Shown piece by piece: positions 1 to 64,000 of a DNA stretch of 64,000 bases. Made by a program: the position numbers and the translations under genes. Origin of the DNA: Planctomycetota bacterium (GTDB lineage Bacteria > Planctomycetota > Phycisphaerae > Phycisphaerales > SM1A02). Below the pieces are notes generated by a model, which saw only the letters and a list, made by a program, of their open reading frames with translations, was not told where the DNA came from and did no database searches. How positions within the stretch are numbered: the stretch's first letter is position 1; every line of letters begins with the position of its first letter. The stretch covers positions 62,001 through 126,000 of the forward strand of contig VGYX01000005.1 of the NCBI GenBank assembly GCA_016872835.1, in the 5' to 3' direction.

Positions 1-512
1 GCGTGGTGGGGCTGACCTGGCTGGCTCGCGACGCGGGCGACACGCGCGTGGACTTTCAGGCGCTCGCCGGCAGCGGATCCTCGGAGCGGCTCGAGAGCGG
101 AACGACCTTCGCGGGCATCGCGCCCGGCGCGACCGACCACAGCTTCAACTCGCTCGGCTACATCAACACCGGTCTCGCGTTGGCGCCGGAGCCCGCGAAC
201 CTGTTCTGTCCCTCATTGGGCCTGAGCAGCAATCTGCTGCCATCCTCGGACTTCCTGAGCGAGTTCCGAGTGGGCGTGAATGGCTATCTGTTCACACGCA
301 TCCAGAACGACGCTCCGATCAGCATCCAGACCCGGCTTGATGGGAGCAATCTGGTGGGTGGCGAGATCGACGCCATTCTGGACTGGCGCATCAGCAGCGA
401 CGTGAACCTGAACTTCCGATACGGCATCTTCATGCCGAATTCCTCGGTCTTCTTCAATGGCGAGGGCGGCGCGCGCGACTTCATCTATGCGGGAGTCACC
501 TATGCGTTCTAG
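1..512 (+). CDS. Outer-membrane beta-barrel protein, C-terminal part (5' end outside window)
   Basis: The reading frame enters from outside the window, so the start is missing and only the last ~170 residues are visible. They alternate short polar and hydrophobic stretches and end in a strand closing with Phe (GVTYAF), the usual C-terminal signal of Gram-negative outer-membrane barrels. The stretches 'GGEIDAILDW' and 'NFRYGIFMP' loosely resemble the end of alginate-export (AlgE-like) barrels; this likeness is weak and the substrate is unknown. Another porin-type barrel is equally possible. The stop codon lies inside the next gene (11-base overlap), so the two are probably translated from one mRNA. 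Confidence 0.6.
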   Translation, partial: VVGLTWLARDAGDTRVDFQALAGSGSSERLESGTTFAGIAPGATDHSFNSLGYINTGLALAPEPANLFCPSLGLSSNLLPSSDFLSEFRVGVNGYLFTRIQNDAPISIQTRLDGSNLVGGEIDAILDWRISSDVNLNFRYGIFMPNSSVFFNGEGGARDFIYAGVTYAF

Positions 513-1302
513 TGCGCGCATGTGCATCCTGCTGCTGCTCGCGTTGGCTGGTTGCAAGCCGTACGTCCTGAGCAGTTCCGCCGTGGACACCTTGGGCCAG
601 GCCAATCAGGAGATCGAATTTCTGGCCGCGGTGGAGAAGATGCCTGCGGTCACCAACAACGACGCGTTGCACGCGTTCCTGCTGCTTCAGGATGGCGATG
701 ACACGTGTCCTGACTACGCGACGCGTGTGCAGGAGGGGGTCCGTCGTGGCTGGATGCAGGCGGATCATTCGCGGCTGGCGAACGAGGCGGCGCGTGTTGG
801 ATGGATGGCCACGGCTGGTTGCGTGGTGATGAACGTGAAGGGCGGCCTCACCATGCGCGTGATCGGTCCAGTGCCACGCTACGCCACGAAGGAACTTGTC
901 TTCATGGAGATCCTTCCGCTGCGCACCGAGAACCAGGTGCTCGCCGGCTCGGAGTTCGTGGACTACCTGAACCGCCTGCAGCGCATCGCCGGAGCGAATC
1001 GGCGGGCCAGGCCGGATTCGCCGCTGGGCGTACCGGCTGGCGAGGCCGCGGTCTCGCCGGGCAACGAGGGCGCGATTCAGGAAGGCTCGTTGCCAGCACA
1101 GGGGCCGCTTGAGGCACCGCCTCCAGAAGAAACTCCGACGGCGCCGCCGCCCGGGAATTCAACGCCCGAGGTCCGCCCGTCCGCAGGGTCGGGTGCTGGC
1201 GTGACCCCAGCCAAGGGCTCTTCGCCGGCGTCGCAGGTGCCTGGCACGATGCGCCCGGCCAAGAAGCCTGCGCCAGGTGCCCAATCTGGTGGCGGGGGCT
1301 GA
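502..1302 (+). CDS. Lipoprotein of unknown function, Pro-rich C-terminus
   Basis: The start is placed at 502 because GGGAG at 491-495 lies six bases upstream and because the protein then begins with a compact signal peptide ending in the lipobox LAGC (Cys at residue 18). The mature part has ~150 residues with three more Cys and no family I recognise. About 100 residues rich in Pro, Gly, Ala and Ser follow, looking like a flexible spacer in the envelope. It overlaps the upstream barrel gene by 11 bases and probably acts with it at the outer membrane; that is inference from position. 266 residues. Confidence 0.75.
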   Translation: MRSSARMCILLLLALAGCKPYVLSSSAVDTLGQANQEIEFLAAVEKMPAVTNNDALHAFLLLQDGDDTCPDYATRVQEGVRRGWMQADHSRLANEAARVGWMATAGCVVMNVKGGLTMRVIGPVPRYATKELVFMEILPLRTENQVLAGSEFVDYLNRLQRIAGANRRARPDSPLGVPAGEAAVSPGNEGAIQEGSLPAQGPLEAPPPEETPTAPPPGNSTPEVRPSAGSGAGVTPAKGSSPASQVPGTMRPAKKPAPGAQSGGGG

Positions 1303-1452
1303 GTCCCGGAACCTTTGCAGTTTTTTGCACTTCCACATTGCGTGGAGCACGGGGGAAGTGAAAGTCGTACTTTGTTTGACAGTCCGGCGCCTGTGACTGG
1401 TTTCAAGTTTCGCAGCGAATCAGGGCGCTGATCCGTAACCGAGTAACCAACC

Positions 1453-4023
1453 ATGTTCCGAACCACCATCTGCTCGCTTGTCATGCTCGTGTCCACCTGC
1501 CCGTCGCTTGGCGACGCGCCGGCTCCGGCGCAGTCGGACCAGGCGCCGGCCTCGGCGCAGAATTTGCAGGCGATCTTCCTGGAGGTCGACGGCAAGGTGC
1601 GCTGGCGCGCGGATCAGGGTGCCACGTGGCGGGATGCCCGGGTGAACGATCTGGTGAACGAGGGTGCGGAGATCCGCACTGGCCTTCGAAGTCGCGCAGC
1701 GCTGCGCGTGGGCCGCAACGCCACGATCCTCGTTGATGCGGGCACTTCCTTCGAGTTGCCGCAGCTGGAGCAGGAGGGCCAGACGCTGCGCACGCTCGCG
1801 TCGGTCAAGACCGGTCGCGTGGACTTCAAGGTGGACAAGGTCGGTTACGCGAACGACTTCAAGGTCGCCACGCCGCAGACGACGCTGTCCGTGCGTGGCA
1901 CCGGCTTCGCCGTCAATTCGGGGCCGCTCCTTGGCGTGGAGGTGGTGGGTTCGCGCACCAACATGATCAACGCGATCGAGCTGAAGTACGTCGCCTCCAA
2001 CCTGAAGTACTTCATGTCCGGCGCGTCGACCAGTTCGTCCAGCAATCAGGATCCGGTGAAGAGCGCATGGTTGAGTTCGCTGGGGCCGCCGCAGGTCGCG
2101 GGTACCATCGCCGACCGCGGTCAGCTGGAGCAGGCCGCGGCGCAGGGCCAAGTGGGCAACGCGCCGACCAACCCGCAGCAGGCGCAGCAGATCGGCGCGG
2201 CGGAGTCGCAGAATCTCCCACGTACGGACGGATCCCCGATCCGGGGTCTCCTGCTGATGCAGGAACGGGAACTGGATGATCTGAAGTCCTCGACCACCCA
2301 GATCATCGACCAGGCGAGCACGCCGCCGATGCCGGGATTCGCGAGGGCCAAGATCGAGCAGGCGCACGCCGCCGCAGTGGCGCAGCAGGCTGGTATCGCC
2401 GCGGCGCTCGACGCGCAGGAGTCGATGGAGCCGGCCATCACCGAGCTGTCGGGGCTGGATGCGGATTCTCGTTCGAATCTCGAGTCGATGGGCACGCTCC
2501 GGACCTCGATGGACCAGGCGATCGCTGCGGACGACGAGACCGGCGTGACCGCCGCACTCGACCAGATGGGCGAGATCGATGATGCCTGGCAGGGTCAGCT
2601 GAAGTCGAGAGCGCTGGCGCTTGTGACCAGTCTCGAGTCGCTGCAGCAGGATCTGGAGTCCGCCGCTGCCGCCGCGCAGGCCAGCGACACGGCCTTCAAC
2701 GCGCTGCTGCCAGAGGCGCAGGCGAAATTGTCCGTGCTGCAGGCGACGGCGGACTCGCTCGAGGGGTTCCAGTCGTCGATCGAGGCGTATCAGCGTGCCG
2801 TTGTGGCCGCCTTCCGAAGCGGCGAGGTCGGTGCGGATTCGATGCGACAGCTGCGGCGTTCGGTCGAGATCCTGAAGGAGTCCTCGCAGCGAATCAACGC
2901 GGCGCTTGCCGCGCTGCAGGGCGCCACCGAGCGACTTGCGGACGCGCAGTCGATCATCGAGCAAGGACAGGCGCTCTCGCTGGCCATCACCGCGCTGCTG
3001 CGCGGTCAGGACATCTCGGCGCTCGTGCCCACGCTGCAGTCGAACATCGACGAGAACGTGGCGGCCATCGAGGCTGCGCGTTTCGGAGCGTTCTTCGCCG
3101 CCGCGGCGGCCAGCGTGTCGGCGATCGAGGAGCGAAGCGAGCTCGCGCAGACCGAGCGTGATGCGACCGCCTTGGCGCGGGACAACGCCGACACCTCGTC
3201 GACCCAGGCTCAGACTGACATCGACACCACGGTGAGTCTCGCGCTCGCCATGGATTCCTTCTGGAACACGTCCGTTGGGGACTTCTCGCCGAAGGCACGC
3301 ATGGAGGCGCTGCTAGCGCAGAGCCAGACCGATCGTGAGGCGATGGCGGAATTTCTGACAGAGCTGAACGGATCCATCGACACGAACGACCAAGCGGGTG
3401 CCACCCTGTTCCTGGCTGACATGCAGGCGCTGGACAACCTGTGGCGCGATCCAGAGACGGGCTTGCTGGTCGATGTGAATGCGATCGACACCAGCATGCA
3501 GGATAAGTTGGCCGGTGTGAGGGCCGCGCACGATGCGGCAGCCGTCTCGCGCGACAATTTCGAGGGGTTCCTCGCCCAGGCGCAGGCGCGGCGTGACGAC
3601 TCCGTCCTCGCGGCCACTCGCATGGAATCACTGAGGACCCGCATTGAACAGTATCTGACGCAGTATCAGGCGCTCGTCGCAGCAGGCCGTGGCCCGGATG
3701 GTGCGGCCGCAGATTTGGCGTCCGCGGCAAGCGCGCTGGAGGGCGTGCTTGCGACCTATCAGCAGGGCATCGCGGCCAGCGAGCAGGCTGCCGCTGCCGC
3801 GGAGACGGCGAGCACCTATGGACAGCGAATCCTGTTCGCATCTGCCGCCAACGCGCTCGCCAACGCCGCAAATCTTGCGGTCGAGAGCTCGACGCTTCGT
3901 GACCAGATCGTCGGTAACGTTGACCAATTGCACCTCGATCTGGTCACGGGCCAGAACAATTTCGACAATGCATTCGGTGGTCAAAGTGGAGGCGGGCAGG
4001 GTGGTGGTGGCGGCGGCGGCTGA
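1453..4023 (+). CDS. Secreted FecR-domain protein with long helical (coiled-coil) region
   Basis: An N-terminal signal peptide (residues 1-~21) is followed by a FecR-type domain at about residues 45-155: 'GAEIRTGLRSRAALRVG', the 'TGRVDF' turn, and 'TPQTTLSVRGTGFAV', the hallmark 'T-P-x-x-x-x-x-V-R-G-T' motif. From about residue 260 to 830 the protein is low-complexity helix rich in Ala, Gln, Ser and Asp, predicted rod-like coiled coil, and it ends in a Gly run. FecR domains in signal transducers act in the periplasm; here no sigma factor or TonB receptor is adjacent. A CHASE2 adenylate cyclase follows 44 bases downstream, and FecR/CHASE2 pairs are a recurrent arrangement, so a periplasmic input role is plausible but inferred. 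856 residues. Confidence 0.8.
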   Translation: MFRTTICSLVMLVSTCPSLGDAPAPAQSDQAPASAQNLQAIFLEVDGKVRWRADQGATWRDARVNDLVNEGAEIRTGLRSRAALRVGRNATILVDAGTSFELPQLEQEGQTLRTLASVKTGRVDFKVDKVGYANDFKVATPQTTLSVRGTGFAVNSGPLLGVEVVGSRTNMINAIELKYVASNLKYFMSGASTSSSSNQDPVKSAWLSSLGPPQVAGTIADRGQLEQAAAQGQVGNAPTNPQQAQQIGAAESQNLPRTDGSPIRGLLLMQERELDDLKSSTTQIIDQASTPPMPGFARAKIEQAHAAAVAQQAGIAAALDAQESMEPAITELSGLDADSRSNLESMGTLRTSMDQAIAADDETGVTAALDQMGEIDDAWQGQLKSRALALVTSLESLQQDLESAAAAAQASDTAFNALLPEAQAKLSVLQATADSLEGFQSSIEAYQRAVVAAFRSGEVGADSMRQLRRSVEILKESSQRINAALAALQGATERLADAQSIIEQGQALSLAITALLRGQDISALVPTLQSNIDENVAAIEAARFGAFFAAAAASVSAIEERSELAQTERDATALARDNADTSSTQAQTDIDTTVSLALAMDSFWNTSVGDFSPKARMEALLAQSQTDREAMAEFLTELNGSIDTNDQAGATLFLADMQALDNLWRDPETGLLVDVNAIDTSMQDKLAGVRAAHDAAAVSRDNFEGFLAQAQARRDDSVLAATRMESLRTRIEQYLTQYQALVAAGRGPDGAAADLASAASALEGVLATYQQGIAASEQAAAAAETASTYGQRILFASAANALANAANLAVESSTLRDQIVGNVDQLHLDLVTGQNNFDNAFGGQSGGGQGGGGGGG

Positions 4024-4054
4024 ACGGCCGGCGTCGGGCCCCTCGCGACTGCGG

Positions 4055-4060
4055 TACAAA
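4055..4060 (+). promoter_or_regulatory. Candidate -10 box directly before the cyclase start
   Basis: TACAAA lies seven bases before the ATG at 4068. It differs from the TANNNT pattern seen at other starts in the window only in the last base. At this distance transcription would begin at or next to the start codon. There is no Shine-Dalgarno sequence. Confidence 0.4.
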
Positions 4061-4067
4061 TCACGGC

Positions 4068-6749
4068 ATGCGCCAGTTCCAGCGAACAGCCTTCGCGGTG
4101 GGTGCGGTCGTGACCGCGATCGTGCTCGTGGCGGACCTGCTCGGCGCGTTCCGGTGGCTGGAGGACTGGAGCCTCGATCTGAGACAGAAGCACGCACGCT
4201 GGGAGGACGAGCCTTCCGGTGATCAACTTCGCCTCGTCGCGATCGATGACGCGAGTCTGGACACGATCGGCCGTTGGCCGTGGCCGCGGGCCCGAATCGC
4301 CGGGGCGCTGGACGAGGTTCGCATCGCGGGCGCGAAGGCCGTGGCCTTCGACGTGCTGTTTCTTGAACCGGAGGATGGTTCGGAGGGCGATCGGGCGTTG
4401 GCCGACGCGATGGGCCGCATGAAGTCCGTGGTGGCGGTGAGCGTGCGCGAGGACGAGGTGCTGGACCCGATCTGGAGCCGCGGCAAGGGGCCGGAGCACC
4501 TGCAGCGTTTCGCTGCAACCGCCGCCCAGGGCATCGATCGGGACATGACCGTGATCGTCGCGGAGGCGCAGATTCCTGAGCCGTATCGATCGCGCCTGCT
4601 GGAGCGCCCCGGCTCCTTCAAGAGTCTGGCTGCGTGGTTCACGCTGGAGCGCGAGCGCGAGGCTGGCCGACTTCCGCCGGACTTCGATGCGTTCGTGCGA
4701 TTGATGCTGGGTGGGGGCAAGGACGCGGCGCGCGTGGGCAACTTCGGCGAGCGCGCACTGATGGAGCGTGCATGGAAGCGTGGCGAGAGCTGGCGGCACA
4801 TCCAGCCGCACCTGAAGTCCGCGGAAGGTCTGGAGGGTTCGCCCCAGGACCTTCCTCCCATTCCTGAGATTGCCGCGCGAGGATCCCTGTTCGGCGTGGT
4901 GAACGCCGAGCCGGACGCGTTCGACGGTCGACTGCGCCGCGTCACCCCGATGTTCGAGACGGATTTCGGACTCGTGCCGCAGCTCGGCGTGGCGGCGGCG
5001 TTGGCCTTTCGTGACGGCACGGCGACCGAGGTGCAGTGGGATGGTGAGCGCCTTGGCGTGCTTGGTTCGGATCAGCCGCTGCGGAAGGGGCGCCTGCCGA
5101 TCGCGTGGCCCTCGAGCCTGCTCTCGGGCTACGGCACCGCGGGCGGTGGTGATGCCGTCGTGAGCATCGGGCGGCTCGTGGAGCAGGCGGAGAACCGCGG
5201 GAAGCTGGATTCGCAGCGCGCGCGCCTTCGAGAGCTGGGGCGTGACATCGCGGTGGATTCCGACGTGATCGGGCGCATGGACGAGGCGACGTTCGATGCG
5301 GCGCTGAAGGACGGAGGCCTGCGCCGGCAGATCGATGAGACATGGGACTTCTGGGGTGACGACGTGAACGCGACGGACCTGCCGCCCGAGCAGGCGCAGC
5401 AGGTGGCGTCGCTCCGTGAGTGGCGCATGCTGGATGCGGCGATCCGCGAGGGGCAGGAGAAGTTCGATGCGAGCGAGGCCAAGCTCTCGGCGCTGCTGGG
5501 CGGCAAGCTGGTGTTCTTCGGTTTCACGGCGACCGGCACGATGGCGGATATGGTCAGCACCATCTTTGATCCGCGGACCCCAGGCGTGTTCGGTCACATC
5601 GCCGTGGCGGACATGCTGCTGAATGGGCGCTTCCTGAAGTTCGTGCCCGCCTGGGTATCGCCGGTGGCGGTCCTGTTCCTCGGGCTCACGGCGGCGCTCG
5701 TGGCCGCACGGTTCGGGGCGGGCGCGGGCTTCGCGGCCCTCGTCGTGCTGATGGGTGGTTACGTGGGACTGCTCGGCGTGGTCGGCTTCGACCGATTCGA
5801 CGTGGTGTATCCCATGGCCGCGCCTTTGACCAGCGGCTTCGGCAGCTGGGTGGTGGCGACGGCGGCGGTGGCGGTGGTGAACCAGCGCGAGAAGCAGCGC
5901 ATCGCGAAGCAGTTCCGAGCGCGCGTGAGCCCGCAACTTGTGGACAGGCTGGCGGAAAACCCCAAGTCGCTCTCCATGGAAGGCATCGAGCGGGAGACGA
6001 CGATCCTGTTCGGTGATCTCGCGGGCTTCACCACCATCAGCGAGACCCTCGGTGGGCCTGAGGTCGTCCGGACTCTCAACCTGTACATGGGCGAGATGAC
6101 GCGCGAGCTCACCCGCGAGCACGCCTACGTGAACAAGTTCCTGGGTGACGGCCTGCTGGCGTTCTGGAGCGCCTTCGAGCCCGAACCGCGCCAGTGCGAG
6201 TTCGCCGTGCGCGCGGCGATCGAGTGCCAGCGGCTGGTCCGTGAGATCGGCCAGCGGCCCGATCGCGCCGGACTGCCGCCGATCAGCCTGCGGCTCGGCA
6301 TCGCGACAGGCGAGGTGGTCATCGGCGACTGCGGCGCGCCACCCGACCTGAACGACTACACGGTGATCGGCGACTCCGTGAACTTGGCCGCGCGACTCGA
6401 GAGCGCCAACAAGCAGTTCGGCACCAGCGTGCTGATCTGCGGGCGAACGGCCGAGGCTGCGAAGATGGCGAACCTTCCGCTCTGCCATCTGGGCAAGGTG
6501 GTGGTGGTGGGGCAGACGCATCCCGTCGAGGTGTGCGAGGTCTGTCTGGAACGCGATCCCGCCGAGCGCATCCGTCTCACGGAAGCGGCCGTGCGATGCT
6601 TCGGAAGGGGCGACTTCGACGCGGCTCGTGCCGCGTTCCAGACGCTCGAATCACGATGCGGGAAGAGCAAGACTGCGGCCGCGTTCGTGGAGGCAATGGG
6701 CCATCTGGACGATCGCCGGGATGGCGTGCTTCGCTTGCGTGCGAAATGA
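4068..6749 (+). CDS. CHASE2-domain class III adenylate cyclase
   Basis: Predicted to make cAMP in response to an extracytoplasmic signal. Order: a TM helix (~8-26), a CHASE2 sensor (~30-510; 'AIDDASLDTIGRWPWPR', 'AVAFDVLFLEP'), three TM helices (~525-605), then a cyclase domain (~640-810). The catalytic domain has the metal ligands in FGDLAGFT (~647) and FLGDG (~693), Lys in 'NKFLGDG' and 'DYTVIGD', the residues that usually select ATP over GTP, and the transition-state Asn/Arg in 'NLAARLE'. A ~90-residue tail may hold a TPR-like helix pair. All catalytic residues are present. It sits just after the FecR-type gene; a shared signal is inferred. 893 residues. Confidence 0.9.
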   Translation: MRQFQRTAFAVGAVVTAIVLVADLLGAFRWLEDWSLDLRQKHARWEDEPSGDQLRLVAIDDASLDTIGRWPWPRARIAGALDEVRIAGAKAVAFDVLFLEPEDGSEGDRALADAMGRMKSVVAVSVREDEVLDPIWSRGKGPEHLQRFAATAAQGIDRDMTVIVAEAQIPEPYRSRLLERPGSFKSLAAWFTLEREREAGRLPPDFDAFVRLMLGGGKDAARVGNFGERALMERAWKRGESWRHIQPHLKSAEGLEGSPQDLPPIPEIAARGSLFGVVNAEPDAFDGRLRRVTPMFETDFGLVPQLGVAAALAFRDGTATEVQWDGERLGVLGSDQPLRKGRLPIAWPSSLLSGYGTAGGGDAVVSIGRLVEQAENRGKLDSQRARLRELGRDIAVDSDVIGRMDEATFDAALKDGGLRRQIDETWDFWGDDVNATDLPPEQAQQVASLREWRMLDAAIREGQEKFDASEAKLSALLGGKLVFFGFTATGTMADMVSTIFDPRTPGVFGHIAVADMLLNGRFLKFVPAWVSPVAVLFLGLTAALVAARFGAGAGFAALVVLMGGYVGLLGVVGFDRFDVVYPMAAPLTSGFGSWVVATAAVAVVNQREKQRIAKQFRARVSPQLVDRLAENPKSLSMEGIERETTILFGDLAGFTTISETLGGPEVVRTLNLYMGEMTRELTREHAYVNKFLGDGLLAFWSAFEPEPRQCEFAVRAAIECQRLVREIGQRPDRAGLPPISLRLGIATGEVVIGDCGAPPDLNDYTVIGDSVNLAARLESANKQFGTSVLICGRTAEAAKMANLPLCHLGKVVVVGQTHPVEVCEVCLERDPAERIRLTEAAVRCFGRGDFDAARAAFQTLESRCGKSKTAAAFVEAMGHLDDRRDGVLRLRAK

Positions 6750-6761
6750 CGTCCGCGCGCC

Positions 6762-9457
<2,696 letters not shown>

Positions 9458-10396
9458 CTAGGCCGCGAACTCGGGCTTCCGGCCCTCCAGCACGGCCACC
9501 GCGTCGCGCACCACCCAGCTCATGCGGTCCATCGCGGAGCGGGTGCGGCTCGCCAGGTGCGGCGCCAGGTGCGCGTTGCGCATGCCGGCGAGCGGATGGT
9601 CGGCCGTGAAAGGTTCGGGCTCATGCACGTCGAGCAGCGCCTGTGCCCCGGGATTCATGCGAAGGAAGTCCGCGAGTGTCTCATGATCCAGCACGAAGCC
9701 GCGGCAGGTGTTCAGCAGCAGCGCCTCGGGCCGGAGGTGCTTGATGAGCGATGCATTCACGAAATGACGATTGTCCGGTCGGCCGTCGATGTGCAGCGTG
9801 ACGACATCGCTGCGCGCGAAGAGTTCCTCGGCCGACACGGGTTCGGCACCGTGTCGCATCGAGGGTGCGAAGGTCAGCAGGTCGTTGTAGAGCACGCGGA
9901 AACCGATCGCCCGCGCGACCTGCGCCACACGTGAACCGATGCGTCCGAAGCCCAGGATCCCGAGCGTGAGTTCATCCATCTGCCGCTCGCCGCAGACCTC
10001 GCCACGGATACGCTCCCACGCCGCGGTGTTCACGGGATTGTCCAGATACAGTCGAGGGCGCACCGCGTCGCACAGCAGGCAGAGCACGTACTCAACCACC
10101 GCCTGAGTGTTGGCGTCGGGCGTGTGCACCACCGCGATGCCGCGTTCGCGACAGGCTGGAAGATCGATGTTGTCCAGACCCACGCCCGCTCGGGCCACCA
10201 CGCGGAGGCGGGGGAGCCGTTGGAGCAGCGCACGGTCGACTTGGGTGAGGGTGCGCACCACAAGTCCCTCAAGCGAGCCTGTCAGCGCCTCGAAGGCTGG
10301 GTCGCCGGGGGCTGCCTCGGTCACGGAAACCCGCTCCCGAAGCCACCGGAGACTCTCCGGGGTCAGGGGTTCGGTCACGGCGACGCTGGCGGACAT
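9458..10396 (-). CDS. D-isomer-specific 2-hydroxyacid dehydrogenase (SerA-like)
   Basis: An NAD-dependent dehydrogenase of the D-3-phosphoglycerate/D-2-hydroxyacid family. The N-terminal substrate domain has 'ARAGVGLDNID', the NAD domain has GFGRIGS and 'TLHIDGRPDN', and the catalytic set is Arg (NTCRG), Glu (DVHEPEP) and His (LAPHLAS). The 312-residue length lacks the C-terminal ACT/ASB regulatory domains of full SerA, so it is a short-form enzyme: phosphoglycerate, glycerate or another 2-keto acid could be the substrate. It lies upstream of enolase on the same strand, with 66 bases between the two genes, which suits a 3-phosphoglycerate role without proving it. Confidence 0.85.
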   Translation of the reverse strand: MSASVAVTEPLTPESLRWLRERVSVTEAAPGDPAFEALTGSLEGLVVRTLTQVDRALLQRLPRLRVVARAGVGLDNIDLPACRERGIAVVHTPDANTQAVVEYVLCLLCDAVRPRLYLDNPVNTAAWERIRGEVCGERQMDELTLGILGFGRIGSRVAQVARAIGFRVLYNDLLTFAPSMRHGAEPVSAEELFARSDVVTLHIDGRPDNRHFVNASLIKHLRPEALLLNTCRGFVLDHETLADFLRMNPGAQALLDVHEPEPFTADHPLAGMRNAHLAPHLASRTRSAMDRMSWVVRDAVAVLEGRKPEFAA

Positions 10397-10403
10397 GCCC
10401 CGA

Positions 10404-10409
10404 AAGGTA
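10404..10409 (-). promoter_or_regulatory. TANNNT box, leaderless promoter of the dehydrogenase
   Basis: TACCTT on the minus strand is seven bases before the ATG at 10396. This spacing places the transcription start at the start codon. No Shine-Dalgarno lies between. Confidence 0.5.
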
Positions 10410-10460
10410 GCGCAGGCCGGGTTTTGACCCCTTGATGGTCGAAATCTTGCCTTTGGGACC

Positions 10461-10478
10461 GAGAATGCAATGATTCTC
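10461..10478. promoter_or_regulatory. 18-bp inverted repeat in a divergent intergenic region
   Basis: GAGAAT and ATTCTC form perfect 6-base arms around GCAATG; with one mismatch the arms extend to nine bases. The repeat overlaps a possible -10 (AATGAT, 10469-10474) 16 bases after TTGCCT (10447-10452) on the plus strand, so it is placed like an operator for the protease-like gene. A hairpin is the alternative reading. Confidence 0.4.
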
Positions 10479-10522
10479 CGTCACAGGATCCCGCCGCCCC
10501 CGTATCCGATTTCAGCCGAACC

Positions 10523-12085
10523 ATGCCGACCCGATTGCACACCTCCACTGCACTTGCGCCGCTCTGCGTTGTGGCGCTGGCTCTTGCCGCCGACGACGGC
10601 GGCATTGGTGCTTTGCGAGCGCGTCTTGGTGCGTTGACTCCGACGGGAGCCGGTGTGGGTGTGGTGCAAGTTGAGGCCCCCGCGCAGCTCGGTGGCAAGA
10701 CGGACGACTTTGCGCCGGATCTTGCGCTCGCCGATTTCTCCGGCAAGACCGTGACGATGGTGAACTCGCCCAACTCGGTCAGTTGGCACAGCACGAACGT
10801 GGCGCAGCGTCTGTATGGATCGGCCATGTCCCTTGCGCCGGGTGTGACGAACGCATGGATCAACGGTCTCTTCAACTGGCTGCCAGACATGTTGAAGATC
10901 GGAACAGGGCAGGCGCCCGCTGCGCTGCCGAACACGTCGGTGCGCGTGATGAACCACTCGTGGGCGGCGACCTACGGTACCGGCAACGAGTCGGTGGATC
11001 GTGAGGCGATCCGCCGCCTCGACTTCTGGATGACGCGCGATGGCATCCTTGCCGTGTACGGCGAGAACAACGGCGCGGGTTCCGTGCGTCGCCCGATGAT
11101 GGGCGACTGCTTCAATGGCATCAGCGTGGGACGGCTGGACCTTCAGCACTCGGCCGGCGTGACGGGTTCCGCCAGTGACACGCCCGGGCGCATGAAGCCG
11201 GAAATCATCGCGCCCGGCGACTTCACCAGCATGGCCACGCCTCTCGTCAGCTCGGCGGCGGTCGCGCTCGCCGAAACGCTCAAGGGTGCGGAGTTCACGA
11301 GCCTCAGCAACACGCAGCGGGCGCAGCTGACCAAGAGCGCGCTGCTGGGTGGGGCCGATCGCACCGCGTCGTGGGCCAACAACGCGGCTGTCAGTGGATC
11401 GCAGCGCGGGATCGCCACCATGCCCCTCGACGCGATCCGCGGATCGGGCGAACTGAACGTGGATCGTGCGCACCGGATCATCACGGGTGGTCGCCTCAAT
11501 GGCGCCACCACCGCGATGGCAGCCACCAACGCAACGCCGGAGGGCTGGGGCACGGTCACGCTTTCGGCCAATGGCAAGCAGTACTGGCGCTTCCGCCTCT
11601 ACCAGGAGGCGCCGGCGCTCGACTTCACGCTGGTGTGGCCGCGCGGCGTGACGAGCGGATTCAACAGCTACACCTTCGCGAACATGAACGTGAGGCTCCA
11701 GCGCTCGCTGAATGGTGGTGCGGACATGATCCCGTTGGAGGGCGACGCGGGGCTCGCCACGTTCGTGAGCGGCAATGTTTCCAGCGCTTCGGGCGTGGAC
11801 AACGTGGAGACGATCCACCTGACGGGGCTGCGGCCGGGGGAGTACACGCTGGAGGTCAGTCGCGTGGATTCCGCCAGCGGAAGCGTGATGGCGTACGCCT
11901 CCTGGATCGTCGATGACATGGCCTTCGGCCTCGAGGGCGATGTGGACGCGAACGGAACGGTCGACTTCGGTGATGTCGCGCTGACGCTCCTGAACTTCGG
12001 CAGCGACGATCCCGCAAGCGACATGGACGTCAACGGGATGATCGACTTCGGTGACGTGGCGTTGATCCTGCTGAACTTCAGGTGA
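10523..12085 (+). CDS. Secreted subtilisin-like (S8-fold) protein with C-terminal dockerin-like repeats
   Basis: After a signal peptide (~1-22) the protein carries an S8-type fold: His89 in 'SWHSTNVAQ', Asn182/183 in 'ENNGAG' as possible oxyanion residue, and Ser236 in 'FTSMATP'. The catalytic Asp position (usually V-x-D-T-G) reads 'VVQVEAP', with Glu51, and the Gly before 'TSMATP' is Phe, so activity is uncertain. Residues ~472-520 form two Ca-binding EF-hand-like repeats, each ending in 'FGDVAL' plus a short hydrophobic helix: a GC-type dockerin domain, common on planctomycete cell-surface proteins. A role in surface protein processing or polymer use is inferred. 520 residues. Confidence 0.8.
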   Translation: MPTRLHTSTALAPLCVVALALAADDGGIGALRARLGALTPTGAGVGVVQVEAPAQLGGKTDDFAPDLALADFSGKTVTMVNSPNSVSWHSTNVAQRLYGSAMSLAPGVTNAWINGLFNWLPDMLKIGTGQAPAALPNTSVRVMNHSWAATYGTGNESVDREAIRRLDFWMTRDGILAVYGENNGAGSVRRPMMGDCFNGISVGRLDLQHSAGVTGSASDTPGRMKPEIIAPGDFTSMATPLVSSAAVALAETLKGAEFTSLSNTQRAQLTKSALLGGADRTASWANNAAVSGSQRGIATMPLDAIRGSGELNVDRAHRIITGGRLNGATTAMAATNATPEGWGTVTLSANGKQYWRFRLYQEAPALDFTLVWPRGVTSGFNSYTFANMNVRLQRSLNGGADMIPLEGDAGLATFVSGNVSSASGVDNVETIHLTGLRPGEYTLEVSRVDSASGSVMAYASWIVDDMAFGLEGDVDANGTVDFGDVALTLLNFGSDDPASDMDVNGMIDFGDVALILLNFR

Positions 12086-12100
12086 TCGAGCCCCGCCGCG

Positions 12101-12106
12101 TACACT
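12101..12106 (+). promoter_or_regulatory. TANNNT box, leaderless promoter of the ABC permease
   Basis: TACACT lies six bases before the GTG at 12113, within the short gap after the dockerin gene. No Shine-Dalgarno is present, which supports the GTG as both transcription and translation start. Confidence 0.5.
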
Positions 12107-12112
12107 GCACGC

Positions 12113-13906
12113 GTGCGACGACGCACCCGCGAGCGCTTCCAGATCATCCTGCTTGGGGGAATGCTTGCCGTGGCGCTGCTGTGGCCGCTGTGGCTGGTCC
12201 TGCGGGGGGCGTTGCTGGCACAGGACGATTCGTGGACGCTGCATAACCTGCGTGCAGCGGTCGCGGATCCGCTGGCGCGACAGGGGTTGCTGAATGCGCT
12301 GTCGATCGCCGTGTGCGTGACGCTTGGCACGCTGCTGCTGGCCACCCCATTGGCGCTGGTCTCCACGCGCTTCTCGTTCCGCGGCCGCGCGCTGCTGTCT
12401 GGACTGCTGCTCTTGCCCTTGATCCTGCCGACTTTCGTGGGAGCGATCGGTCTGCGCCACCTGCTTGGTCGTGAGGGCGCGTTCAACGCGGTGCTGATGA
12501 AGTGTGGGCTGGTGGATCAGGGGGTGGATTGGCTCTCGATCGGCGGCTTCTGGGCCGTGGTGCTGCTGGAGACGCTCTCGCTGCAGCCGATCGTGTTCCT
12601 GAATCTCTCCGCGGCTCTGGCGAACCTGGACCCCGCGTTGGAAGAGGCGGCCGCAAGCTCTGGCGCGGGCCGATGGACCTGCTTCCGGCGCATCACGCTG
12701 CCGCTGATCCGACCGGGTGCCTTCGCGGGTGCGGTGCTGGTATTCATCTGGAGCTTCACCGAGCTCGGCACACCGCTGATGTTCGAGTACCGCAACGTGA
12801 CCAGCGTGCAGGTGCTCGAGGGCCTGACGGACATGGAGGTGAGCCGTCGACCCTATGCACTGGTCGCGCTGATGCTCGCCGTGGCGCTGATGGCGTATGG
12901 GATCGGCCGACGCGCCGCGCGCGCCCCAGCGCCCGCCTCGCATGGCAAGGCAAGCATGGCCCGGCGCGAACGCGCGCTTGGTGTCTCAGGCACGCTCGCG
13001 TGCTGGGCGCTGCTGGGTGGCGTTGCGTCGCTCTCGGCATTGCCGCATCTCTCGACGATCGTGGCGAGCATGACGCCACCGGCGCAGTGGTGGGGCACGG
13101 TGCTGCCACGCATGGTCACGCTGGAAGGTTGGCGCGAGGCGCTCGGGCATCCGCTTGCGGTGTCGAGCATCCGCAACAGTCTGGTGCTGGCGACGATCGC
13201 CACGGGGATCGCCACGGCGGTGGGGCTTGCCTCGGCGCGACTCACGGTGCGCGGAAGGGTGCGCGGTCGAGGGCTGATCGATGCGCTCGTGATGCTGCCG
13301 CTGGCGGTGCCCGGACTGGTGATGGCCTTCGGCTTCGTGGCCATGAGTCTGGAGTGGCCCTTCGGTGGCCGCATGCCGTCGGTGCTGGCGACGGTGACGG
13401 GCGCGATCCTGCCGGCCGCGTGGGCAGCCTGGCTTGCCGACGCACCCCTGAAGCCGCTGGCCGACATCCTGGGCGCTGATCCCAACCCGTTCCCACTGCT
13501 CATCGTGGCCTATGCGGTTCGCCGCATGCCGTATGTGGCCCGCAGCGCCGCCGCCGGCCTGCAGCAGACCAGCGTGAGCATGGAGGAGGCTGCATGGAAC
13601 GCGGGGGCGAACCGCTGGACCACGCTGCGTCGCGTGGTGCTGCCGCTGATCGCCGCGAATCTGGTGGCGGGGGCGTTGCTCTCGTTCAGCTTCAGCATGC
13701 TGGAGGTGAGCGACAGCCTGCTGCTCGCCCAGCGCGAGCGTGACTACCCGATCACCAAGGCGATCTACGTGCTGTACGACAGGCTGGGCGATGGCGAGCA
13801 GGTGGCCGCAGCGATGGGAGTGTGGGCGATGGTGCTGCTTGCGGTGACGCTGCTCGCCGCCAACGCGGTGATCGGTCGGCGCATGGGCGCGCTGTTCCGG
13901 GTGTGA
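12113..13906 (+). CDS. Two-domain ABC transporter permease (iron/thiamine FbpB type)
   Basis: An inner-membrane permease made of two fused BPD-type halves, each with about six TM helices and its own EAA loop for docking the ATPase: 'EEAAASSGAGRWTCFRRI' in the first half and 'EEAAWNAGANRWTTLRRV' in the second. This duplicated layout and the ~597-residue length match ferric-iron (FbpB/AfuB) and related importers. No ATPase or substrate-binding protein gene is adjacent, so it must use partners from elsewhere and the substrate is not certain. The GTG start is supported by the box six bases upstream. Confidence 0.85.
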   Translation: MRRRTRERFQIILLGGMLAVALLWPLWLVLRGALLAQDDSWTLHNLRAAVADPLARQGLLNALSIAVCVTLGTLLLATPLALVSTRFSFRGRALLSGLLLLPLILPTFVGAIGLRHLLGREGAFNAVLMKCGLVDQGVDWLSIGGFWAVVLLETLSLQPIVFLNLSAALANLDPALEEAAASSGAGRWTCFRRITLPLIRPGAFAGAVLVFIWSFTELGTPLMFEYRNVTSVQVLEGLTDMEVSRRPYALVALMLAVALMAYGIGRRAARAPAPASHGKASMARRERALGVSGTLACWALLGGVASLSALPHLSTIVASMTPPAQWWGTVLPRMVTLEGWREALGHPLAVSSIRNSLVLATIATGIATAVGLASARLTVRGRVRGRGLIDALVMLPLAVPGLVMAFGFVAMSLEWPFGGRMPSVLATVTGAILPAAWAAWLADAPLKPLADILGADPNPFPLLIVAYAVRRMPYVARSAAAGLQQTSVSMEEAAWNAGANRWTTLRRVVLPLIAANLVAGALLSFSFSMLEVSDSLLLAQRERDYPITKAIYVLYDRLGDGEQVAAAMGVWAMVLLAVTLLAANAVIGRRMGALFRV

Positions 13907-13936
13907 GCGCGGGGCGACCGGGCGGAAACGCCTGTC

Positions 13937-13942
13937 TATACT
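13937..13942 (+). promoter_or_regulatory. TANNNT box, leaderless promoter of nuoD
   Basis: TATACT, five of six bases of the sigma-70 -10 consensus, is six bases before the nuoD ATG. The -35 region shows nothing like TTGACA. The nuo mRNA is predicted to begin at the start codon. Confidence 0.6.
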
Positions 13943-13948
13943 CGACCC

Positions 13949-15238
13949 ATGCCTTACACCCTCAGCCCCGACGAGACCATCGGCCTCGACGTGGAGAGCA
14001 CCGAGTACCTGAAGGATCATGTGCAGGCGCCTGACCGCTGGGTGCTGAACTTCGGACCGCAGCATCCGGCCACGCACACCACGCTGCGCATCGTGCTGGA
14101 ACTGGACGGCGAGCGCGTGGCCCGTGCCACCCCGCACATCGGCTACCTGCACTCGGGCTTCGAGAAATTGGGCGAGCATCACGACTGGAACCAGTGGGTC
14201 TGCACCGCCAGCCGCATGGACTACGTCAGCCCGATCGTGAACGACATCGCGTGGCACCACGCGGTCGAGACACTGTTCGGCATCGACGTGACCCCGCGCT
14301 GCAAGGTGGTGCGCACGATCATGGCCGAGATCGGCCGCTTGCAGAACCATCTGCTGTGCATCGGTGCGGCAGGCCTGGACCTGGGCGCATTCACCGGCTT
14401 CCTGTACGGCTTCAACGAGCGTGAATTCATCTACGACATCGTGGAATACGTCAGTGGCCAGCGCTTCCACCCGGACTGGACGCGTGTGGGCGGCGCTTGG
14501 CGCGACCTGCCCGACGACGACACGTTCGTGCGCATGGTGCGCAACTTCATCGACGTGCGTCTGCCGAAGGCGATCACCGACCTCGAGACGCTGCTGAACC
14601 GCAACCGCATCTTCCGTGACCGCCTTGAGGGCGTGGGCACCATCAGTCGCGAGGACGCGATCGCGTGGAGCCTGACCGGACCGATGGCACGCGCCAGCGG
14701 CGTGCGTCGTGACGTTCGCAAGGACGAGCCCTATCTGTGCTACGCACCGAACTGGGATGGCGAGGGCGCCGATCCCGTGAAGTTCAGCGTTGCCGTGGGC
14801 AGCAAGGGCGACTGCTTCGAGCGCTACCTGGTGCGCATGGAGGAAGTGAAGCAGAGCGCGAAGATCATCGACCAGCTGATCCACCGCATCCCGAAGGGCT
14901 CCATGAACGTGGGTGCCGACTCCAAGGCCGTGATCCCGCCGAAGGGCGACGTATACGGCAGCATCGAGGGCACGATCCAGCTGTTCGAGCTGGTGATGCA
15001 CAATCGTGGATGGGACGTTCCGGTGGGCGAGACCTATACGGCGATCGAGAGCCCCAACGGCGAGCTCGGCTTCTTCGTGGTGGGCGCCGGCGGCAAGTAC
15101 CCGTGGCGCGTGCGCTGCCGTCCACCGTGCTTCATGAACTACCAGTGCTTCCCCAAGCTCATCGAGGGTCATCAGCTCGCCGACGTGGTGGCCGTGATCG
15201 GCAGCATCAACGTGATCGCCGCCGAGCTGGACCGGTGA
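13949..15238 (+). CDS. nuoD: NADH-quinone oxidoreductase subunit D
   Basis: The 49-kDa subunit of respiratory complex I, located in the Q module of the peripheral arm and forming part of the quinone site. Family motifs are clear: 'NFGPQHPATHTTLR', 'HIGYLHSGFEKLGE', 'YVSPIVNDIAWHHAVE', and the ending 'VVAVIGSINVIAAELDR'. 429 residues is normal for an unfused NuoD. nuoE follows after 20 bases. nuoA-C are not upstream (an ABC permease is there), so the complex I genes of this genome are split into more than one locus. Confidence 0.97.
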   Translation: MPYTLSPDETIGLDVESTEYLKDHVQAPDRWVLNFGPQHPATHTTLRIVLELDGERVARATPHIGYLHSGFEKLGEHHDWNQWVCTASRMDYVSPIVNDIAWHHAVETLFGIDVTPRCKVVRTIMAEIGRLQNHLLCIGAAGLDLGAFTGFLYGFNEREFIYDIVEYVSGQRFHPDWTRVGGAWRDLPDDDTFVRMVRNFIDVRLPKAITDLETLLNRNRIFRDRLEGVGTISREDAIAWSLTGPMARASGVRRDVRKDEPYLCYAPNWDGEGADPVKFSVAVGSKGDCFERYLVRMEEVKQSAKIIDQLIHRIPKGSMNVGADSKAVIPPKGDVYGSIEGTIQLFELVMHNRGWDVPVGETYTAIESPNGELGFFVVGAGGKYPWRVRCRPPCFMNYQCFPKLIEGHQLADVVAVIGSINVIAAELDR

Positions 15239-15258
15239 ACCGAGGATCGAACTGAACC

Positions 15259-15804
15259 ATGGCCTGGACCGCGAAACCATCCGCCACGCAGCGCATCGAG
15301 CGCCGCGCCGAGCCCTACCTGACCGACGCCCTGAAGCAGAAGTGGTCGCAGGAGATCCTGTCGAAGTACGCCACGAAGCACGGGGCGCTGATGCCGATCC
15401 TGCACGAGATCCAGCATGCGCACCGGCACATCCCGTATCAGGCGATGATCGAGGTGGCGCAGTTCCTCGAGATCAAGCCCGCCGACGTGCTCGACACGGT
15501 GACCTTCTACGAGGAGTTCACCACCGAGAAGGTGGGCGAGTGCGTGATCGGCATCTGTCAGAGCATCGCGTGCGAGGTCTGCGGCCACCAGAAGCTGCTC
15601 GACCACGTGCGCCGTCGCCTGGATCTGGAGCCGCACGAGACGACCGATGACGGCAAGTTCACGCTGCTCACGCTCGAGTGCCTTGGCAGCTGCGACACCG
15701 CGCCAGTGGCGCTCTTCAACGAGACGCTGCACGAGAACCTGACCATCGAAAAGGTCGACGCGCTGATCGACCAGGCGAAGGCTGGGAAGGCGAAGCACGC
15801 ATGA
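15259..15804 (+). CDS. nuoE: NADH-quinone oxidoreductase subunit E
   Basis: The 24-kDa subunit of the complex I NADH-dehydrogenase module, which binds a [2Fe-2S] cluster (N1a). Four candidate cluster Cys are seen in 'GICQSIACEVCG' and 'LECLGSCDTAPV', with a thioredoxin-like fold expected. 181 residues, normal length. Its stop overlaps the next small gene (ATGA), suggesting translational coupling within the nuoD-E-orf-F operon. Confidence 0.96.
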   Translation: MAWTAKPSATQRIERRAEPYLTDALKQKWSQEILSKYATKHGALMPILHEIQHAHRHIPYQAMIEVAQFLEIKPADVLDTVTFYEEFTTEKVGECVIGICQSIACEVCGHQKLLDHVRRRLDLEPHETTDDGKFTLLTLECLGSCDTAPVALFNETLHENLTIEKVDALIDQAKAGKAKHA

Positions 15805-16007
15805 GCAATTCCGGTGCGAGCCAGCCCAGCATCTCGCGCTGCGTCGGGCAGGCGGTGGGCATCCTGTGGGATGCGATCCGCGCGCCCGTGAAGCCCAAGG
15901 CGGTCGAGGTGAACCGCACGACCGAGACCCTGCAGCGCGACGGCGTCACGCTGCGACGAACCACGATCGACGAGGTGGTGGTGACCCCGCCGCCGCAGAA
16001 CCCCTGA
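15801..16007 (+). CDS. Small unknown protein between nuoE and nuoF
   Basis: A 68-residue frame that begins with ATG inside the nuoE stop (ATGA) and ends 10 bases before nuoF, so it fills the gap exactly. It has a possible amphipathic helix ('CVGQAVGILWDAIRAP'), then a basic/polar stretch ('RTTETLQRDGVTLRRTTI') and a Pro-rich end. No Cys pairs or TM helix. I do not recognise a family. Position suggests an accessory or assembly factor for the NADH module, but that is inference only. Confidence 0.65.
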   Translation: MSNSGASQPSISRCVGQAVGILWDAIRAPVKPKAVEVNRTTETLQRDGVTLRRTTIDEVVVTPPPQNP

Positions 16008-16017
16008 ACGGATTCCC

Positions 16018-17367
16018 ATGAAGCTCTCCGAACCCGTCCTGACCAAGCGCATCCCCGGTGGCCTCTTTGGCGACGCGAAGCAGCGCCGCACCATCGGCTT
16101 CGAGGAGTACGTGAAGACCGGCGGCTACAAGGCGCTCGAGAAGGCGCTGTCCATGGAGCCCTCGGCCGTGGTGAGCATGGTGAAGGACGCCGTGGTGCGA
16201 GGTCGTGGTGGCGCGGGCTTCCCGGCGGGACTGAAGTGGAGCTTCCTGGCGCCGATCGACGGTGGTCGCCGCTACCTGGCGATCAACTGCGACGAGGCCG
16301 AGCCGGGCACCTTCAAGGATCGTCTGCTCGTCGACTTCGATCCGCATCAGGTGCTCGAGGGCATCGCGATCGCGTGCTGGGCGTGCCAGCTCGACACCGC
16401 GTACTTCTTCATCCGCGGCGAGTATCACCATCAGGCGAAGGTCTTCCAGAAGGCCATCGAGGAGGCCTACGCCGGCGGCATCTTCGGAAAGCAGGGCCTG
16501 CTGAAGGGCAAGAGCAAGTTCGCGGTCGAGTGCATCCTGCACCGCGGCGCGGGCGCGTACATCTGCGGCGAGGAGACCGGTCTGCTTGAGGCGATCGAGG
16601 GCAAGCGCGGCTGGCCGCGCATCAAGCCGCCGTTCCCCGCGGTGAAGGGCCTGTTCGGCCGGCCGACCATCGTGAACAACGTCGAGACGCTCGCCGCGGC
16701 CATGCACGTGGTGGATCGCGGTGTCGAGTGGTGGAAGGGCATCGGCGTGCAGAGCCGCTTCCCCGGCGGCATGCCCAGCTTCGGCCCGAAGCTGATGGGC
16801 GTGAGCGGGCACGTGAATCGCCCCGGCGTGTACGAGGCGCCGCTCGGCGTGAAGCTGAGCACGCTGGTGAACGACTACTGCGGCGGCATGCGCAACGGCA
16901 AGAAGTTCAAGGGCGCCATCGCCGGCGGCGTGAGCATGGGCGTGCTGGGCGCGGACCAGTTCGACGCGCCGATGGACTTCGACATTGGTCGCGACCATCA
17001 GGTGCTGGGGCTCGGCACCGCGTGCCCGACCGTGTTCGACGAGGACACCGACATGGTGGCCGTGGCACGCAACATCGCGCGCTTCTTCAAGAACGAGAGC
17101 TGCGGCCAGTGCACCCCGTGCCGCGAAGGCAGCGGCTGGATGCTGAAGACGCTGATGCGCATCGAGCGTGGTGACGGCACCAGCGCCGATCTGGACCTGC
17201 TGCTCGAGGTGGCGGGAAGCATGGGCCTGACGCCCGGCACCACCATCTGCGGTCTGGCCGACGGCAACAACTGGGCCGTGCGCACCATCGTGAACAAGTA
17301 CCGAAGCGAGTTCGAGGCGCGCGTGAAGCCCAAGTTCGTGCCGGTGTATGTGACGGCGGGGCGGTGA
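16018..17367 (+). CDS. nuoF: NADH-quinone oxidoreductase subunit F
   Basis: The 51-kDa subunit of complex I that oxidises NADH and holds FMN and the [4Fe-4S] cluster N3. The NADH/FMN motifs are 'RGRGGAGFPAGLKW' and 'YLAINCDEAEPGTFKDR', followed by 'GAGAYICGEETGLLEAIEG'. The cluster Cys are in 'SCGQCTPCREG' (~362-370) plus a distal Cys in 'TTICGLADG'. 449 residues, normal length. It is the last gene of the local operon: nuoG does not follow, and the next gene 184 bases on is unrelated. Confidence 0.97.
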   Translation: MKLSEPVLTKRIPGGLFGDAKQRRTIGFEEYVKTGGYKALEKALSMEPSAVVSMVKDAVVRGRGGAGFPAGLKWSFLAPIDGGRRYLAINCDEAEPGTFKDRLLVDFDPHQVLEGIAIACWACQLDTAYFFIRGEYHHQAKVFQKAIEEAYAGGIFGKQGLLKGKSKFAVECILHRGAGAYICGEETGLLEAIEGKRGWPRIKPPFPAVKGLFGRPTIVNNVETLAAAMHVVDRGVEWWKGIGVQSRFPGGMPSFGPKLMGVSGHVNRPGVYEAPLGVKLSTLVNDYCGGMRNGKKFKGAIAGGVSMGVLGADQFDAPMDFDIGRDHQVLGLGTACPTVFDEDTDMVAVARNIARFFKNESCGQCTPCREGSGWMLKTLMRIERGDGTSADLDLLLEVAGSMGLTPGTTICGLADGNNWAVRTIVNKYRSEFEARVKPKFVPVYVTAGR

Positions 17368-17462
17368 GCAGGTTGCGGACACCCTGAAAGGCGCGCTCCG
17401 CATCTGGAAGGGTGATGGAGTCGCTGCAAGGTCCCTATCGGCCCCTAAAGGCCAGATTGTTC

Positions 17463-17490
17463 TTGCCAGGAGTCTCCGACGGGGTACTTT
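17463..17490 (+). promoter_or_regulatory. Candidate sigma-70 promoter of the RCC1 gene
   Basis: TTGCCA (17463-17468) and TACTTT (17485-17490) are 16 bases apart. They lie ~60 bases before the ATG at 17552 in a 184-base gap, so this gene would have a leader of about 55 bases. Nothing else is evident in the gap. Confidence 0.45.
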
Positions 17491-17551
17491 CGTGCGGTCC
17501 TGACCGCTTTGCGCGGCTCGAAATTGAGCGAATCCGTCCTCCGGCCCGAAG

Positions 17552-20500
17552 ATGCCTGACATGCTTGCCCGTCGCCTGCTCTCGATCGTCTGTCTCTCGG
17601 TGATCGGGATTCTGGATCCTGCATCCCTCGCCGGTGGACAGGTCGTCGGCTGGTGGCCGGGTCAGGAGCGCGGTTTGCTGACATCCGGCAACTCTTCGCC
17701 ACTGGGCTTCCGGCGCATCGCCGGTGGCAGCGAACACAGCGTGGCGTTGCGGGCGGACGGCACGGTCGCGTGCTGGGGATCGAACGAAACCGGCGAGACC
17801 GTGGCGCCGACGGGACTCGGTGGAGTTCGGAAGGTGGTCGCCCGCAGCCTTTACTCGGGGGCGTTGAAGTCGGATGGCACCGTCATCTGCTGGGGCGCGC
17901 CTTACAACGGCGCGCTGGAGCCTCCTGCAGGGCTCGCTTCGGCGGTGGATCTCGCCGCGGGTGGCGGCTTCTTCATCGCAGCGCTCGCCGATGGCTCGGT
18001 ACGCTGTTGGGGCGCCAACTGGGACGGACAGACTTCGATTCCCCAAGGTTTGGACGGCGTCGTCCGCGTCGGCGCTGGACTCGATTTCTCGCTCGCGTGT
18101 CGCAGTGATGGCGCGGTGCGCGCCTGGGGCCGGAACTCGAACGGTCAGTGCGATGTTCCGAGCGACCTGGGCGACGCAGTCGCGGTGGCGGGCGGTCTCT
18201 CGCATGCCGTCGCGTTGCGAGCCGGCGGAGCGATCCGGTGCTGGGGCTGCCGCGGAGCGTCGCAGGCACCCGTGACGGTGCCGGACGGGCTCGGCACCGT
18301 CGTCGAGATCGCGGCCGGCACCAATCACACGGTTGCGCTGTCCTCCCAGGGCACCGTGCGTTGCTGGGGCACCGACGATGGTCGCGGTTCCTGTGGCGTG
18401 CCGTCCGGGCTTTCGGGTGTGGTGTCGATCGGTGCGGGCGAGGCGCATTCCATCGCGGTGCGCTCCGATGGCTCGGTCGTTTCGTGGGGCTGGAACAACT
18501 CGGGTCAGTGCAACCCGCCTCGAAGTTCCTTCGGGGTGGTCGGCGTCACCTCAAGCGGCATTCGAGTCACGCTGGTGAAGGATGACGGCACCGTCACGGT
18601 CTGGGGAGACGGAGGATCCGATGTTCCGGCCGGCATTTTCGGTGTCACGAGCGCGGACACGGGCGATTATCACAGCATCGCGCTCAAGTCCGACGGTTCA
18701 GTTGCTTGCTGGGGCGACAACGGCGCGGGCGCGTGCGATGTGCCTGCCGGTCTTTCGCCGTCGAAGCGGGTCGCGGCCGGAGGCTATCACTCGTTGGCGC
18801 TCTCGATGCAGGGTCGCGCGGCCTGTTGGGGGCTCGACGCGTACGGACAGTGCACGCCGCCCCAGCAGATGCCCACGCTTGTCGAGATCGGTGCGGGCAA
18901 GTTGCACAGTCTCGCGGTGAGATCGGACGGTTTGGTCGAGGCGTGGGGAGCGGGGAGCGTCAATGGCGGCTCCTGGCCCGACTATGGTCAGAGTGCCGTC
19001 CCTTCTGGTCTGCATTCGGTCATGCAGGTGGACGCAGGCGATTTTCACTCGGTCGCGCTTCGCATCGATGGCACGGTCGTCTGCTGGGGATCCAACGCGG
19101 CCGGACAGTGCGCCGTTCCCGAGGATCTGCCGCCGGCGGTGCAGGTGGCGGCGGGCAATGTATTCACGCTCGCGCTCCGTGCGGACGGCAGTGTGCGTGG
19201 CTGGCTCGAGTCGATGGCGCGTGTTCCGACGGGACTCGATCATGTGCGGTCGATCGCGGCAGGCAACAACGCCTTCGCGCTGCTCGATGAATCGCTGAGC
19301 TCGTGCATCGGCGGCGACGGCGCGGGAAGCGCCTCGCTGGCGGTGAGTGGCGGTCTGTGGCAGGACGTCGGCATCTGGAACTGGACGGGAGGTGGTCGAC
19401 GCGTACCCGGTGCGGCCTCGGTCGTGGACTTCGGCAGCTATGCGAGCGTCGGCAGTGCATGCGATGCCGCGGCCGCCGCCCTGACCACGCGCTCGGCGAC
19501 GACCCTTCTCGTTCCGACGACGGCCTCGGTGCCCGGCAACGATCATTCGATCCGCGTCACGGGCAAGGCGCAACTCGCGGGCCGCCTGTGGCTGCTCGGC
19601 GTACACGGTGCCGCCAGCGCGCTTCCCGAGGATCTCGACCTGCCCGTGCTGAGTGCCGGCGAGGTTGAGGGCACCTTCGACCTCATCCAGACGGAGGTGC
19701 CGCCCCCTCCCGGATTTTTCGTCACGCTCGTGCCGGAGGACGTGGACGGTCGCACGGTGCTCTCGCTTCGTCTGCTGGCGCTTCCCGGTGGCGGCGAACT
19801 GACGGCGAGCTCGACCGGCACCTTCAGCGGCAAGGCCGTGGCCGCGGAGACGATCGACATCAATCACGATGGCTTCGATGATCTGGCGCTGGCGGTGGAC
19901 TTTGGCGCGGGTCAGAACGGCCTGATCCAGATCCTGCTCAACGACGGTGCGGGCGGTCTGGGCAGCGCCAGCGTGCTGACGAGCATTCCGTTGCAGCCGA
20001 CCTGCCTTGCGGTGGGTGACGTGGATGGCGATGGCGATCGAGACGTTGCGGTGGGCATTTCGAGCGATTCCACCGCGCGTGTGTACCTGGACAACGGCAC
20101 TGGCTCGCTGATGGCGAGCACGGTGTATTCAGGCCTTGGTGGCACGCCGCTTTCCATCGCGATCGTGGAGCCGGCTGGCTCGAGCGTGATGGCGGCGACG
20201 GGATTCGTCGCGGTCGGCACGAGCAATTCGAAGCTGCGCATCTACTCCGAGACGGTGCTGCAGCAGGAGATCGTGCTGGCCGGCACTCCGAACACGCTGA
20301 AGCCCGGCAAGACCGACGTGATCCGACCAACCGGCATCAACTCAGGTGGCACACGCACGGCCTCGATCGATGGCCTGTTGCCTGTGGCCGAGACCGGTTT
20401 CGTGCAGACGCTCATGCGGGCACCGAGCGGCTTATTCGAGTTGAAGCAGACGATGTACCTGACCGCGAAGCCCGTGGCGATGGACGTGGCTGACCTGGAT

Positions 20501-21103
20501 GGCGACGGCTTGGACGACATCGTGACCACGAACATCGACCCAGCGCTGCCGGATACGGGCAGCGCGCTTCCGGTGCTGAGCATCTTCCGCAACTCGGGCG
20601 GCACCTTCGGCGGCGGCATGCCCTATCAGCCTGCGACGGCAAGCAGCGGTCTTGACGTGAGCCTGATCGACGTGGACAACGACGGCGATCGCGACATCGT
20701 GAGCGTGTACAAGCGCGTGGGCACCGACAGCGAAGCGGCCTTGCTGCGCGTGGACACGCTTGGCCCGGGCACGCCGATCAGCATCGGTCAGACGACGGTG
20801 CTGGACGCGAGCGATCCGATCCTGAGTGCGCGCGGCAACCTGGACGGCAGCGGTGGCGAGGACCTGCTCCTGGTGAATCAGCCTGCGGGTGCGTTCTTCG
20901 TGGGCACACAGGAAGTGAAGCCGTTCCTTGCGACGGGCGGCCTGAAGCAGGGTGATCTCGATGGCGACGGCACGGTGGGTGCGAGCGACATCTCGATCCT
21001 GCTGCTCGACTTCGGTCCATGTCCGGGCTGCCCGAGCGACCTTGACGGCAGCGGCGAGGTCGACGCTGGCGACCTGTCGTTCCTGCTGCTGCTGTTTGAG
21101 TGA
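17552..21103 (+). CDS. Large secreted RCC1-repeat / VCBS-repeat protein with dockerin-like C-terminus
   Basis: A signal peptide (~1-29) leads into about a dozen RCC1-type propeller repeats (~50-575), each with the pattern 'GxxHSxALxxDGxVxCWG'. A linker domain follows, then FG-GAP/VCBS repeats (~760-1110) with Ca-binding 'DVDGDGDRD' and 'DLDGDGLDD' motifs. The end is a pair of dockerin-like repeats ('DLDGDGTVGASDISILL', 'DLDGSGEVDAGDLSFLL'). RCC1 and VCBS repeats form beta-propellers; with the dockerin end this looks like a cell-surface adhesion or binding protein. No catalytic motif is seen. 1183 residues. A second ATG at 17561 is possible. Confidence 0.85.
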   Translation: MPDMLARRLLSIVCLSVIGILDPASLAGGQVVGWWPGQERGLLTSGNSSPLGFRRIAGGSEHSVALRADGTVACWGSNETGETVAPTGLGGVRKVVARSLYSGALKSDGTVICWGAPYNGALEPPAGLASAVDLAAGGGFFIAALADGSVRCWGANWDGQTSIPQGLDGVVRVGAGLDFSLACRSDGAVRAWGRNSNGQCDVPSDLGDAVAVAGGLSHAVALRAGGAIRCWGCRGASQAPVTVPDGLGTVVEIAAGTNHTVALSSQGTVRCWGTDDGRGSCGVPSGLSGVVSIGAGEAHSIAVRSDGSVVSWGWNNSGQCNPPRSSFGVVGVTSSGIRVTLVKDDGTVTVWGDGGSDVPAGIFGVTSADTGDYHSIALKSDGSVACWGDNGAGACDVPAGLSPSKRVAAGGYHSLALSMQGRAACWGLDAYGQCTPPQQMPTLVEIGAGKLHSLAVRSDGLVEAWGAGSVNGGSWPDYGQSAVPSGLHSVMQVDAGDFHSVALRIDGTVVCWGSNAAGQCAVPEDLPPAVQVAAGNVFTLALRADGSVRGWLESMARVPTGLDHVRSIAAGNNAFALLDESLSSCIGGDGAGSASLAVSGGLWQDVGIWNWTGGGRRVPGAASVVDFGSYASVGSACDAAAAALTTRSATTLLVPTTASVPGNDHSIRVTGKAQLAGRLWLLGVHGAASALPEDLDLPVLSAGEVEGTFDLIQTEVPPPPGFFVTLVPEDVDGRTVLSLRLLALPGGGELTASSTGTFSGKAVAAETIDINHDGFDDLALAVDFGAGQNGLIQILLNDGAGGLGSASVLTSIPLQPTCLAVGDVDGDGDRDVAVGISSDSTARVYLDNGTGSLMASTVYSGLGGTPLSIAIVEPAGSSVMAATGFVAVGTSNSKLRIYSETVLQQEIVLAGTPNTLKPGKTDVIRPTGINSGGTRTASIDGLLPVAETGFVQTLMRAPSGLFELKQTMYLTAKPVAMDVADLDGDGLDDIVTTNIDPALPDTGSALPVLSIFRNSGGTFGGGMPYQPATASSGLDVSLIDVDNDGDRDIVSVYKRVGTDSEAALLRVDTLGPGTPISIGQTTVLDASDPILSARGNLDGSGGEDLLLVNQPAGAFFVGTQEVKPFLATGGLKQGDLDGDGTVGASDISILLLDFGPCPGCPSDLDGSGEVDAGDLSFLLLLFE

Positions 21104-21116
21104 GTGGGCGGCGAGG

Positions 21117-21122
21117 TAGGCT
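21117..21122 (+). promoter_or_regulatory. TANNNT box, leaderless promoter of the kinase gene
   Basis: TAGGCT lies eight bases before the ATG at 21131, in the 27-base gap after the RCC1 gene. No Shine-Dalgarno is seen. Confidence 0.45.
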
Positions 21123-21130
21123 GACCGCGC

Positions 21131-23950
21131 ATGACCGACACGCTGTCCATTGCAGGCGGCGAGGTGCCGGATCCGGGCGAACGTCCCGGCGGAACGCTGC
21201 CGATTTCATCCGCTGAGAGCACTGCGATCTCCGCCGCGCCGGCGATGGCGAACGCCGGCGATCGGATCGGTGCGTACATCCTGGTGAAACCGCTTGCTGC
21301 GGGGTCGTTCGGGCAGGTGTGGCTTGCGGAGCGTCATCAGCCGTACTTCCAGCGTGTGGCGCTGAAACTGCTTTCTTTGAAGGGCGACATGGCGGTGCGT
21401 GGTGGACTGTTCGAGCAGGAGCGGCAGGCACTCGCGAGCCTGGAGCATCCGGGCATCGCGAAGGTGCTCGATGGCGGCACCACCGATGCGGGACAGCCGT
21501 ATTACGTGATGGAGTTCGTGGACGGCAAGCCGCTCGCCGAGTTCTGCGATGGACTTCAACTGGACCTGCGCGCGCGCATGGAGCTGTTCCTGCAGATCTG
21601 CGACGCGGTGGCGCACGCGCACGGTCGCTTCATCCTGCATCGCGACCTGAAGCCGGGGAACATCCTTGCCTATCGCGAGGAGCGCCGGGATGCCGACGGC
21701 AACGTGCGCGCGCAACTGCATGCCAAGGTGATCGACTTTGGCCTTGCCAAGAGCCTGCAGAAGGACGGATTCGGTCAGCGCACGTATGAGCTGAAGCAGG
21801 GGGCGCCCGTAGGTTCTCCGCTCTACATGAGCCCGGAGCAGTGGGAGGGCGGCGAAGTCGATCCACGCACGGACGTGTACTCGCTCGGCGTGGTGCTGTA
21901 TGAACTGCTGTGCGGCGTGCTGCCGATGGACGACGCGGAGTTCGGCGCGCTGGAGCCGGCGCAGCGCGTGCGGGCCATGCGCGAGCATGTGCCGATGCGC
22001 CCGAGTGCGCGGCTGTCGCACCTGCGCATGAAGCGGGTGGAGCATGCGCTGGAGGGGCTCGCGGGAAGCCGCGCATCGGACCTGCACCGGTTGGTGCGCG
22101 CGCTGGCCCACGAACTGGACTGGATTCCGGCGCGGGCGATGCAGCGCGATCGCGAGGCACGCTACCGCGACGTGGCGCAGCTTGCGGACGACGTTCGCAA
22201 CTGGCTTGACGGACGACCGCTGCTTGCGGCCCCGGACACCGCGGTGTATCGCGTGCGCAAGTTCGTGGGGCGGAATCCCTGGCTCGTGGCCGCGAGCGCG
22301 GCGGCGGTCGGGTTCCTTGTGACCGGCGTCGTGGTGAGCACGGCATTCGGCGTGGCGGAGCGCCGGGCGCGCGAGTTGTCCGAGGCGCGTGAGCGGCAAG
22401 TGCGCGAGGTGGCCTCCTTTCAGCAGCGCATGCTTGAGCGCGTGGCGGCCGACGAGGCGGGTCGTGGTCTGTTTCAGGACATCGTGCGAAGGGCCGCGGT
22501 GGACGGGCAGGCCGATGACTTCGGGCAGCGTCTCGGGCGCGTGAACGCCACCGATGTGGCGACGGACTTCATCGAGCGCACGATCCTGCGACCTGCCGCC
22601 GAGGCATTGAAGGAATCCGGCTACGCCACGCAGCCCGAGGTGCAGGCGCAATTGCAGGAGTCCCTCGCCGCGATCAGCCTTGGCCTTGATCGCGGGGAAC
22701 TGGCGCTGGAACTCTCGAACGCTGCGCTTGCGATCCGCATGGATGTGCTGGCTCAGGATCCGATGGCGATGGTTCGGGTGCTCACGCAGCGCGCGAGGGC
22801 CTTGCGCACGCTGCTTCGTCTGGAGGAGGCGGTGGCGACGGCACGCGAGGCGCTGCAACGGTCGCGCGAGGCCTTCGGTGCCGAGAGTGAGCAGGCGACG
22901 GAGTTGGAGCAGGTTCTGGCGGGCGCGCTCATGGCGCAGGGTGCGGTGCAGGAGGCGGTGCCGCTCGTTCGGCATGCCGCCGAGGTTCGGGCGCGCGAGT
23001 TTGGCGGAGAGGATCTCTCGGTGATCGAGGCACGCGCGTCGCTGGCGACCATGCTGATTGGCATCGGTTCGGAAGCGGCGCGCAACGAGGCGGAGCAGTT
23101 GCTGCGCGCTGATCTTGCGCAGCCGGCGGCTCCGCCGAAGCTTCGGGTGCATCTGCTGGCGAACTTGGCCGATCTGCTGCTGCAGCGCGCGCTGGTCGAC
23201 GGCATGCCGGCGGAGCGCCAGGCGCAACTCCGCGGCGAAGCGGCCGAGCACCTGGCGCAGGCCGTGGCCGGGACCGACACGGTGTACGGCGAGTCGCACT
23301 CCGAGAGCCTGTTGATGCAGGCGAGGGCGGCGAATTCCCTGGCTGCGGCGGGGCTGGTTGCGGAGGCGCGGCGACTGCGAGAGCGTTCCGCGCGATTGCT
23401 TGATGCCTCGCCCAACGTGACCGACGAGACCGCCACCACGCTGCTCACGAATCTGGGGCTTGATCTTGCGCAGGATCCTGATCGCGTGCAGGAGGCGGCG
23501 CAGTCGATCGAGCGCGCGCTTGCGCGGTCACGCCGTGGAGGGGTTGGCAGCACGGTCGAGGTGGACACGCTGCTCGCGCTGGGTCGCGTGCGTCTGCTGC
23601 AGGGGCAGGCGGATGCGGGGCTGCAGCTGATGCGCGAGGCGATTGCGCTTCGACGCACGTTGGGCGCGGTCGAGACCGACAAGTCGCTGCTGCTGGATAC
23701 CTATGACCTTGCGGGCGCGCTGCTTGAGGTGGGTCGGGTCGACGAGGCGATTGAGGAACTCGAGCGCGTCGCGCCAGGAGCGGTGGAGCGTCATCGAACG
23801 CAGGTGTCGCAAGCCTCTCGGTTGGTGATCGGTCGACTGAAGCAGGCCTATGAAGCACGCAATGCCGAGCGGCCGGGCAGCATCTCCGCGGACAAGCTGA
23901 AGCAGTCCGAGGCCTGGCTGCAGCAGATGCTCGCGATGGGGGATGGGTGA
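21131..23950 (+). CDS. Membrane Ser/Thr protein kinase with C-terminal TPR region
   Basis: A Hanks-type (PknB-like) kinase domain spans ~40-365: Gly loop 'LAAGSFGQVWLAE', catalytic Lys in 'VALKLL', HRDLKPGN (His170), DFGLA (Asp202) and the activation segment 'GSPLYMSPEQW', so it should be active. A single TM helix ('WLVAASAAAVGFLVTGVVV', ~384-402) separates it from a ~530-residue extracytoplasmic part made of helical repeats like TPRs. This layout is one of the commonest kinase types in planctomycetes. Targets are unknown; the neighbours give no clear hint. 939 residues. Confidence 0.92.
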   Translation: MTDTLSIAGGEVPDPGERPGGTLPISSAESTAISAAPAMANAGDRIGAYILVKPLAAGSFGQVWLAERHQPYFQRVALKLLSLKGDMAVRGGLFEQERQALASLEHPGIAKVLDGGTTDAGQPYYVMEFVDGKPLAEFCDGLQLDLRARMELFLQICDAVAHAHGRFILHRDLKPGNILAYREERRDADGNVRAQLHAKVIDFGLAKSLQKDGFGQRTYELKQGAPVGSPLYMSPEQWEGGEVDPRTDVYSLGVVLYELLCGVLPMDDAEFGALEPAQRVRAMREHVPMRPSARLSHLRMKRVEHALEGLAGSRASDLHRLVRALAHELDWIPARAMQRDREARYRDVAQLADDVRNWLDGRPLLAAPDTAVYRVRKFVGRNPWLVAASAAAVGFLVTGVVVSTAFGVAERRARELSEARERQVREVASFQQRMLERVAADEAGRGLFQDIVRRAAVDGQADDFGQRLGRVNATDVATDFIERTILRPAAEALKESGYATQPEVQAQLQESLAAISLGLDRGELALELSNAALAIRMDVLAQDPMAMVRVLTQRARALRTLLRLEEAVATAREALQRSREAFGAESEQATELEQVLAGALMAQGAVQEAVPLVRHAAEVRAREFGGEDLSVIEARASLATMLIGIGSEAARNEAEQLLRADLAQPAAPPKLRVHLLANLADLLLQRALVDGMPAERQAQLRGEAAEHLAQAVAGTDTVYGESHSESLLMQARAANSLAAAGLVAEARRLRERSARLLDASPNVTDETATTLLTNLGLDLAQDPDRVQEAAQSIERALARSRRGGVGSTVEVDTLLALGRVRLLQGQADAGLQLMREAIALRRTLGAVETDKSLLLDTYDLAGALLEVGRVDEAIEELERVAPGAVERHRTQVSQASRLVIGRLKQAYEARNAERPGSISADKLKQSEAWLQQMLAMGDG

Positions 23951-23970
23951 GGAATTCGGCGCCGGTCCGC

Positions 23971-23976
23971 TAGACT
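23971..23976 (+). promoter_or_regulatory. TANNNT box, leaderless promoter of ybeY
   Basis: TAGACT lies eight bases before the ATG at 23985. This spacing and the lack of a Shine-Dalgarno favour 23985 as the true start over an in-frame start at 23943 that would overlap the kinase gene. Confidence 0.45.
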
Positions 23977-23984
23977 TCCTTCCA

Positions 23985-24458
23985 ATGCCCGACGCTCGTC
24001 GTGGGCGGGACGAGGCTTCGGCCGCACCCGTCGAATACCTGGATGACGGCCTGATTCCCCCAACGGATGCCGAGTGGCTTCGCGCGATGGTGGGGCGACT
24101 CTGCGGCATGGCCGCACCGGCGCTGACGCGCCTGTCCGTGCGCCTGGTGAACGACCTGGAGATGACCCGTCTGCACGCCCGCCACATGAACGATCCGACG
24201 ACCACCGACGTGCTCACCTTCGTGGACGGCGCCGAGGTCGACGTGGCCGTATGCGTGGACGAGGCGCGGCGGCGCTCGGCCGAGATGGGCCACGACCTGC
24301 GCCGCGAGCTGCTGCTGTATTCGCTGCACGGCCTGCTGCACGCGGCGGGCTTCGACGACCGCACGCCGGAGGACTTTGCCCGCATGCACGCCGAGGAGGA
24401 CCGGCTGCTCGCGGCGATCGGCGTGGGCGCCACCTTCGCGCCGGAGGCGCCGCGATGA
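23985..24458 (+). CDS. ybeY: Endoribonuclease YbeY (rRNA maturation factor)
   Basis: A metal-dependent RNase for 16S rRNA 3'-end maturation and ribosome quality control. The family core is present: 'LSVRLVNDLEMTRLHARHM', 'TTDVLTF', and the metal site 'HGLLHAAGFDD'. In the usual HxxxHxxGxDH motif the third ligand is His; here it is Asp, an atypical but possible ligand. 157 residues, normal length. It overlaps the CBS-domain gene downstream (ATGA), matching the widespread ybeY-ybeX(corC) pairing, which supports the name. Confidence 0.88.
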   Translation: MPDARRGRDEASAAPVEYLDDGLIPPTDAEWLRAMVGRLCGMAAPALTRLSVRLVNDLEMTRLHARHMNDPTTTDVLTFVDGAEVDVAVCVDEARRRSAEMGHDLRRELLLYSLHGLLHAAGFDDRTPEDFARMHAEEDRLLAAIGVGATFAPEAPR

Positions 24459-25720
24459 CCCTGACCTGGCTGTCGCTCGCCGCGGTCATGCTGCTGCTGC
24501 TGACCACGCTGCTCTCGGCGATCAATCTGGCGCTGGTGCAGGTGAGCGACTCCGCGCTCGAGCGGCGCCTGGAGCGATCGGGCCGCCTGGAATCCGGTCG
24601 CTGGATCTTCGGCCGCAAGGAGCAGGTGGACCACGCGGTCGCGTTCCTGCGAACGATGGGCCGCATCGGCTTCTTCGCGCTGGTACTGATGGAGGTGGTC
24701 GGCGACGATGGCGTGATCACCTGGGCTCCGGTGCTTGGTTCGTTCGCGGTGGCTGCGCTGCTGATCTGGTTCTTCACGAGCGTGGTGAGCTCGGCCGTGG
24801 CTCGCTACGCTTCGGCCGGCCTGCTGTCGGGCACGCTGCCCATGCTGCGACTGCTGGATGTGGCGCTGCGTCCACTGACCAAGCCCGCCGAGATCGTGGA
24901 CGAGGCCGTGAAGCGCCTGGTGGGAGCCAACCTGGTCGAGGACGAGGCGGAGGAGGACCTGCTCCGCAGCATCGAGGACACCGAACGACAGGGCGGCATC
25001 GACGCCACGAGCGCGCAGATGATGGAGAACGTGGTCGAGTTCAGCGACACGCTGGTGGGCAGCATCATGACGCCGCGCACCGCGATCGAGGGCATCGAGT
25101 ACACCGACGATCTCGCCGCCATCCGCGGCTTCATTCACGAGGACGGCCACAGCCGCGTGCCGGTGTACGAGGAAAGCCTGGACCACGTGGTCGGGGTGCT
25201 CTATGTGAAGGACCTGGTGCGCTGGGTCGGTGCCGCTGCGGGCGACTTCAAGCTGCGCCCGCTGCTGCACGAGCCGATCCGCGTGCCCGAGTCGAAGCGT
25301 GTCAGTGAGCTGCTGCGCGACTTCCAGCGCGGCAAGGTGCACATGGCGATCGTGGTGGACGAGTACGGCGGCACCGCCGGCCTGGTCACGATCGAGGACG
25401 TGCTGGAGGAGATCGTGGGCGAGATCCGCGATGAGCACGATCTGCCAGAGGCATCGGAACCCGGTTTCCGCGAGGTTTCCGCTGGCGTGCTGGAGGCGGA
25501 CGGCCGCTGCCCCGTGGCGGATCTGAACGCGCGCCTCGACGTGCAACTGCCCGAGGACGAGGGCTACGACACGATCGCGGGTTTCGTGCTGAGCCGACTG
25601 GGTCGCGTGCCCGAGGTGGGGGCCACGGTCGAGGGCGGCGGGGCGCGCGTGAAGGTGCAGGCGGCCGGGCCCACGGCGATCGTGCGCGTGAGCGTGGAGC
25701 GCGTGGCCCCGAGGGACTGA
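24455..25720 (+). CDS. CorC/HlyC-type membrane protein with CBS pair
   Basis: Starts with ATG inside the ybeY stop. The N-terminal half has membrane helices (~1-25, ~65-80, ~92-110) of the DUF21/CNNM kind. Next come a CBS pair (~200-325; 'MTPRTAIEGIEY', 'DGHSRVPVYE', 'DEYGGTAGLVTIEDVLEEI') and a C-terminal CorC_HlyC domain (~340-420; 'GYDTIAGFVLSRLGRVPEVG'). Family members are linked to Mg/Co efflux or metal homeostasis and often called hemolysin-like; haemolysis is not implied. Pairing with ybeY suggests the YbeX branch. 421 residues. Confidence 0.9.
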   Translation: MTLTWLSLAAVMLLLLTTLLSAINLALVQVSDSALERRLERSGRLESGRWIFGRKEQVDHAVAFLRTMGRIGFFALVLMEVVGDDGVITWAPVLGSFAVAALLIWFFTSVVSSAVARYASAGLLSGTLPMLRLLDVALRPLTKPAEIVDEAVKRLVGANLVEDEAEEDLLRSIEDTERQGGIDATSAQMMENVVEFSDTLVGSIMTPRTAIEGIEYTDDLAAIRGFIHEDGHSRVPVYEESLDHVVGVLYVKDLVRWVGAAAGDFKLRPLLHEPIRVPESKRVSELLRDFQRGKVHMAIVVDEYGGTAGLVTIEDVLEEIVGEIRDEHDLPEASEPGFREVSAGVLEADGRCPVADLNARLDVQLPEDEGYDTIAGFVLSRLGRVPEVGATVEGGGARVKVQAAGPTAIVRVSVERVAPRD

Positions 25721-25726
25721 GCGGGT

Positions 25727-26464
25727 TCAGTCGAATTCGTCGCCGCGAAAGGTGCTGGCCAGATAGGCCTCGCGCACCATCGGATCGTTGATGACCGACT
25801 TGGGGTCGCCTTCCTTCAGGTTGCGGCCCTGGTGCATGATGTACGCGCGGTCGCAGATGCGAAGCGTCTGCTGCACGTTGTGGTCGGTCACCAGCACGGC
25901 GATGCCGCGCGCGGCGAGCTTGCGCACCTCGGCCTGCAGTTCCTCGACGGTGTGCGGATCGACCGCCGCGAAGGGCTCGTCGAGCAGCATGAGCGTGGGT
26001 TCGGTCACCAGCGCGCGCGCGATCTCGAGGCGCCGTCGCTCGCCGCCCGAGCACGTGCGCGCCTCCTCGCGCGCCTTCACCTTCAGGCCGAACTGGCCGA
26101 GCAGCGCGTCGCAGCGGCGTCGGCGCTCGGCGCGCGCGAGGCCGGGGATCGTCTCGAGGATCGCGAGCAGGTTGTCCTGCACCGAGAGACGCTGGAACAC
26201 GCTCGGCTCCTGGCTGAGGTAACCCATGCCGGCCTTCGCGTGGCGCCACATGGGCAGGAACGTGACGTCCTGCCCGTTGAAGTGCACCGAGCCCGCCTCG
26301 GGCGTGATCATGCCGATCGTCATGCGGAAGCTGGTGGTCTTGCCAGCGCCGTTGCGCCCGAGCAAGCCCACGATCTCGCCGCGGTCGACATGGAAGCTGA
26401 CTTGGTCGACGACCTTGCGGCCGTTGTAGGTCTTCACCAGCGACTTGGCTTCAAGCAGCGCCAC
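25727..26464 (-). CDS. lptB: LPS export ABC transporter ATP-binding protein LptB
   Basis: The cytoplasmic ATPase that powers LPS extraction from the inner membrane by LptFG. Walker A is GRNGAGKTT, the signature is 'CSGGERRRLEIARAL', Walker B is 'LMLLDEPFAAVDP', and the H-loop is 'VTDHNV'. The LptB-type ending 'REAYLASTFRGDEF' is close to the YhbG consensus. GTG at 26464 is chosen because TAGCAT lies seven bases upstream and the 245-residue product then starts where the family does. Its usual partners are elsewhere: an LptC/OstA-like gene is at 34.4 kb. Confidence 0.93.
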   Translation of the reverse strand: MALLEAKSLVKTYNGRKVVDQVSFHVDRGEIVGLLGRNGAGKTTSFRMTIGMITPEAGSVHFNGQDVTFLPMWRHAKAGMGYLSQEPSVFQRLSVQDNLLAILETIPGLARAERRRRCDALLGQFGLKVKAREEARTCSGGERRRLEIARALVTEPTLMLLDEPFAAVDPHTVEELQAEVRKLAARGIAVLVTDHNVQQTLRICDRAYIMHQGRNLKEGDPKSVINDPMVREAYLASTFRGDEFD

Positions 26465-26471
26465 GCGCGCG

Positions 26472-26495
26472 ATGCTAGCCGGATGACGGTAGAGT
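26472..26495. promoter_or_regulatory. Compact divergent leaderless promoters (lptB / PEGA lipoprotein)
   Basis: TAGCAT on the minus strand (26477-26472) is seven bases before the lptB GTG. TAGAGT on the plus strand (26490-26495) is six bases before the ATG at 26502. The two boxes are 12 bases apart and the start codons only 37, so RNA polymerase could hardly use both at once. Confidence 0.55.
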
Positions 26496-26501
26496 GTGCG
26501 C

Positions 26502-27005
26502 ATGGAACGCCTTGCCCGGCTGCTCACGATCGCGCTGCTTGCGGCCTGCTGCACGGGCTGCGTACGTCGCGTCATCGACATCACCAGCGATCCGCCGGGG
26601 GCACGGGTCTGGGTGAACGACCGGGAGGCGGGCCGCACGCCCTGCACGATCGAGTTCACCCATTACGGCCGCTACGACGTGCGGCTGCGCCGCGAGGGCT
26701 TCGAACCCGTGGTCGGTTTCGGTGACGCCGACGCGCCCGTGTGGGACTTCGTGGGCTGCGATCTGGTGAGCGAGGTGCTTCCGGCGCGGCTCGAAAGTCG
26801 CGTGAAGTGGCATTTCACGATGATCCCGACCGACAAGGACGAGGCGGCGCTGGTGAAGCGGGCGCGCGAGATGCGAACGGGCCTTGATGCGCGCGCGGCT
26901 GAGATGCAGGCGGATCGGGCCGGCGAGACGGAGGTTCTTCGGGAGCCTCCGAAGGACACGGTTCCCACGCCGCCCTCGCTCATTCCCTCGACGCCACAGG
27001 GCTGA
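26502..27005 (+). CDS. PEGA-domain lipoprotein
   Basis: A signal peptide with a Cys-rich lipobox (LAAC at residue 16, or CTGC at 20) is followed by a PEGA domain (~22-75: 'ITSDPPGARVWVND', 'GRTPCTIEFTHYGRYDV'), a small beta-fold common in surface and S-layer-associated proteins. The rest (~90-167) is charged and helical, with a Pro-rich end. A role in the envelope is inferred; no substrate is known. The ATG at 26502 is preferred to a GTG two codons earlier because of the -10 spacing. 167 residues. Confidence 0.8.
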   Translation: MERLARLLTIALLAACCTGCVRRVIDITSDPPGARVWVNDREAGRTPCTIEFTHYGRYDVRLRREGFEPVVGFGDADAPVWDFVGCDLVSEVLPARLESRVKWHFTMIPTDKDEAALVKRAREMRTGLDARAAEMQADRAGETEVLREPPKDTVPTPPSLIPSTPQG

Positions 27006-27027
27006 GCCGGCCGTCACCGGCCTTTCT
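27006..27027 (+). terminator. Weak terminator-like hairpin after the PEGA lipoprotein gene
   Basis: GCCGG (27006-27010) pairs with CCGGC (27017-27021) around a 6-base loop and is followed by CTTTCT. The stem is only five bases, so termination may be partial. Confidence 0.3.
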
Positions 27028-27177
27028 GTGCCGGAATCGGCGGTCATGAAACGTTGCTCTGGCATGGATTTATGAATCGGGCGGGAACTTCCGCCTGTGG
27101 CGTTGAACCGGCGACCCCGAGAGCGCTACCTTCCCCGGCCCAAACTTCTTCGCAGCCCCCTTGTGGGGCGTGCAGAG

Positions 27178-27222
27178 CCGCCGTCCGTGCGTGTCGGAGC
27201 GACCGGACGGCGGTGTTGTTTT
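27178..27222 (+). terminator. Strong rho-independent terminator-like hairpin
   Basis: CCGCCGTCCG (27178-27187) pairs perfectly with CGGACGGCGG (27204-27213) across a 16-base loop, followed by TGTTGTTTT. This is the clearest terminator in the window. It lies 173 bases past the nearest upstream gene and 37 bases before the next start. It would end either read-through from the PEGA gene or a separate small RNA from the 253-base gap 27006-27258, which otherwise holds no gene I can support. Confidence 0.55.
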
Positions 27223-27245
27223 CCGGGGTCCGTGCCGCGCGGCAC

Positions 27246-27251
27246 TAGCAT
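27246..27251 (+). promoter_or_regulatory. TANNNT box, leaderless promoter of the PagL-like gene
   Basis: TAGCAT followed by CGCGCGC and ATG (27259). The same box and 7-base spacer sequence occur before lptB, so the two LPS-related genes share an identical 13-base start region. Confidence 0.5.
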
Positions 27252-27258
27252 CGCGCGC

Positions 27259-27930
27259 ATGCAGATCTTCTCGATGGCAGCGGTCTTGGCGGCGGTGCAG
27301 TCGGCGCATGTGGAGGCGCCCAAGTCGGCGATCGCGCCGGCTTCGCCGCAGGTGGCGCTCGCGCTTGAAGGGGCGGAGCGGACACCGCAGCAGGTGCCGG
27401 CATCCGCGTCGGGCTCGGCGGGCTCGAGTGGTGCCGCGAAGACTTCCGCTCCGGCCATGCAGGCCTTCGGCGCGAAGGACTCCTGGCGCTGGCAGCTCCT
27501 TGGTTCGTGGATGGGCAACTTCGAAGGCGCGGACCAGCTGGAGATGGAATGGAGCGCGAGCTGGTTCTTCATGCAGAACGTGAGCATGGATTTCGGCCTG
27601 AGCGGCGACGCGATCCTGCAGCCGGGCCTGGATGCGGGCGGTGGCGGCGCCTCGCTGATGCTTCGTTGGCACTTCCTGACCCGCACCGACTGGAGCCTGT
27701 ACGGCGACATCGGATGCGGAATGCTGTTCACGAACGAGCCTGTGCCCAGCGACGGCGGTCGCGTGAACTTCACGCCGCGGGCGGGGGTGGGCGGCACGGT
27801 GGCGATCGGCGGTTCGGCGCGCCTGATGGGAGGCCTGCGCTGGTACCACATCTCGAACGCCAACACCGGTCAGAACAACCCAGGCCGCGATTCGCTGCAG
27901 GTCTATGGCGGGGTGTCATTCCCGTTCTGA
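27259..27930 (+). CDS. PagL-like lipid A 3-O-deacylase (acyloxyacyl hydrolase family) outer-membrane barrel
   Basis: A signal peptide (~1-20), a linker, and a ~150-residue beta-barrel of alternating strands ending in Phe ('YGGVSFPF'). Near the end, 'GGLRWYHISNANTGQ' matches the PagL active-site motif in which His and Ser of 'H-x-S-N' act with a Glu to remove the 3-O acyl chain of lipid A at the outer membrane. The match is to the motif and topology; overall identity cannot be judged here. The start at 27259 gives a good signal peptide. 223 residues. Function in lipid A remodelling fits the other LPS genes in the window. Confidence 0.72.
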   Translation: MQIFSMAAVLAAVQSAHVEAPKSAIAPASPQVALALEGAERTPQQVPASASGSAGSSGAAKTSAPAMQAFGAKDSWRWQLLGSWMGNFEGADQLEMEWSASWFFMQNVSMDFGLSGDAILQPGLDAGGGGASLMLRWHFLTRTDWSLYGDIGCGMLFTNEPVPSDGGRVNFTPRAGVGGTVAIGGSARLMGGLRWYHISNANTGQNNPGRDSLQVYGGVSFPF

Positions 27931-28052
27931 GGGGCGGCGGAAGCTGATGGAAAGTTGGGGAATCTGGATGTGCTCGGCCGAAGACAGGGGTTGGTGAAGC
28001 CACGCGTGTCGTTATGAGACATTTGAGGACTTGCAGTTGGGTCGGAGACCCC

Positions 28053-28057
28053 GGAGA
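28053..28057 (+). promoter_or_regulatory. Shine-Dalgarno of the small-gene pair
   Basis: GGAGA lies eight bases before the ATG at 28066, marking a leadered gene. The 135-base gap before it (27931-28065) has no other clear signal. Confidence 0.5.
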
Positions 28058-28065
28058 ATGCCCCC

Positions 28066-28422
28066 ATGGATGGATCCCACGCCCGGTTGGCCGGCGACCT
28101 GCCGGTTCTGACCGAGCCCAAGCAGGCTGGTTCGCAGGATGCCCCCGGCCTTCGCCTCGCAGGCACACTGGCTTTCGAAGGCATTGACCCGACCGATGAG
28201 CGCCTTGGCGCCCTTCGGAACGCGTGCTGTCTGCTGGAGAAGCTGAAGGCCGAGGCTGCAGCCCTGGAAGTCCGGGCGCAGGCCGGTCGCGGCGACCCGA
28301 TGACCTTGGCCACCGGCCGCAACAGTCTGGACACGGCTGTCGAGCAGCTGGAGGGCCTGATTCGGCGCCTGGACGAGGCCGTGCTGGCGGACGTGGATGC
28401 CAAGGCGGGAGCCGCACGGTGA
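28066..28422 (+). CDS. Small unknown helical protein
   Basis: A 118-residue soluble protein with no signal peptide. It has a central helical part ('NACCLLEKLKAEAAALEV', then 'LDTAVEQLEGLIRRLDEAV') that could form a helical hairpin or short coiled coil. I do not recognise a family. The stop overlaps the GTG of the next gene (GTGA), so both are likely made together and may interact. Confidence 0.65.
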   Translation: MDGSHARLAGDLPVLTEPKQAGSQDAPGLRLAGTLAFEGIDPTDERLGALRNACCLLEKLKAEAAALEVRAQAGRGDPMTLATGRNSLDTAVEQLEGLIRRLDEAVLADVDAKAGAAR

Positions 28423-28799
28423 CACCTGCGGCCACGGATGACACCGGCATGCTGTCGACCCGTCGGGTCGATCGTGGCGATCCAGCGGCCTTCGAGGCCG
28501 CTCTGGAGGCCGCGCGGGACTTCCGAGGCGACGTGAGCGTTGAACTTCGAGACGGCTCCGTGGTGGAAGGCTTTCTGTACGACCGGAAGGCCGGAGCCAC
28601 CGAAGCCGACCGCAAGATCCGGCTGCTTCCCAAGGACGGTGGATCGCGGCAGTCGATCAGCGAGGCCACCATCGCGGCCATCGCCTTCACGGGCAAGGAC
28701 GCGGCTGCTGGCAAGACCTGGGAGAACTGGGTGAAGCGCTACGCCGAAAAGCGCCTCGCCGGCGAGAAGGCCTGCATCGAGAGCGAAAAGCTCGACTGA
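28419..28799 (+). CDS. Small unknown protein with possible SH3/LSm-like barrel
   Basis: Starts with GTG in the preceding stop (GTGA); an ATG ten codons on is the alternative. Residues ~20-45 are helical. Then 'GDVSVELRDGSVVEGFLYD' and 'IRLLPKDGGSRQSISEATI' suggest a small beta-barrel of the SH3/LSm kind, and the end is a charged helix ('WENWVKRYAEKRLAGEKA'). The fold guess comes from residue pattern only. No catalytic motif. 126 residues. Possible partner of the 118-residue upstream protein. Confidence 0.6.
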   Translation: MTPAATDDTGMLSTRRVDRGDPAAFEAALEAARDFRGDVSVELRDGSVVEGFLYDRKAGATEADRKIRLLPKDGGSRQSISEATIAAIAFTGKDAAAGKTWENWVKRYAEKRLAGEKACIESEKLD

Positions 28800-28818
28800 G
28801 CGTCGCGGCGGCGCGCCC

Positions 28819-29127
28819 TCAGGGCGAGAGTTCGCGGCCCGAGTTCGGATCCACGATCTTCCACTGGAACTCGCGGGCAAGTCGAAGGATCACGTCCCAC
28901 GCGATGTCCTCGTCGTTGATCGTGAGAAGCATCTGCAGCACCGGATCTTCCTCGGGGGCGATGTCGATCTCGATGCCCGGCCCGTAGAGGCGATCGCCCC
29001 CCGCATGGTCGGACGTCGTGTTGCGGCAGGCGAGCGCGGATTCGATGTCGCGTCGTGATCCCAGAGGTGCGAGGGTTCCGTCGGCCGCGCGGCTTCTCGA
29101 CTGCACCACGAATTGCTTCGAACCCAT
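28819..29127 (-). CDS. Small unknown acidic protein
   Basis: A 102-residue cytoplasmic protein with an acidic central part ('IEIDIAPEEDPVLQMLLT', 'NDEDIAWDVILRLAREFQW'). No Cys pairs, TM helix or known motif. Convergent with the gene pair at 28.1-28.8 kb. A TACTCT box nine bases before the ATG supports this start. Confidence 0.55.
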   Translation of the reverse strand: MGSKQFVVQSRSRAADGTLAPLGSRRDIESALACRNTTSDHAGGDRLYGPGIEIDIAPEEDPVLQMLLTINDEDIAWDVILRLAREFQWKIVDPNSGRELSP

Positions 29128-29136
29128 AGGTGGCGG

Positions 29137-29142
29137 AGAGTA
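29137..29142 (-). promoter_or_regulatory. TANNNT box before the small acidic protein gene
   Basis: TACTCT on the minus strand, nine bases before the ATG at 29127; the longest spacer among the leaderless-type starts, so a leader of one or two bases is possible. Confidence 0.4.
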
Positions 29143-29179
29143 GCGGCATCGCCCGTGAGTCGCGAGCCGGTGCGTGCGA

Positions 29180-30202
29180 TCAGGCAGCGATCTCCGCTGT
29201 GCACGAGGCGATCCGGTCGACCTCGTCGGGCCGCATCCACGGAAGTTCGAGCAGCTTGCGGCGCACGCGATCGGGCATCGGCTTGCCGGCGCGCTCCCAG
29301 CTTGGCCGGCTCTTCCAGCGGCGATGGATCCAGAGGTACTGCTCGGGCGCCAGGCGAACGGATGCCTCCATCGCGCGGTTGAATCGGGCGGTGCAGTAGA
29401 AGATCGGATCCGCGGCCGCCTCGCACTCGTGCGGCTCGATGCGGTCCACGGTCTCGATGCGGTATCGCATCCGCTCGCCCTGCCGGATGGCGGTGCCCAC
29501 CACGATCGGGAGCTTGTACCGCAGCGACAGCAGCGCGATGCTCTTGTAGCTGCTCGCCATACGGCCGAAGAACGGCACGAAGATGCCGTCCTCGCCCGCG
29601 TTCTGGTCGGCGATGAAGGCCACGCGGCCGCCGGACTCGATCACGCGCTGCACCTCGGTGGTGGCGCCCCACTTGACCAGGATTTCCAGGCCACGCCGGC
29701 GGCGCATGTCAAGCAGCCAATGATCGAGGTACGGATTGTCGAGTGGTCGCGCCAGCGCGCTCATCCGAAAGCCGAGCAGGCTGAGCGAGAGTCCGAGGAA
29801 TTCCCAGTTCCCCGAGTGACCCGTGACGAAGATCGCGGGGCGATCCTCCAGCAGGAGTCGCATGGTGTCGTCGACCTTGCCGAACTCGAGATGTCGAGCC
29901 CATCCATGCTCATTCAGCTGCTGCGGCGCGGCAAGACTGTCCACAAGGAACAGCTGGAACATGTGCTGAAGGCTTGCATGCACGATGCGCCGAACCTCGC
30001 CATCGGGCAGATCGGGAAACGCCAGTCGCACATGCTGCTCGGCGCGGCGAACACGTGCCGGACCGACACGCGCCAGGAGCGACCCCAGCCCGGCGGCGAA
30101 GCGCAGATTGCCCTCGGTGCTGAAGAGATGCAGGGTCGACGCCGCGGCCCGAAGCGCCGCATAGGGCAGGAAGTGCGCGAGGGCTGTGGCGGCGGCGTGC
30201 AC
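29180..30202 (-). CDS. Lipid A biosynthesis acyltransferase (LpxL/HtrB-like)
   Basis: A membrane-associated acyltransferase of the LpxL/MsbB family, which adds secondary acyl chains to lipid A. The catalytic H-x4-E motif is in 'TGHSGNWEF' (~128), followed by 'DQNAGEDGIFVPFFGR', the usual second block, and 'EASVRLAPEQYLWIHRRW' near the C-terminus. 340 residues, slightly long. The GTG at 30202 is eight bases after the upstream stop on the same strand, so it is probably the second gene of a pair with the coiled-coil membrane protein. Acceptor specificity cannot be read from sequence. Confidence 0.85.
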   Translation of the reverse strand: MHAAATALAHFLPYAALRAAASTLHLFSTEGNLRFAAGLGSLLARVGPARVRRAEQHVRLAFPDLPDGEVRRIVHASLQHMFQLFLVDSLAAPQQLNEHGWARHLEFGKVDDTMRLLLEDRPAIFVTGHSGNWEFLGLSLSLLGFRMSALARPLDNPYLDHWLLDMRRRRGLEILVKWGATTEVQRVIESGGRVAFIADQNAGEDGIFVPFFGRMASSYKSIALLSLRYKLPIVVGTAIRQGERMRYRIETVDRIEPHECEAAADPIFYCTARFNRAMEASVRLAPEQYLWIHRRWKSRPSWERAGKPMPDRVRRKLLELPWMRPDEVDRIASCTAEIAA

Positions 30203-30209
30203 CCGGGCG

Positions 30210-31586
30210 TCAATCCGTCATGCCGGTCAGGGACTGGAATCGGTTCCAGTTCAGCACCGGGATGCGCGCGCGGGTCGCGTCGTTCAGGATCTTTTCGTAC
30301 TGGTCCTTCGCGGCCTTCGCGCGCTGGTAGCCCTCGACCTCCTGGTCACTCGCCGTGGGCGAGAGGGTGTTGGGCTCCTCGGGCACCTCGCCGATCACCA
30401 CGAAGTCGAGATCACCGGTCACCCGGTCCTCGGACGAGACGGTGCCGCCCCAGTCCTTGATCCGCTGCACGATCAGCTGGGTCTCGTCGGTGCTGGCGAA
30501 CTTGTCGCCATCGACGTTGAACTTGCCGTGCACGAGGAAGCGGTAGCGGTGGGTGGGCGAGTACACCGCGTTCGCCAGCAGATCGTTCTTCACGACCGGT
30601 CGTCCCGGGGTGGAGCGGATCACGCGCGCGGTGCTGGTGAGGTCGCCGACGCGCATGATCTGGATGCTGGCCTTGCCGCGCAGGCCCTGTTCGCCGCTGG
30701 AGCGGATCTGCTCCGGGGTCTCGAAGACCTCGAAGGTGGTGCCCGCCTGGAGCCGCTGCTGCTTGCCGAGATCGATGAAGATCTGGCCCTCGCTGCCGTT
30801 GACCTCGATCACTCGGCCATCAACCAGCAGAGCGGGATTCTGAAGGCCCGTCTCGAACTGCGAGAGCTTCTTCTGCGCCTGGTCGAGCTGGGTCTGCAGC
30901 TGTGCGCTGTCGTTCTTCAGGCCGTCGACGGTGCTGTCACGCTCGTTCTTGACTTCCGAGACGCGGCGGTCGAAGTCCTGCTTCGCGCCCGCCAGCGCCT
31001 GCTTGAGACCCTCGGCATCGGCGCGATACGCCTCGGAGGCGGCGCTGAGGTCCGCAAGCGCCTGCGAGGCCTTCGCGAGGACTTCGCTGTCCTGCGTGCC
31101 TGCTTGCGCAGCCTTGGCGGAGGCCGCATCGATCTGCGCCTTCACCTGGTCCATGCGCTCCTTCAGGCTCTTGAGTTCCGCCGCGTTGGTCTCGGCGGTG
31201 GCCTTCAGGCGCGTCACGAGCGACTTGACGGTGCCGCCTTCCTCCACGCCCATCGCCTTCAGTGCGTCGGCGAGCGTCTTGTCGTCGATGACCTTGCCGC
31301 GGTCGCCCGTCAGCTGTCCGCTGAACTGCTGGTTCAGGTCGACGAGGTACGGAACGAGCTTCTTCTGCGAGGAGCCCGCCATGGTCTCCAGGCGCTTCAC
31401 GTCGTCGGTGCCGATCTCGGCGTTCGTGCCCATGCGCTTGTACATCTCGTCGTTCTTGCGCATGGCCTCGGTGATCGACTTCACCTGTGTCCACTGCAGG
31501 ATGTTGCCGACCAGCAGCGCGATCGTGAGGATCACGAAGATGACGAGCGTGACGAGGACGCCAGTGCTGGCGGAGCGCGTGGCCAT
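30210..31586 (-). CDS. Membrane-anchored coiled-coil protein with BRCT-like C-terminus
   Basis: One TM helix at residues ~9-30 ('VLVTLVIFVILTIALLVGNI') is followed by a long coiled coil (~110-265, many Ala, Gln, Lys, Asp). A beta-rich stretch (~270-370) comes next. The last ~110 residues have a pattern close to a BRCT-type fold: 'YRFLVHGKFNVDG', 'IVQRIKDWGGTVS', 'DLDFVVIGE', then 'ARIPVLNWNRFQSLTG'. BRCT modules normally read phosphoproteins or DNA ends, and placing one on a membrane rod is odd; the fold call is by eye. GGAG lies ~13 bases before the ATG. 458 residues; function unknown. Confidence 0.72.
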   Translation of the reverse strand: MATRSASTGVLVTLVIFVILTIALLVGNILQWTQVKSITEAMRKNDEMYKRMGTNAEIGTDDVKRLETMAGSSQKKLVPYLVDLNQQFSGQLTGDRGKVIDDKTLADALKAMGVEEGGTVKSLVTRLKATAETNAAELKSLKERMDQVKAQIDAASAKAAQAGTQDSEVLAKASQALADLSAASEAYRADAEGLKQALAGAKQDFDRRVSEVKNERDSTVDGLKNDSAQLQTQLDQAQKKLSQFETGLQNPALLVDGRVIEVNGSEGQIFIDLGKQQRLQAGTTFEVFETPEQIRSSGEQGLRGKASIQIMRVGDLTSTARVIRSTPGRPVVKNDLLANAVYSPTHRYRFLVHGKFNVDGDKFASTDETQLIVQRIKDWGGTVSSEDRVTGDLDFVVIGEVPEEPNTLSPTASDQEVEGYQRAKAAKDQYEKILNDATRARIPVLNWNRFQSLTGMTD

Positions 31587-31682
31587 TCGAGGGGGGTCTC
31601 CAGCGGGCGGAAAGCGCCCGAAAGCGCATTTTCGGCCTAGGCGGGCGGGCCGTCAAGGTGTGGGGCGCGGCATTCCGCCCAC

Positions 31683-31729
31683 TTGCCGTCGAACCGAAAA
31701 CCGGGCATACTCCCCGACCCTTCGGAGAG
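31683..31729 (+). promoter_or_regulatory. rpsT promoter and Shine-Dalgarno
   Basis: TTGCCG (31683-31688) and CATACT (31706-31711) are separated by exactly 17 bases, and GGAGAG (31724-31729) precedes the GTG at 31734. It is the best sigma-70 promoter with leader in the window, as expected for a ribosomal protein gene. Confidence 0.65.
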
Positions 31730-31733
31730 AAAC

Positions 31734-32054
31734 GTGCCAAACACCAAGAGTGCAGCCAAGCGAGTCCGTCAGACCAAGAAGCGCAACGCCCTGAACAACT
31801 GGCGCAAGCGCCGCGTGAAGGATGCCATCAAGGGCTTCCTTGCGGCGATCGCGAACGGTGATGCGGCTGCAGCCGAGAAGGCGTACCGCGATGCGGCCTC
31901 GGCCGTGGACAAGACCGCCGCCAGCAGCACGATGCACCGCAACACCGCGGCACGTCGCAAGAGTCTGATGGCGCGCAAGCTGAAGGCCCTGCAGGGCGGC
32001 GGAGTGGCGACAGCCTCGAAGCCCGCCAACGGCGCCCGCACCAAGAAGGCGTGA
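31734..32054 (+). CDS. rpsT: 30S ribosomal protein S20
   Basis: Binds 16S rRNA early in 30S assembly. The basic N-terminus 'PNTKSAAKRVRQTKKR' and the helical 'IHRNTAARRKS'-like segment ('MHRNTAARRKSLMARKL') are typical S20. The GTG start is fixed by the GGAGAG Shine-Dalgarno four bases upstream and by the family N-terminus. 106 residues, about 20 longer than usual because of a C-terminal Ala/Gly/Lys tail. The stop overlaps the next gene (GTGA). Confidence 0.95.
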   Translation: MPNTKSAAKRVRQTKKRNALNNWRKRRVKDAIKGFLAAIANGDAAAAEKAYRDAASAVDKTAASSTMHRNTAARRKSLMARKLKALQGGGVATASKPANGARTKKA

Positions 32055-32851
32055 GCCGATCCCGATCCCGGAAGATGCCGGTACGCCCCGTCCGGGGTGC
32101 GGCTGTCGTTCGCTATCCGGAGGCGTCGACGCGCCCGCTGGAGACGCTGCTGTTCCTTGTTCCCTTGCTGGCCTGCTACGAGATCGGGCTTGCGATGTGG
32201 CTTCGACGAGGGGCGGGCACGCTGACGAACAAGGCGCACGGCGGCATGGTGGGCCTGTTCCAGGCCTTCGGGGTGCGTGCCGAGGACCTTGGGCTGCCGC
32301 TGCTCTCGTTGCCTGCCGTGGGGCTGGTGCTCACGCTGCTGGCCTGGCAGGTGCTGGGCAAGTTCCCTTGGCGGGTGCGCGTGACGACGATCCTTGGCAT
32401 GTACGTGGAAAGCGCGGCGCTTGCCGCGCCGCTGTTGCCGCTGGGACTGCTGGCGGGGCGCGGGGCGGAGCGGTTCGCGCTCGCCGCCGCGGGAGCGGAG
32501 TTCGAAGGAATGGACACGCTCACGCGTCTGTCGATGGCAGTCGGCGCGGGGGTGTACGAGGAACTGGTGTTCCGCATGGCCGTGATGGGAGGCCTGCACA
32601 TGCTGCTGGCGGATGTGGCTGGGTGGAAGGGGCCGCGTGCATGGATCGTGGCGATGCTGGCAAGCGCGCTACTGTTCGCCCTGTACCACCCGCTTCGGCT
32701 GGCCGATGGAAGCATGGACGCGTGGAAGTTCGCGTTTTTGCTGCTTGGAGGCTGCTGGTTCGGCGCGCTCTTCCACTGGCGCGGATTCGGCATCGCCACC
32801 GGCACACATGCCGCGTACGACGTGGCCGCGCTGCTGCTGCTCAGGGGCTGA
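32051..32851 (+). CDS. CPBP-family intramembrane metalloprotease (CAAX/Rce1-like)
   Basis: A multi-pass membrane protein with about six helices. Motif 1 is 'YEELVFRM' (EExxxR), motif 2 is 'FALYH' (FxxxH), motif 3 is 'HAAYD' (HxxxD): the three sets of residues that make the metal or catalytic site of the CPBP/Abi family. Substrates in bacteria vary and cannot be read here. GTG start in the rpsT stop (GTGA), so it is translated with rpsT. Its 3' end overlaps the convergent transporter gene by 11 bases. 266 residues. Confidence 0.88.
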   Translation: MSRSRSRKMPVRPVRGAAVVRYPEASTRPLETLLFLVPLLACYEIGLAMWLRRGAGTLTNKAHGGMVGLFQAFGVRAEDLGLPLLSLPAVGLVLTLLAWQVLGKFPWRVRVTTILGMYVESAALAAPLLPLGLLAGRGAERFALAAAGAEFEGMDTLTRLSMAVGAGVYEELVFRMAVMGGLHMLLADVAGWKGPRAWIVAMLASALLFALYHPLRLADGSMDAWKFAFLLLGGCWFGALFHWRGFGIATGTHAAYDVAALLLLRG

Positions 32852-33848
32852 CGGCAGGCGCGTAACGCGCGAAGAAGGCCGTGGCGATGGTGAGATAGGT
32901 GAGGGTGCTGGACACGTCGACCGCCATCAGCGTGACGGGGCCTGACGCGAACTTCGGATCCGCACCCAGCCGGCGGAGGATACGCGGCACGAACGAGCCG
33001 ATGAGCGCAGCGATCACCATCGCCGAGATCACGCTGAGCAGCAGGATCAGGATGATGCGATGACGCTCCTCGGGCTGCGTCAAGATCAGCGTGGAGATTC
33101 CCACGATGCCGCCGGCGGCGAGGCCAAGCAGGATGCTGGTGGCCGCCTCGGTGCGCAGTCGACGCAGGAAGGCCGGCAGCGAGGCGTTGGAGCGGAGCAG
33201 ACCCACGGAAAGTTCAGCCGCCTGCACGCCCACCGATTCGGTGACCGTGAGCACCAGCGGGATGAACGCGGCCAGCACGATCACCGCCTCCAGAAGCTCT
33301 TCGTGGATTTCAGCGATGAAGGCGCACGCAAGTCCCGACGCGATGTTGCAGAGGAGCCAGGGCATGCGCATCTGGAAGCCGCGGATCGGGCCTCCAAGAC
33401 GGTGCTCCTCGACCGCGGCGCCAAGGCGTCCGAAGAACTCCGCGCGCCCGCCCTCGAGTCGATCCGCGGCGTCGGCCGTCCAGGCCGTCACGTCCACCAC
33501 GCCGAGCAAGCGCTGCTGGCCGTCCACGACCGGAATGGCGAGCTGTCGATAGGTGGCCAGGTAGTCGAAGGCTTGCCCCGTTGTGTCGGTGCAGGCGGCG
33601 ACCGCGGGAGCCGCGTGCATGAGCTTCGTCATGGGTTCGTCGCCACGGCTGAGGAGCAGGCGACGTGCCGAGACCTGGCCAAGCAGACGGTCGTCGGCGT
33701 CCACCACGTAGACGTAGAAGAGAGAGTGATCAAGCTTGCGCTCGCGAAGGAGGGCGCGCGCCTCGTCGGCCGTGGCGTCCGCGTGTACAGCCGTGCGGAC
33801 GGCGTGCATGGCATGCATGACGGAGCTGGACAAGTCGACCGTCGACAC
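32841..33848 (-). CDS. MgtE-like divalent cation transporter with CBS pair, no N domain
   Basis: A CBS pair (~10-130: 'LLGQVSARRLLLSRG', 'LLGVVDVTAW') is followed by a five-helix MgtE-type membrane domain (~170-330). Landmarks of the pore domain are 'FIPLVLTVTESVGVQAAEL' and 'DPKFASGPVTLMAVDV', equivalent to the conserved N-x-G-x-Q-S and D-P-x-x-A-S-G-P blocks of MgtE, although the usual Gly-Asn of the first block is replaced. The N-terminal Mg-sensing superhelix of MgtE is missing, so gating may differ. GTG start supported by the TACCAT box seven bases upstream. 335 residues; inner membrane. Confidence 0.85.
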   Translation of the reverse strand: MSTVDLSSSVMHAMHAVRTAVHADATADEARALLRERKLDHSLFYVYVVDADDRLLGQVSARRLLLSRGDEPMTKLMHAAPAVAACTDTTGQAFDYLATYRQLAIPVVDGQQRLLGVVDVTAWTADAADRLEGGRAEFFGRLGAAVEEHRLGGPIRGFQMRMPWLLCNIASGLACAFIAEIHEELLEAVIVLAAFIPLVLTVTESVGVQAAELSVGLLRSNASLPAFLRRLRTEAATSILLGLAAGGIVGISTLILTQPEERHRIILILLLSVISAMVIAALIGSFVPRILRRLGADPKFASGPVTLMAVDVSSTLTYLTIATAFFARYAPAVSP

Positions 33849-33855
33849 TGTTTGG

Positions 33856-33883
33856 ATGGTACTGCGCGTATGCGCGATACACT
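33856..33883. promoter_or_regulatory. Compact divergent leaderless promoters (MgtE-like / kdsC)
   Basis: TACCAT on the minus strand (33861-33856) is seven bases before the GTG at 33848. TACACT on the plus strand (33878-33883) is six bases before the ATG at 33890. The boxes are 16 bases apart and the start codons 41. Confidence 0.55.
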
Positions 33884-33889
33884 TGCCCC

Positions 33890-34408
33890 ATGCGTCGTCC
33901 GTCCGATCCCGCTCGCGTTCGGCTGCTGGTGCTTGACGCCGACGGCACGCTGACCGATGGTGGCATCCATGTGGACGGTCATGGTGTGGAGACCAAGCGC
34001 TTTCACGTGCGGGACGGCTTCGGCATGCGCGCGTGGATGCGATCGGGACGTGAGATCGCGGTGGTGACCGGCCGGGGTGAGCTCGCGCTTCGTCATCGGC
34101 TTGCCGACCTCGGCGTGCAGCATGTCGTGACCGCGAGCGGACTCAAGGGCGCGGTGCTGGATCAGCTGCTGGAGCGGCTGGGCGTTCCGGCGGACGAGGC
34201 CGCCGCGATGGGGGACGACCTTCCCGACATGCCGCTGCTGGCGCGCGTGGGCTACCCGATGGCGGTGGCGGACGCGGTGCCGGAGGTGCGCGACATGGCG
34301 GCGTGGGTGGCGAGTTCGCCCGGAGGGCACGGTGCCGTTCGCGAGGGCATCGAGCACCTGCTTCGGGCGGCCGGCGCGTGGGAATCCGTGGTGGAGGCGC
34401 AGAAGTGA
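33890..34408 (+). CDS. kdsC: 3-deoxy-D-manno-octulosonate-8-phosphate phosphatase (KdsC-like)
   Basis: A HAD-family phosphatase that makes free KDO for the LPS core. Motif I 'LVLDADGTLTDGGI' contains the nucleophile and acid/base Asp, motif II is 'VVTGRGE', motif III the Lys in 'ASGLKGAV', and motif IV 'GDDLPDMPLL'. No cap domain, as in the tetrameric KdsC subclass, and 172 residues is right. Motif I normally reads D-V-D-G-V. It overlaps the next gene (GTGA), an LptC/OstA-like protein, mirroring the kdsC-lptC order of enterobacteria. Confidence 0.9.
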   Translation: MRRPSDPARVRLLVLDADGTLTDGGIHVDGHGVETKRFHVRDGFGMRAWMRSGREIAVVTGRGELALRHRLADLGVQHVVTASGLKGAVLDQLLERLGVPADEAAAMGDDLPDMPLLARVGYPMAVADAVPEVRDMAAWVASSPGGHGAVREGIEHLLRAAGAWESVVEAQK

Positions 34409-37400
34409 GCCTTCGGGGCCGGTCGCCGCTTGTGGCGACGGCGCTTGCGGCTTCGGTCGGCACGGTCATCCTGCTGGTGGCGGTGTGGATCGAGCCGACG
34501 GCGGAGGCGCCTCAGGCCGCGAAGTCACCGCGCATCGTGGAGGCGCAGGATCTTCCATCGCCTGGCCCGCTGCGTGCCGACGAGGGCACCGGCGGCGGCG
34601 CCACACTGGAATCCCGCGGGGTGTCGCTGGATCAGGGGGCTTGGGTGCAGGTGGCCGATGACACGGGGCGTCTCGCGCAGCAGTACAGCGCCTCGCGGAT
34701 CGACCCCGAGCGCGACCGTTGGATGCGTATGCAGGAACCACGCGCGATGATGTTCCCGAAGGGTGGCCGCGTGATCAGCATGCGTGCCGAGCGCGGACGA
34801 CTTCGTGTGCCCGATCGCGCGATCGAGAGCGGACGTCTGGATGGATCAGTGGTGATCCGCATGTACGCGCCGAACGCGGGGCGCGCGGTGGACATGGACA
34901 GGGACGCGCCGGCGATCGTGGTACAGGCCGACGAGGCGCTCTTCGACAGCCGGCTGGGTGAGGTGCGCTGCGACAAGCGCGTGGAAGTGGTGACGGACCA
35001 GTTGCGCTTCGCAGGCGAGGGGCTCACGATGCTGCTGACGCCCGATGGTCGCAACATCGAGCGACTCACGGTGGAGCGGCCGCTGTCGCCCATCGTGATC
35101 ACGCGCCGCGTGGGTGCGTCAGAGGCCGCGGAGTCGGAGCCGCCGCTGCCGCCGGCACCAGGTGGCCCAAGCGCACCGATCGTGCCGGACCCAGTGGAGC
35201 CGAGCTTTTACCGACTCACGCTGGATCGATCGGTGCAGGTGCTTCGCGAAAGCGAGGGTGAGCGCACGCGCATCGACGGCGATCGACTGGAGGCCGTGTT
35301 CTCGCTGGAGGGAAACTCCATCGGGGAGAATCTGGCGCACGTCGCGCCGTCGTCGACGCCGAGCGAACCCTCGCGCGCCGCGATGCCGATCGGCGTGGCG
35401 ATGCTGGCGAGCGCGATGGGACCTGTGCAGCCGGCGTTGGAGCGCACGGAGATCCGGTATGCGGGGCGACTCACGATGGAAATGCTCGACGCCAAGGCCG
35501 AGCGGCCCCCAACCAAGGATGACGTGATCGTGGACATTCTGGGCTCGCCCACCAAGCTGGAGGACCAGCGCAGCGAAGCGCGAATCGACTGTGGACGCCT
35601 GCGTTACGTGACCGGTGACGAGGCCGTGATGATCGAGGCGCAGTCGGGCCGGCGATTCGTGCTGGCGAGTCCGCGACTGGATCTCGAGGCGACGCGCTTC
35701 GGCATGAACCGGCGCACCGGCAAGGGACAGATCGAGGGCGCGGGTCGCATGCGCCTGGGTGGTGCCGACGGCGCGGCGGTGCAGGCGGTGGCGACCTTGA
35801 CGGAGGAGGCCGCGAAGGGTGCGGGCGAGCGTGAGATCGCCGCCGCACCGGCGTCGGCGCGAACCGTGCGCATGGAGTGGGAACGGGGGGTGGAGCTTGC
35901 GTTCGAGCCCGGGGCCAGCGCGGCGCGCCTGCGTTCCGCCGACTTCCGTGGCGCGGTGCGCGCGAACGCCGACGAGGTGCGTCTGGAAGCGGAACGGCTC
36001 ATGGTGGAGTGCGTGGCCAAGGGAAGCCGCGACGCCGTCACGCGCCTGCTGGCGGAGGGCGCCGCACGCGCCGTGCGCCAGCCCGAGGGCGGCAGCCTGG
36101 CCGCGGAGCGCGTGGAGTTGTCGCTTCTGCCGCTGGAAGATGGCGCGTCGCAGCCGACGAAGCTTGTGGCCGAGGGCCGGGTGGCGGCGCTGGATCAGTC
36201 GCAGCGCCTGTGGACCGATTCCATGGAGTGCACGTTCCGCCCGGTGGCGGGCGCGCCCGCACAGGCCGATCGTGTGGATGTGGCCGAGATGAAATCCCGC
36301 GGTTCGGTGCAGGCGCTCGTGAGTGGCGATGCGCGCATCTGGGCAAACGCGATGGAGGCGGATCCTTCCGCCAAGCGCGTGACGCTGCGTGGACCGAACC
36401 TGCTGCTGGCTCGTGGAACGACCGCGGCCGATGGCATGTCGTTGATCGAGCTCGATGATGTGGCGGGCGTGGGTGCCGCCCCCGGTCCGGGTCGATGCAG
36501 GGCGTTCGACACCGTGGTGGCCGACGCGTCGCCCGAGGCGCGCGCTCGGCCGACGCTTCCTGCGCAGGCCTCGATGGAGGCCACGTGGAGCGACGGCCTG
36601 AGGTACCGCCGCGTGGATGCGCAGGCCAGCGAGGTGGAGCTGAACGGAACCGTGAAGGCGGTGGCGAGCCGTACCGCGACCGAGCGCGACGATCTGGAGG
36701 CCGCGCAGGCGACGCTGACGCTTGCTTCGGCGGGCACCGGCGCCAGCACCGCGGCGGGTGAGGCCGGTGGCGTGCGGCGCGTGCAGGCGCGCGGTGGCGT
36801 GAAGCTGGAGAGTCGGTCGTGGGGCCGCGCGGATCGTTCGGACGAGCCGCGACTGTTCCGACTGATGGCCGATCAGGTCACGCACGAGGTCGCCACCGGC
36901 GAGAGCGAAGTGCCCTCGGCTGGAACGCTGCTGGTGTTCGATCGCGACGACGATGGTGCGCGCGCGGCGCCTCCGTCACTCTTCGACGGTCGCGGCACCA
37001 CGCGCTTCAAGTGGACGAATCGATTGGACATGCGCCGGATCGACGCGTTGGGCCGGTACCGGATCGATCTGGACGAAGGCGTGGAACTGCTGCACGCTGG
37101 CCTGCGCGAGCAGGACACGCTCACGCTGACCTGCGATCGCCTGCAGGCCACGGTGGACCGTGTCACGTCGCAGCCGAACATCGAGGCGCCGAAGGCCGCG
37201 GGCACGCCAGTCGATCTTGGCGCACCCGTGCAGTTGCGACGCATCGAGGGCTTGGGGCGAGTGTTCGTGCGTACGCCCGAGGTCGACGTGGAGTGCGACG
37301 TGTTCGACTACGACCTGGCGACCGGCATCGCGCAGGTCACGGCTCGGCCGGGTCGCATGATCAAGGTGCTGCAGCGCGGCGCCCGCGCGCAACCGGTGCC

Positions 37401-37482
37401 CGTCCAGGCGGAGAGCGCGGTGTGGGATCTGCAGAACGGGCGCATCCGGATCGTGGGCGCCTCGGGCAGCGGCGTGCGCTGA
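34405..37482 (+). CDS. Very large LptC/OstA-like LPS-transport protein
   Basis: GTG start inside the kdsC stop. One TM anchor (~8-28, 'LVATALAASVGTVILLVAVWI') precedes ~1000 residues of beta-rich repeats with phrases typical of LptC/LptA/OstA folds: 'VVQADEALFDSRLGEVRC', 'LTMLLTPDGRNIERL', 'LRYVTGDEAVMIEAQ', 'LRAGLREQDTLTLTCDRL'-like turns. The predicted role is the periplasmic bridge that carries LPS to the outer membrane. It is several times longer than LptC (~190) or LptA (~180), so it may be a fused multi-unit bridge. The assignment rests on N-terminal anchor, repeats and the kdsC neighbour. 1025 residues. Confidence 0.72.
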   Translation: MSLRGRSPLVATALAASVGTVILLVAVWIEPTAEAPQAAKSPRIVEAQDLPSPGPLRADEGTGGGATLESRGVSLDQGAWVQVADDTGRLAQQYSASRIDPERDRWMRMQEPRAMMFPKGGRVISMRAERGRLRVPDRAIESGRLDGSVVIRMYAPNAGRAVDMDRDAPAIVVQADEALFDSRLGEVRCDKRVEVVTDQLRFAGEGLTMLLTPDGRNIERLTVERPLSPIVITRRVGASEAAESEPPLPPAPGGPSAPIVPDPVEPSFYRLTLDRSVQVLRESEGERTRIDGDRLEAVFSLEGNSIGENLAHVAPSSTPSEPSRAAMPIGVAMLASAMGPVQPALERTEIRYAGRLTMEMLDAKAERPPTKDDVIVDILGSPTKLEDQRSEARIDCGRLRYVTGDEAVMIEAQSGRRFVLASPRLDLEATRFGMNRRTGKGQIEGAGRMRLGGADGAAVQAVATLTEEAAKGAGEREIAAAPASARTVRMEWERGVELAFEPGASAARLRSADFRGAVRANADEVRLEAERLMVECVAKGSRDAVTRLLAEGAARAVRQPEGGSLAAERVELSLLPLEDGASQPTKLVAEGRVAALDQSQRLWTDSMECTFRPVAGAPAQADRVDVAEMKSRGSVQALVSGDARIWANAMEADPSAKRVTLRGPNLLLARGTTAADGMSLIELDDVAGVGAAPGPGRCRAFDTVVADASPEARARPTLPAQASMEATWSDGLRYRRVDAQASEVELNGTVKAVASRTATERDDLEAAQATLTLASAGTGASTAAGEAGGVRRVQARGGVKLESRSWGRADRSDEPRLFRLMADQVTHEVATGESEVPSAGTLLVFDRDDDGARAAPPSLFDGRGTTRFKWTNRLDMRRIDALGRYRIDLDEGVELLHAGLREQDTLTLTCDRLQATVDRVTSQPNIEAPKAAGTPVDLGAPVQLRRIEGLGRVFVRTPEVDVECDVFDYDLATGIAQVTARPGRMIKVLQRGARAQPVPVQAESAVWDLQNGRIRIVGASGSGVR

Positions 37483-37498
37483 GCGTCGCGCGAAGGAC

Positions 37499-38281
37499 CT
37501 AGAGCGCGCTTCGGAGTTCCCAGAGATCCGGGAAGAGCGGCTGGAAGAGCGTGGACTTCAGGTACTGCACGCCGGCGGAGCCGCCCGTGCCGGGCTTCGA
37601 GCCGATGGTGCGCTCGACCATCTTCACGTGGCGGTAGCGCCACTCCTGCACGCCCTCGTCGAGATCGACCAGCGACTCGCAGAACGCGTGCACGGGTCCG
37701 ACCTGGCGATAGATCGGAAGGAGCATGGCCTGCATGGCCGGATCGGCGGCAGGAGGCATCTCGGGATCCCGGTGCAGGGTGCTTGGTGGAACCGTGTGGC
37801 CAAGCTTGGCGAGTCCCTGCACGAAACTGCTCCAGACCGAGGGTGCATGAACGCGCTTCTGCAACTCGGCGCGCTCGGGGGAGCCGACCGGATAGCGCTC
37901 GACCGCCTTCGCGTTCTTCTGGCCAAGCATCATCTCGAAGGCGCGGAACTGCCAGCTCTGGAAGCCGCTGGCGCTGGTGAGGAACTCGCGGAACTGCAGG
38001 AACGAGACGGGCGACATGGTCTCGAGCACGTCGATCTGCGCGACCATGGTCTTCAGGATCTTCAGCATGCGCGCAAGCGTGTCACCGGCGCGCTCGAACG
38101 CTCCGTCCTGCAGCAAGGCGCACAGTCGGTCCCCCTCGTGCAGCTGCTGCCGGAACCACAGCTCGTACACCTGATGGATGACGATGAACAGCAGCTCGTC
38201 GTGCTCGACCGGCGTGCCGACGGGCTGTTGCAGCGAAAGAAGCTCTGGAACCTTCAGGTAACGGCCGTAGGAGATGTCCAC
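37499..38281 (-). CDS. kynA: Tryptophan 2,3-dioxygenase
   Basis: The haem enzyme that opens the indole ring of L-Trp to N-formylkynurenine, first step of the kynurenine pathway. Signature blocks are all present: 'YGRYLKVPELL', 'LFIVIHQVYELWFRQ' (active-site His36), 'SGFQSWQFRAFE', and 'EWRYRHVKMVERTIG' (axial haem His218) followed by 'KPGTGGSAGVQYL'. 260 residues, normal for bacteria. No other kyn gene is nearby. GTG start; its leaderless-type promoter lies in the 3' end of the desaturase gene, which it overlaps by 28 bases. Confidence 0.97.
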   Translation of the reverse strand: MDISYGRYLKVPELLSLQQPVGTPVEHDELLFIVIHQVYELWFRQQLHEGDRLCALLQDGAFERAGDTLARMLKILKTMVAQIDVLETMSPVSFLQFREFLTSASGFQSWQFRAFEMMLGQKNAKAVERYPVGSPERAELQKRVHAPSVWSSFVQGLAKLGHTVPPSTLHRDPEMPPAADPAMQAMLLPIYRQVGPVHAFCESLVDLDEGVQEWRYRHVKMVERTIGSKPGTGGSAGVQYLKSTLFQPLFPDLWELRSAL

Positions 38282-39864
38282 GCCGACAGGCTAGCGGAGC
38301 GGCGGTGGGACGACGGTGGTGCCTGATCGATCGCGCAGGGCAGGCCGAGTCGCTCGCACAGCATGCGCGAGGTGGTCTGCGCCGAGAGGAAGATGACGGG
38401 CAGGCCGGAACCCGGGTGCGTACCGCCACCGACCAACCACACGCCATCGACGTCCTGCAACTTGTGCTGCGGGCGACGATGGAGCATCTGGCCGAGATTG
38501 TGCGCCAGATTGAAGGTGGCTCCGAACTGGATGCCTTCGCCCTGCCAGTCGAGCGGGGTGACCTGACGTTCCACACGGATTCGGCTGCGGATGTCGCGCA
38601 GGCCGAAGGTCTCCTCCAGCTGGCGGTAGGTGCGCTCGCGCAGCGTGGGGGCCTGCGCGTGCCAGTCGACATGGTTCAGGCCGGGCTGCACGTTGGGCGT
38701 GGGCACCAGCACGTACAGGCTCGACGCGCCGCGCGGCGCCATCGTTGGATCGATCGGCGCCGGATTGCACACGTACATCGAGGGATCCTCGCTGAGCGTG
38801 CCGTTCGTGGCGATGTCGGCCAGATTCTGCTCGTAGCTGCGACTCACGTAGATCGTGTGATGAGGCAGATCGACCTCGCCGTCGAGCCCCAGATAGAGCA
38901 TGAAGGTGCTGCAGCTGTAACGGCTGCGCTCGATGCGTCGGTCGGTCCACGTCCGGCGCAGGTGCGAGGGCACCAGACGGCGCATAGCGCTTGCGGCATC
39001 GGCGTTCACCACCACGTGTCGGTGGCGGCGCAGCGAGCCGTCGACCTGCACGCCCGTGGCGCGACACCCTTCGAAGTCGATCGCCTGCACTTCGCATCCC
39101 GTGTGGAACCGCACGCCGAGTTCCTCGGCGATCTCGGCCATGGCGCGCATGAGAGCGTTGCAGCCGCCCGTCGGATGCCAGATGCCGTACTCGTACTCGA
39201 TGAACGGCAGGATGCTGAAGAGCTCCGGGCACTCGAAGGGACTCATGCCCAGATACTTGCTCTGGAAGCTCATCGACAGACGGATCGAGGGGTTGCGGAA
39301 GTACCCCTTGAGGTGGTCGTAGAGGCTCTGCCAGGGGCGCAGGTGCGGGCCCGCGCGCATGGCGTCGAGCGAGGCGAGATCGAGGACACTGCGGATCGGC
39401 TTGCGCAGCAGCGGCGTCATGGCCGTGAGCTTGCGACGGTTGTCGGCGATGAATCGCAGGAAGGCAGGGCCATCGTGCGGCTCGATGCGCGAGAGCCGTT
39501 CCGACATGCGCGCGAGATCCTGCGTGGTGTCGAGCGTGATCGGTGCACCTTCGGGCTGGCCAAGCAGCAGGCGATACATCGGATCGAGGCGGGTGAGCTC
39601 CACGCGATCGGAGAGCTTGCGACCGGCGGCCGCAAGAATCTCGTCGAGCACGTAGGGCATCATGAAGAAGGTGGGGCCGACGTCGAAATGATGGTCGCCC
39701 AAGCTGAGCCGGCGGGTGCGGCCGCCGAGGACCGGCTGGCGCTCGTAGACGTCCACGCTGGCACCGCTTGCGGCAAGCAGGATCGCGGCTGACAGTCCGC
39801 CGGGACCAGCGCCGACGATGCCGACATCGGATAAGTGGCGTACGCTTCGTTCCTCAGCGATCAT
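38254..39864 (-). CDS. Carotenoid desaturase/oxidase (CrtI/CrtN family), probably C30 pathway
   Basis: An FAD-dependent phytoene-desaturase-type enzyme. The dinucleotide motif is 'GIVGAGPGGLSAAILLA' near the N-terminus with 'DVYERQPVLGGRTRR', and the family C-terminal motif 'WLVGGGTHPGSGLPVIFLS' binds FAD. With the divergent aldehyde dehydrogenase, second CrtI-like gene, glycosyltransferase and acyltransferase, it fits the squalene-derived C30 carotenoid route known from planctomycetes, as desaturase (CrtN) or terminal oxidase (CrtP). Which step cannot be told. ATG at 39864 is preferred; the frame extends further upstream but the FAD fold starts right here. 536 residues. Confidence 0.88.
   Translation of the reverse strand: MIAEERSVRHLSDVGIVGAGPGGLSAAILLAASGASVDVYERQPVLGGRTRRLSLGDHHFDVGPTFFMMPYVLDEILAAAGRKLSDRVELTRLDPMYRLLLGQPEGAPITLDTTQDLARMSERLSRIEPHDGPAFLRFIADNRRKLTAMTPLLRKPIRSVLDLASLDAMRAGPHLRPWQSLYDHLKGYFRNPSIRLSMSFQSKYLGMSPFECPELFSILPFIEYEYGIWHPTGGCNALMRAMAEIAEELGVRFHTGCEVQAIDFEGCRATGVQVDGSLRRHRHVVVNADAASAMRRLVPSHLRRTWTDRRIERSRYSCSTFMLYLGLDGEVDLPHHTIYVSRSYEQNLADIATNGTLSEDPSMYVCNPAPIDPTMAPRGASSLYVLVPTPNVQPGLNHVDWHAQAPTLRERTYRQLEETFGLRDIRSRIRVERQVTPLDWQGEGIQFGATFNLAHNLGQMLHRRPQHKLQDVDGVWLVGGGTHPGSGLPVIFLSAQTTSRMLCERLGLPCAIDQAPPSSHRRSASLSAWTSPTAVT
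38288..38293 (-). promoter_or_regulatory. TANNNT box, leaderless promoter of kynA
   Basis: TAGCCT on the minus strand is six bases before the kynA GTG and lies inside the end of the desaturase coding region, so kynA could be transcribed on its own. Confidence 0.45.
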
Positions 39865-39870
39865 GGTGAA

Positions 39871-39931
39871 GATTCGATCCCCTCTATCGTACAGATTCGT
39901 TGCGAATCCGCAGGGATGCCTTGATCGAATC
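39871..39931. promoter_or_regulatory. Nested palindrome in the divergent carotenoid promoter region
   Basis: Four copies of a 6-base unit lie symmetrically around 39901: GATTCG at 39871 and 39894, CGAATC at 39903 and 39926. The inner pair forms GATTCG-TTG-CGAATC, and the outer pair extends to 9-base perfect arms (GATTCGATC, 39871-39879; GATCGAATC, 39923-39931). Same-arm units are 23 bases apart, about two helix turns. The probable -10 of the desaturase gene (TACGAT, minus strand 39891-39886) lies between the left units. This looks like an operator for a dimeric or tetrameric regulator. Confidence 0.6.
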
Positions 39932-39954
39932 GCCCCAGCGGAAACAGCCCCCCG

Positions 39955-41415
39955 ATGAGCATGGCGGATCCGAACACCCTCATCTGTCGCCGGACACTCT
40001 CGTGGGCGGATCGGCTTCGGTGGCTGCGCCGCTTCCGCCGAGCCGTCGCGGCGCACGGCCGGGACTTGGCCCGGGTGATCGCCGAGGAGGTGGGCAAGCC
40101 GGAATCAGAAGCCTATGTCAGCGAGGTGCTGCCGCTGGTGGCCTCCATCCGCTGGCACGAGGCATGCGCCGGTTCGATTCTGGGCTCGCGCCCCGCCTGG
40201 GGTCGCCCGGGCTGGCTGCTTGGCAGGACCGTGACCCTGCAGCGCGCGCCTCTTGGGCGGGTGCTGATCATCGCGACATGGAACTATCCGGCGGGACTTC
40301 TTGGCATCCAGTTGCTGCAGGGGATCGCCGCCGGCAATCAGGTCACGGTGAAGCCGTCGGAGCGCTCGCCTGAGTCGCAGCGCCTGCTGGTCCGACTCGC
40401 GGCGTCGTGCGGTCTTCCGGACGGCTGGATCGAGCTCGCTGACGCCTCGCGCGCGGAAGGTGAGCGACTGGTCGCCCATGGCGGCTTCGACAAGGTGATC
40501 TTCACGGGCGGCAGTGGCACGGGGCTGACCGTGGCGAAGATGTGCGCGGAGTCGCTGACCCCATCGGTGCTGGAGCTCAGTGGACGTGACAGCGCGCTGG
40601 TGCTTTCGGACGCGGATCCGGCGCTTGCGGCGCGACGGCTCTGGCTTGCCTTCACCATGAACGCGGGGCAGACGTGCATGGCGCCGCGGCGCGCGCTGGT
40701 GGATCGCTCGGTGTATCGGGCGTTCCTCGACGCGATGGCTCCGCTCGCCGCCGGGGCGCGACCGGTGCGCCTGGTCGATGCCATCGAGGCGCAGCGTTGC
40801 ACGACGCTGGTGAACGAGGCGCTGGCGTTGGGCGCGCGCAGCCTGAGCGGCGTGGCCGAGGCCGCCTCGGATGGATGGATGCGACCGATCGTCGCGGTGG
40901 ATTGCCCGGCGCATGCGCCGCTGGTGCATGGCGAGCACTTCGGGCCGGTGATGGCGGTGGTGCCGGTGGATGGCTTGCACGAGGCGCTCGCGATGCATCG
41001 TCGCAACGCGCATGTGCTGGCCACGAGCGTCTTCTCGCGTTCGGCGCGCCGACTGCAGCGCAACGAGGCCTTCGTGCAGTCGCTCGGCTCCTCGGTGGTG
41101 ACCTTCAACGAGTGTGTGACGCCGACGGGACACCCCGGCGTCTCGATCGCGGGCCGAGGCGCGAGCGGCTGGGGCGCCTCGCGCGGCGAGGCCGGCCTGC
41201 TGGAACTCACGCGGCCGCTTTCGGTTTCGCGCACGGCGTCGTGGACGCCGGATGCGGAGCCGCCGCCGCCACGGATGCTTGGCATGCTGGATCACATGGT
41301 GCGGTGGTGGCATGGCGCTCGATCGCCTGGACGGCTGGAGCACCCCGCTCGGCCCGCTTTCGAAGGAACGACGGTGGAAACGCCCGCGACCGCGGGCAAG
41401 GAGCAGCACGGATGA
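39955..41415 (+). CDS. Aldehyde dehydrogenase of the carotenoid cluster (AldH-like)
   Basis: An NAD(P)-dependent aldehyde dehydrogenase. Visible are the cofactor Lys ('VTVKPSERSPES'), the glycine motif 'FTGGSGTG', the general base Glu ('LELSGRDSAL'), and the nucleophile Cys in 'NAGQTCMAPRRAL'. In C30 carotenoid pathways such an enzyme oxidises the terminal aldehyde of a diapocarotenoid to the acid before it is glycosylated; this role is inferred from the cluster. The C-terminal ~60 residues look membrane-proximal and lower in conservation. Its stop overlaps the next gene (ATGA). A second ATG at 39961 is possible. 486 residues. Confidence 0.87.
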   Translation: MSMADPNTLICRRTLSWADRLRWLRRFRRAVAAHGRDLARVIAEEVGKPESEAYVSEVLPLVASIRWHEACAGSILGSRPAWGRPGWLLGRTVTLQRAPLGRVLIIATWNYPAGLLGIQLLQGIAAGNQVTVKPSERSPESQRLLVRLAASCGLPDGWIELADASRAEGERLVAHGGFDKVIFTGGSGTGLTVAKMCAESLTPSVLELSGRDSALVLSDADPALAARRLWLAFTMNAGQTCMAPRRALVDRSVYRAFLDAMAPLAAGARPVRLVDAIEAQRCTTLVNEALALGARSLSGVAEAASDGWMRPIVAVDCPAHAPLVHGEHFGPVMAVVPVDGLHEALAMHRRNAHVLATSVFSRSARRLQRNEAFVQSLGSSVVTFNECVTPTGHPGVSIAGRGASGWGASRGEAGLLELTRPLSVSRTASWTPDAEPPPPRMLGMLDHMVRWWHGARSPGRLEHPARPAFEGTTVETPATAGKEQHG

Positions 41416-42992
41416 CTCGGAGCGCGATCGTGGTGGGTGGTGGCCTGGCCGGACTCGCAGCCGCGGTGGAATTGACGACCGCTGGCGTGAAGGTGACGGT
41501 CGTCGAGCGCAACGCGCACCTAGGCGGCAAGATGAACGTGCTGGACGAGGCGGGGTTCCGCTTCGACATGGGGCCCACGATCCTGACCATGCCGCAGGTG
41601 GTGCGGGGCATCATCGCGCGCAGCGGAAGGCACCCCGAGGACTACCTGTCGCTCGTGCGTCTGGATCCGCAGTGGCGCTGCCTCTACGAGGACGGCACGC
41701 GCGTGGACCTGCTGGAGGACGTGGGACGCATGGCGGCGGCGATGGACCGCCAGTTCCCGGGGCGCGGTGCGGGCGAGGGCTGGCGACGCTTCATTGACTG
41801 GAGTCGCCGGATGTATCGCCTGAGCGACAAGGTCTTCTTCTACAAGGATCTTGGCGGCATCGTGGACCTGATGCGTAAGCCGCCGGCGAACGATCCCGGT
41901 CTGCTGGGCGACGTGCTGGCGATGCGCATGCACAGCACGGTGGCACGAACGGTGCACAAGTGGATCGGCGAGCCGCACCTGCGTCAGCTGAGCGAGCACT
42001 TCCTTCAGTACGTGGGATCGAGTCCGTTCCTGTCGCCGTCGATCCTGGGCCTGATCGCCTCGGCGCAGGTGGACCACGGCTGCTGGTACGCGATGGGGGG
42101 CACGCGGCAGGTCGCGCGCTCGCTCGAGCGGATCCTTCGCGAGGAACACGCGGAACTGATCACCGGCGCCGCCGTGAAGCGCATCGTGCAGCGCGGTGGC
42201 GTGGCGGTGGGCGTGGAACTGGAGGATGGCCGCGCGCTGCAGGCGGATCTGGTGGTGAGCAACTGCGACGTGCAGCGCACCTACCGCGACCTGCTGGGCG
42301 ACGGTTCGAGCCTGCGCGAGCAGCAGGTGATCGCCTCGCGTTACACGCCGGCGTGCAGTGGCGTGGTGCTCTATCTGGGCCTGAACCGGCAGTACGACCA
42401 TCTGCTGCACCACAACTTCCTGTTCAGTCGCGACTCGGTGGCGGAGTTCGACGACATCTACGCGAAGGGCGTTCCCGCGCGCGATCCGACGATCTACCTC
42501 TGCGTGCCCAGCCGGACCGATCCGGCGCAGGCGCCTGCGGGCGGCGAGGCGTTCTACGCGCTCATCCACACGCCGTATCGACGCGAGGGCCAGCGTTGGG
42601 AGGGGCCTGGCGGTCTTCTGGAGCAGTATCGCCCCGTGCTGATCGAGAAGCTGAAGCGCTTCGGCATGGAGGACATCGAGCGGCACATCGTGGTGGAGCG
42701 TCATCTCACGCCGGCCAGCATCGAGCGGCTCTACAACGCCGAGGGTGGCGCGATCTACGGTCTGGCGAGCCACGGTCGCATGCGCGGCGGCTTCAAGCCG
42801 CGCAACCGCAGCTCGGTGCTTCGCAACCTGTATCTGGCGGGCGGAAGCGCGAATCCGGGCCCTGGCGTGCCGATGGTGCTGATGAGCGGCGTGACGGCCG
42901 CGCAGTCGGCGCTGCGTGATCTGGGGCTGCCGACCGAGGGCCGTGTGGCGGGTGCTGGAGCCGAGGCGTGGGCGACCGCGGCGGCGAACTGA
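41412..42992 (+). CDS. Second carotenoid desaturase/oxidase (CrtI/CrtN/CrtP family)
   Basis: An FAD enzyme with 'AIVVGGGLAGLAAAVELT' and 'VVERNAHLGGKMN' at the N-terminus, 'GTRQVARSLERIL' in the middle, and the family end motif 'LYLAGGSANPGPGVPMVLM'. It begins in the stop of the aldehyde dehydrogenase and ends inside the acyltransferase gene, so all four plus-strand genes form one operon. It is clearly diverged from the desaturase at 38.3-39.9 kb; one of the two should desaturate dehydrosqualene or squalene and the other oxidise the end group. 526 residues. Confidence 0.9.
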   Translation: MTRSAIVVGGGLAGLAAAVELTTAGVKVTVVERNAHLGGKMNVLDEAGFRFDMGPTILTMPQVVRGIIARSGRHPEDYLSLVRLDPQWRCLYEDGTRVDLLEDVGRMAAAMDRQFPGRGAGEGWRRFIDWSRRMYRLSDKVFFYKDLGGIVDLMRKPPANDPGLLGDVLAMRMHSTVARTVHKWIGEPHLRQLSEHFLQYVGSSPFLSPSILGLIASAQVDHGCWYAMGGTRQVARSLERILREEHAELITGAAVKRIVQRGGVAVGVELEDGRALQADLVVSNCDVQRTYRDLLGDGSSLREQQVIASRYTPACSGVVLYLGLNRQYDHLLHHNFLFSRDSVAEFDDIYAKGVPARDPTIYLCVPSRTDPAQAPAGGEAFYALIHTPYRREGQRWEGPGGLLEQYRPVLIEKLKRFGMEDIERHIVVERHLTPASIERLYNAEGGAIYGLASHGRMRGGFKPRNRSSVLRNLYLAGGSANPGPGVPMVLMSGVTAAQSALRDLGLPTEGRVAGAGAEAWATAAAN

Positions 42993-43777
42993 GCGGCGTC
43001 CGCATCGAGGACGCCTGGAGCGCGCGCTTTGCCGCGTTCTTCGGCTGGTACGCGCTGCGGCAGTTGCGCGGAAGGTTTCACGCCGTCCGCATCATGCCGG
43101 GCACGCGCGAGGCGCTCGCCGAGTTGGCGGCGTACGCCGGTCCGGCGATGGTGGCGATGAACCACAGCTCCTGGTGGGATCCGATGCTGGCGGTAGCGCT
43201 GTGGCGATCCTTCTTCCAGAGCCGTTCCAGCCTGTCGCCGATGGACGCGGCGCAGTTGGCACGATTCCGATTCCTGCGCAAACTCGGCATCTTCGGCATC
43301 GATCCGGACGATCCGCGTTCGATGGAGGCGATGGGGTCGTATGTGGCACGCCGCATGACCGAGATGGATCGACCCACGATCACGCTGACGCCGCAGGGGC
43401 GCTTCACCGATGTGCGCGAGCCGGTGGTGCCACGGCCCGGCTCGGCGGCGTTGCTTGCCGCGCATGCGGGCATGCGTGCGTGGAGCCTGGCGATGGAGTA
43501 CGGATTCTGGGCCGATGCTCGCCCCGAGGTGTTCCTTCGCGTGGTGGCCGTCGAGACGCCCGCGGATCGTCGTCTGGTCGGGTGGCAGCGCACGCTCAAA
43601 GCGACGATGGAGTCCAATCAACGCGCGCTCGCCAACGCCGTGCGGTCGCGCGAGGCGGCGGCCTTTGAATGCGTCGTGGGCGGCGACGCGGCGCGCGTGC
43701 ATCCGGTGTACGACCTCTGGCTTGCGCTCACGGGCCGCGCCGGCCGGATCGACCCTTCGCGGGGACCGCGCGCATGA
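42968..43777 (+). CDS. PlsC-type acyltransferase of the carotenoid cluster (CrtO-like role)
   Basis: A lysophospholipid-acyltransferase-type fold: H-x4-D in 'MNHSSWWDP' (~65) and 'LTPQGRF' (~142) in place of the usual EGTR block. In this cluster the likely job is to acylate the carotenoid glycoside, the last step of staphyloxanthin-like products. The GTG start lies 25 bases inside the preceding gene; the family fold needs little upstream of it. The stop overlaps the glycosyltransferase (ATGA). 269 residues. Confidence 0.8.
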   Translation: MGDRGGELSGVRIEDAWSARFAAFFGWYALRQLRGRFHAVRIMPGTREALAELAAYAGPAMVAMNHSSWWDPMLAVALWRSFFQSRSSLSPMDAAQLARFRFLRKLGIFGIDPDDPRSMEAMGSYVARRMTEMDRPTITLTPQGRFTDVREPVVPRPGSAALLAAHAGMRAWSLAMEYGFWADARPEVFLRVVAVETPADRRLVGWQRTLKATMESNQRALANAVRSREAAAFECVVGGDAARVHPVYDLWLALTGRAGRIDPSRGPRA

Positions 43778-44919
43778 CGGTCGAGCTGTCCACGGTGACC
43801 GGATGGGCGATGGTCGGATGCGCGGCGATGCCGTGCGTGATGACCGCGTGGAACCTCATGCTCTACAGGCGCCCACCGCTGACGGGTGAGCCGCTGGGCG
43901 AGCAGGACCGGGTCGATGTCTGCATTCCTGCGCGCAATGAGGCCGCGAACATCGAGGCGTGCGTCCAAGGCGTGCTGGCGTCGGTCGAGGTGCCGGTTCG
44001 CGCCTGCGTGTACGACGACCAGAGCGCCGACGCGACGCCGGAGATCCTCCTCCGACTGGCACAGGCGGACGCGCGCGTGATTCGGGTTCCCACAGTACCG
44101 CTTCCAGCCGGATGGAACGGCAAGCAGTGGGGATGTGAGCGCATGGGGCGCGCGAGTGACGCCGCGTGGCTCCTGTTCACCGATGCCGACGTGCGGCTGG
44201 ATCCGCGGGCCGTCGTCGCCGCGGTTCGATTCGCGCACACGTCCGGCAGCGATCTTGTGAGCACCTTCCCGCGCGAGATCTGCGGCTCGCTGGGCGAGGC
44301 GCTGACGGTGCCGATGATCCATTTCGTGCTGCTTGGCTACCTGCCGATGGGTTTCATGCGGCGGGATCGAAGGCCCGCGCTCGCCGCCGGCTGCGGGCAG
44401 TTCCTGCTGGTGCGTCGCGAGGTCTGGCAGCGCAGCGGCGGACATGCCGCGTTCAAGGCCAGCATGCACGACGGCATCAAACTGCCGCGGAGCGTGCGCA
44501 TGAGCGGGGGGCGGACGGACCTCTTCGACGGCACGGATCTGGTGTCGTGTCGCATGTACCGTGGGTTCGCGCAGTCCTGGCGTGGCTTCGTGAAGAACGC
44601 CTACGAGGGACTTGGATCGATCGGCACGCTGCTCTTCTTCACGATCATGCATGCGGTCGGACATCTGCTGCCGTGGGCGATCGCGATCGCCGCGCTTGCG
44701 GGCGCAGCGTGGGGACACGCCCTGGTCGGTCATGCCGCGTTGGCGATCGTGCTGGCGTACCTGACGCGCGTCATGCTCGCCGTGCGCTTCCGGCAGCCGT
44801 GGAGCGCGTTGGCGCTGCACCCGTTGGGTGTGGCGCTGATGACCGCGATCCAATGGACCAGCCTCTGGGTCGCGAGGCGTGGCCGGCGTGAGTGGAAGGG
44901 GCGCGTGGCAGGCGCCTGA
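43774..44919 (+). CDS. Membrane glycosyltransferase family 2 (CrtQ-like)
   Basis: An N-terminal TM helix (~7-30), a GT2 catalytic domain (~45-270) with 'DDQSADATPEIL', the D-x-D motif in 'LLFTDADVRLD', and a substrate loop 'GWNGKQWGC', then three C-terminal TM helices (~285-375). This topology matches CrtQ-type carotenoid glycosyltransferases, and the cluster makes transfer of a sugar to a C30 carotenoic acid likely. Last gene of the plus-strand operon; the next gene is convergent, six bases on. 381 residues. Confidence 0.85.
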   Translation: MTVELSTVTGWAMVGCAAMPCVMTAWNLMLYRRPPLTGEPLGEQDRVDVCIPARNEAANIEACVQGVLASVEVPVRACVYDDQSADATPEILLRLAQADARVIRVPTVPLPAGWNGKQWGCERMGRASDAAWLLFTDADVRLDPRAVVAAVRFAHTSGSDLVSTFPREICGSLGEALTVPMIHFVLLGYLPMGFMRRDRRPALAAGCGQFLLVRREVWQRSGGHAAFKASMHDGIKLPRSVRMSGGRTDLFDGTDLVSCRMYRGFAQSWRGFVKNAYEGLGSIGTLLFFTIMHAVGHLLPWAIAIAALAGAAWGHALVGHAALAIVLAYLTRVMLAVRFRQPWSALALHPLGVALMTAIQWTSLWVARRGRREWKGRVAGA

Positions 44920-44924
44920 ATCGG

Positions 44925-46877
44925 TCAGCCGGCGGCCTGCGCGCGAGTTTCGGTGCGAAGGTCGGGGCGCGCCGTCTGGATGAGCACCATGTCCCGGTAG
45001 GGCCCGCTGCCCTGCATGAGTTCATCGTGGCTTCCCTGCTGGACCACGCGGCCGCCACGCAGGACCACGATGCGGTCCGCGTGGCGGATCGTGGAGAGCC
45101 GGTGCGCGATCACGAACGAGGTGCGCTGTCGCATCAGGTTGGCCAGTCCCTGCTGGATCGCCTGTTCGCTCTCGACATCAAGGTTGCTGGTCGCCTCGTC
45201 CAGGATCAGCACACGCGGATCCGCCAGCACCGCGCGCGCGATCGCCAGTCGCTGGCGCTGGCCACCCGACAGCCGCACGCCGCGCTCGCCGACGAGCGTG
45301 TCGTAGCCCTGCGGAAGGGCCACAATGAAGTCGTGCGCGCAGGCGGTGCGTGCCGCGGCTTCGATGCGCGTGCGCGAGGCCTCGCGGTCGGCGTAGGCGA
45401 TGTTCTCCGCCACCGTGCCGTCGAAAAGGAAGACGTCCTGCTCGACCACGCCAAGCAGGCGTCGCCAACTCGACAGCTGGATGTCCCGCAGGTCGGTGCC
45501 GTCGATCGTGATGCAGCCTGAGATCGGATCGAAGAAGCGCGCGATCAGGTTCGAGAGCGTGGTCTTGCCGGCGCCACTCGCACCCACAAAGGCGATCATC
45601 TCACCGGAACGTGCCTGAAACGAGACGTCCGTGAGCACGTGCTCGTTGGCACCGGGATAGGCGAAGGTGAGACCCTCGACGGCGATGTCGCCGCGCACGG
45701 TCTCGCGGTTCAGCGTTCGCGCACCCGCACGATCCGGCAGCTCGGGCGATTCCGAGAGAAGGTCGAGCGTGCGGTCGTAGCCGGCCAGGTTCGTCTGGAA
45801 GTTGGTGGTGCTCGAGGCGAGCGCCTCCATTGGCCCAAGCAACATCACCAGATAGGTCATGAAGAGCACGAGATCACCCGGCGTGAGCGAGCCGCCCAGC
45901 ACCTGCTTGCCGCCGTACCAGAGCAGCAGCGCGCTTCCGATCGGCACGAACAACGCCCATGCCAGCTCGATGCCGCGGCTCCACCACCAGGTCAGGATCT
46001 CCTGGCGCGCCATCAGATGACTGCCAGTGGCGAAACGTCCCGACTCGCTGCGCTCGCGCGCGAAGGCTCGGACCACGCGCATGCCGCCGAAGGTCTCGGT
46101 GGAGTGCGCGTCCACCTCGCTGCGCTGCTGCCGGATGTCGCGATAGAGCGGGCGGATGCGTCCGATCCAGGTTCGATGGCTGAACCACACGAGCGGAAGC
46201 AGCAGGACGGCGCCGAGCAGCAGGCGCCAGTCCGTCCAGGCAAGCACGGTCAGGATGCCGACCAGCTGGACGATCGCCCGGCACGGGTTGTAGATCATGC
46301 TGAAGACGAGTTCGGCCACGCCGCCTGCGTCCTCGCGCAGCAGGCTGGTCAGGCCGCCGGACTTCAGCTGCCAGATGCGGCCAAGCGGCAGGTGCACCGC
46401 GTGCTGGAACGCCGCGCGCCGCAGCGAGGCCTGCAGCAGCTTGGTCACGCGCGTGGCTTGCCAGCGCCCCGTCAGGTGCACCACGGTGCCGAGGAAACTG
46501 AGCGTGACGATGGTGCCCGCGATCCACGTGAGCAGGACGGATGCGTCGGTGGTGGCTTGCGTCGGCAGCCATCGTGCCAACGACGCAGGCAACGGCTGAC
46601 GCATGAACACGTTGTCGATCGCCACCTTCGTGGCGGCCGGCGGCACCAGATTCAGGATCGTTCCGATGGTCAGCGTGCCAAGCGCGATGCCCATCGAGCC
46701 GCGGAATGGGCGGAGTTCGCCCAGGAAACTTCGGAAGAGCTGTCCGAAGCTTCGCTGGCGCTTCAGGCTCCGCTCGGTGCCATGGAAGCTCACGATCGTG
46801 CGCTCCGCGCGTCGCCGTCGTTCGCGCTGCGCGGCGCGATAGGCGGCGTACCGCGAGCGGCTGCTTCCGGGTGGCAT
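44925..46877 (-). CDS. MsbA-like ABC exporter (fused TM and ATPase)
   Basis: A half-transporter with a basic N-terminus, six TM helices (~60-360) and an ATPase domain (~405-640): Walker A 'VGASGAGKTT', Q-loop 'GVVEQDVFLFDG', signature 'LSGGQRQRLAIARA', Walker B 'VLILDEATSNLD', H-loop 'IAHRLST'. It works as a dimer to flip or export lipids or other hydrophobic substrates. In this envelope-rich setting a lipid A flippase role is possible, but MsbA cannot be told from other lipid or drug exporters here. ATG at 46877 fits the TACCAT box six bases upstream; the open frame continues upstream without meaning. 650 residues. Confidence 0.88.
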   Translation of the reverse strand: MPPGSSRSRYAAYRAAQRERRRRAERTIVSFHGTERSLKRQRSFGQLFRSFLGELRPFRGSMGIALGTLTIGTILNLVPPAATKVAIDNVFMRQPLPASLARWLPTQATTDASVLLTWIAGTIVTLSFLGTVVHLTGRWQATRVTKLLQASLRRAAFQHAVHLPLGRIWQLKSGGLTSLLREDAGGVAELVFSMIYNPCRAIVQLVGILTVLAWTDWRLLLGAVLLLPLVWFSHRTWIGRIRPLYRDIRQQRSEVDAHSTETFGGMRVVRAFARERSESGRFATGSHLMARQEILTWWWSRGIELAWALFVPIGSALLLWYGGKQVLGGSLTPGDLVLFMTYLVMLLGPMEALASSTTNFQTNLAGYDRTLDLLSESPELPDRAGARTLNRETVRGDIAVEGLTFAYPGANEHVLTDVSFQARSGEMIAFVGASGAGKTTLSNLIARFFDPISGCITIDGTDLRDIQLSSWRRLLGVVEQDVFLFDGTVAENIAYADREASRTRIEAAARTACAHDFIVALPQGYDTLVGERGVRLSGGQRQRLAIARAVLADPRVLILDEATSNLDVESEQAIQQGLANLMRQRTSFVIAHRLSTIRHADRIVVLRGGRVVQQGSHDELMQGSGPYRDMVLIQTARPDLRTETRAQAAG

Positions 46878-46883
46878 CGCGTG

Positions 46884-46909
46884 ATGGTAGCCGTCGCGCC
46901 TCGTACACT
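46884..46909. promoter_or_regulatory. Compact divergent leaderless promoters (MsbA-like / EEP)
   Basis: TACCAT on the minus strand (46889-46884) is six bases before the ATG at 46877. TACACT on the plus strand (46904-46909) is seven bases before the ATG at 46917. The boxes are 14 bases apart and the start codons 39. Confidence 0.55.
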
Positions 46910-46916
46910 CGGACGC

Positions 46917-48089
46917 ATGCGAATGTTCCGTCCATCCGCCGTCGCGCTGCTGGCGCTGATTCTTGCGTCGCTCGCCTTCGCGCAGGCCGCCCCCGCGCCG
47001 CGTCAGGAGAGGCCGAACACCTACAACGGGAAGCCCTCGCAGCCCATCGGTGTGGCTGCGGCGCCCAGGAAGGCCGAGGGGTGCATCCGTCTGGCTGCCT
47101 TCAACGTGGAGAACCTGTTCGACGACAAGGACGACCCGAAGCTTTCCGGTGACTACGACGACATCAAGATGACCACCGATCCGACGCGGCTGAAGAACCT
47201 CGCCGCGGCGATCCGGGCGCTCGACGCCGACGTGCTGGCGCTGGAAGAGGTCGAGAGCGAGGAATGCCTTCGCTGGTTCCGCGACCAGTATCTGAAGGAC
47301 CTTGGTTACGAGCATCTGGCGAGCCGTGAGGTGGGCTACTACCGCGGCGTCGAGCAGTCGGTGCTGAGTCGCTTTCCGATCCTTGAGGTGAAGACCTATT
47401 CCGACGTCAAGGTGACAAGCGCCGCGGCACGCCTGCCAAAGGATCCAGCCGAGCGCAAGCGGCAGAAGTGGGCGGACCCGGACGACGTCGAGGGCAGTGG
47501 CGGCTTTCAACGCAGCCCGCTGCACGCGAAGGTCCAGCTGCCGGACGGAAGCGCGCTTGACCTCTTCGTGGTGCACTTCAAGGCGGGTGGCAAGAAGTTC
47601 GCGCATCAGCGCGAGCTCGAGGCGCTCTCGACGGTGAACCTGATCGACGCCGTGCGCGCCCGGAACAAGGACGCGCAGATCGCGGTGGTGGGTGACTTCA
47701 ACGCACAGCCCACCGACATGACGGCCAAGGCGCTTCGAGACAAGGCGCTTGGTGGACTGATCAGCGCCTACGAACTGCGTCCCGGCGCGAGCAAGGGTGA
47801 CGGCGATGGTGAGGGCGGATCCAAGAGCGATCGTCGGAAGTTCCTCACGCACTCCTTCGTGCCGGAGGACAAGCCCGGAAAGCCGATTGAACGCGCGATC
47901 GACTTCATCCTGCTCTCGCCGAACCTGTTCCAGAAGGGGCAGAAGGGCTCGTACTTCGTGCTGAGCGTGCCCAAGTCGTCACAGCCGGGCAGCGACAAGC
48001 CCGCGGGCTACGCGAGCGATCACAATCCGCTCGCGGTGGACCTGAAGATCGCTCCGAAGTCCGCGGACAAGGCGCCCGCGAAGAAGTGA
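46917..48089 (+). CDS. Secreted endonuclease/exonuclease/phosphatase (EEP) family protein
   Basis: After a signal peptide (~1-23), an EEP domain spans ~55-380: 'LAAFNVENLFD' (metal-site Asn), 'LALEEVES' (catalytic Glu), 'VVHFKAG', 'VVGDFNAQPTD' (Asp/Asn pair) and 'YASDHNPLAVDL' (catalytic Asp-His). All catalytic positions are present, so it should be an active Mg-dependent hydrolase outside the cytoplasm, on DNA, phospholipid head groups or another phosphodiester. The end is Lys-rich. 390 residues. Confidence 0.87.
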   Translation: MRMFRPSAVALLALILASLAFAQAAPAPRQERPNTYNGKPSQPIGVAAAPRKAEGCIRLAAFNVENLFDDKDDPKLSGDYDDIKMTTDPTRLKNLAAAIRALDADVLALEEVESEECLRWFRDQYLKDLGYEHLASREVGYYRGVEQSVLSRFPILEVKTYSDVKVTSAAARLPKDPAERKRQKWADPDDVEGSGGFQRSPLHAKVQLPDGSALDLFVVHFKAGGKKFAHQRELEALSTVNLIDAVRARNKDAQIAVVGDFNAQPTDMTAKALRDKALGGLISAYELRPGASKGDGDGEGGSKSDRRKFLTHSFVPEDKPGKPIERAIDFILLSPNLFQKGQKGSYFVLSVPKSSQPGSDKPAGYASDHNPLAVDLKIAPKSADKAPAKK

Positions 48090-48095
48090 TCGGCC

Positions 48096-49307
<1,212 letters not shown>

Positions 49308-49316
49308 CGCGGACCG

Positions 49317-49322
49317 ATCCTA
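49317..49322 (-). promoter_or_regulatory. TANNNT box before trpB
   Basis: TAGGAT on the minus strand, nine bases before the trpB ATG. It lies in the 34-base gap after pssA, so trpB can be transcribed alone. Confidence 0.4.
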
Positions 49323-49341
49323 GCCACGCCGCGTCAGCGGG

Positions 49342-50256
49342 TCATGCCGTGGGCGGCATCGGCTGCGCGCGTCGACGCATGCGGCGATTCATGGCGCCAA
49401 GAGGTCCCGTGATGGCGTAGGCCACGAAGCACACGGCCAGCGCGACCTGCAGCCACCACACCGCCATCACGATCGGGATCACGATTCGGACGAGCGCGCG
49501 GAAATCCTTGCGACCGATCACCCATCGATTGATCAGATGCGGGTAGCGCATGGTGCTGACCATGCCCAGCGCGGCCAGCAGCGTGACCAGCGGGATGATC
49601 AGGCTGCTCGTCCTCTCCACGCCTGGCGGGAACTCCCCGCCGAAGCGCTTCACGAGCAGGTGCTGATGCAGCAGGATCAGGCTGGCCACGCAGCCGGCCG
49701 CGCCCGGCGAAGGGAGGCCACGGAACCAGCGGCGCTCCTCGGCGCTCGCCGACGGGGTCTCCACATTGAAGCGCGCGAGTCGCAACGCCGTGCAGCAGAT
49801 GTAGGCCGCGGCGATGGTCCATGTGGCGCGTGCATAGAGGTTGTCCGCGTCGGGGCCGAGCACGCCGGTGTAATGCTCAGGGCCGTAGTAGTGGCTCACC
49901 AGACGCAGCATCATGAACGCCGGAGCCACGCCGAAGGCCACCATGTCCGCCAGCGAATCGAGCTGCGCGCCAAGGTCGCTGGTGCTGCGGGTCAGGCGCG
50001 CCACGCTTCCGTCGAGCGCGTCCAGGAACATGCCCGCGAAGATCAGGCAACCTGCGACGGTGAGCGTGCTCCAGCCGAAGACCTCGCTGGTGGCGACCGG
50101 CATGGCCGCGTAGTGGATCGCCGCGAAGCCGCAGAGCAGGTTGCCCAGCGTCATCAGCGCTGGAATGACGGCGAGGCCCGGGATGGGCCTTCGGTCGCTC
50201 GCGCGGCGGCGCATGCGGAATCGTTCGCGCAGGTTGGTGGGGGTGGGCAGGCTCAT
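49342..50256 (-). CDS. pssA: CDP-diacylglycerol-serine O-phosphatidyltransferase
   Basis: An inner-membrane enzyme making phosphatidylserine, precursor of phosphatidylethanolamine. The CDP-alcohol phosphatidyltransferase motif is complete: D-G-x2-A-R-x8-G-x3-D-x3-D in 'DGSVARLTRSTSDLGAQLD' plus 'SLAD'. About eight TM helices; 'IPGLAVIPALMTLGNLLCG' at the start is typical of the subclass II enzymes. 304 residues. It is the last gene of a four-gene operon; its ATG overlaps the upstream stop (ATGA). No psd gene is near. Confidence 0.92.
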   Translation of the reverse strand: MSLPTPTNLRERFRMRRRASDRRPIPGLAVIPALMTLGNLLCGFAAIHYAAMPVATSEVFGWSTLTVAGCLIFAGMFLDALDGSVARLTRSTSDLGAQLDSLADMVAFGVAPAFMMLRLVSHYYGPEHYTGVLGPDADNLYARATWTIAAAYICCTALRLARFNVETPSASAEERRWFRGLPSPGAAGCVASLILLHQHLLVKRFGGEFPPGVERTSSLIIPLVTLLAALGMVSTMRYPHLINRWVIGRKDFRALVRIVIPIVMAVWWLQVALAVCFVAYAITGPLGAMNRRMRRRAQPMPPTA

Positions 50257-51104
50257 GGGGTCGGCCCGACGGCCGTGCCACTAGTGTCCCGAATCGGGGC
50301 GTCGGAGTCCACCGGGCCCGTTTGGGGTGGCCGCATGGCCACGGGCACGCGCGCCGCGATCGCGATGGCCGTGGCATAGCCGTGCTGCGCGCCATCCGGC
50401 AGCTGACGGAGCGGTTCTCCAAGCAGCAGCGAGCCGATCCGCGGTGGAAGGTCGGCGCCCGTCGCGGGGCCCTTGGTCACCGCCGGCAGCGGTCGAGGCA
50501 GGAGGAGCAACGCCTCGCCATCCTCCAGGCAGCACTCGATGACGCTGTCGACCGCCACCGAGCCATCGGGTGGCTCGCCGGGCTGCGGTGCGCGCCGCGA
50601 GCCGGCCTCAACCAGATGCATCACGACTTCCACGTGTACGCAGCCGCCGTGCGTGTCGGGTACCAGCCACGATCGCACGCTCACGCGCGCCTCGCCGCCC
50701 TCGCTCCGAAGCACCGCAGGCCCCACGCCGATCCGCTCGCCCGCGCGCATGTCGCGACGAGCCAGTTCGGTCCAGCTGTTGGCCTGACCGATCGGGAAGC
50801 GGGTGACCTCGGTGATGGGCCCGAGGCGCCGACGGATCTCGCCCAGATCGGACGCACGCACGATCGCCGCCTGCACGCCCTCGCGCGCCAGTCGCTCGCG
50901 GTCCGCGGGCAGCGGGAAGACGCGCGTGGCGAACGCGGCCGTGACGGCCTCGATGCGCGGCGCCTCGGTCGCGAACGCGTAGCGCATGCTCTCGATGCCG
51001 TCGTTGAGTCCCTCGGGGTCGAGGCTGGACGTGGCGGGCTTCGGTGCAGGAGCGCACGCGGTCATGCACGCCACCGCCGCCAGGATGGCGTGTCGCGCGA
51101 TCAC
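50253..51104 (-). CDS. Putative lipoprotein of unknown function
   Basis: The GTG start lies in the stop of the LOG-like gene (GTGA). The N-terminus is a short signal peptide with a lipobox-like end (MTAC at residue ~17). The mature part is a mixed alpha/beta domain of ~260 residues with 'VSVRSWLVPDTHGGCVHVE' and a paired Cys-Cys at 'VIECCLEDG'. I do not recognise a family. Position between a LOG-like gene and pssA suggests an envelope role. Confidence 0.65.
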   Translation of the reverse strand: MIARHAILAAVACMTACAPAPKPATSSLDPEGLNDGIESMRYAFATEAPRIEAVTAAFATRVFPLPADRERLAREGVQAAIVRASDLGEIRRRLGPITEVTRFPIGQANSWTELARRDMRAGERIGVGPAVLRSEGGEARVSVRSWLVPDTHGGCVHVEVVMHLVEAGSRRAPQPGEPPDGSVAVDSVIECCLEDGEALLLLPRPLPAVTKGPATGADLPPRIGSLLLGEPLRQLPDGAQHGYATAIAIAARVPVAMRPPQTGPVDSDAPIRDTSGTAVGPTP

Positions 51105-52177
51105 GCCTCCGGGAACGCGTTGATGCGATCGATCATCTTGCGGAGCCGTCCGAAGCCGCGCTTGGCGAAATGGAAGCGCAGCCGCGGGAGCGTGTGGTGC
51201 TCCTGCTCGCCCTCGACCACGCCGGTCTGATGGATCGTGCCGGTCTGCACGAGCGGTCGAAACTCCGCGTCGAGTTCGGCGATCTGCGCCGCGGTGAGCG
51301 GCCGCTTCAGGCGGATCACGAGATGGTCGTCCACGTAGCGACTGCTGTGGTAGCGGTGGTAGAAGCGCCGGATGCGCTGCACGGCGTCGGCGGGACTCGA
51401 CGCAAACTCGTACAGGCCCGGGTCCTCGGCGCTGATCCAGCCCTGCGAGAGCAGATTCTCGACCACGCCGAACTCCCAACGCTTCCAGTAGCCGAGCGGC
51501 TTGCCGTCGGCGTCGCTTCCCTCCACCAGCACGATCGGCACGATGGGGCTCTTGCCGGTCTGCACCAGCGTGAGCACCTCGAAGATCTCGTCCATGGTGC
51601 CGAAGCCGCCCGGAAAGACGGCGACCGCGTCCGATTGGCTGACGAACATGAGCTTGCGCGTGAAGAAGTAGCGGAAGCTGAGCAGCTTGTCGTCACCGGC
51701 GATCACGGAGTTGGCATTGGTTTCGAAGGGCAGGCGGATCGAGAGACCGAAGCTCGCCTCGCGCGTGGGGCCCTCGTGGCCAGCCTTCATGATGCCGTCG
51801 CCCGCACCCGTGATCGCCATCCAGCTTTCCGCAGCCATCAGGCGGCCGAACTCGCGCGCCGCGTGGTAGTCGGGGTGGCCCTCGGGCGTGCGCGCGCTGC
51901 CGAAGATGCTTACCTTGCGCACGTCGCGGTAGCGGTTGAACAGGCGATAGCTGCGGCGCATCTCCTTCAGGGCGAGTTCGAGCAGCTTGACTTGGCCCAC
52001 ATCCAGGCCGTCGCCGAGCAGCTTCAGCGCGGTGCTCGCGAGCTCCTCGACATGCCGGCGACGGCGGCCCGAGAGCGGACCTTGGTCGCCGGACGCGGTG
52101 CCCGCGTCGCGCACGAGCGACTCCAGGCGGTCGCGGATCGAGGCATCGTCGGTCGGGTCGTGTGGGCGTTCACTCAT
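51101..52177 (-). CDS. LOG-family Rossmann protein (lysine-decarboxylase-like, TIGR00730 type)
   Basis: The core (~85-290) has the nucleotide-binding 'VSIFGSART' start, 'MAITGAGDGIMKAGHEG', the family Arg/Lys in 'FFTRKLMFV', and 'FPGGFGTMDEIFEVLT', the PGGxGTxxE motif that binds the substrate in LOG phosphoribohydrolases. Plant and bacterial LOG proteins release cytokinin-type bases from nucleotides. This longer form (358 residues) has extra N- and C-terminal helical parts and may act on AMP-like nucleotides. Despite the old name, it is not a lysine decarboxylase. Starts in the AsmA-like stop (ATGA). Confidence 0.85.
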   Translation of the reverse strand: MSERPHDPTDDASIRDRLESLVRDAGTASGDQGPLSGRRRRHVEELASTALKLLGDGLDVGQVKLLELALKEMRRSYRLFNRYRDVRKVSIFGSARTPEGHPDYHAAREFGRLMAAESWMAITGAGDGIMKAGHEGPTREASFGLSIRLPFETNANSVIAGDDKLLSFRYFFTRKLMFVSQSDAVAVFPGGFGTMDEIFEVLTLVQTGKSPIVPIVLVEGSDADGKPLGYWKRWEFGVVENLLSQGWISAEDPGLYEFASSPADAVQRIRRFYHRYHSSRYVDDHLVIRLKRPLTAAQIAELDAEFRPLVQTGTIHQTGVVEGEQEHHTLPRLRFHFAKRGFGRLRKMIDRINAFPEA

Positions 52178-55100
52178 GAATGGTTTCCGTGGACGGCCGC
52201 CACCCGTTCGGGCGTGGACGGCGTGGATGGATCCTGCCCGAATGGGGGGAGGGGTGTCACTTGTACCGCAGGATCGCTCGCGGGGCCGGTGACGTCGATC
52301 ACGAACAGGGCGTCGCTGGCGGCGCCGAAGAGGTCGCTCAGCCCGGGCACCACGCCCCGATTGCGGAATCGCAGCGCCACATCCCAGGTGGCCAGATCCA
52401 TGGAACCGGTGCCCATGAGCCGCAGCAGGGGGCAGCTGAGGTCGAAGCGCTCGAAGCGCAACGCCTTGCCGCGCACATGGAAGTCCAGGCTCGCGCGCTC
52501 CAGACTGTCCGAGAGTGGCAGCATGAGCTGCGTGGCCTGCAGCACGCGCAGCGTGAGCGGCAGTTCACCCATGCGTGCATCGGAGGCCTCCAGGTGACCG
52601 ATGCCGCGCAGCGTGTCGGGCCCGTCGAGGTCGCCGCCAAGGCTCAGCGAGCCGCGCACGAATCCCGCCGCGGCGAACGAGGTGTTCGTGCCGCCGCGGA
52701 TCAGGCCGGGCAGCGACGCACCATCGATCCGAAGGTCGAGACGCCAGTCGTTCGCCGGACCGCCGATCACCGCGGAGGCACACGCGCGTCCGCCGTAGAG
52801 GTCCGACTGCAGGTCGATGATCTCGATCTGCTTCGCTCCCTCGGTCAGTCGCAGGACACCGTCTGCGTGGTCGAAGAAGCGATCGCCCGCGAGGAAGGTG
52901 CCCTCCCCGCAGCCGAGCTGGATCTGGACCGGATAGGGCCGTCCGCCGCGCGCATCGATGCGGAATGGGGCATGGATGCGCGAAAGCACGGTGCCCGCGC
53001 GCATGGATCCGTCCTGCAGGTCGATGGTGCCGGCCAGGCCCGGCTCCGGCGACTCGGGAATCCAGCCGAGCAGTCGAAGGTCCTCGGAACTCGCGTTGCC
53101 GGCTCGCAGCTCGATGGTGCCCAGCGCATCGGCGAGCTCCTTGGGCAGCACATGCAACACGCCCTCGTGGATGGGCCCAATGTCGAAGCGCATGTGCACC
53201 GTTCCGCCGCCGGTCGGACCGCGTGGCCCCGTCGAGATCACGCCGTCGAGCGCGAATTCGCCCCCGGGCAGGCAGCCGACGAGGCCCGGCGCGTCGCGCG
53301 ATGGGCCGCGCACGCCGATCGAGTCAGGGCCGAAGGCAAGGTGGCCACCCGGCACCAGCGAAAGCGAGATCGGCACGCCGCCGGGATCGCCCACCAGCAC
53401 GCCGTCGTGCGTGACTTCGATGTCCCAGTCGGGCTCTCCCGCAGGGGTCCGTGTGACCAGCAGCGTGCCGCCCGCGAATCCGACGGGGTTCCAGTCGTCG
53501 TGCAGTTCCGAGATCCGCTCCAGGTTCGCGGCGTCCAGAACCTCCGGCCACAGGAGGCTGGCGAAGTCGTCGATCATCCAGTTGCCGCGCAGGTCCTGCG
53601 TGCCCGAGGGATCCAGCGCGATGGATCCGTCCGCCTCCAGCACACCCACGCGACGGTCTCGGCATCGCGCCTCCACGCGGACCCGATCCAATCCAAACGT
53701 CGGTCCGTCGATGGTGAGCACGCCGTGCGTGACGCGGAGTTCGCTTGGAACGCCGCGCGCCTGAAACGTGACGCCGCGGGTCTCGAACTTCGCGTGGCGC
53801 GCATCGGCACCCGCGGTGCGCTGGCGAATGTCGATCGTGCCGTCGAACGATCCCTTGACCTCGCAGCGTTCCCAGGCGTCGGCTGCGCTTGTGCGGACCT
53901 CCTCGGGCAACAGTGGCACCATCCATTGGCCGATCGGGGCTCGCTTGAGTTCAGCGGTCAGGCTGCGGTCGCGCTCGCGCAGGCTCGCTGCGCCGCTGGC
54001 GATCACGCGCCCCTCGCCAGCTTCGCCCTCGAGCTTGATGAGCGTGGCCTCGCGTTCCGTCAGTCGCACCTTCGCGGAGACCATGTCCAGATCGAAGCCC
54101 TCGGGCCACGGCAGGCCCGATCGCTCCAGCAGTCGGTCGGGGCCGTTCCGTGGGCGGAAGGATCCGTCCGCAAGCAGGATGTCGATGTTCAGCGTGGTGT
54201 CGCCGCTGGCGGTGGCGCCGATGTGGCCGCTGAGATTGAGTTCGCCCTCCAGCTGGAGCGCCCGCATGCTTTGCGAGGCCATGCTCTGGTCAAAGCCGGG
54301 CCAGCGCTGATTCTTGCTCCGTCCATCCTCCCAGTCCTCCAACGGGATGGCGGCAAGCAGCAAGTCGTTCACGCGATCCTCAACCACCACCAGCTCGAGG
54401 TCGGGCCGTGCCAAGCGTCCGCCTTCGGGCGCGCGAGGAATGGCGACCGTGCCCGAGATCGAGCCCGTACCGCCACGCGGCGTGTGGAAGGTCCAGCGCT
54501 TCGGCGGCAGCACGATCGCCTCATCCTGCAGCTCGATGAATCCCTCCTGCACCCGGATCGGGTAGGGGAAGCGCGAGCAGAGCACGTTGGCGTTCCGCAC
54601 AGCGATCGAACCGGTCGTCTCGACGCGGCTGCCGCCGCCGCGCACGCGCTTGACCCGAATGTCGAAATCGCACATGCCGCCCAGCTCGGTGCCCTGCTCA
54701 CGCAGCAGGCCTGCCGCCACCAACCGGTCCCGCATGTCACGCGCGAACAGCAGTTCGAAGATGCGGCGCGGCCCCTCGTCGAAGGCGTTCTGCAGGTCCA
54801 GATCGATCGGGGCGGGGCTCTCGGTCTGCACGCGCAGGTCCACGCCCGCGTCGTCGCCGGCGCCGTCGACCATGCCCTTGATCGAGAGCTGGTTGCCGGT
54901 CATGCCCGCGGCGGTCAGCGACTCCACCTCGATCTGCTCGTCCTTGAATCGGATGGTCGCCTCGACCTGCTGCAGCGGGTAGCGGAAGTTCACGTACGCG
55001 CCCTTGCCCTCGCGGATGACGAGCGAGCCCGTGACCTTCGGATCGATCGCCGGCTGTCCAGGCTCCGAGGCGGGCCGTTCCGCTCGGGCGTTGATCTGCA

Positions 55101-56409
55101 GCGATCCCTGCATGACCCGGAAGTTGTCGAGCACGTTCACGATCGGCTCGGGAAGTTCCACCGCCCACGGCACGTCAGGCTGGGTGCGCAGCAGCGCGTA
55201 GCGAGAGATGTCCAGGCTCGCCGTCACGCCGCAGTGTCGAAGGGCCGCCTCGAACCACTGCTCGGCGAGCGCAAGGTCGGCCATGTCGGCGAGCGCCGGT
55301 AGCTTGCTGAAGTCGAGCGCAAGCGACAGACGGACGGGCAGGGGCACCGAGATCGGTTCGGACTTGCCCGCGGCGGCGTCGTGGACCGAGAACAGCGTTC
55401 CCTCGAAGTTGTCCAGACGGAGTTGCTCGTTCGCGAGCACGATGGTGCCGCGATCCACGTTCATGCGTGGCTTGCCCTGCAGCGCGCCTCGCACACCCTC
55501 GCTGAAACGCTCCCATCGGATGCCGAGATCAAGACCCAGCTCACCCAGGTTCAGCGCGAAGCCCCTCACGTCCAGGCTGGCTTCGTCGAGCGGCCGCGCG
55601 GGCGAACCCTTGATCCGCACGTCGGACACCATGCCTCGAAGCGCGAGGCGCTTGGTGCAGTACTCCTGCGTGGCTTGCGGGAGCAGCGGCGCCACCGTCC
55701 GATCGAAGTCGAGACGGTTCGCCTGCACCTCGTAGGCCAGGGAGCGCTCGTTCCAGCTGCCGGTCAGGCGAAGGCCGTCCTTCGCGTCGCGCGGCACCGG
55801 CTGCGTCTGCAGATCGGCCCCCTCGATCTCGATGAACTTGAAGGCGAGCATGTGCGGCCCGCGCGCGGGATCGTTCGCCAGCTCGCCTCGGAACGAGGGA
55901 TCGGCAAGCGTGGTGATGCGGTCGCCCTCGACCACGAGGTTCTCGATGCGCACGAGATCCAGGCGCGCAGCGCGCGGTCGCACGGTGAAGGAGATCCATC
56001 CGCGGCCCGTCGGTGGCTGCAGTGCCGCGAGGTTGAGCGCGTCGTCGCTGGCGCGGCGCGCGACACGGAGCACCGCCTCCTTCACCTCCAGATCCTCCAG
56101 GGCGATCGTTGCGGTCAGAAGGTCGATCGGCCGGAACTCGGAACTGAGTCCGCGGATCGACACGATCTCCTCGGTGCGGCCCGGCCACCCGTCGGCAAAC
56201 ACACGGATCGACTCGATGGACAGCCGGCCCCAGCCATTCCACCGCACGTCGGTCACCTCCACGCGCGTTCCCAGCGCGCTTGAGAGCGCCCAACGCGTGA
56301 GGACGGTCAGCGCCAGAGGCGACAGCAGCACCAGCCACGTGGTGCCGATCAGCAGGACCGTTGAAACCAGCGGCCAGATCACGCGACGGAGCTTTCGTTG
56401 CATCAGCAT
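52174..56409 (-). CDS. Giant AsmA-like (TamB/YhdP-type) envelope protein
   Basis: An N-terminal TM anchor (~10-32) is followed by ~1370 residues of beta-rich repeats, with AsmA-type stretches near the start ('VEVTDVRWNGWGRLSIESI') and the family's C-terminal pattern 'LRLMGTGSMDLATWDVALRF'. Such proteins form long hydrophobic grooves that carry phospholipids between inner and outer membrane. The operon with pssA suits that. Two starts are possible (56409 or two codons later); the anchor begins right after. TAGAAT ~30 bases upstream is the likely -10. 1411 residues. Confidence 0.8.
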   Translation of the reverse strand: MLMQRKLRRVIWPLVSTVLLIGTTWLVLLSPLALTVLTRWALSSALGTRVEVTDVRWNGWGRLSIESIRVFADGWPGRTEEIVSIRGLSSEFRPIDLLTATIALEDLEVKEAVLRVARRASDDALNLAALQPPTGRGWISFTVRPRAARLDLVRIENLVVEGDRITTLADPSFRGELANDPARGPHMLAFKFIEIEGADLQTQPVPRDAKDGLRLTGSWNERSLAYEVQANRLDFDRTVAPLLPQATQEYCTKRLALRGMVSDVRIKGSPARPLDEASLDVRGFALNLGELGLDLGIRWERFSEGVRGALQGKPRMNVDRGTIVLANEQLRLDNFEGTLFSVHDAAAGKSEPISVPLPVRLSLALDFSKLPALADMADLALAEQWFEAALRHCGVTASLDISRYALLRTQPDVPWAVELPEPIVNVLDNFRVMQGSLQINARAERPASEPGQPAIDPKVTGSLVIREGKGAYVNFRYPLQQVEATIRFKDEQIEVESLTAAGMTGNQLSIKGMVDGAGDDAGVDLRVQTESPAPIDLDLQNAFDEGPRRIFELLFARDMRDRLVAAGLLREQGTELGGMCDFDIRVKRVRGGGSRVETTGSIAVRNANVLCSRFPYPIRVQEGFIELQDEAIVLPPKRWTFHTPRGGTGSISGTVAIPRAPEGGRLARPDLELVVVEDRVNDLLLAAIPLEDWEDGRSKNQRWPGFDQSMASQSMRALQLEGELNLSGHIGATASGDTTLNIDILLADGSFRPRNGPDRLLERSGLPWPEGFDLDMVSAKVRLTEREATLIKLEGEAGEGRVIASGAASLRERDRSLTAELKRAPIGQWMVPLLPEEVRTSAADAWERCEVKGSFDGTIDIRQRTAGADARHAKFETRGVTFQARGVPSELRVTHGVLTIDGPTFGLDRVRVEARCRDRRVGVLEADGSIALDPSGTQDLRGNWMIDDFASLLWPEVLDAANLERISELHDDWNPVGFAGGTLLVTRTPAGEPDWDIEVTHDGVLVGDPGGVPISLSLVPGGHLAFGPDSIGVRGPSRDAPGLVGCLPGGEFALDGVISTGPRGPTGGGTVHMRFDIGPIHEGVLHVLPKELADALGTIELRAGNASSEDLRLLGWIPESPEPGLAGTIDLQDGSMRAGTVLSRIHAPFRIDARGGRPYPVQIQLGCGEGTFLAGDRFFDHADGVLRLTEGAKQIEIIDLQSDLYGGRACASAVIGGPANDWRLDLRIDGASLPGLIRGGTNTSFAAAGFVRGSLSLGGDLDGPDTLRGIGHLEASDARMGELPLTLRVLQATQLMLPLSDSLERASLDFHVRGKALRFERFDLSCPLLRLMGTGSMDLATWDVALRFRNRGVVPGLSDLFGAASDALFVIDVTGPASDPAVQVTPLPPFGQDPSTPSTPERVAAVHGNHS

Positions 56410-56438
56410 GCGTGGGAAGCCCGCGGATCGGGTGCCGC

Positions 56439-56466
56439 ATTCTACGGAAAGCCCGCGGGGTAGGCT
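56439..56466. promoter_or_regulatory. Divergent promoters (AsmA-like operon / small membrane protein)
   Basis: TAGAAT on the minus strand (56444-56439) is ~30 bases before the AsmA-like start, giving a short leader. TAGGCT on the plus strand (56461-56466) is six bases before the ATG at 56473 (leaderless type). The boxes are 16 bases apart. Confidence 0.5.
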
Positions 56467-56472
56467 TTCGTG

Positions 56473-56724
56473 ATGGACGCGCCCGTCCCCACGACGAACT
56501 GTCTCTGGATCGCCACGCAGACCAGCGCGACCGCGCCGGCGGCGCGCCTTTTCGGTGGCGTGCTGCTGTGGGTGTTCATGTGCGTGCTGCTGGCGGTGCC
56601 GTTGTTGATCGCGATCCGCGGCGCCGCGCGGCGTCGCGCCGAGTCGAGGGCACGATCCGGTCGCGCCGACGCGCAGGTCGATGCGTGGCGCGAATCGGCA
56701 CGACGGCTGGAGCCCGGTCCATGA
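56473..56724 (+). CDS. Small single-pass membrane protein
   Basis: 83 residues: a short N-terminal part, one TM helix ('LLWVFMCVLLAVPLLIAI', ~32-49) and a basic tail rich in Arg that should face the cytoplasm. No known family. A GTG one codon earlier is possible but the box spacing favours the ATG. Its stop overlaps the SDR gene (ATGA), so the two are coupled. Confidence 0.65.
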   Translation: MDAPVPTTNCLWIATQTSATAPAARLFGGVLLWVFMCVLLAVPLLIAIRGAARRRAESRARSGRADAQVDAWRESARRLEPGP

Positions 56725-57452
56725 GGCCGTGTGCACTGGTGACCGGCGCCACGAGACGCGTGGGCCGCGCGATCGCGCTGGAACTTGCGCGTACGGGCCA
56801 TGACATCGTGGCGACCTGGCAGACCGACGCGTCCGGAGCCGAGTCGCTCGGTGCGGACGTGCACGCGCTGGGGGGGCGGTGTCGGGCGCTACAAATCGAT
56901 CTGGGGTCGGATGCCGTGGATGCCGCGGCGCATGCGCTCACGGGCATCCACGCGATCGACGCGTTGGTGTTGAACGCGGCGGCGTGGCAGGCCTCGCCGT
57001 GGGATGCGCCGATGGCCGACGTGGCGCTGCAGGCCTTTCGCGTGAACGCGCTGGGTCCGGTCCGGCTGGTACAGGCGCTCACGCCGCTCCTGAGGGCTTC
57101 CACCTCGAAGGGGGGCGCGAGCGTGGTCGCGGTGGGCGACGCGCATGCGCAGGGCACGCCCGTTCGTGGGTACGGCGCATACATGATGTCGAAGGCGGCG
57201 CTGCATCAGGCGGTGCAGCAGATGGCGTCAGAGTTGGCGCCCGCGATTCGCGTGAACGGCGTGCTGCCTGGCGTGGTTGCCTGGCCCGAGGACATCTCGA
57301 TGGAGCGGCGCGCGGCGCTTCTCGCTCGCATTCCGCTGCAGCGGGCTGGGGAGCCTGACGACGTGGCGCGCCTGGTGCGCTTCCTGTGCACGGAAGCGCC
57401 TTTCATCACCGGCGCGTTGATTCCAGTCGATGGCGGTCGCTCGATCCGCTAG
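56721..57452 (+). CDS. Short-chain dehydrogenase/reductase, pteridine-reductase-like
   Basis: NAD(P)-binding 'LVTGATRRVGRAIALELA' is at the N-terminus; the Arg pair after TGAT is typical of NADPH-using pteridine reductases (FolM/PTR1). The catalytic block is 'GDAHAQ' then Y-x3-K in 'YMMSKAAL', with Asp in place of the usual SDR Ser, again as in pteridine reductases. The end 'ITGALIPVDGGRSIR' is standard. 243 residues. Dihydrobiopterin/dihydrofolate-type substrates are likely but not proven. Its stop shares CTAG with the convergent TPR gene. Confidence 0.8.
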   Translation: MRPCALVTGATRRVGRAIALELARTGHDIVATWQTDASGAESLGADVHALGGRCRALQIDLGSDAVDAAAHALTGIHAIDALVLNAAAWQASPWDAPMADVALQAFRVNALGPVRLVQALTPLLRASTSKGGASVVAVGDAHAQGTPVRGYGAYMMSKAALHQAVQQMASELAPAIRVNGVLPGVVAWPEDISMERRAALLARIPLQRAGEPDDVARLVRFLCTEAPFITGALIPVDGGRSIR

Positions 57453-58415
57453 CGATCGCCGGGCCGCGCACGATCGATCTCGGCTGGAGGTGCTCCGCGC
57501 TCTCGGGCGCGCGCGATCCACTCCTGCGCTCGTGTGGTGTCGCCCGCTTGCGTGTGACACCGAGCGGCCTGCGCGCACGGGCGCCAAGGTTGGGTCGGGT
57601 CCATCGCGAGGCGCTCCCATTGCTCGGCCGCCGCCGCGGGTTGCTGCGCGGCCTCCAGCGCGCGCGCGAGGATCTCGATCTCCGCGGGCGAAGCGGTGGG
57701 CTCGCGAGCGGGCGCCACGATGACCTCGAGCGCCGCCGCTCCTTGGCCGCAGGCGATGAGCGTGCTGCCCACCTCGAATCGAAGCGCACGATCGTTGGGC
57801 TTGCACGCGAGCGCCGCGCGCGTCGCCCCCGCCGCTTCGGATGGTTGGCCGCCGCCCAACAGCGCCTGCGCGAGCGCCAGATGCGCGGATGGCTCCAGCG
57901 GCGCCAACGAGACGGCGCGTTCCGCGGCCGCACGCGCGTCGCTCCACCGTGCGGCTGCGCGAAGCGCAAGCGATCGCTGGAGCGGGTGCTGCGCGTTGCC
58001 GGGTTCCAGTTCGGCCGCGCGGCTCAGGCGGGACATGGCGATCTCCACGCGACCTGCCTGCATGGCGGTGATCCCCGCGGCACTCTGCAGCCCCGGACTG
58101 TCGGGCCGAAGGTCGGCGGCGCGCGCGTAGGCGTCTGCGATGTCGGCGGCGGGAGCGCGTGCGGCCATGCGGGCGCGCCCGAGCATCTCCGCGGCAAGGG
58201 CGTCGTCAGGTCGCGTTCGGGCGCACGCCTCCGCGGCGCGCAGCGCCTCCTCGGTGCGACCGGCGTCGAGCAGGCGCTCGATGGACTCGAGCGCGCGCAG
58301 CGTCTCGGTGGATCCTCCCCGGTTCGAAGGGGCCTGCGACTCGCCGCAGCCGACCACGGCTGCCAGCAGGGCCAGCAGGGGAACGACGGCATGCAATGGA
58401 TAAGATCGGTGTCCC

Positions 58416-58417
<2 letters not shown>
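57449..58417 (-). CDS. TPR-repeat lipoprotein
   Basis: A signal peptide with lipobox 'AVVGC' (Cys ~24) is followed by ~270 residues of helical TPR-type repeats with the usual Ala/Leu/Pro spacing ('ARAADLRPDSPGLQSAAG', 'ALRAAARWSDARAAAERAV'). It is a scaffold for protein contacts in the envelope; the partner is unknown. The ATG chosen overlaps the valS ATG on the other strand (shared CATG); a TTG seven codons on would also leave a signal peptide. 322 residues. Confidence 0.8.
58401..58406 (+). promoter_or_regulatory. TANNNT box before valS
   Basis: TAAGAT, a good -10 match, lies nine bases before the valS ATG and inside the start of the divergent TPR lipoprotein gene. Confidence 0.45.
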
Positions 58418-61549
<3,132 letters not shown>

Positions 61550-61550
<1 letters not shown>

Positions 61551-62680
61551 TGCGATGCACGACCGCCATCACCCTCGCGGCGCTCGGTGTGATCGTGGGC
61601 TGCGGCGCACCGGCCTCGAAGCCCGTCGACGTCGCTCGAGCACCCGAACCGCCTCGGCCGGCCGCGGTCGCGGAACCGACGGCCATCGCGCCGGTTCCCA
61701 ACACGCCCTCGCCGGTGCGCTCCGTGCAGGAGTGGGATCAGGGCGGAGGACCCGGAGTGCTGGTGCGCACCGAGCGTTACAACCTTCGCCTGGCGGTCAA
61801 GGATCCGGTCTTCCGCGACCGCCTGCCCGCGTACATGGAAGCCTGCAGCGACGCCTACGCGCGCGCGATGGGGCCTCTGTCGGTGCCGACCGAGCCGATG
61901 GACCTCTATGTGTTCGCCTCGCGCGGTCCATGGGAGGCGTGGACGCGAAAGACGCTCGGTCGTGACGCGGACCTGTATCTCGGCCTCGGTCGCGGCGGAT
62001 TCACCACCGACGGCACCAGCGTGCTGTACGACATCGGGCGCGTCGACACGCTGACGATCATGGCGCACGAGGGTTGGCATCAGTTCAGCCAGAAGTCGCT
62101 GAAGGAGCCGCTGCCCACATGGCTCGAGGAGGGTCTGGCGTGCTGGATGGAGGGCACGCGCATGAATCGCGACGGACAGCCGACCGCGTTCCGGCCATGG
62201 CGAAACTTCGAGCGCTGGAACGAGGCGCGCAATGCCGTGACCGGCGAGCGCACGCTTGCCCTGTCCGAACTGCTCGAGACCTCGCCGCAGCAGTGCCTCG
62301 AGGAGGGCAGGGACGAACTCCTGACCTACTACGCGCAGACGTGGGCGCTCGTGCACTTCCTGCATGACGCCGAGAACGGCCGCTATCGCGAGGGCCTGCA
62401 GGCGATGGTGCGCGACGCCGCCGAGGGAAAGTTCATCGAGCGGCTTCAGGCGAGCCGCTTCGCGGGCGAGCCGGCCGCGGCGCGAAGGGCCGCACGCAGT
62501 CGCACCGGCGCGCTGGCGTTGCGCGAGTATGTGGAGCCGAATCTCGATCGGCTGCAGGTGCAGTACGACCAGTTCCTGCGCGACATCACGCGCCGGGGGG
62601 CCGGAGACCGCATCTTCAAGGGCGAGAGTCCGCTGACGGCCCCCGCAGGGACAGCCCCGGCGACGCCGCAGGCGAAGTGA
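61550..62680 (+). CDS. DUF1570-like zinc metallopeptidase lipoprotein
   Basis: A lipobox 'VIVGC' (Cys ~18) is followed by a Pro/Ala linker and a gluzincin-type domain (~70-340). The active-site candidate is 'MAHEGWHQFSQKS' (HExxH), with a downstream Glu in 'PTWLEEGLACWMEG' as third ligand. It should act at the periplasmic face of the membrane; the substrate is unknown. The ATG shares one base with the valS stop (TGATG), so it is probably co-expressed with valS although unrelated in function. 376 residues. Confidence 0.8.
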
Positions 62681-62774
62681 TCAGTTCCACGCCGAGCGCC
62701 CATTGCGCACCGGCCACATGCCAGATCCAGCCCGTGCCGACGCGTGCAACCGGTCGCAAGACGGCGCATGGAAA

Positions 62775-62860
62775 GGTGGGGAGGGGATTCGAACCCCTGA
62801 GACCCTTGCGGGCCTAGCCGATTTCAAGTCGGCTGCGTTCAACCGCTCTGCCACCCCACC
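62775..62860 (-). tRNA. tRNA-Ser (anticodon UGA)
   Basis: On the minus strand the sequence folds into a complete class II tRNA: acceptor GGTGGGG pairs with CCCCACC, the anticodon stem CCGA/TCGG holds loop CTTGAAA with anticodon TGA (plus-strand tca at 62824-62826), a long variable arm follows as required for Ser, and the T-arm is AGGGG-TTCGAAT-CCCCT. 86 bases; no CCA is encoded. It reads UCA and, by wobble, other UCN codons. Confidence 0.96.
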
Positions 62861-62900
62861 GGGGCTCCCGCATGCTAGCGGTCTCCGCGCGTGGCACGCC

Positions 62901-63455
62901 TCAGCGCGGCATCGAGCGCAGCAAGTGCGTCAGTTCGGCGTTGATGCGCTCAAGCTCCGCCGTACGCTCACGAACCGCCGTGTCGAGGTGGCGGTTCACC
63001 TCCTCCAGGGTCTCGATCTGGCGACGCGAATCCGCCTCGCGTACGGCGACGTGCGCGCGCTGGCTCGACTGCTGCGCGGTCATTGTGAGACGATGCGTCA
63101 TCAGCAGATCGATCAGCGGTTCGTTCGGAGGCAGCATGTTGCCCGCGATGCCCAGCTCCATCAGCGCCTCGAGCTCCGTGACCCAGAGGCTTCCGGCGAA
63201 CAGCAGTTCCTCCTTGCGAGGCAGTTCCACGAAGCATCCACGGATCTGGATGAAGGGCTCCTGCATGCGAAGGATGGTCAGCCGCCCGGCACACTGCTCC
63301 ACGATCCCAGCGAGGGTCGCGTTCGGCATGGAGGGCTGCATCTCCATGTGCTCCAGCAACGTCTGTCCATCCAGATGGTCGGGTGCCACGCGCTGCAGCA
63401 GAGGGCCCCGATGCGTGACGCGCAGCATGTGACCCAACTGCAGATGGAACGGCAT
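62901..63455 (-). CDS. HNOBA (haem NO-binding associated) protein with coiled coil, no output domain
   Basis: The first ~130 residues match an HNOBA domain, the partner of H-NOX sensors: 'MPFHLQLGHMLRVTHRG', 'GCFVELPRKEELLFAGSL' and 'LGIAGNMLPPNEPLIDLLM'. They are followed by a helix ('SRRQIETLEEVNRHLDTAV') like the signalling coil that normally leads to a cyclase, GGDEF or kinase domain. Here the protein stops after this helix (184 residues), 40 bases before the tRNA, so the output domain is absent. The ATG shares a base with the H-NOX stop (TGATG). It may signal by contact with another protein. Confidence 0.78.
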   Translation of the reverse strand: MPFHLQLGHMLRVTHRGPLLQRVAPDHLDGQTLLEHMEMQPSMPNATLAGIVEQCAGRLTILRMQEPFIQIRGCFVELPRKEELLFAGSLWVTELEALMELGIAGNMLPPNEPLIDLLMTHRLTMTAQQSSQRAHVAVREADSRRQIETLEEVNRHLDTAVRERTAELERINAELTHLLRSMPR

Positions 63456-64000
63456 CAGGCGGTCGAGAAGATCGGCCCATTCGGCGTAAATGCCGCTCGC
63501 CAGGTCACCTCGAAGACGTCGGTGGTGCCGCCCGGCTCTCGCGCATGGGCAAGCCGGACGGTCGGCTGAAGTCCGTACTTGTGTCTCAGGCCCTTCACCA
63601 GGCCGATCACCATGGGCGGCAGGCCCGCGCGGTGGGAGATGTATTCGAGCGTCAGGCTGCGCGGCTTCACGTCACGCACGTGGAACGAGGGCGGCTTCAG
63701 GTTGGGCATCATGAGCGCCACGCGCACGTGCATGGCGTCGAGCGCCGCGAGCGCTTCCGGGCGGTGGTGCCCAGCTGGTCCAGCAGCGGGCCGTAGCCGC
63801 GCTGTGCCGTGAAGGCGACCCAGAAGACGGCGATCTCCTCGACCAGCGTGGCCGCGTCACGACCGGTGGCCTCGCAGGCGGCACCCATCATCGCGAAGGT
63901 GAGTTCATCGGGGTACTGCCGCAGCGGCAGGAATTCGGGATTCGGCACGCCCGCCGTCTCGCGGACGCTCCTCCACGTATCCGCCCCGTGGTGTTGCGTC
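63455..64000 (-). CDS. H-NOX haem/NO-sensing protein, 5'-partial, with apparent frameshift
   Basis: The gene enters from beyond the window end; the visible N-terminal part reads in frame from ~63999 ('QHHGADTWRSVRETAG', 'YPDELTFAMMGAACEATG', 'FWVAFTAQRGYGPLLDQLG'). At 63757-63762 (plus CCGGGC) one base seems missing. Past that point the frame shifts and continues with the proximal haem His (63730-63728) in 'MHVRVALMMPNLKPPSF' and the haem-propionate motif YISHR. Adding one C in the C-run restores the H-NOX consensus ('APEALAALDAMHVR'). Left as is, the protein stops at 63709 without the haem ligand. Pseudogene or sequencing error cannot be told apart here. The HNOBA gene follows. Confidence 0.8.

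Follow-up and report, generated by a model that had tools for sequence, protein, structure and literature searches.

What reads the short intergenic element that separates the two divergent halves of a planctomycete carotenoid cluster, and does its symmetry have a role? The window, a 64,000-nucleotide stretch of DNA from a Planctomycetota bacterium, includes such a cluster, and between its two halves there is a 61-bp nested palindrome (nucleotides 39871 to 39931). Comparison of this locus with those of relatives suggests that the element is, with high probability, a head-to-head pair of divergent promoters for an alternative sigma factor of the ECF type, RpoE- or SigK-like, and that both promoters belong to a photo-oxidative-stress regulon.

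The carotenoid cluster and its intergenic element

Domain searches confirmed the identity of the carotenoid cluster. On the minus strand, the gene next to the gap encodes a 536-amino acid FAD carotenoid desaturase/oxidase of the crtI/crtN family (nucleotides 38254 to 39864; TIGR02734, 448 bits, and PF01593). The end of this gene is overlapped by a second gene of the same operon, coding for a tryptophan 2,3-dioxygenase-like protein (37499 to 38281, minus strand; PF03301, E 5e-60; TIGR03036 below cut-off), an unusual partner for carotenoid synthesis. The plus-strand half includes genes for an aldehyde dehydrogenase (ALDH; 39955 to 41415; PF00171, E 5e-74), a second carotenoid desaturase/oxidase of the crtI family (41412 to 42992; TIGR02734, 388 bits), a PlsC-like acyltransferase (42968 to 43777; PF01553), and a family-2 glycosyltransferase related to HpnB/CruG (43669 to 44919; PF13641; TIGR03469 and NF045692 below cut-off). 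The domain searches of the cluster genes identified enzymes only, with no CarH/LitR regulator among them, in agreement with the original prediction that the cluster has no regulator gene; nor were ECF genes found near the crt loci of relatives.

The distance between the crt desaturase ATG (39864) and the ALDH ATG (39955) leaves a gap of exactly 90 bases, the size originally given. GATTCG is found at nucleotides 39871-39876 and 39894-39899, and CGAATC at 39903-39908 and 39926-39931. The element reads GATTCGATC...GATTCG TTG CGAATC...GATCGAATC, where GATTCGATC and GATCGAATC are the left and right outer 9-base arms and base 39901 is the centre; 38 of the 61 positions are symmetric. These positions, the symmetry, the 9-base outer arms and the 23-base spacing are all exact in the sequence, as had been described. 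The palindromic arrangement in the crt/ALDH gap is beyond chance: when the gap was subjected to 20,000 dinucleotide shuffles, the inner palindrome appeared two times, one or more CGAATC-N17-CGAA[AT]C units arose four times, and units in both directions were never obtained. A genome-wide search found exactly two copies of GATTCG-N3-CGAATC in the 2.39-Mb genome, and the second one (L002), which lies across the beginning of a reading frame for an ObgE-like protein, was set aside.

Each half of the element can be described as one promoter-like unit. The unit of the crt desaturase gene (39871 to 39899, minus strand), identified by an exact match and by the conservation of its 17-bp spacer in relatives, consists of a putative -35 block CGAATC (39899-39894), the spacer, and a putative -10 block CGAATC (39876-39871) located 6 nucleotides upstream of the desaturase ATG. 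The unit of the ALDH/crt operon (39903 to 39931, plus strand), also an exact match and conserved before the ALDH gene, has its -35 block CGAATC at 39903-39908 and, after another 17-bp spacer, its -10 block CGAATC at 39926-39931. With this assignment the 23-base period of the palindrome arms is the sum of a 6-base block and a 17-base spacer, and the palindromic appearance comes from the two -35 blocks facing in opposite directions, 3 bp apart. The earlier proposal that the -10 of the minus-strand gene lies within the element is supported; the most likely -10 is the outer block at 39876-39871 itself and not an AT-rich hexamer.

A directional two-block unit in relatives

The regions upstream of relatives of the minus-strand gene (80 regions, most of them from records named as planctomycetes) include a recurrent CGAATC-N17-CGAAAC that ends just 5′ of the ATG. 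The spacer was analyzed in 74 non-redundant upstream regions, with 732 kb of the loci outside these regions, on both strands, as background. Spacer 17 directed towards the crt gene was found at 19 of the 74 loci and every other spacer at none or one, while on the opposite strand, towards ALDH, spacers of 17, 16 and 15 were found at 10, 5 and 3 loci, respectively, counts that come mostly from draft metagenome assemblies and from related sequences that are not independent. Spacer 16 is that of the ALDH direction of one clade. The background gave 0 to 3 matches per spacer in the 732 kb, and a position-weight scan produced the same picture as pattern matching.

The consensus of the unit is [CT]GAATCC-N16-CGAA[A/C/T]C, or equivalently CGAATC-N17-CGAAMC. 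The -35 block is followed by a C in 19 of 20 sites, and the -10 block is CGAAAC or CGAACC in the sites of the relatives and CGAATC in the window. The distance from the end of the -10 block to the ATG is 6 to 12 nucleotides with a mode of 7 (18 loci), which implies leaderless or nearly leaderless transcripts. In comparisons of the window with close congeners the -35 block is identical at 5 to 6 of 6 positions and the -10 block at 5 of 6, but the spacer at only 1 to 6 of 17; for the crt-direction unit and three congeners the corresponding figures are 6 of 6, 5 of 6 and 1 to 4 of 17. The blocks are conserved, then, and the identity of the spacer sequence is at or near chance. In each of three close congeners (G004, G008 and G009) the pattern YGAATC-N17-CGAAMC has only two matches genome-wide, both in the crt/ALDH gap and one per direction. 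The ALDH-direction unit is kept in 12 of 13 loci of the genus, all but G006, the weakest with two mismatches, and it is also conserved in several other genera. These are characteristics of ECF promoters: two blocks at a fixed spacing of 16 to 18 bp around a spacer of free sequence, with the position and orientation expected at the 5′ ends of genes.

The same comparison bears on the original prediction, according to which a repressor or activator would occupy the four GATTCG half-sites as two dimers or a tetramer and switch both directions. The symmetry on which that proposal was built is real and exceeds what shuffling produces, and an inner GATTCA/G-N3-4-CGAATC is kept in three congeners. However, the gap between the central -35 blocks in relatives is 0, 3, 4, 6, 12, 18, 27, 32, 37-38, 46-47, 67 or 92 bp; because it varies this much between genera, which independent promoters tolerate, no protein appears to read the full palindrome. 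Moreover, loci L005-L011 and L052 have the unit in one direction only and the palindrome is absent, single units precede unlinked glutathione peroxidase (Gpx), Bcp and photolyase genes, and the -10-side blocks prefer CGAAAC or CGAACC to the CGAATC of the -35 block. A palindromic operator is for these reasons very improbable. Conservation among relatives, which the prediction had assumed for the palindrome, is found for the directional units instead, and the idea that both divergent halves are controlled together is supported. Most likely the palindrome is incidental, its four repeats making up a single directional element that occurs twice, in divergent orientation.

The case for promoters is strong. 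The sequences themselves show the unit with its fixed spacer and its position, its retention in both directions and the target genes at which it recurs, and from these we infer the participation of a sigma factor, the start sites and the inducing signal. Each promoter would correspond to the consensus, with the blocks at -35 and -10. Leftward transcription would start at or beside the ATG of the crt desaturase gene, whose mRNA is predicted to be leaderless, and rightward transcription about 17 nucleotides before the ALDH ATG. Light or reactive oxygen would free or activate the sigma factor, and both carotenoid halves would then be transcribed together with further protective genes, among them those for photolyase, glutathione peroxidase and peroxiredoxin. 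Two features argue against a promoter pair: the -10 block of the ALDH unit lies 23 nucleotides upstream of the ATG in this genome, as opposed to the mode of 7 in relatives, and the -35 and -10 blocks are unusually alike, both including CGAA.

Other genes preceded by the unit and the candidate sigma factors

In the genome to which the window belongs, the unit is located 7 to 8 nucleotides before the ATG of genes coding for a glutathione peroxidase that appears to have a signal peptide, a peroxiredoxin of the Bcp type and a CIA30-family protein. It is also found 7 nucleotides before the ATG of a gene for a small membrane protein that belongs to no Pfam family (L196, G000:C20:5523), and a likely orthologue in another genus (L287) has the unit as well; this protein is a candidate new photoprotection gene product. 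In relatives the unit precedes three photolyase/cryptochrome genes of the PF00875 type (L286, L288, L292), a photolyase-related DPRP gene (L245), glutathione peroxidase genes (L213, L275), a short-chain dehydrogenase gene (L281), and genes for a PduO-type cobalamin adenosyltransferase in two distant genera (L161, L211). The latter hint at a link between adenosylcobalamin and a light-stress regulon. With an assumed three photolyases per 2500 genes, the probability of meeting four genes of the photolyase type in about 33 reading frames is about 1e-7. The genome-wide scan for the pattern plus an ATG has many matches inside genes and is not clean evidence alone, and its reversed control was too lenient because the reversed GAATC contains TAA. 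Some of the other matches are probably due to chance, and coincidence or a position inside a gene may explain those at NadB, a B12-binding gene (L184) and a Mg-chelatase-like AAA gene. A photo-oxidative-stress regulon sharing the unit is well supported by the genes that recur.

This coherent target set could also be accounted for by an activator or repressor other than a sigma factor, bound to tandem CGAATC-N17-CGAAMC half-sites over a separate housekeeping promoter. The resemblance between the blocks (CGAATC and CGAAAC) and a 23-bp period that is near two helical turns are consistent with such a direct-repeat site. On the other hand, the 6 to 8 nucleotides from the second block to the ATG leave no room for a downstream promoter, inspection by eye showed no Shine-Dalgarno sequence at most of these loci, and the cores of the two blocks are set exactly as far apart as those of ECF11 promoters. 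We therefore regard a direct-repeat site as improbable, and consider below the sigma factors that could read the unit as a promoter.

Ten genes of the genome pass the Sigma70_r2 cut-off, and five small ECF proteins, named after their loci, were compared: E144, E145, E147, E148 and E149. Another sigma-70 region 2 protein (L152, G000:C1:117626) has an apparent N-terminal FHA-like domain. The best candidate is E147, a lone ECF factor (G000:C10:104759-105280). With a threshold of E below 1e-45 it is present in 23 of 25 promoter-positive and 15 of 25 promoter-negative genomes (Fisher p 0.018 for the 50 genomes, uncorrected for ancestry, and shared ancestry confounds the comparison). Within the genus it is absent from G006, whose cluster lacks the motif, and from G014, which has no cluster. 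Genome G016 has four promoter matches (crt, pduO, gpx and the AAA gene), and the only ECF orthologues recognised in it are E147 and E144. The closest solved structure to E147 is Rhodobacter sphaeroides RpoE (2Q1Z, E 7e-20). Against E147 count the 15 motif-negative genomes that carry a homologue; it was also not found in three draft genomes (G009 and those of loci L012 and L037) though the promoter is present. No anti-sigma gene, whether of the ChrR type (zinc/cupin) or another, is located beside E147 at its locus, where the products of the neighbouring genes, named by eye, resemble a glycogen-debranching enzyme and a tricorn-like protease. The protease gene is found downstream of E147 across genera (L147; L228, L229, L231, L359, L364, L369). 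In addition, the unit was not found upstream of any of the ECF genes examined, in contrast to the autoregulated RpoE-ChrR systems.

Provided that the units are promoters, E147 is somewhat favoured as the factor that reads them, an assignment that is tentative. There is an appreciable chance, a little short of even, that another of the ECF factors does so, a possibility that lies within the promoter reading and is not exclusive. E144 and E149 have matches in most genomes of the genus. E144 is encoded 46 kb from crt and is present in nearly all congeners, but it is SigW/SigH-like, and the genome without the motif, G006, probably encodes a homologue. E148 is as RpoE-like as E147, R. sphaeroides RpoE being its closest solved structure too, and is adjoined by a putative membrane anti-sigma gene; it was rejected as it was not found in G004, G005 and G009. 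Directly upstream of E145 there is a gene for a B12-binding-domain protein (L145:595-2001; G000:C2, about 88262), an arrangement that could provide cobalamin-linked control of a sigma factor. The pair is kept in congeners (G004, G009 and G014), a B12-binding-domain protein could sense light, and the predicted regulon includes PduO, the enzyme that makes adenosylcobalamin. Still, E145 is found in only 6 of 16 genomes of the genus, as compared to an ALDH promoter in nearly all loci examined, and the two proteins were discarded as a light-sensing pair, being confined to one sub-clade and with the usual histidine of the B12 motif not seen by eye.

Comparison with known systems

No photoprotection regulon with such promoters in planctomycetes was found described in the open-access literature searched. 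What we see might, tentatively, be an undescribed light or reactive oxygen regulon of Phycisphaerae, with an ECF11-related sigma factor that has no linked anti-sigma factor, leaderless mRNAs for carotenoid synthesis, photolyase, peroxide defence and cobalamin adenosylation, YGAATCC-N16-CGAAMC promoters and possibly a B12-binding light sensor. The promoter reading as such provides a concrete promoter code and a target list for planctomycete photoprotection together with a named candidate sigma gene, E147, and would mean that the ECF11-type response to singlet oxygen also exists outside the Proteobacteria, in a form whose promoter sequence is shifted.

The mycobacterial SigK-RskA promoters have CCATCC at -35 and CCGAAT at -10, and ATCC and CGAA are common to them and to the unit described here. 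E147 and E148 match SigK in profile (below the curated cut-off) and in structure. Unlike in the SigK-RskA system, there is no gene for RskA at the E147 locus, and the targets are others.

RpoE-ChrR systems are autoregulated, whereas the candidate E147 has neither an adjacent ChrR gene nor a promoter of its own type. The proposed control works in a similar way, but in view of these two negative results we do not assign it to ECF11. Singlet oxygen is the signal answered by ECF11 factors (PMC6852236), and the promoters of Shewanella oneidensis RpoE2-ChrR have the sequence TGATCC-N16-CGTAA[T/C] (PMC4336711). The ATC-to-CG distance is 20 bp in every site compared, identical to that of ECF11 promoters, but the blocks are similar and not the same, with GAATCC in place of TGATCC at -35 and CGAAMC in place of CGTAA[TC] at -10; the core ATCC plus CG(T/A)A is shared with the systems of R. 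sphaeroides sigma-E and Shewanella RpoE2. A periplasmic glutathione peroxidase belongs to the Shewanella regulon, as do photolyases and a short-chain dehydrogenase, and periplasmic glutathione peroxidase, photolyase, DPRP and short-chain dehydrogenase are targets common to both (PMC4336711). The element described here differs in that it would drive carotenoid genes directly.

In Myxococcus xanthus the carotenoid desaturase gene crtIb is transcribed in the light by the ECF factor CarQ (PMC8156234), a light-inducible promoter that resembles the arrangement proposed here in placing a carotenoid desaturase under an ECF sigma factor (PMC8156234); in contrast to E147, CarQ is autoregulated and has carR-carS as linked genes. 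The MerR-type, B12-dependent CarH/CarA proteins bind as two dimers to an operator of about 55 bp at a carotenoid promoter (PMC8156234), much like the two-dimer model of the original prediction. Here, unlike at the CarH/CarA operator, relatives do not keep the symmetric layout and the units occur singly. The element would be an example of head-to-head promoters that can be mistaken for a palindromic operator.
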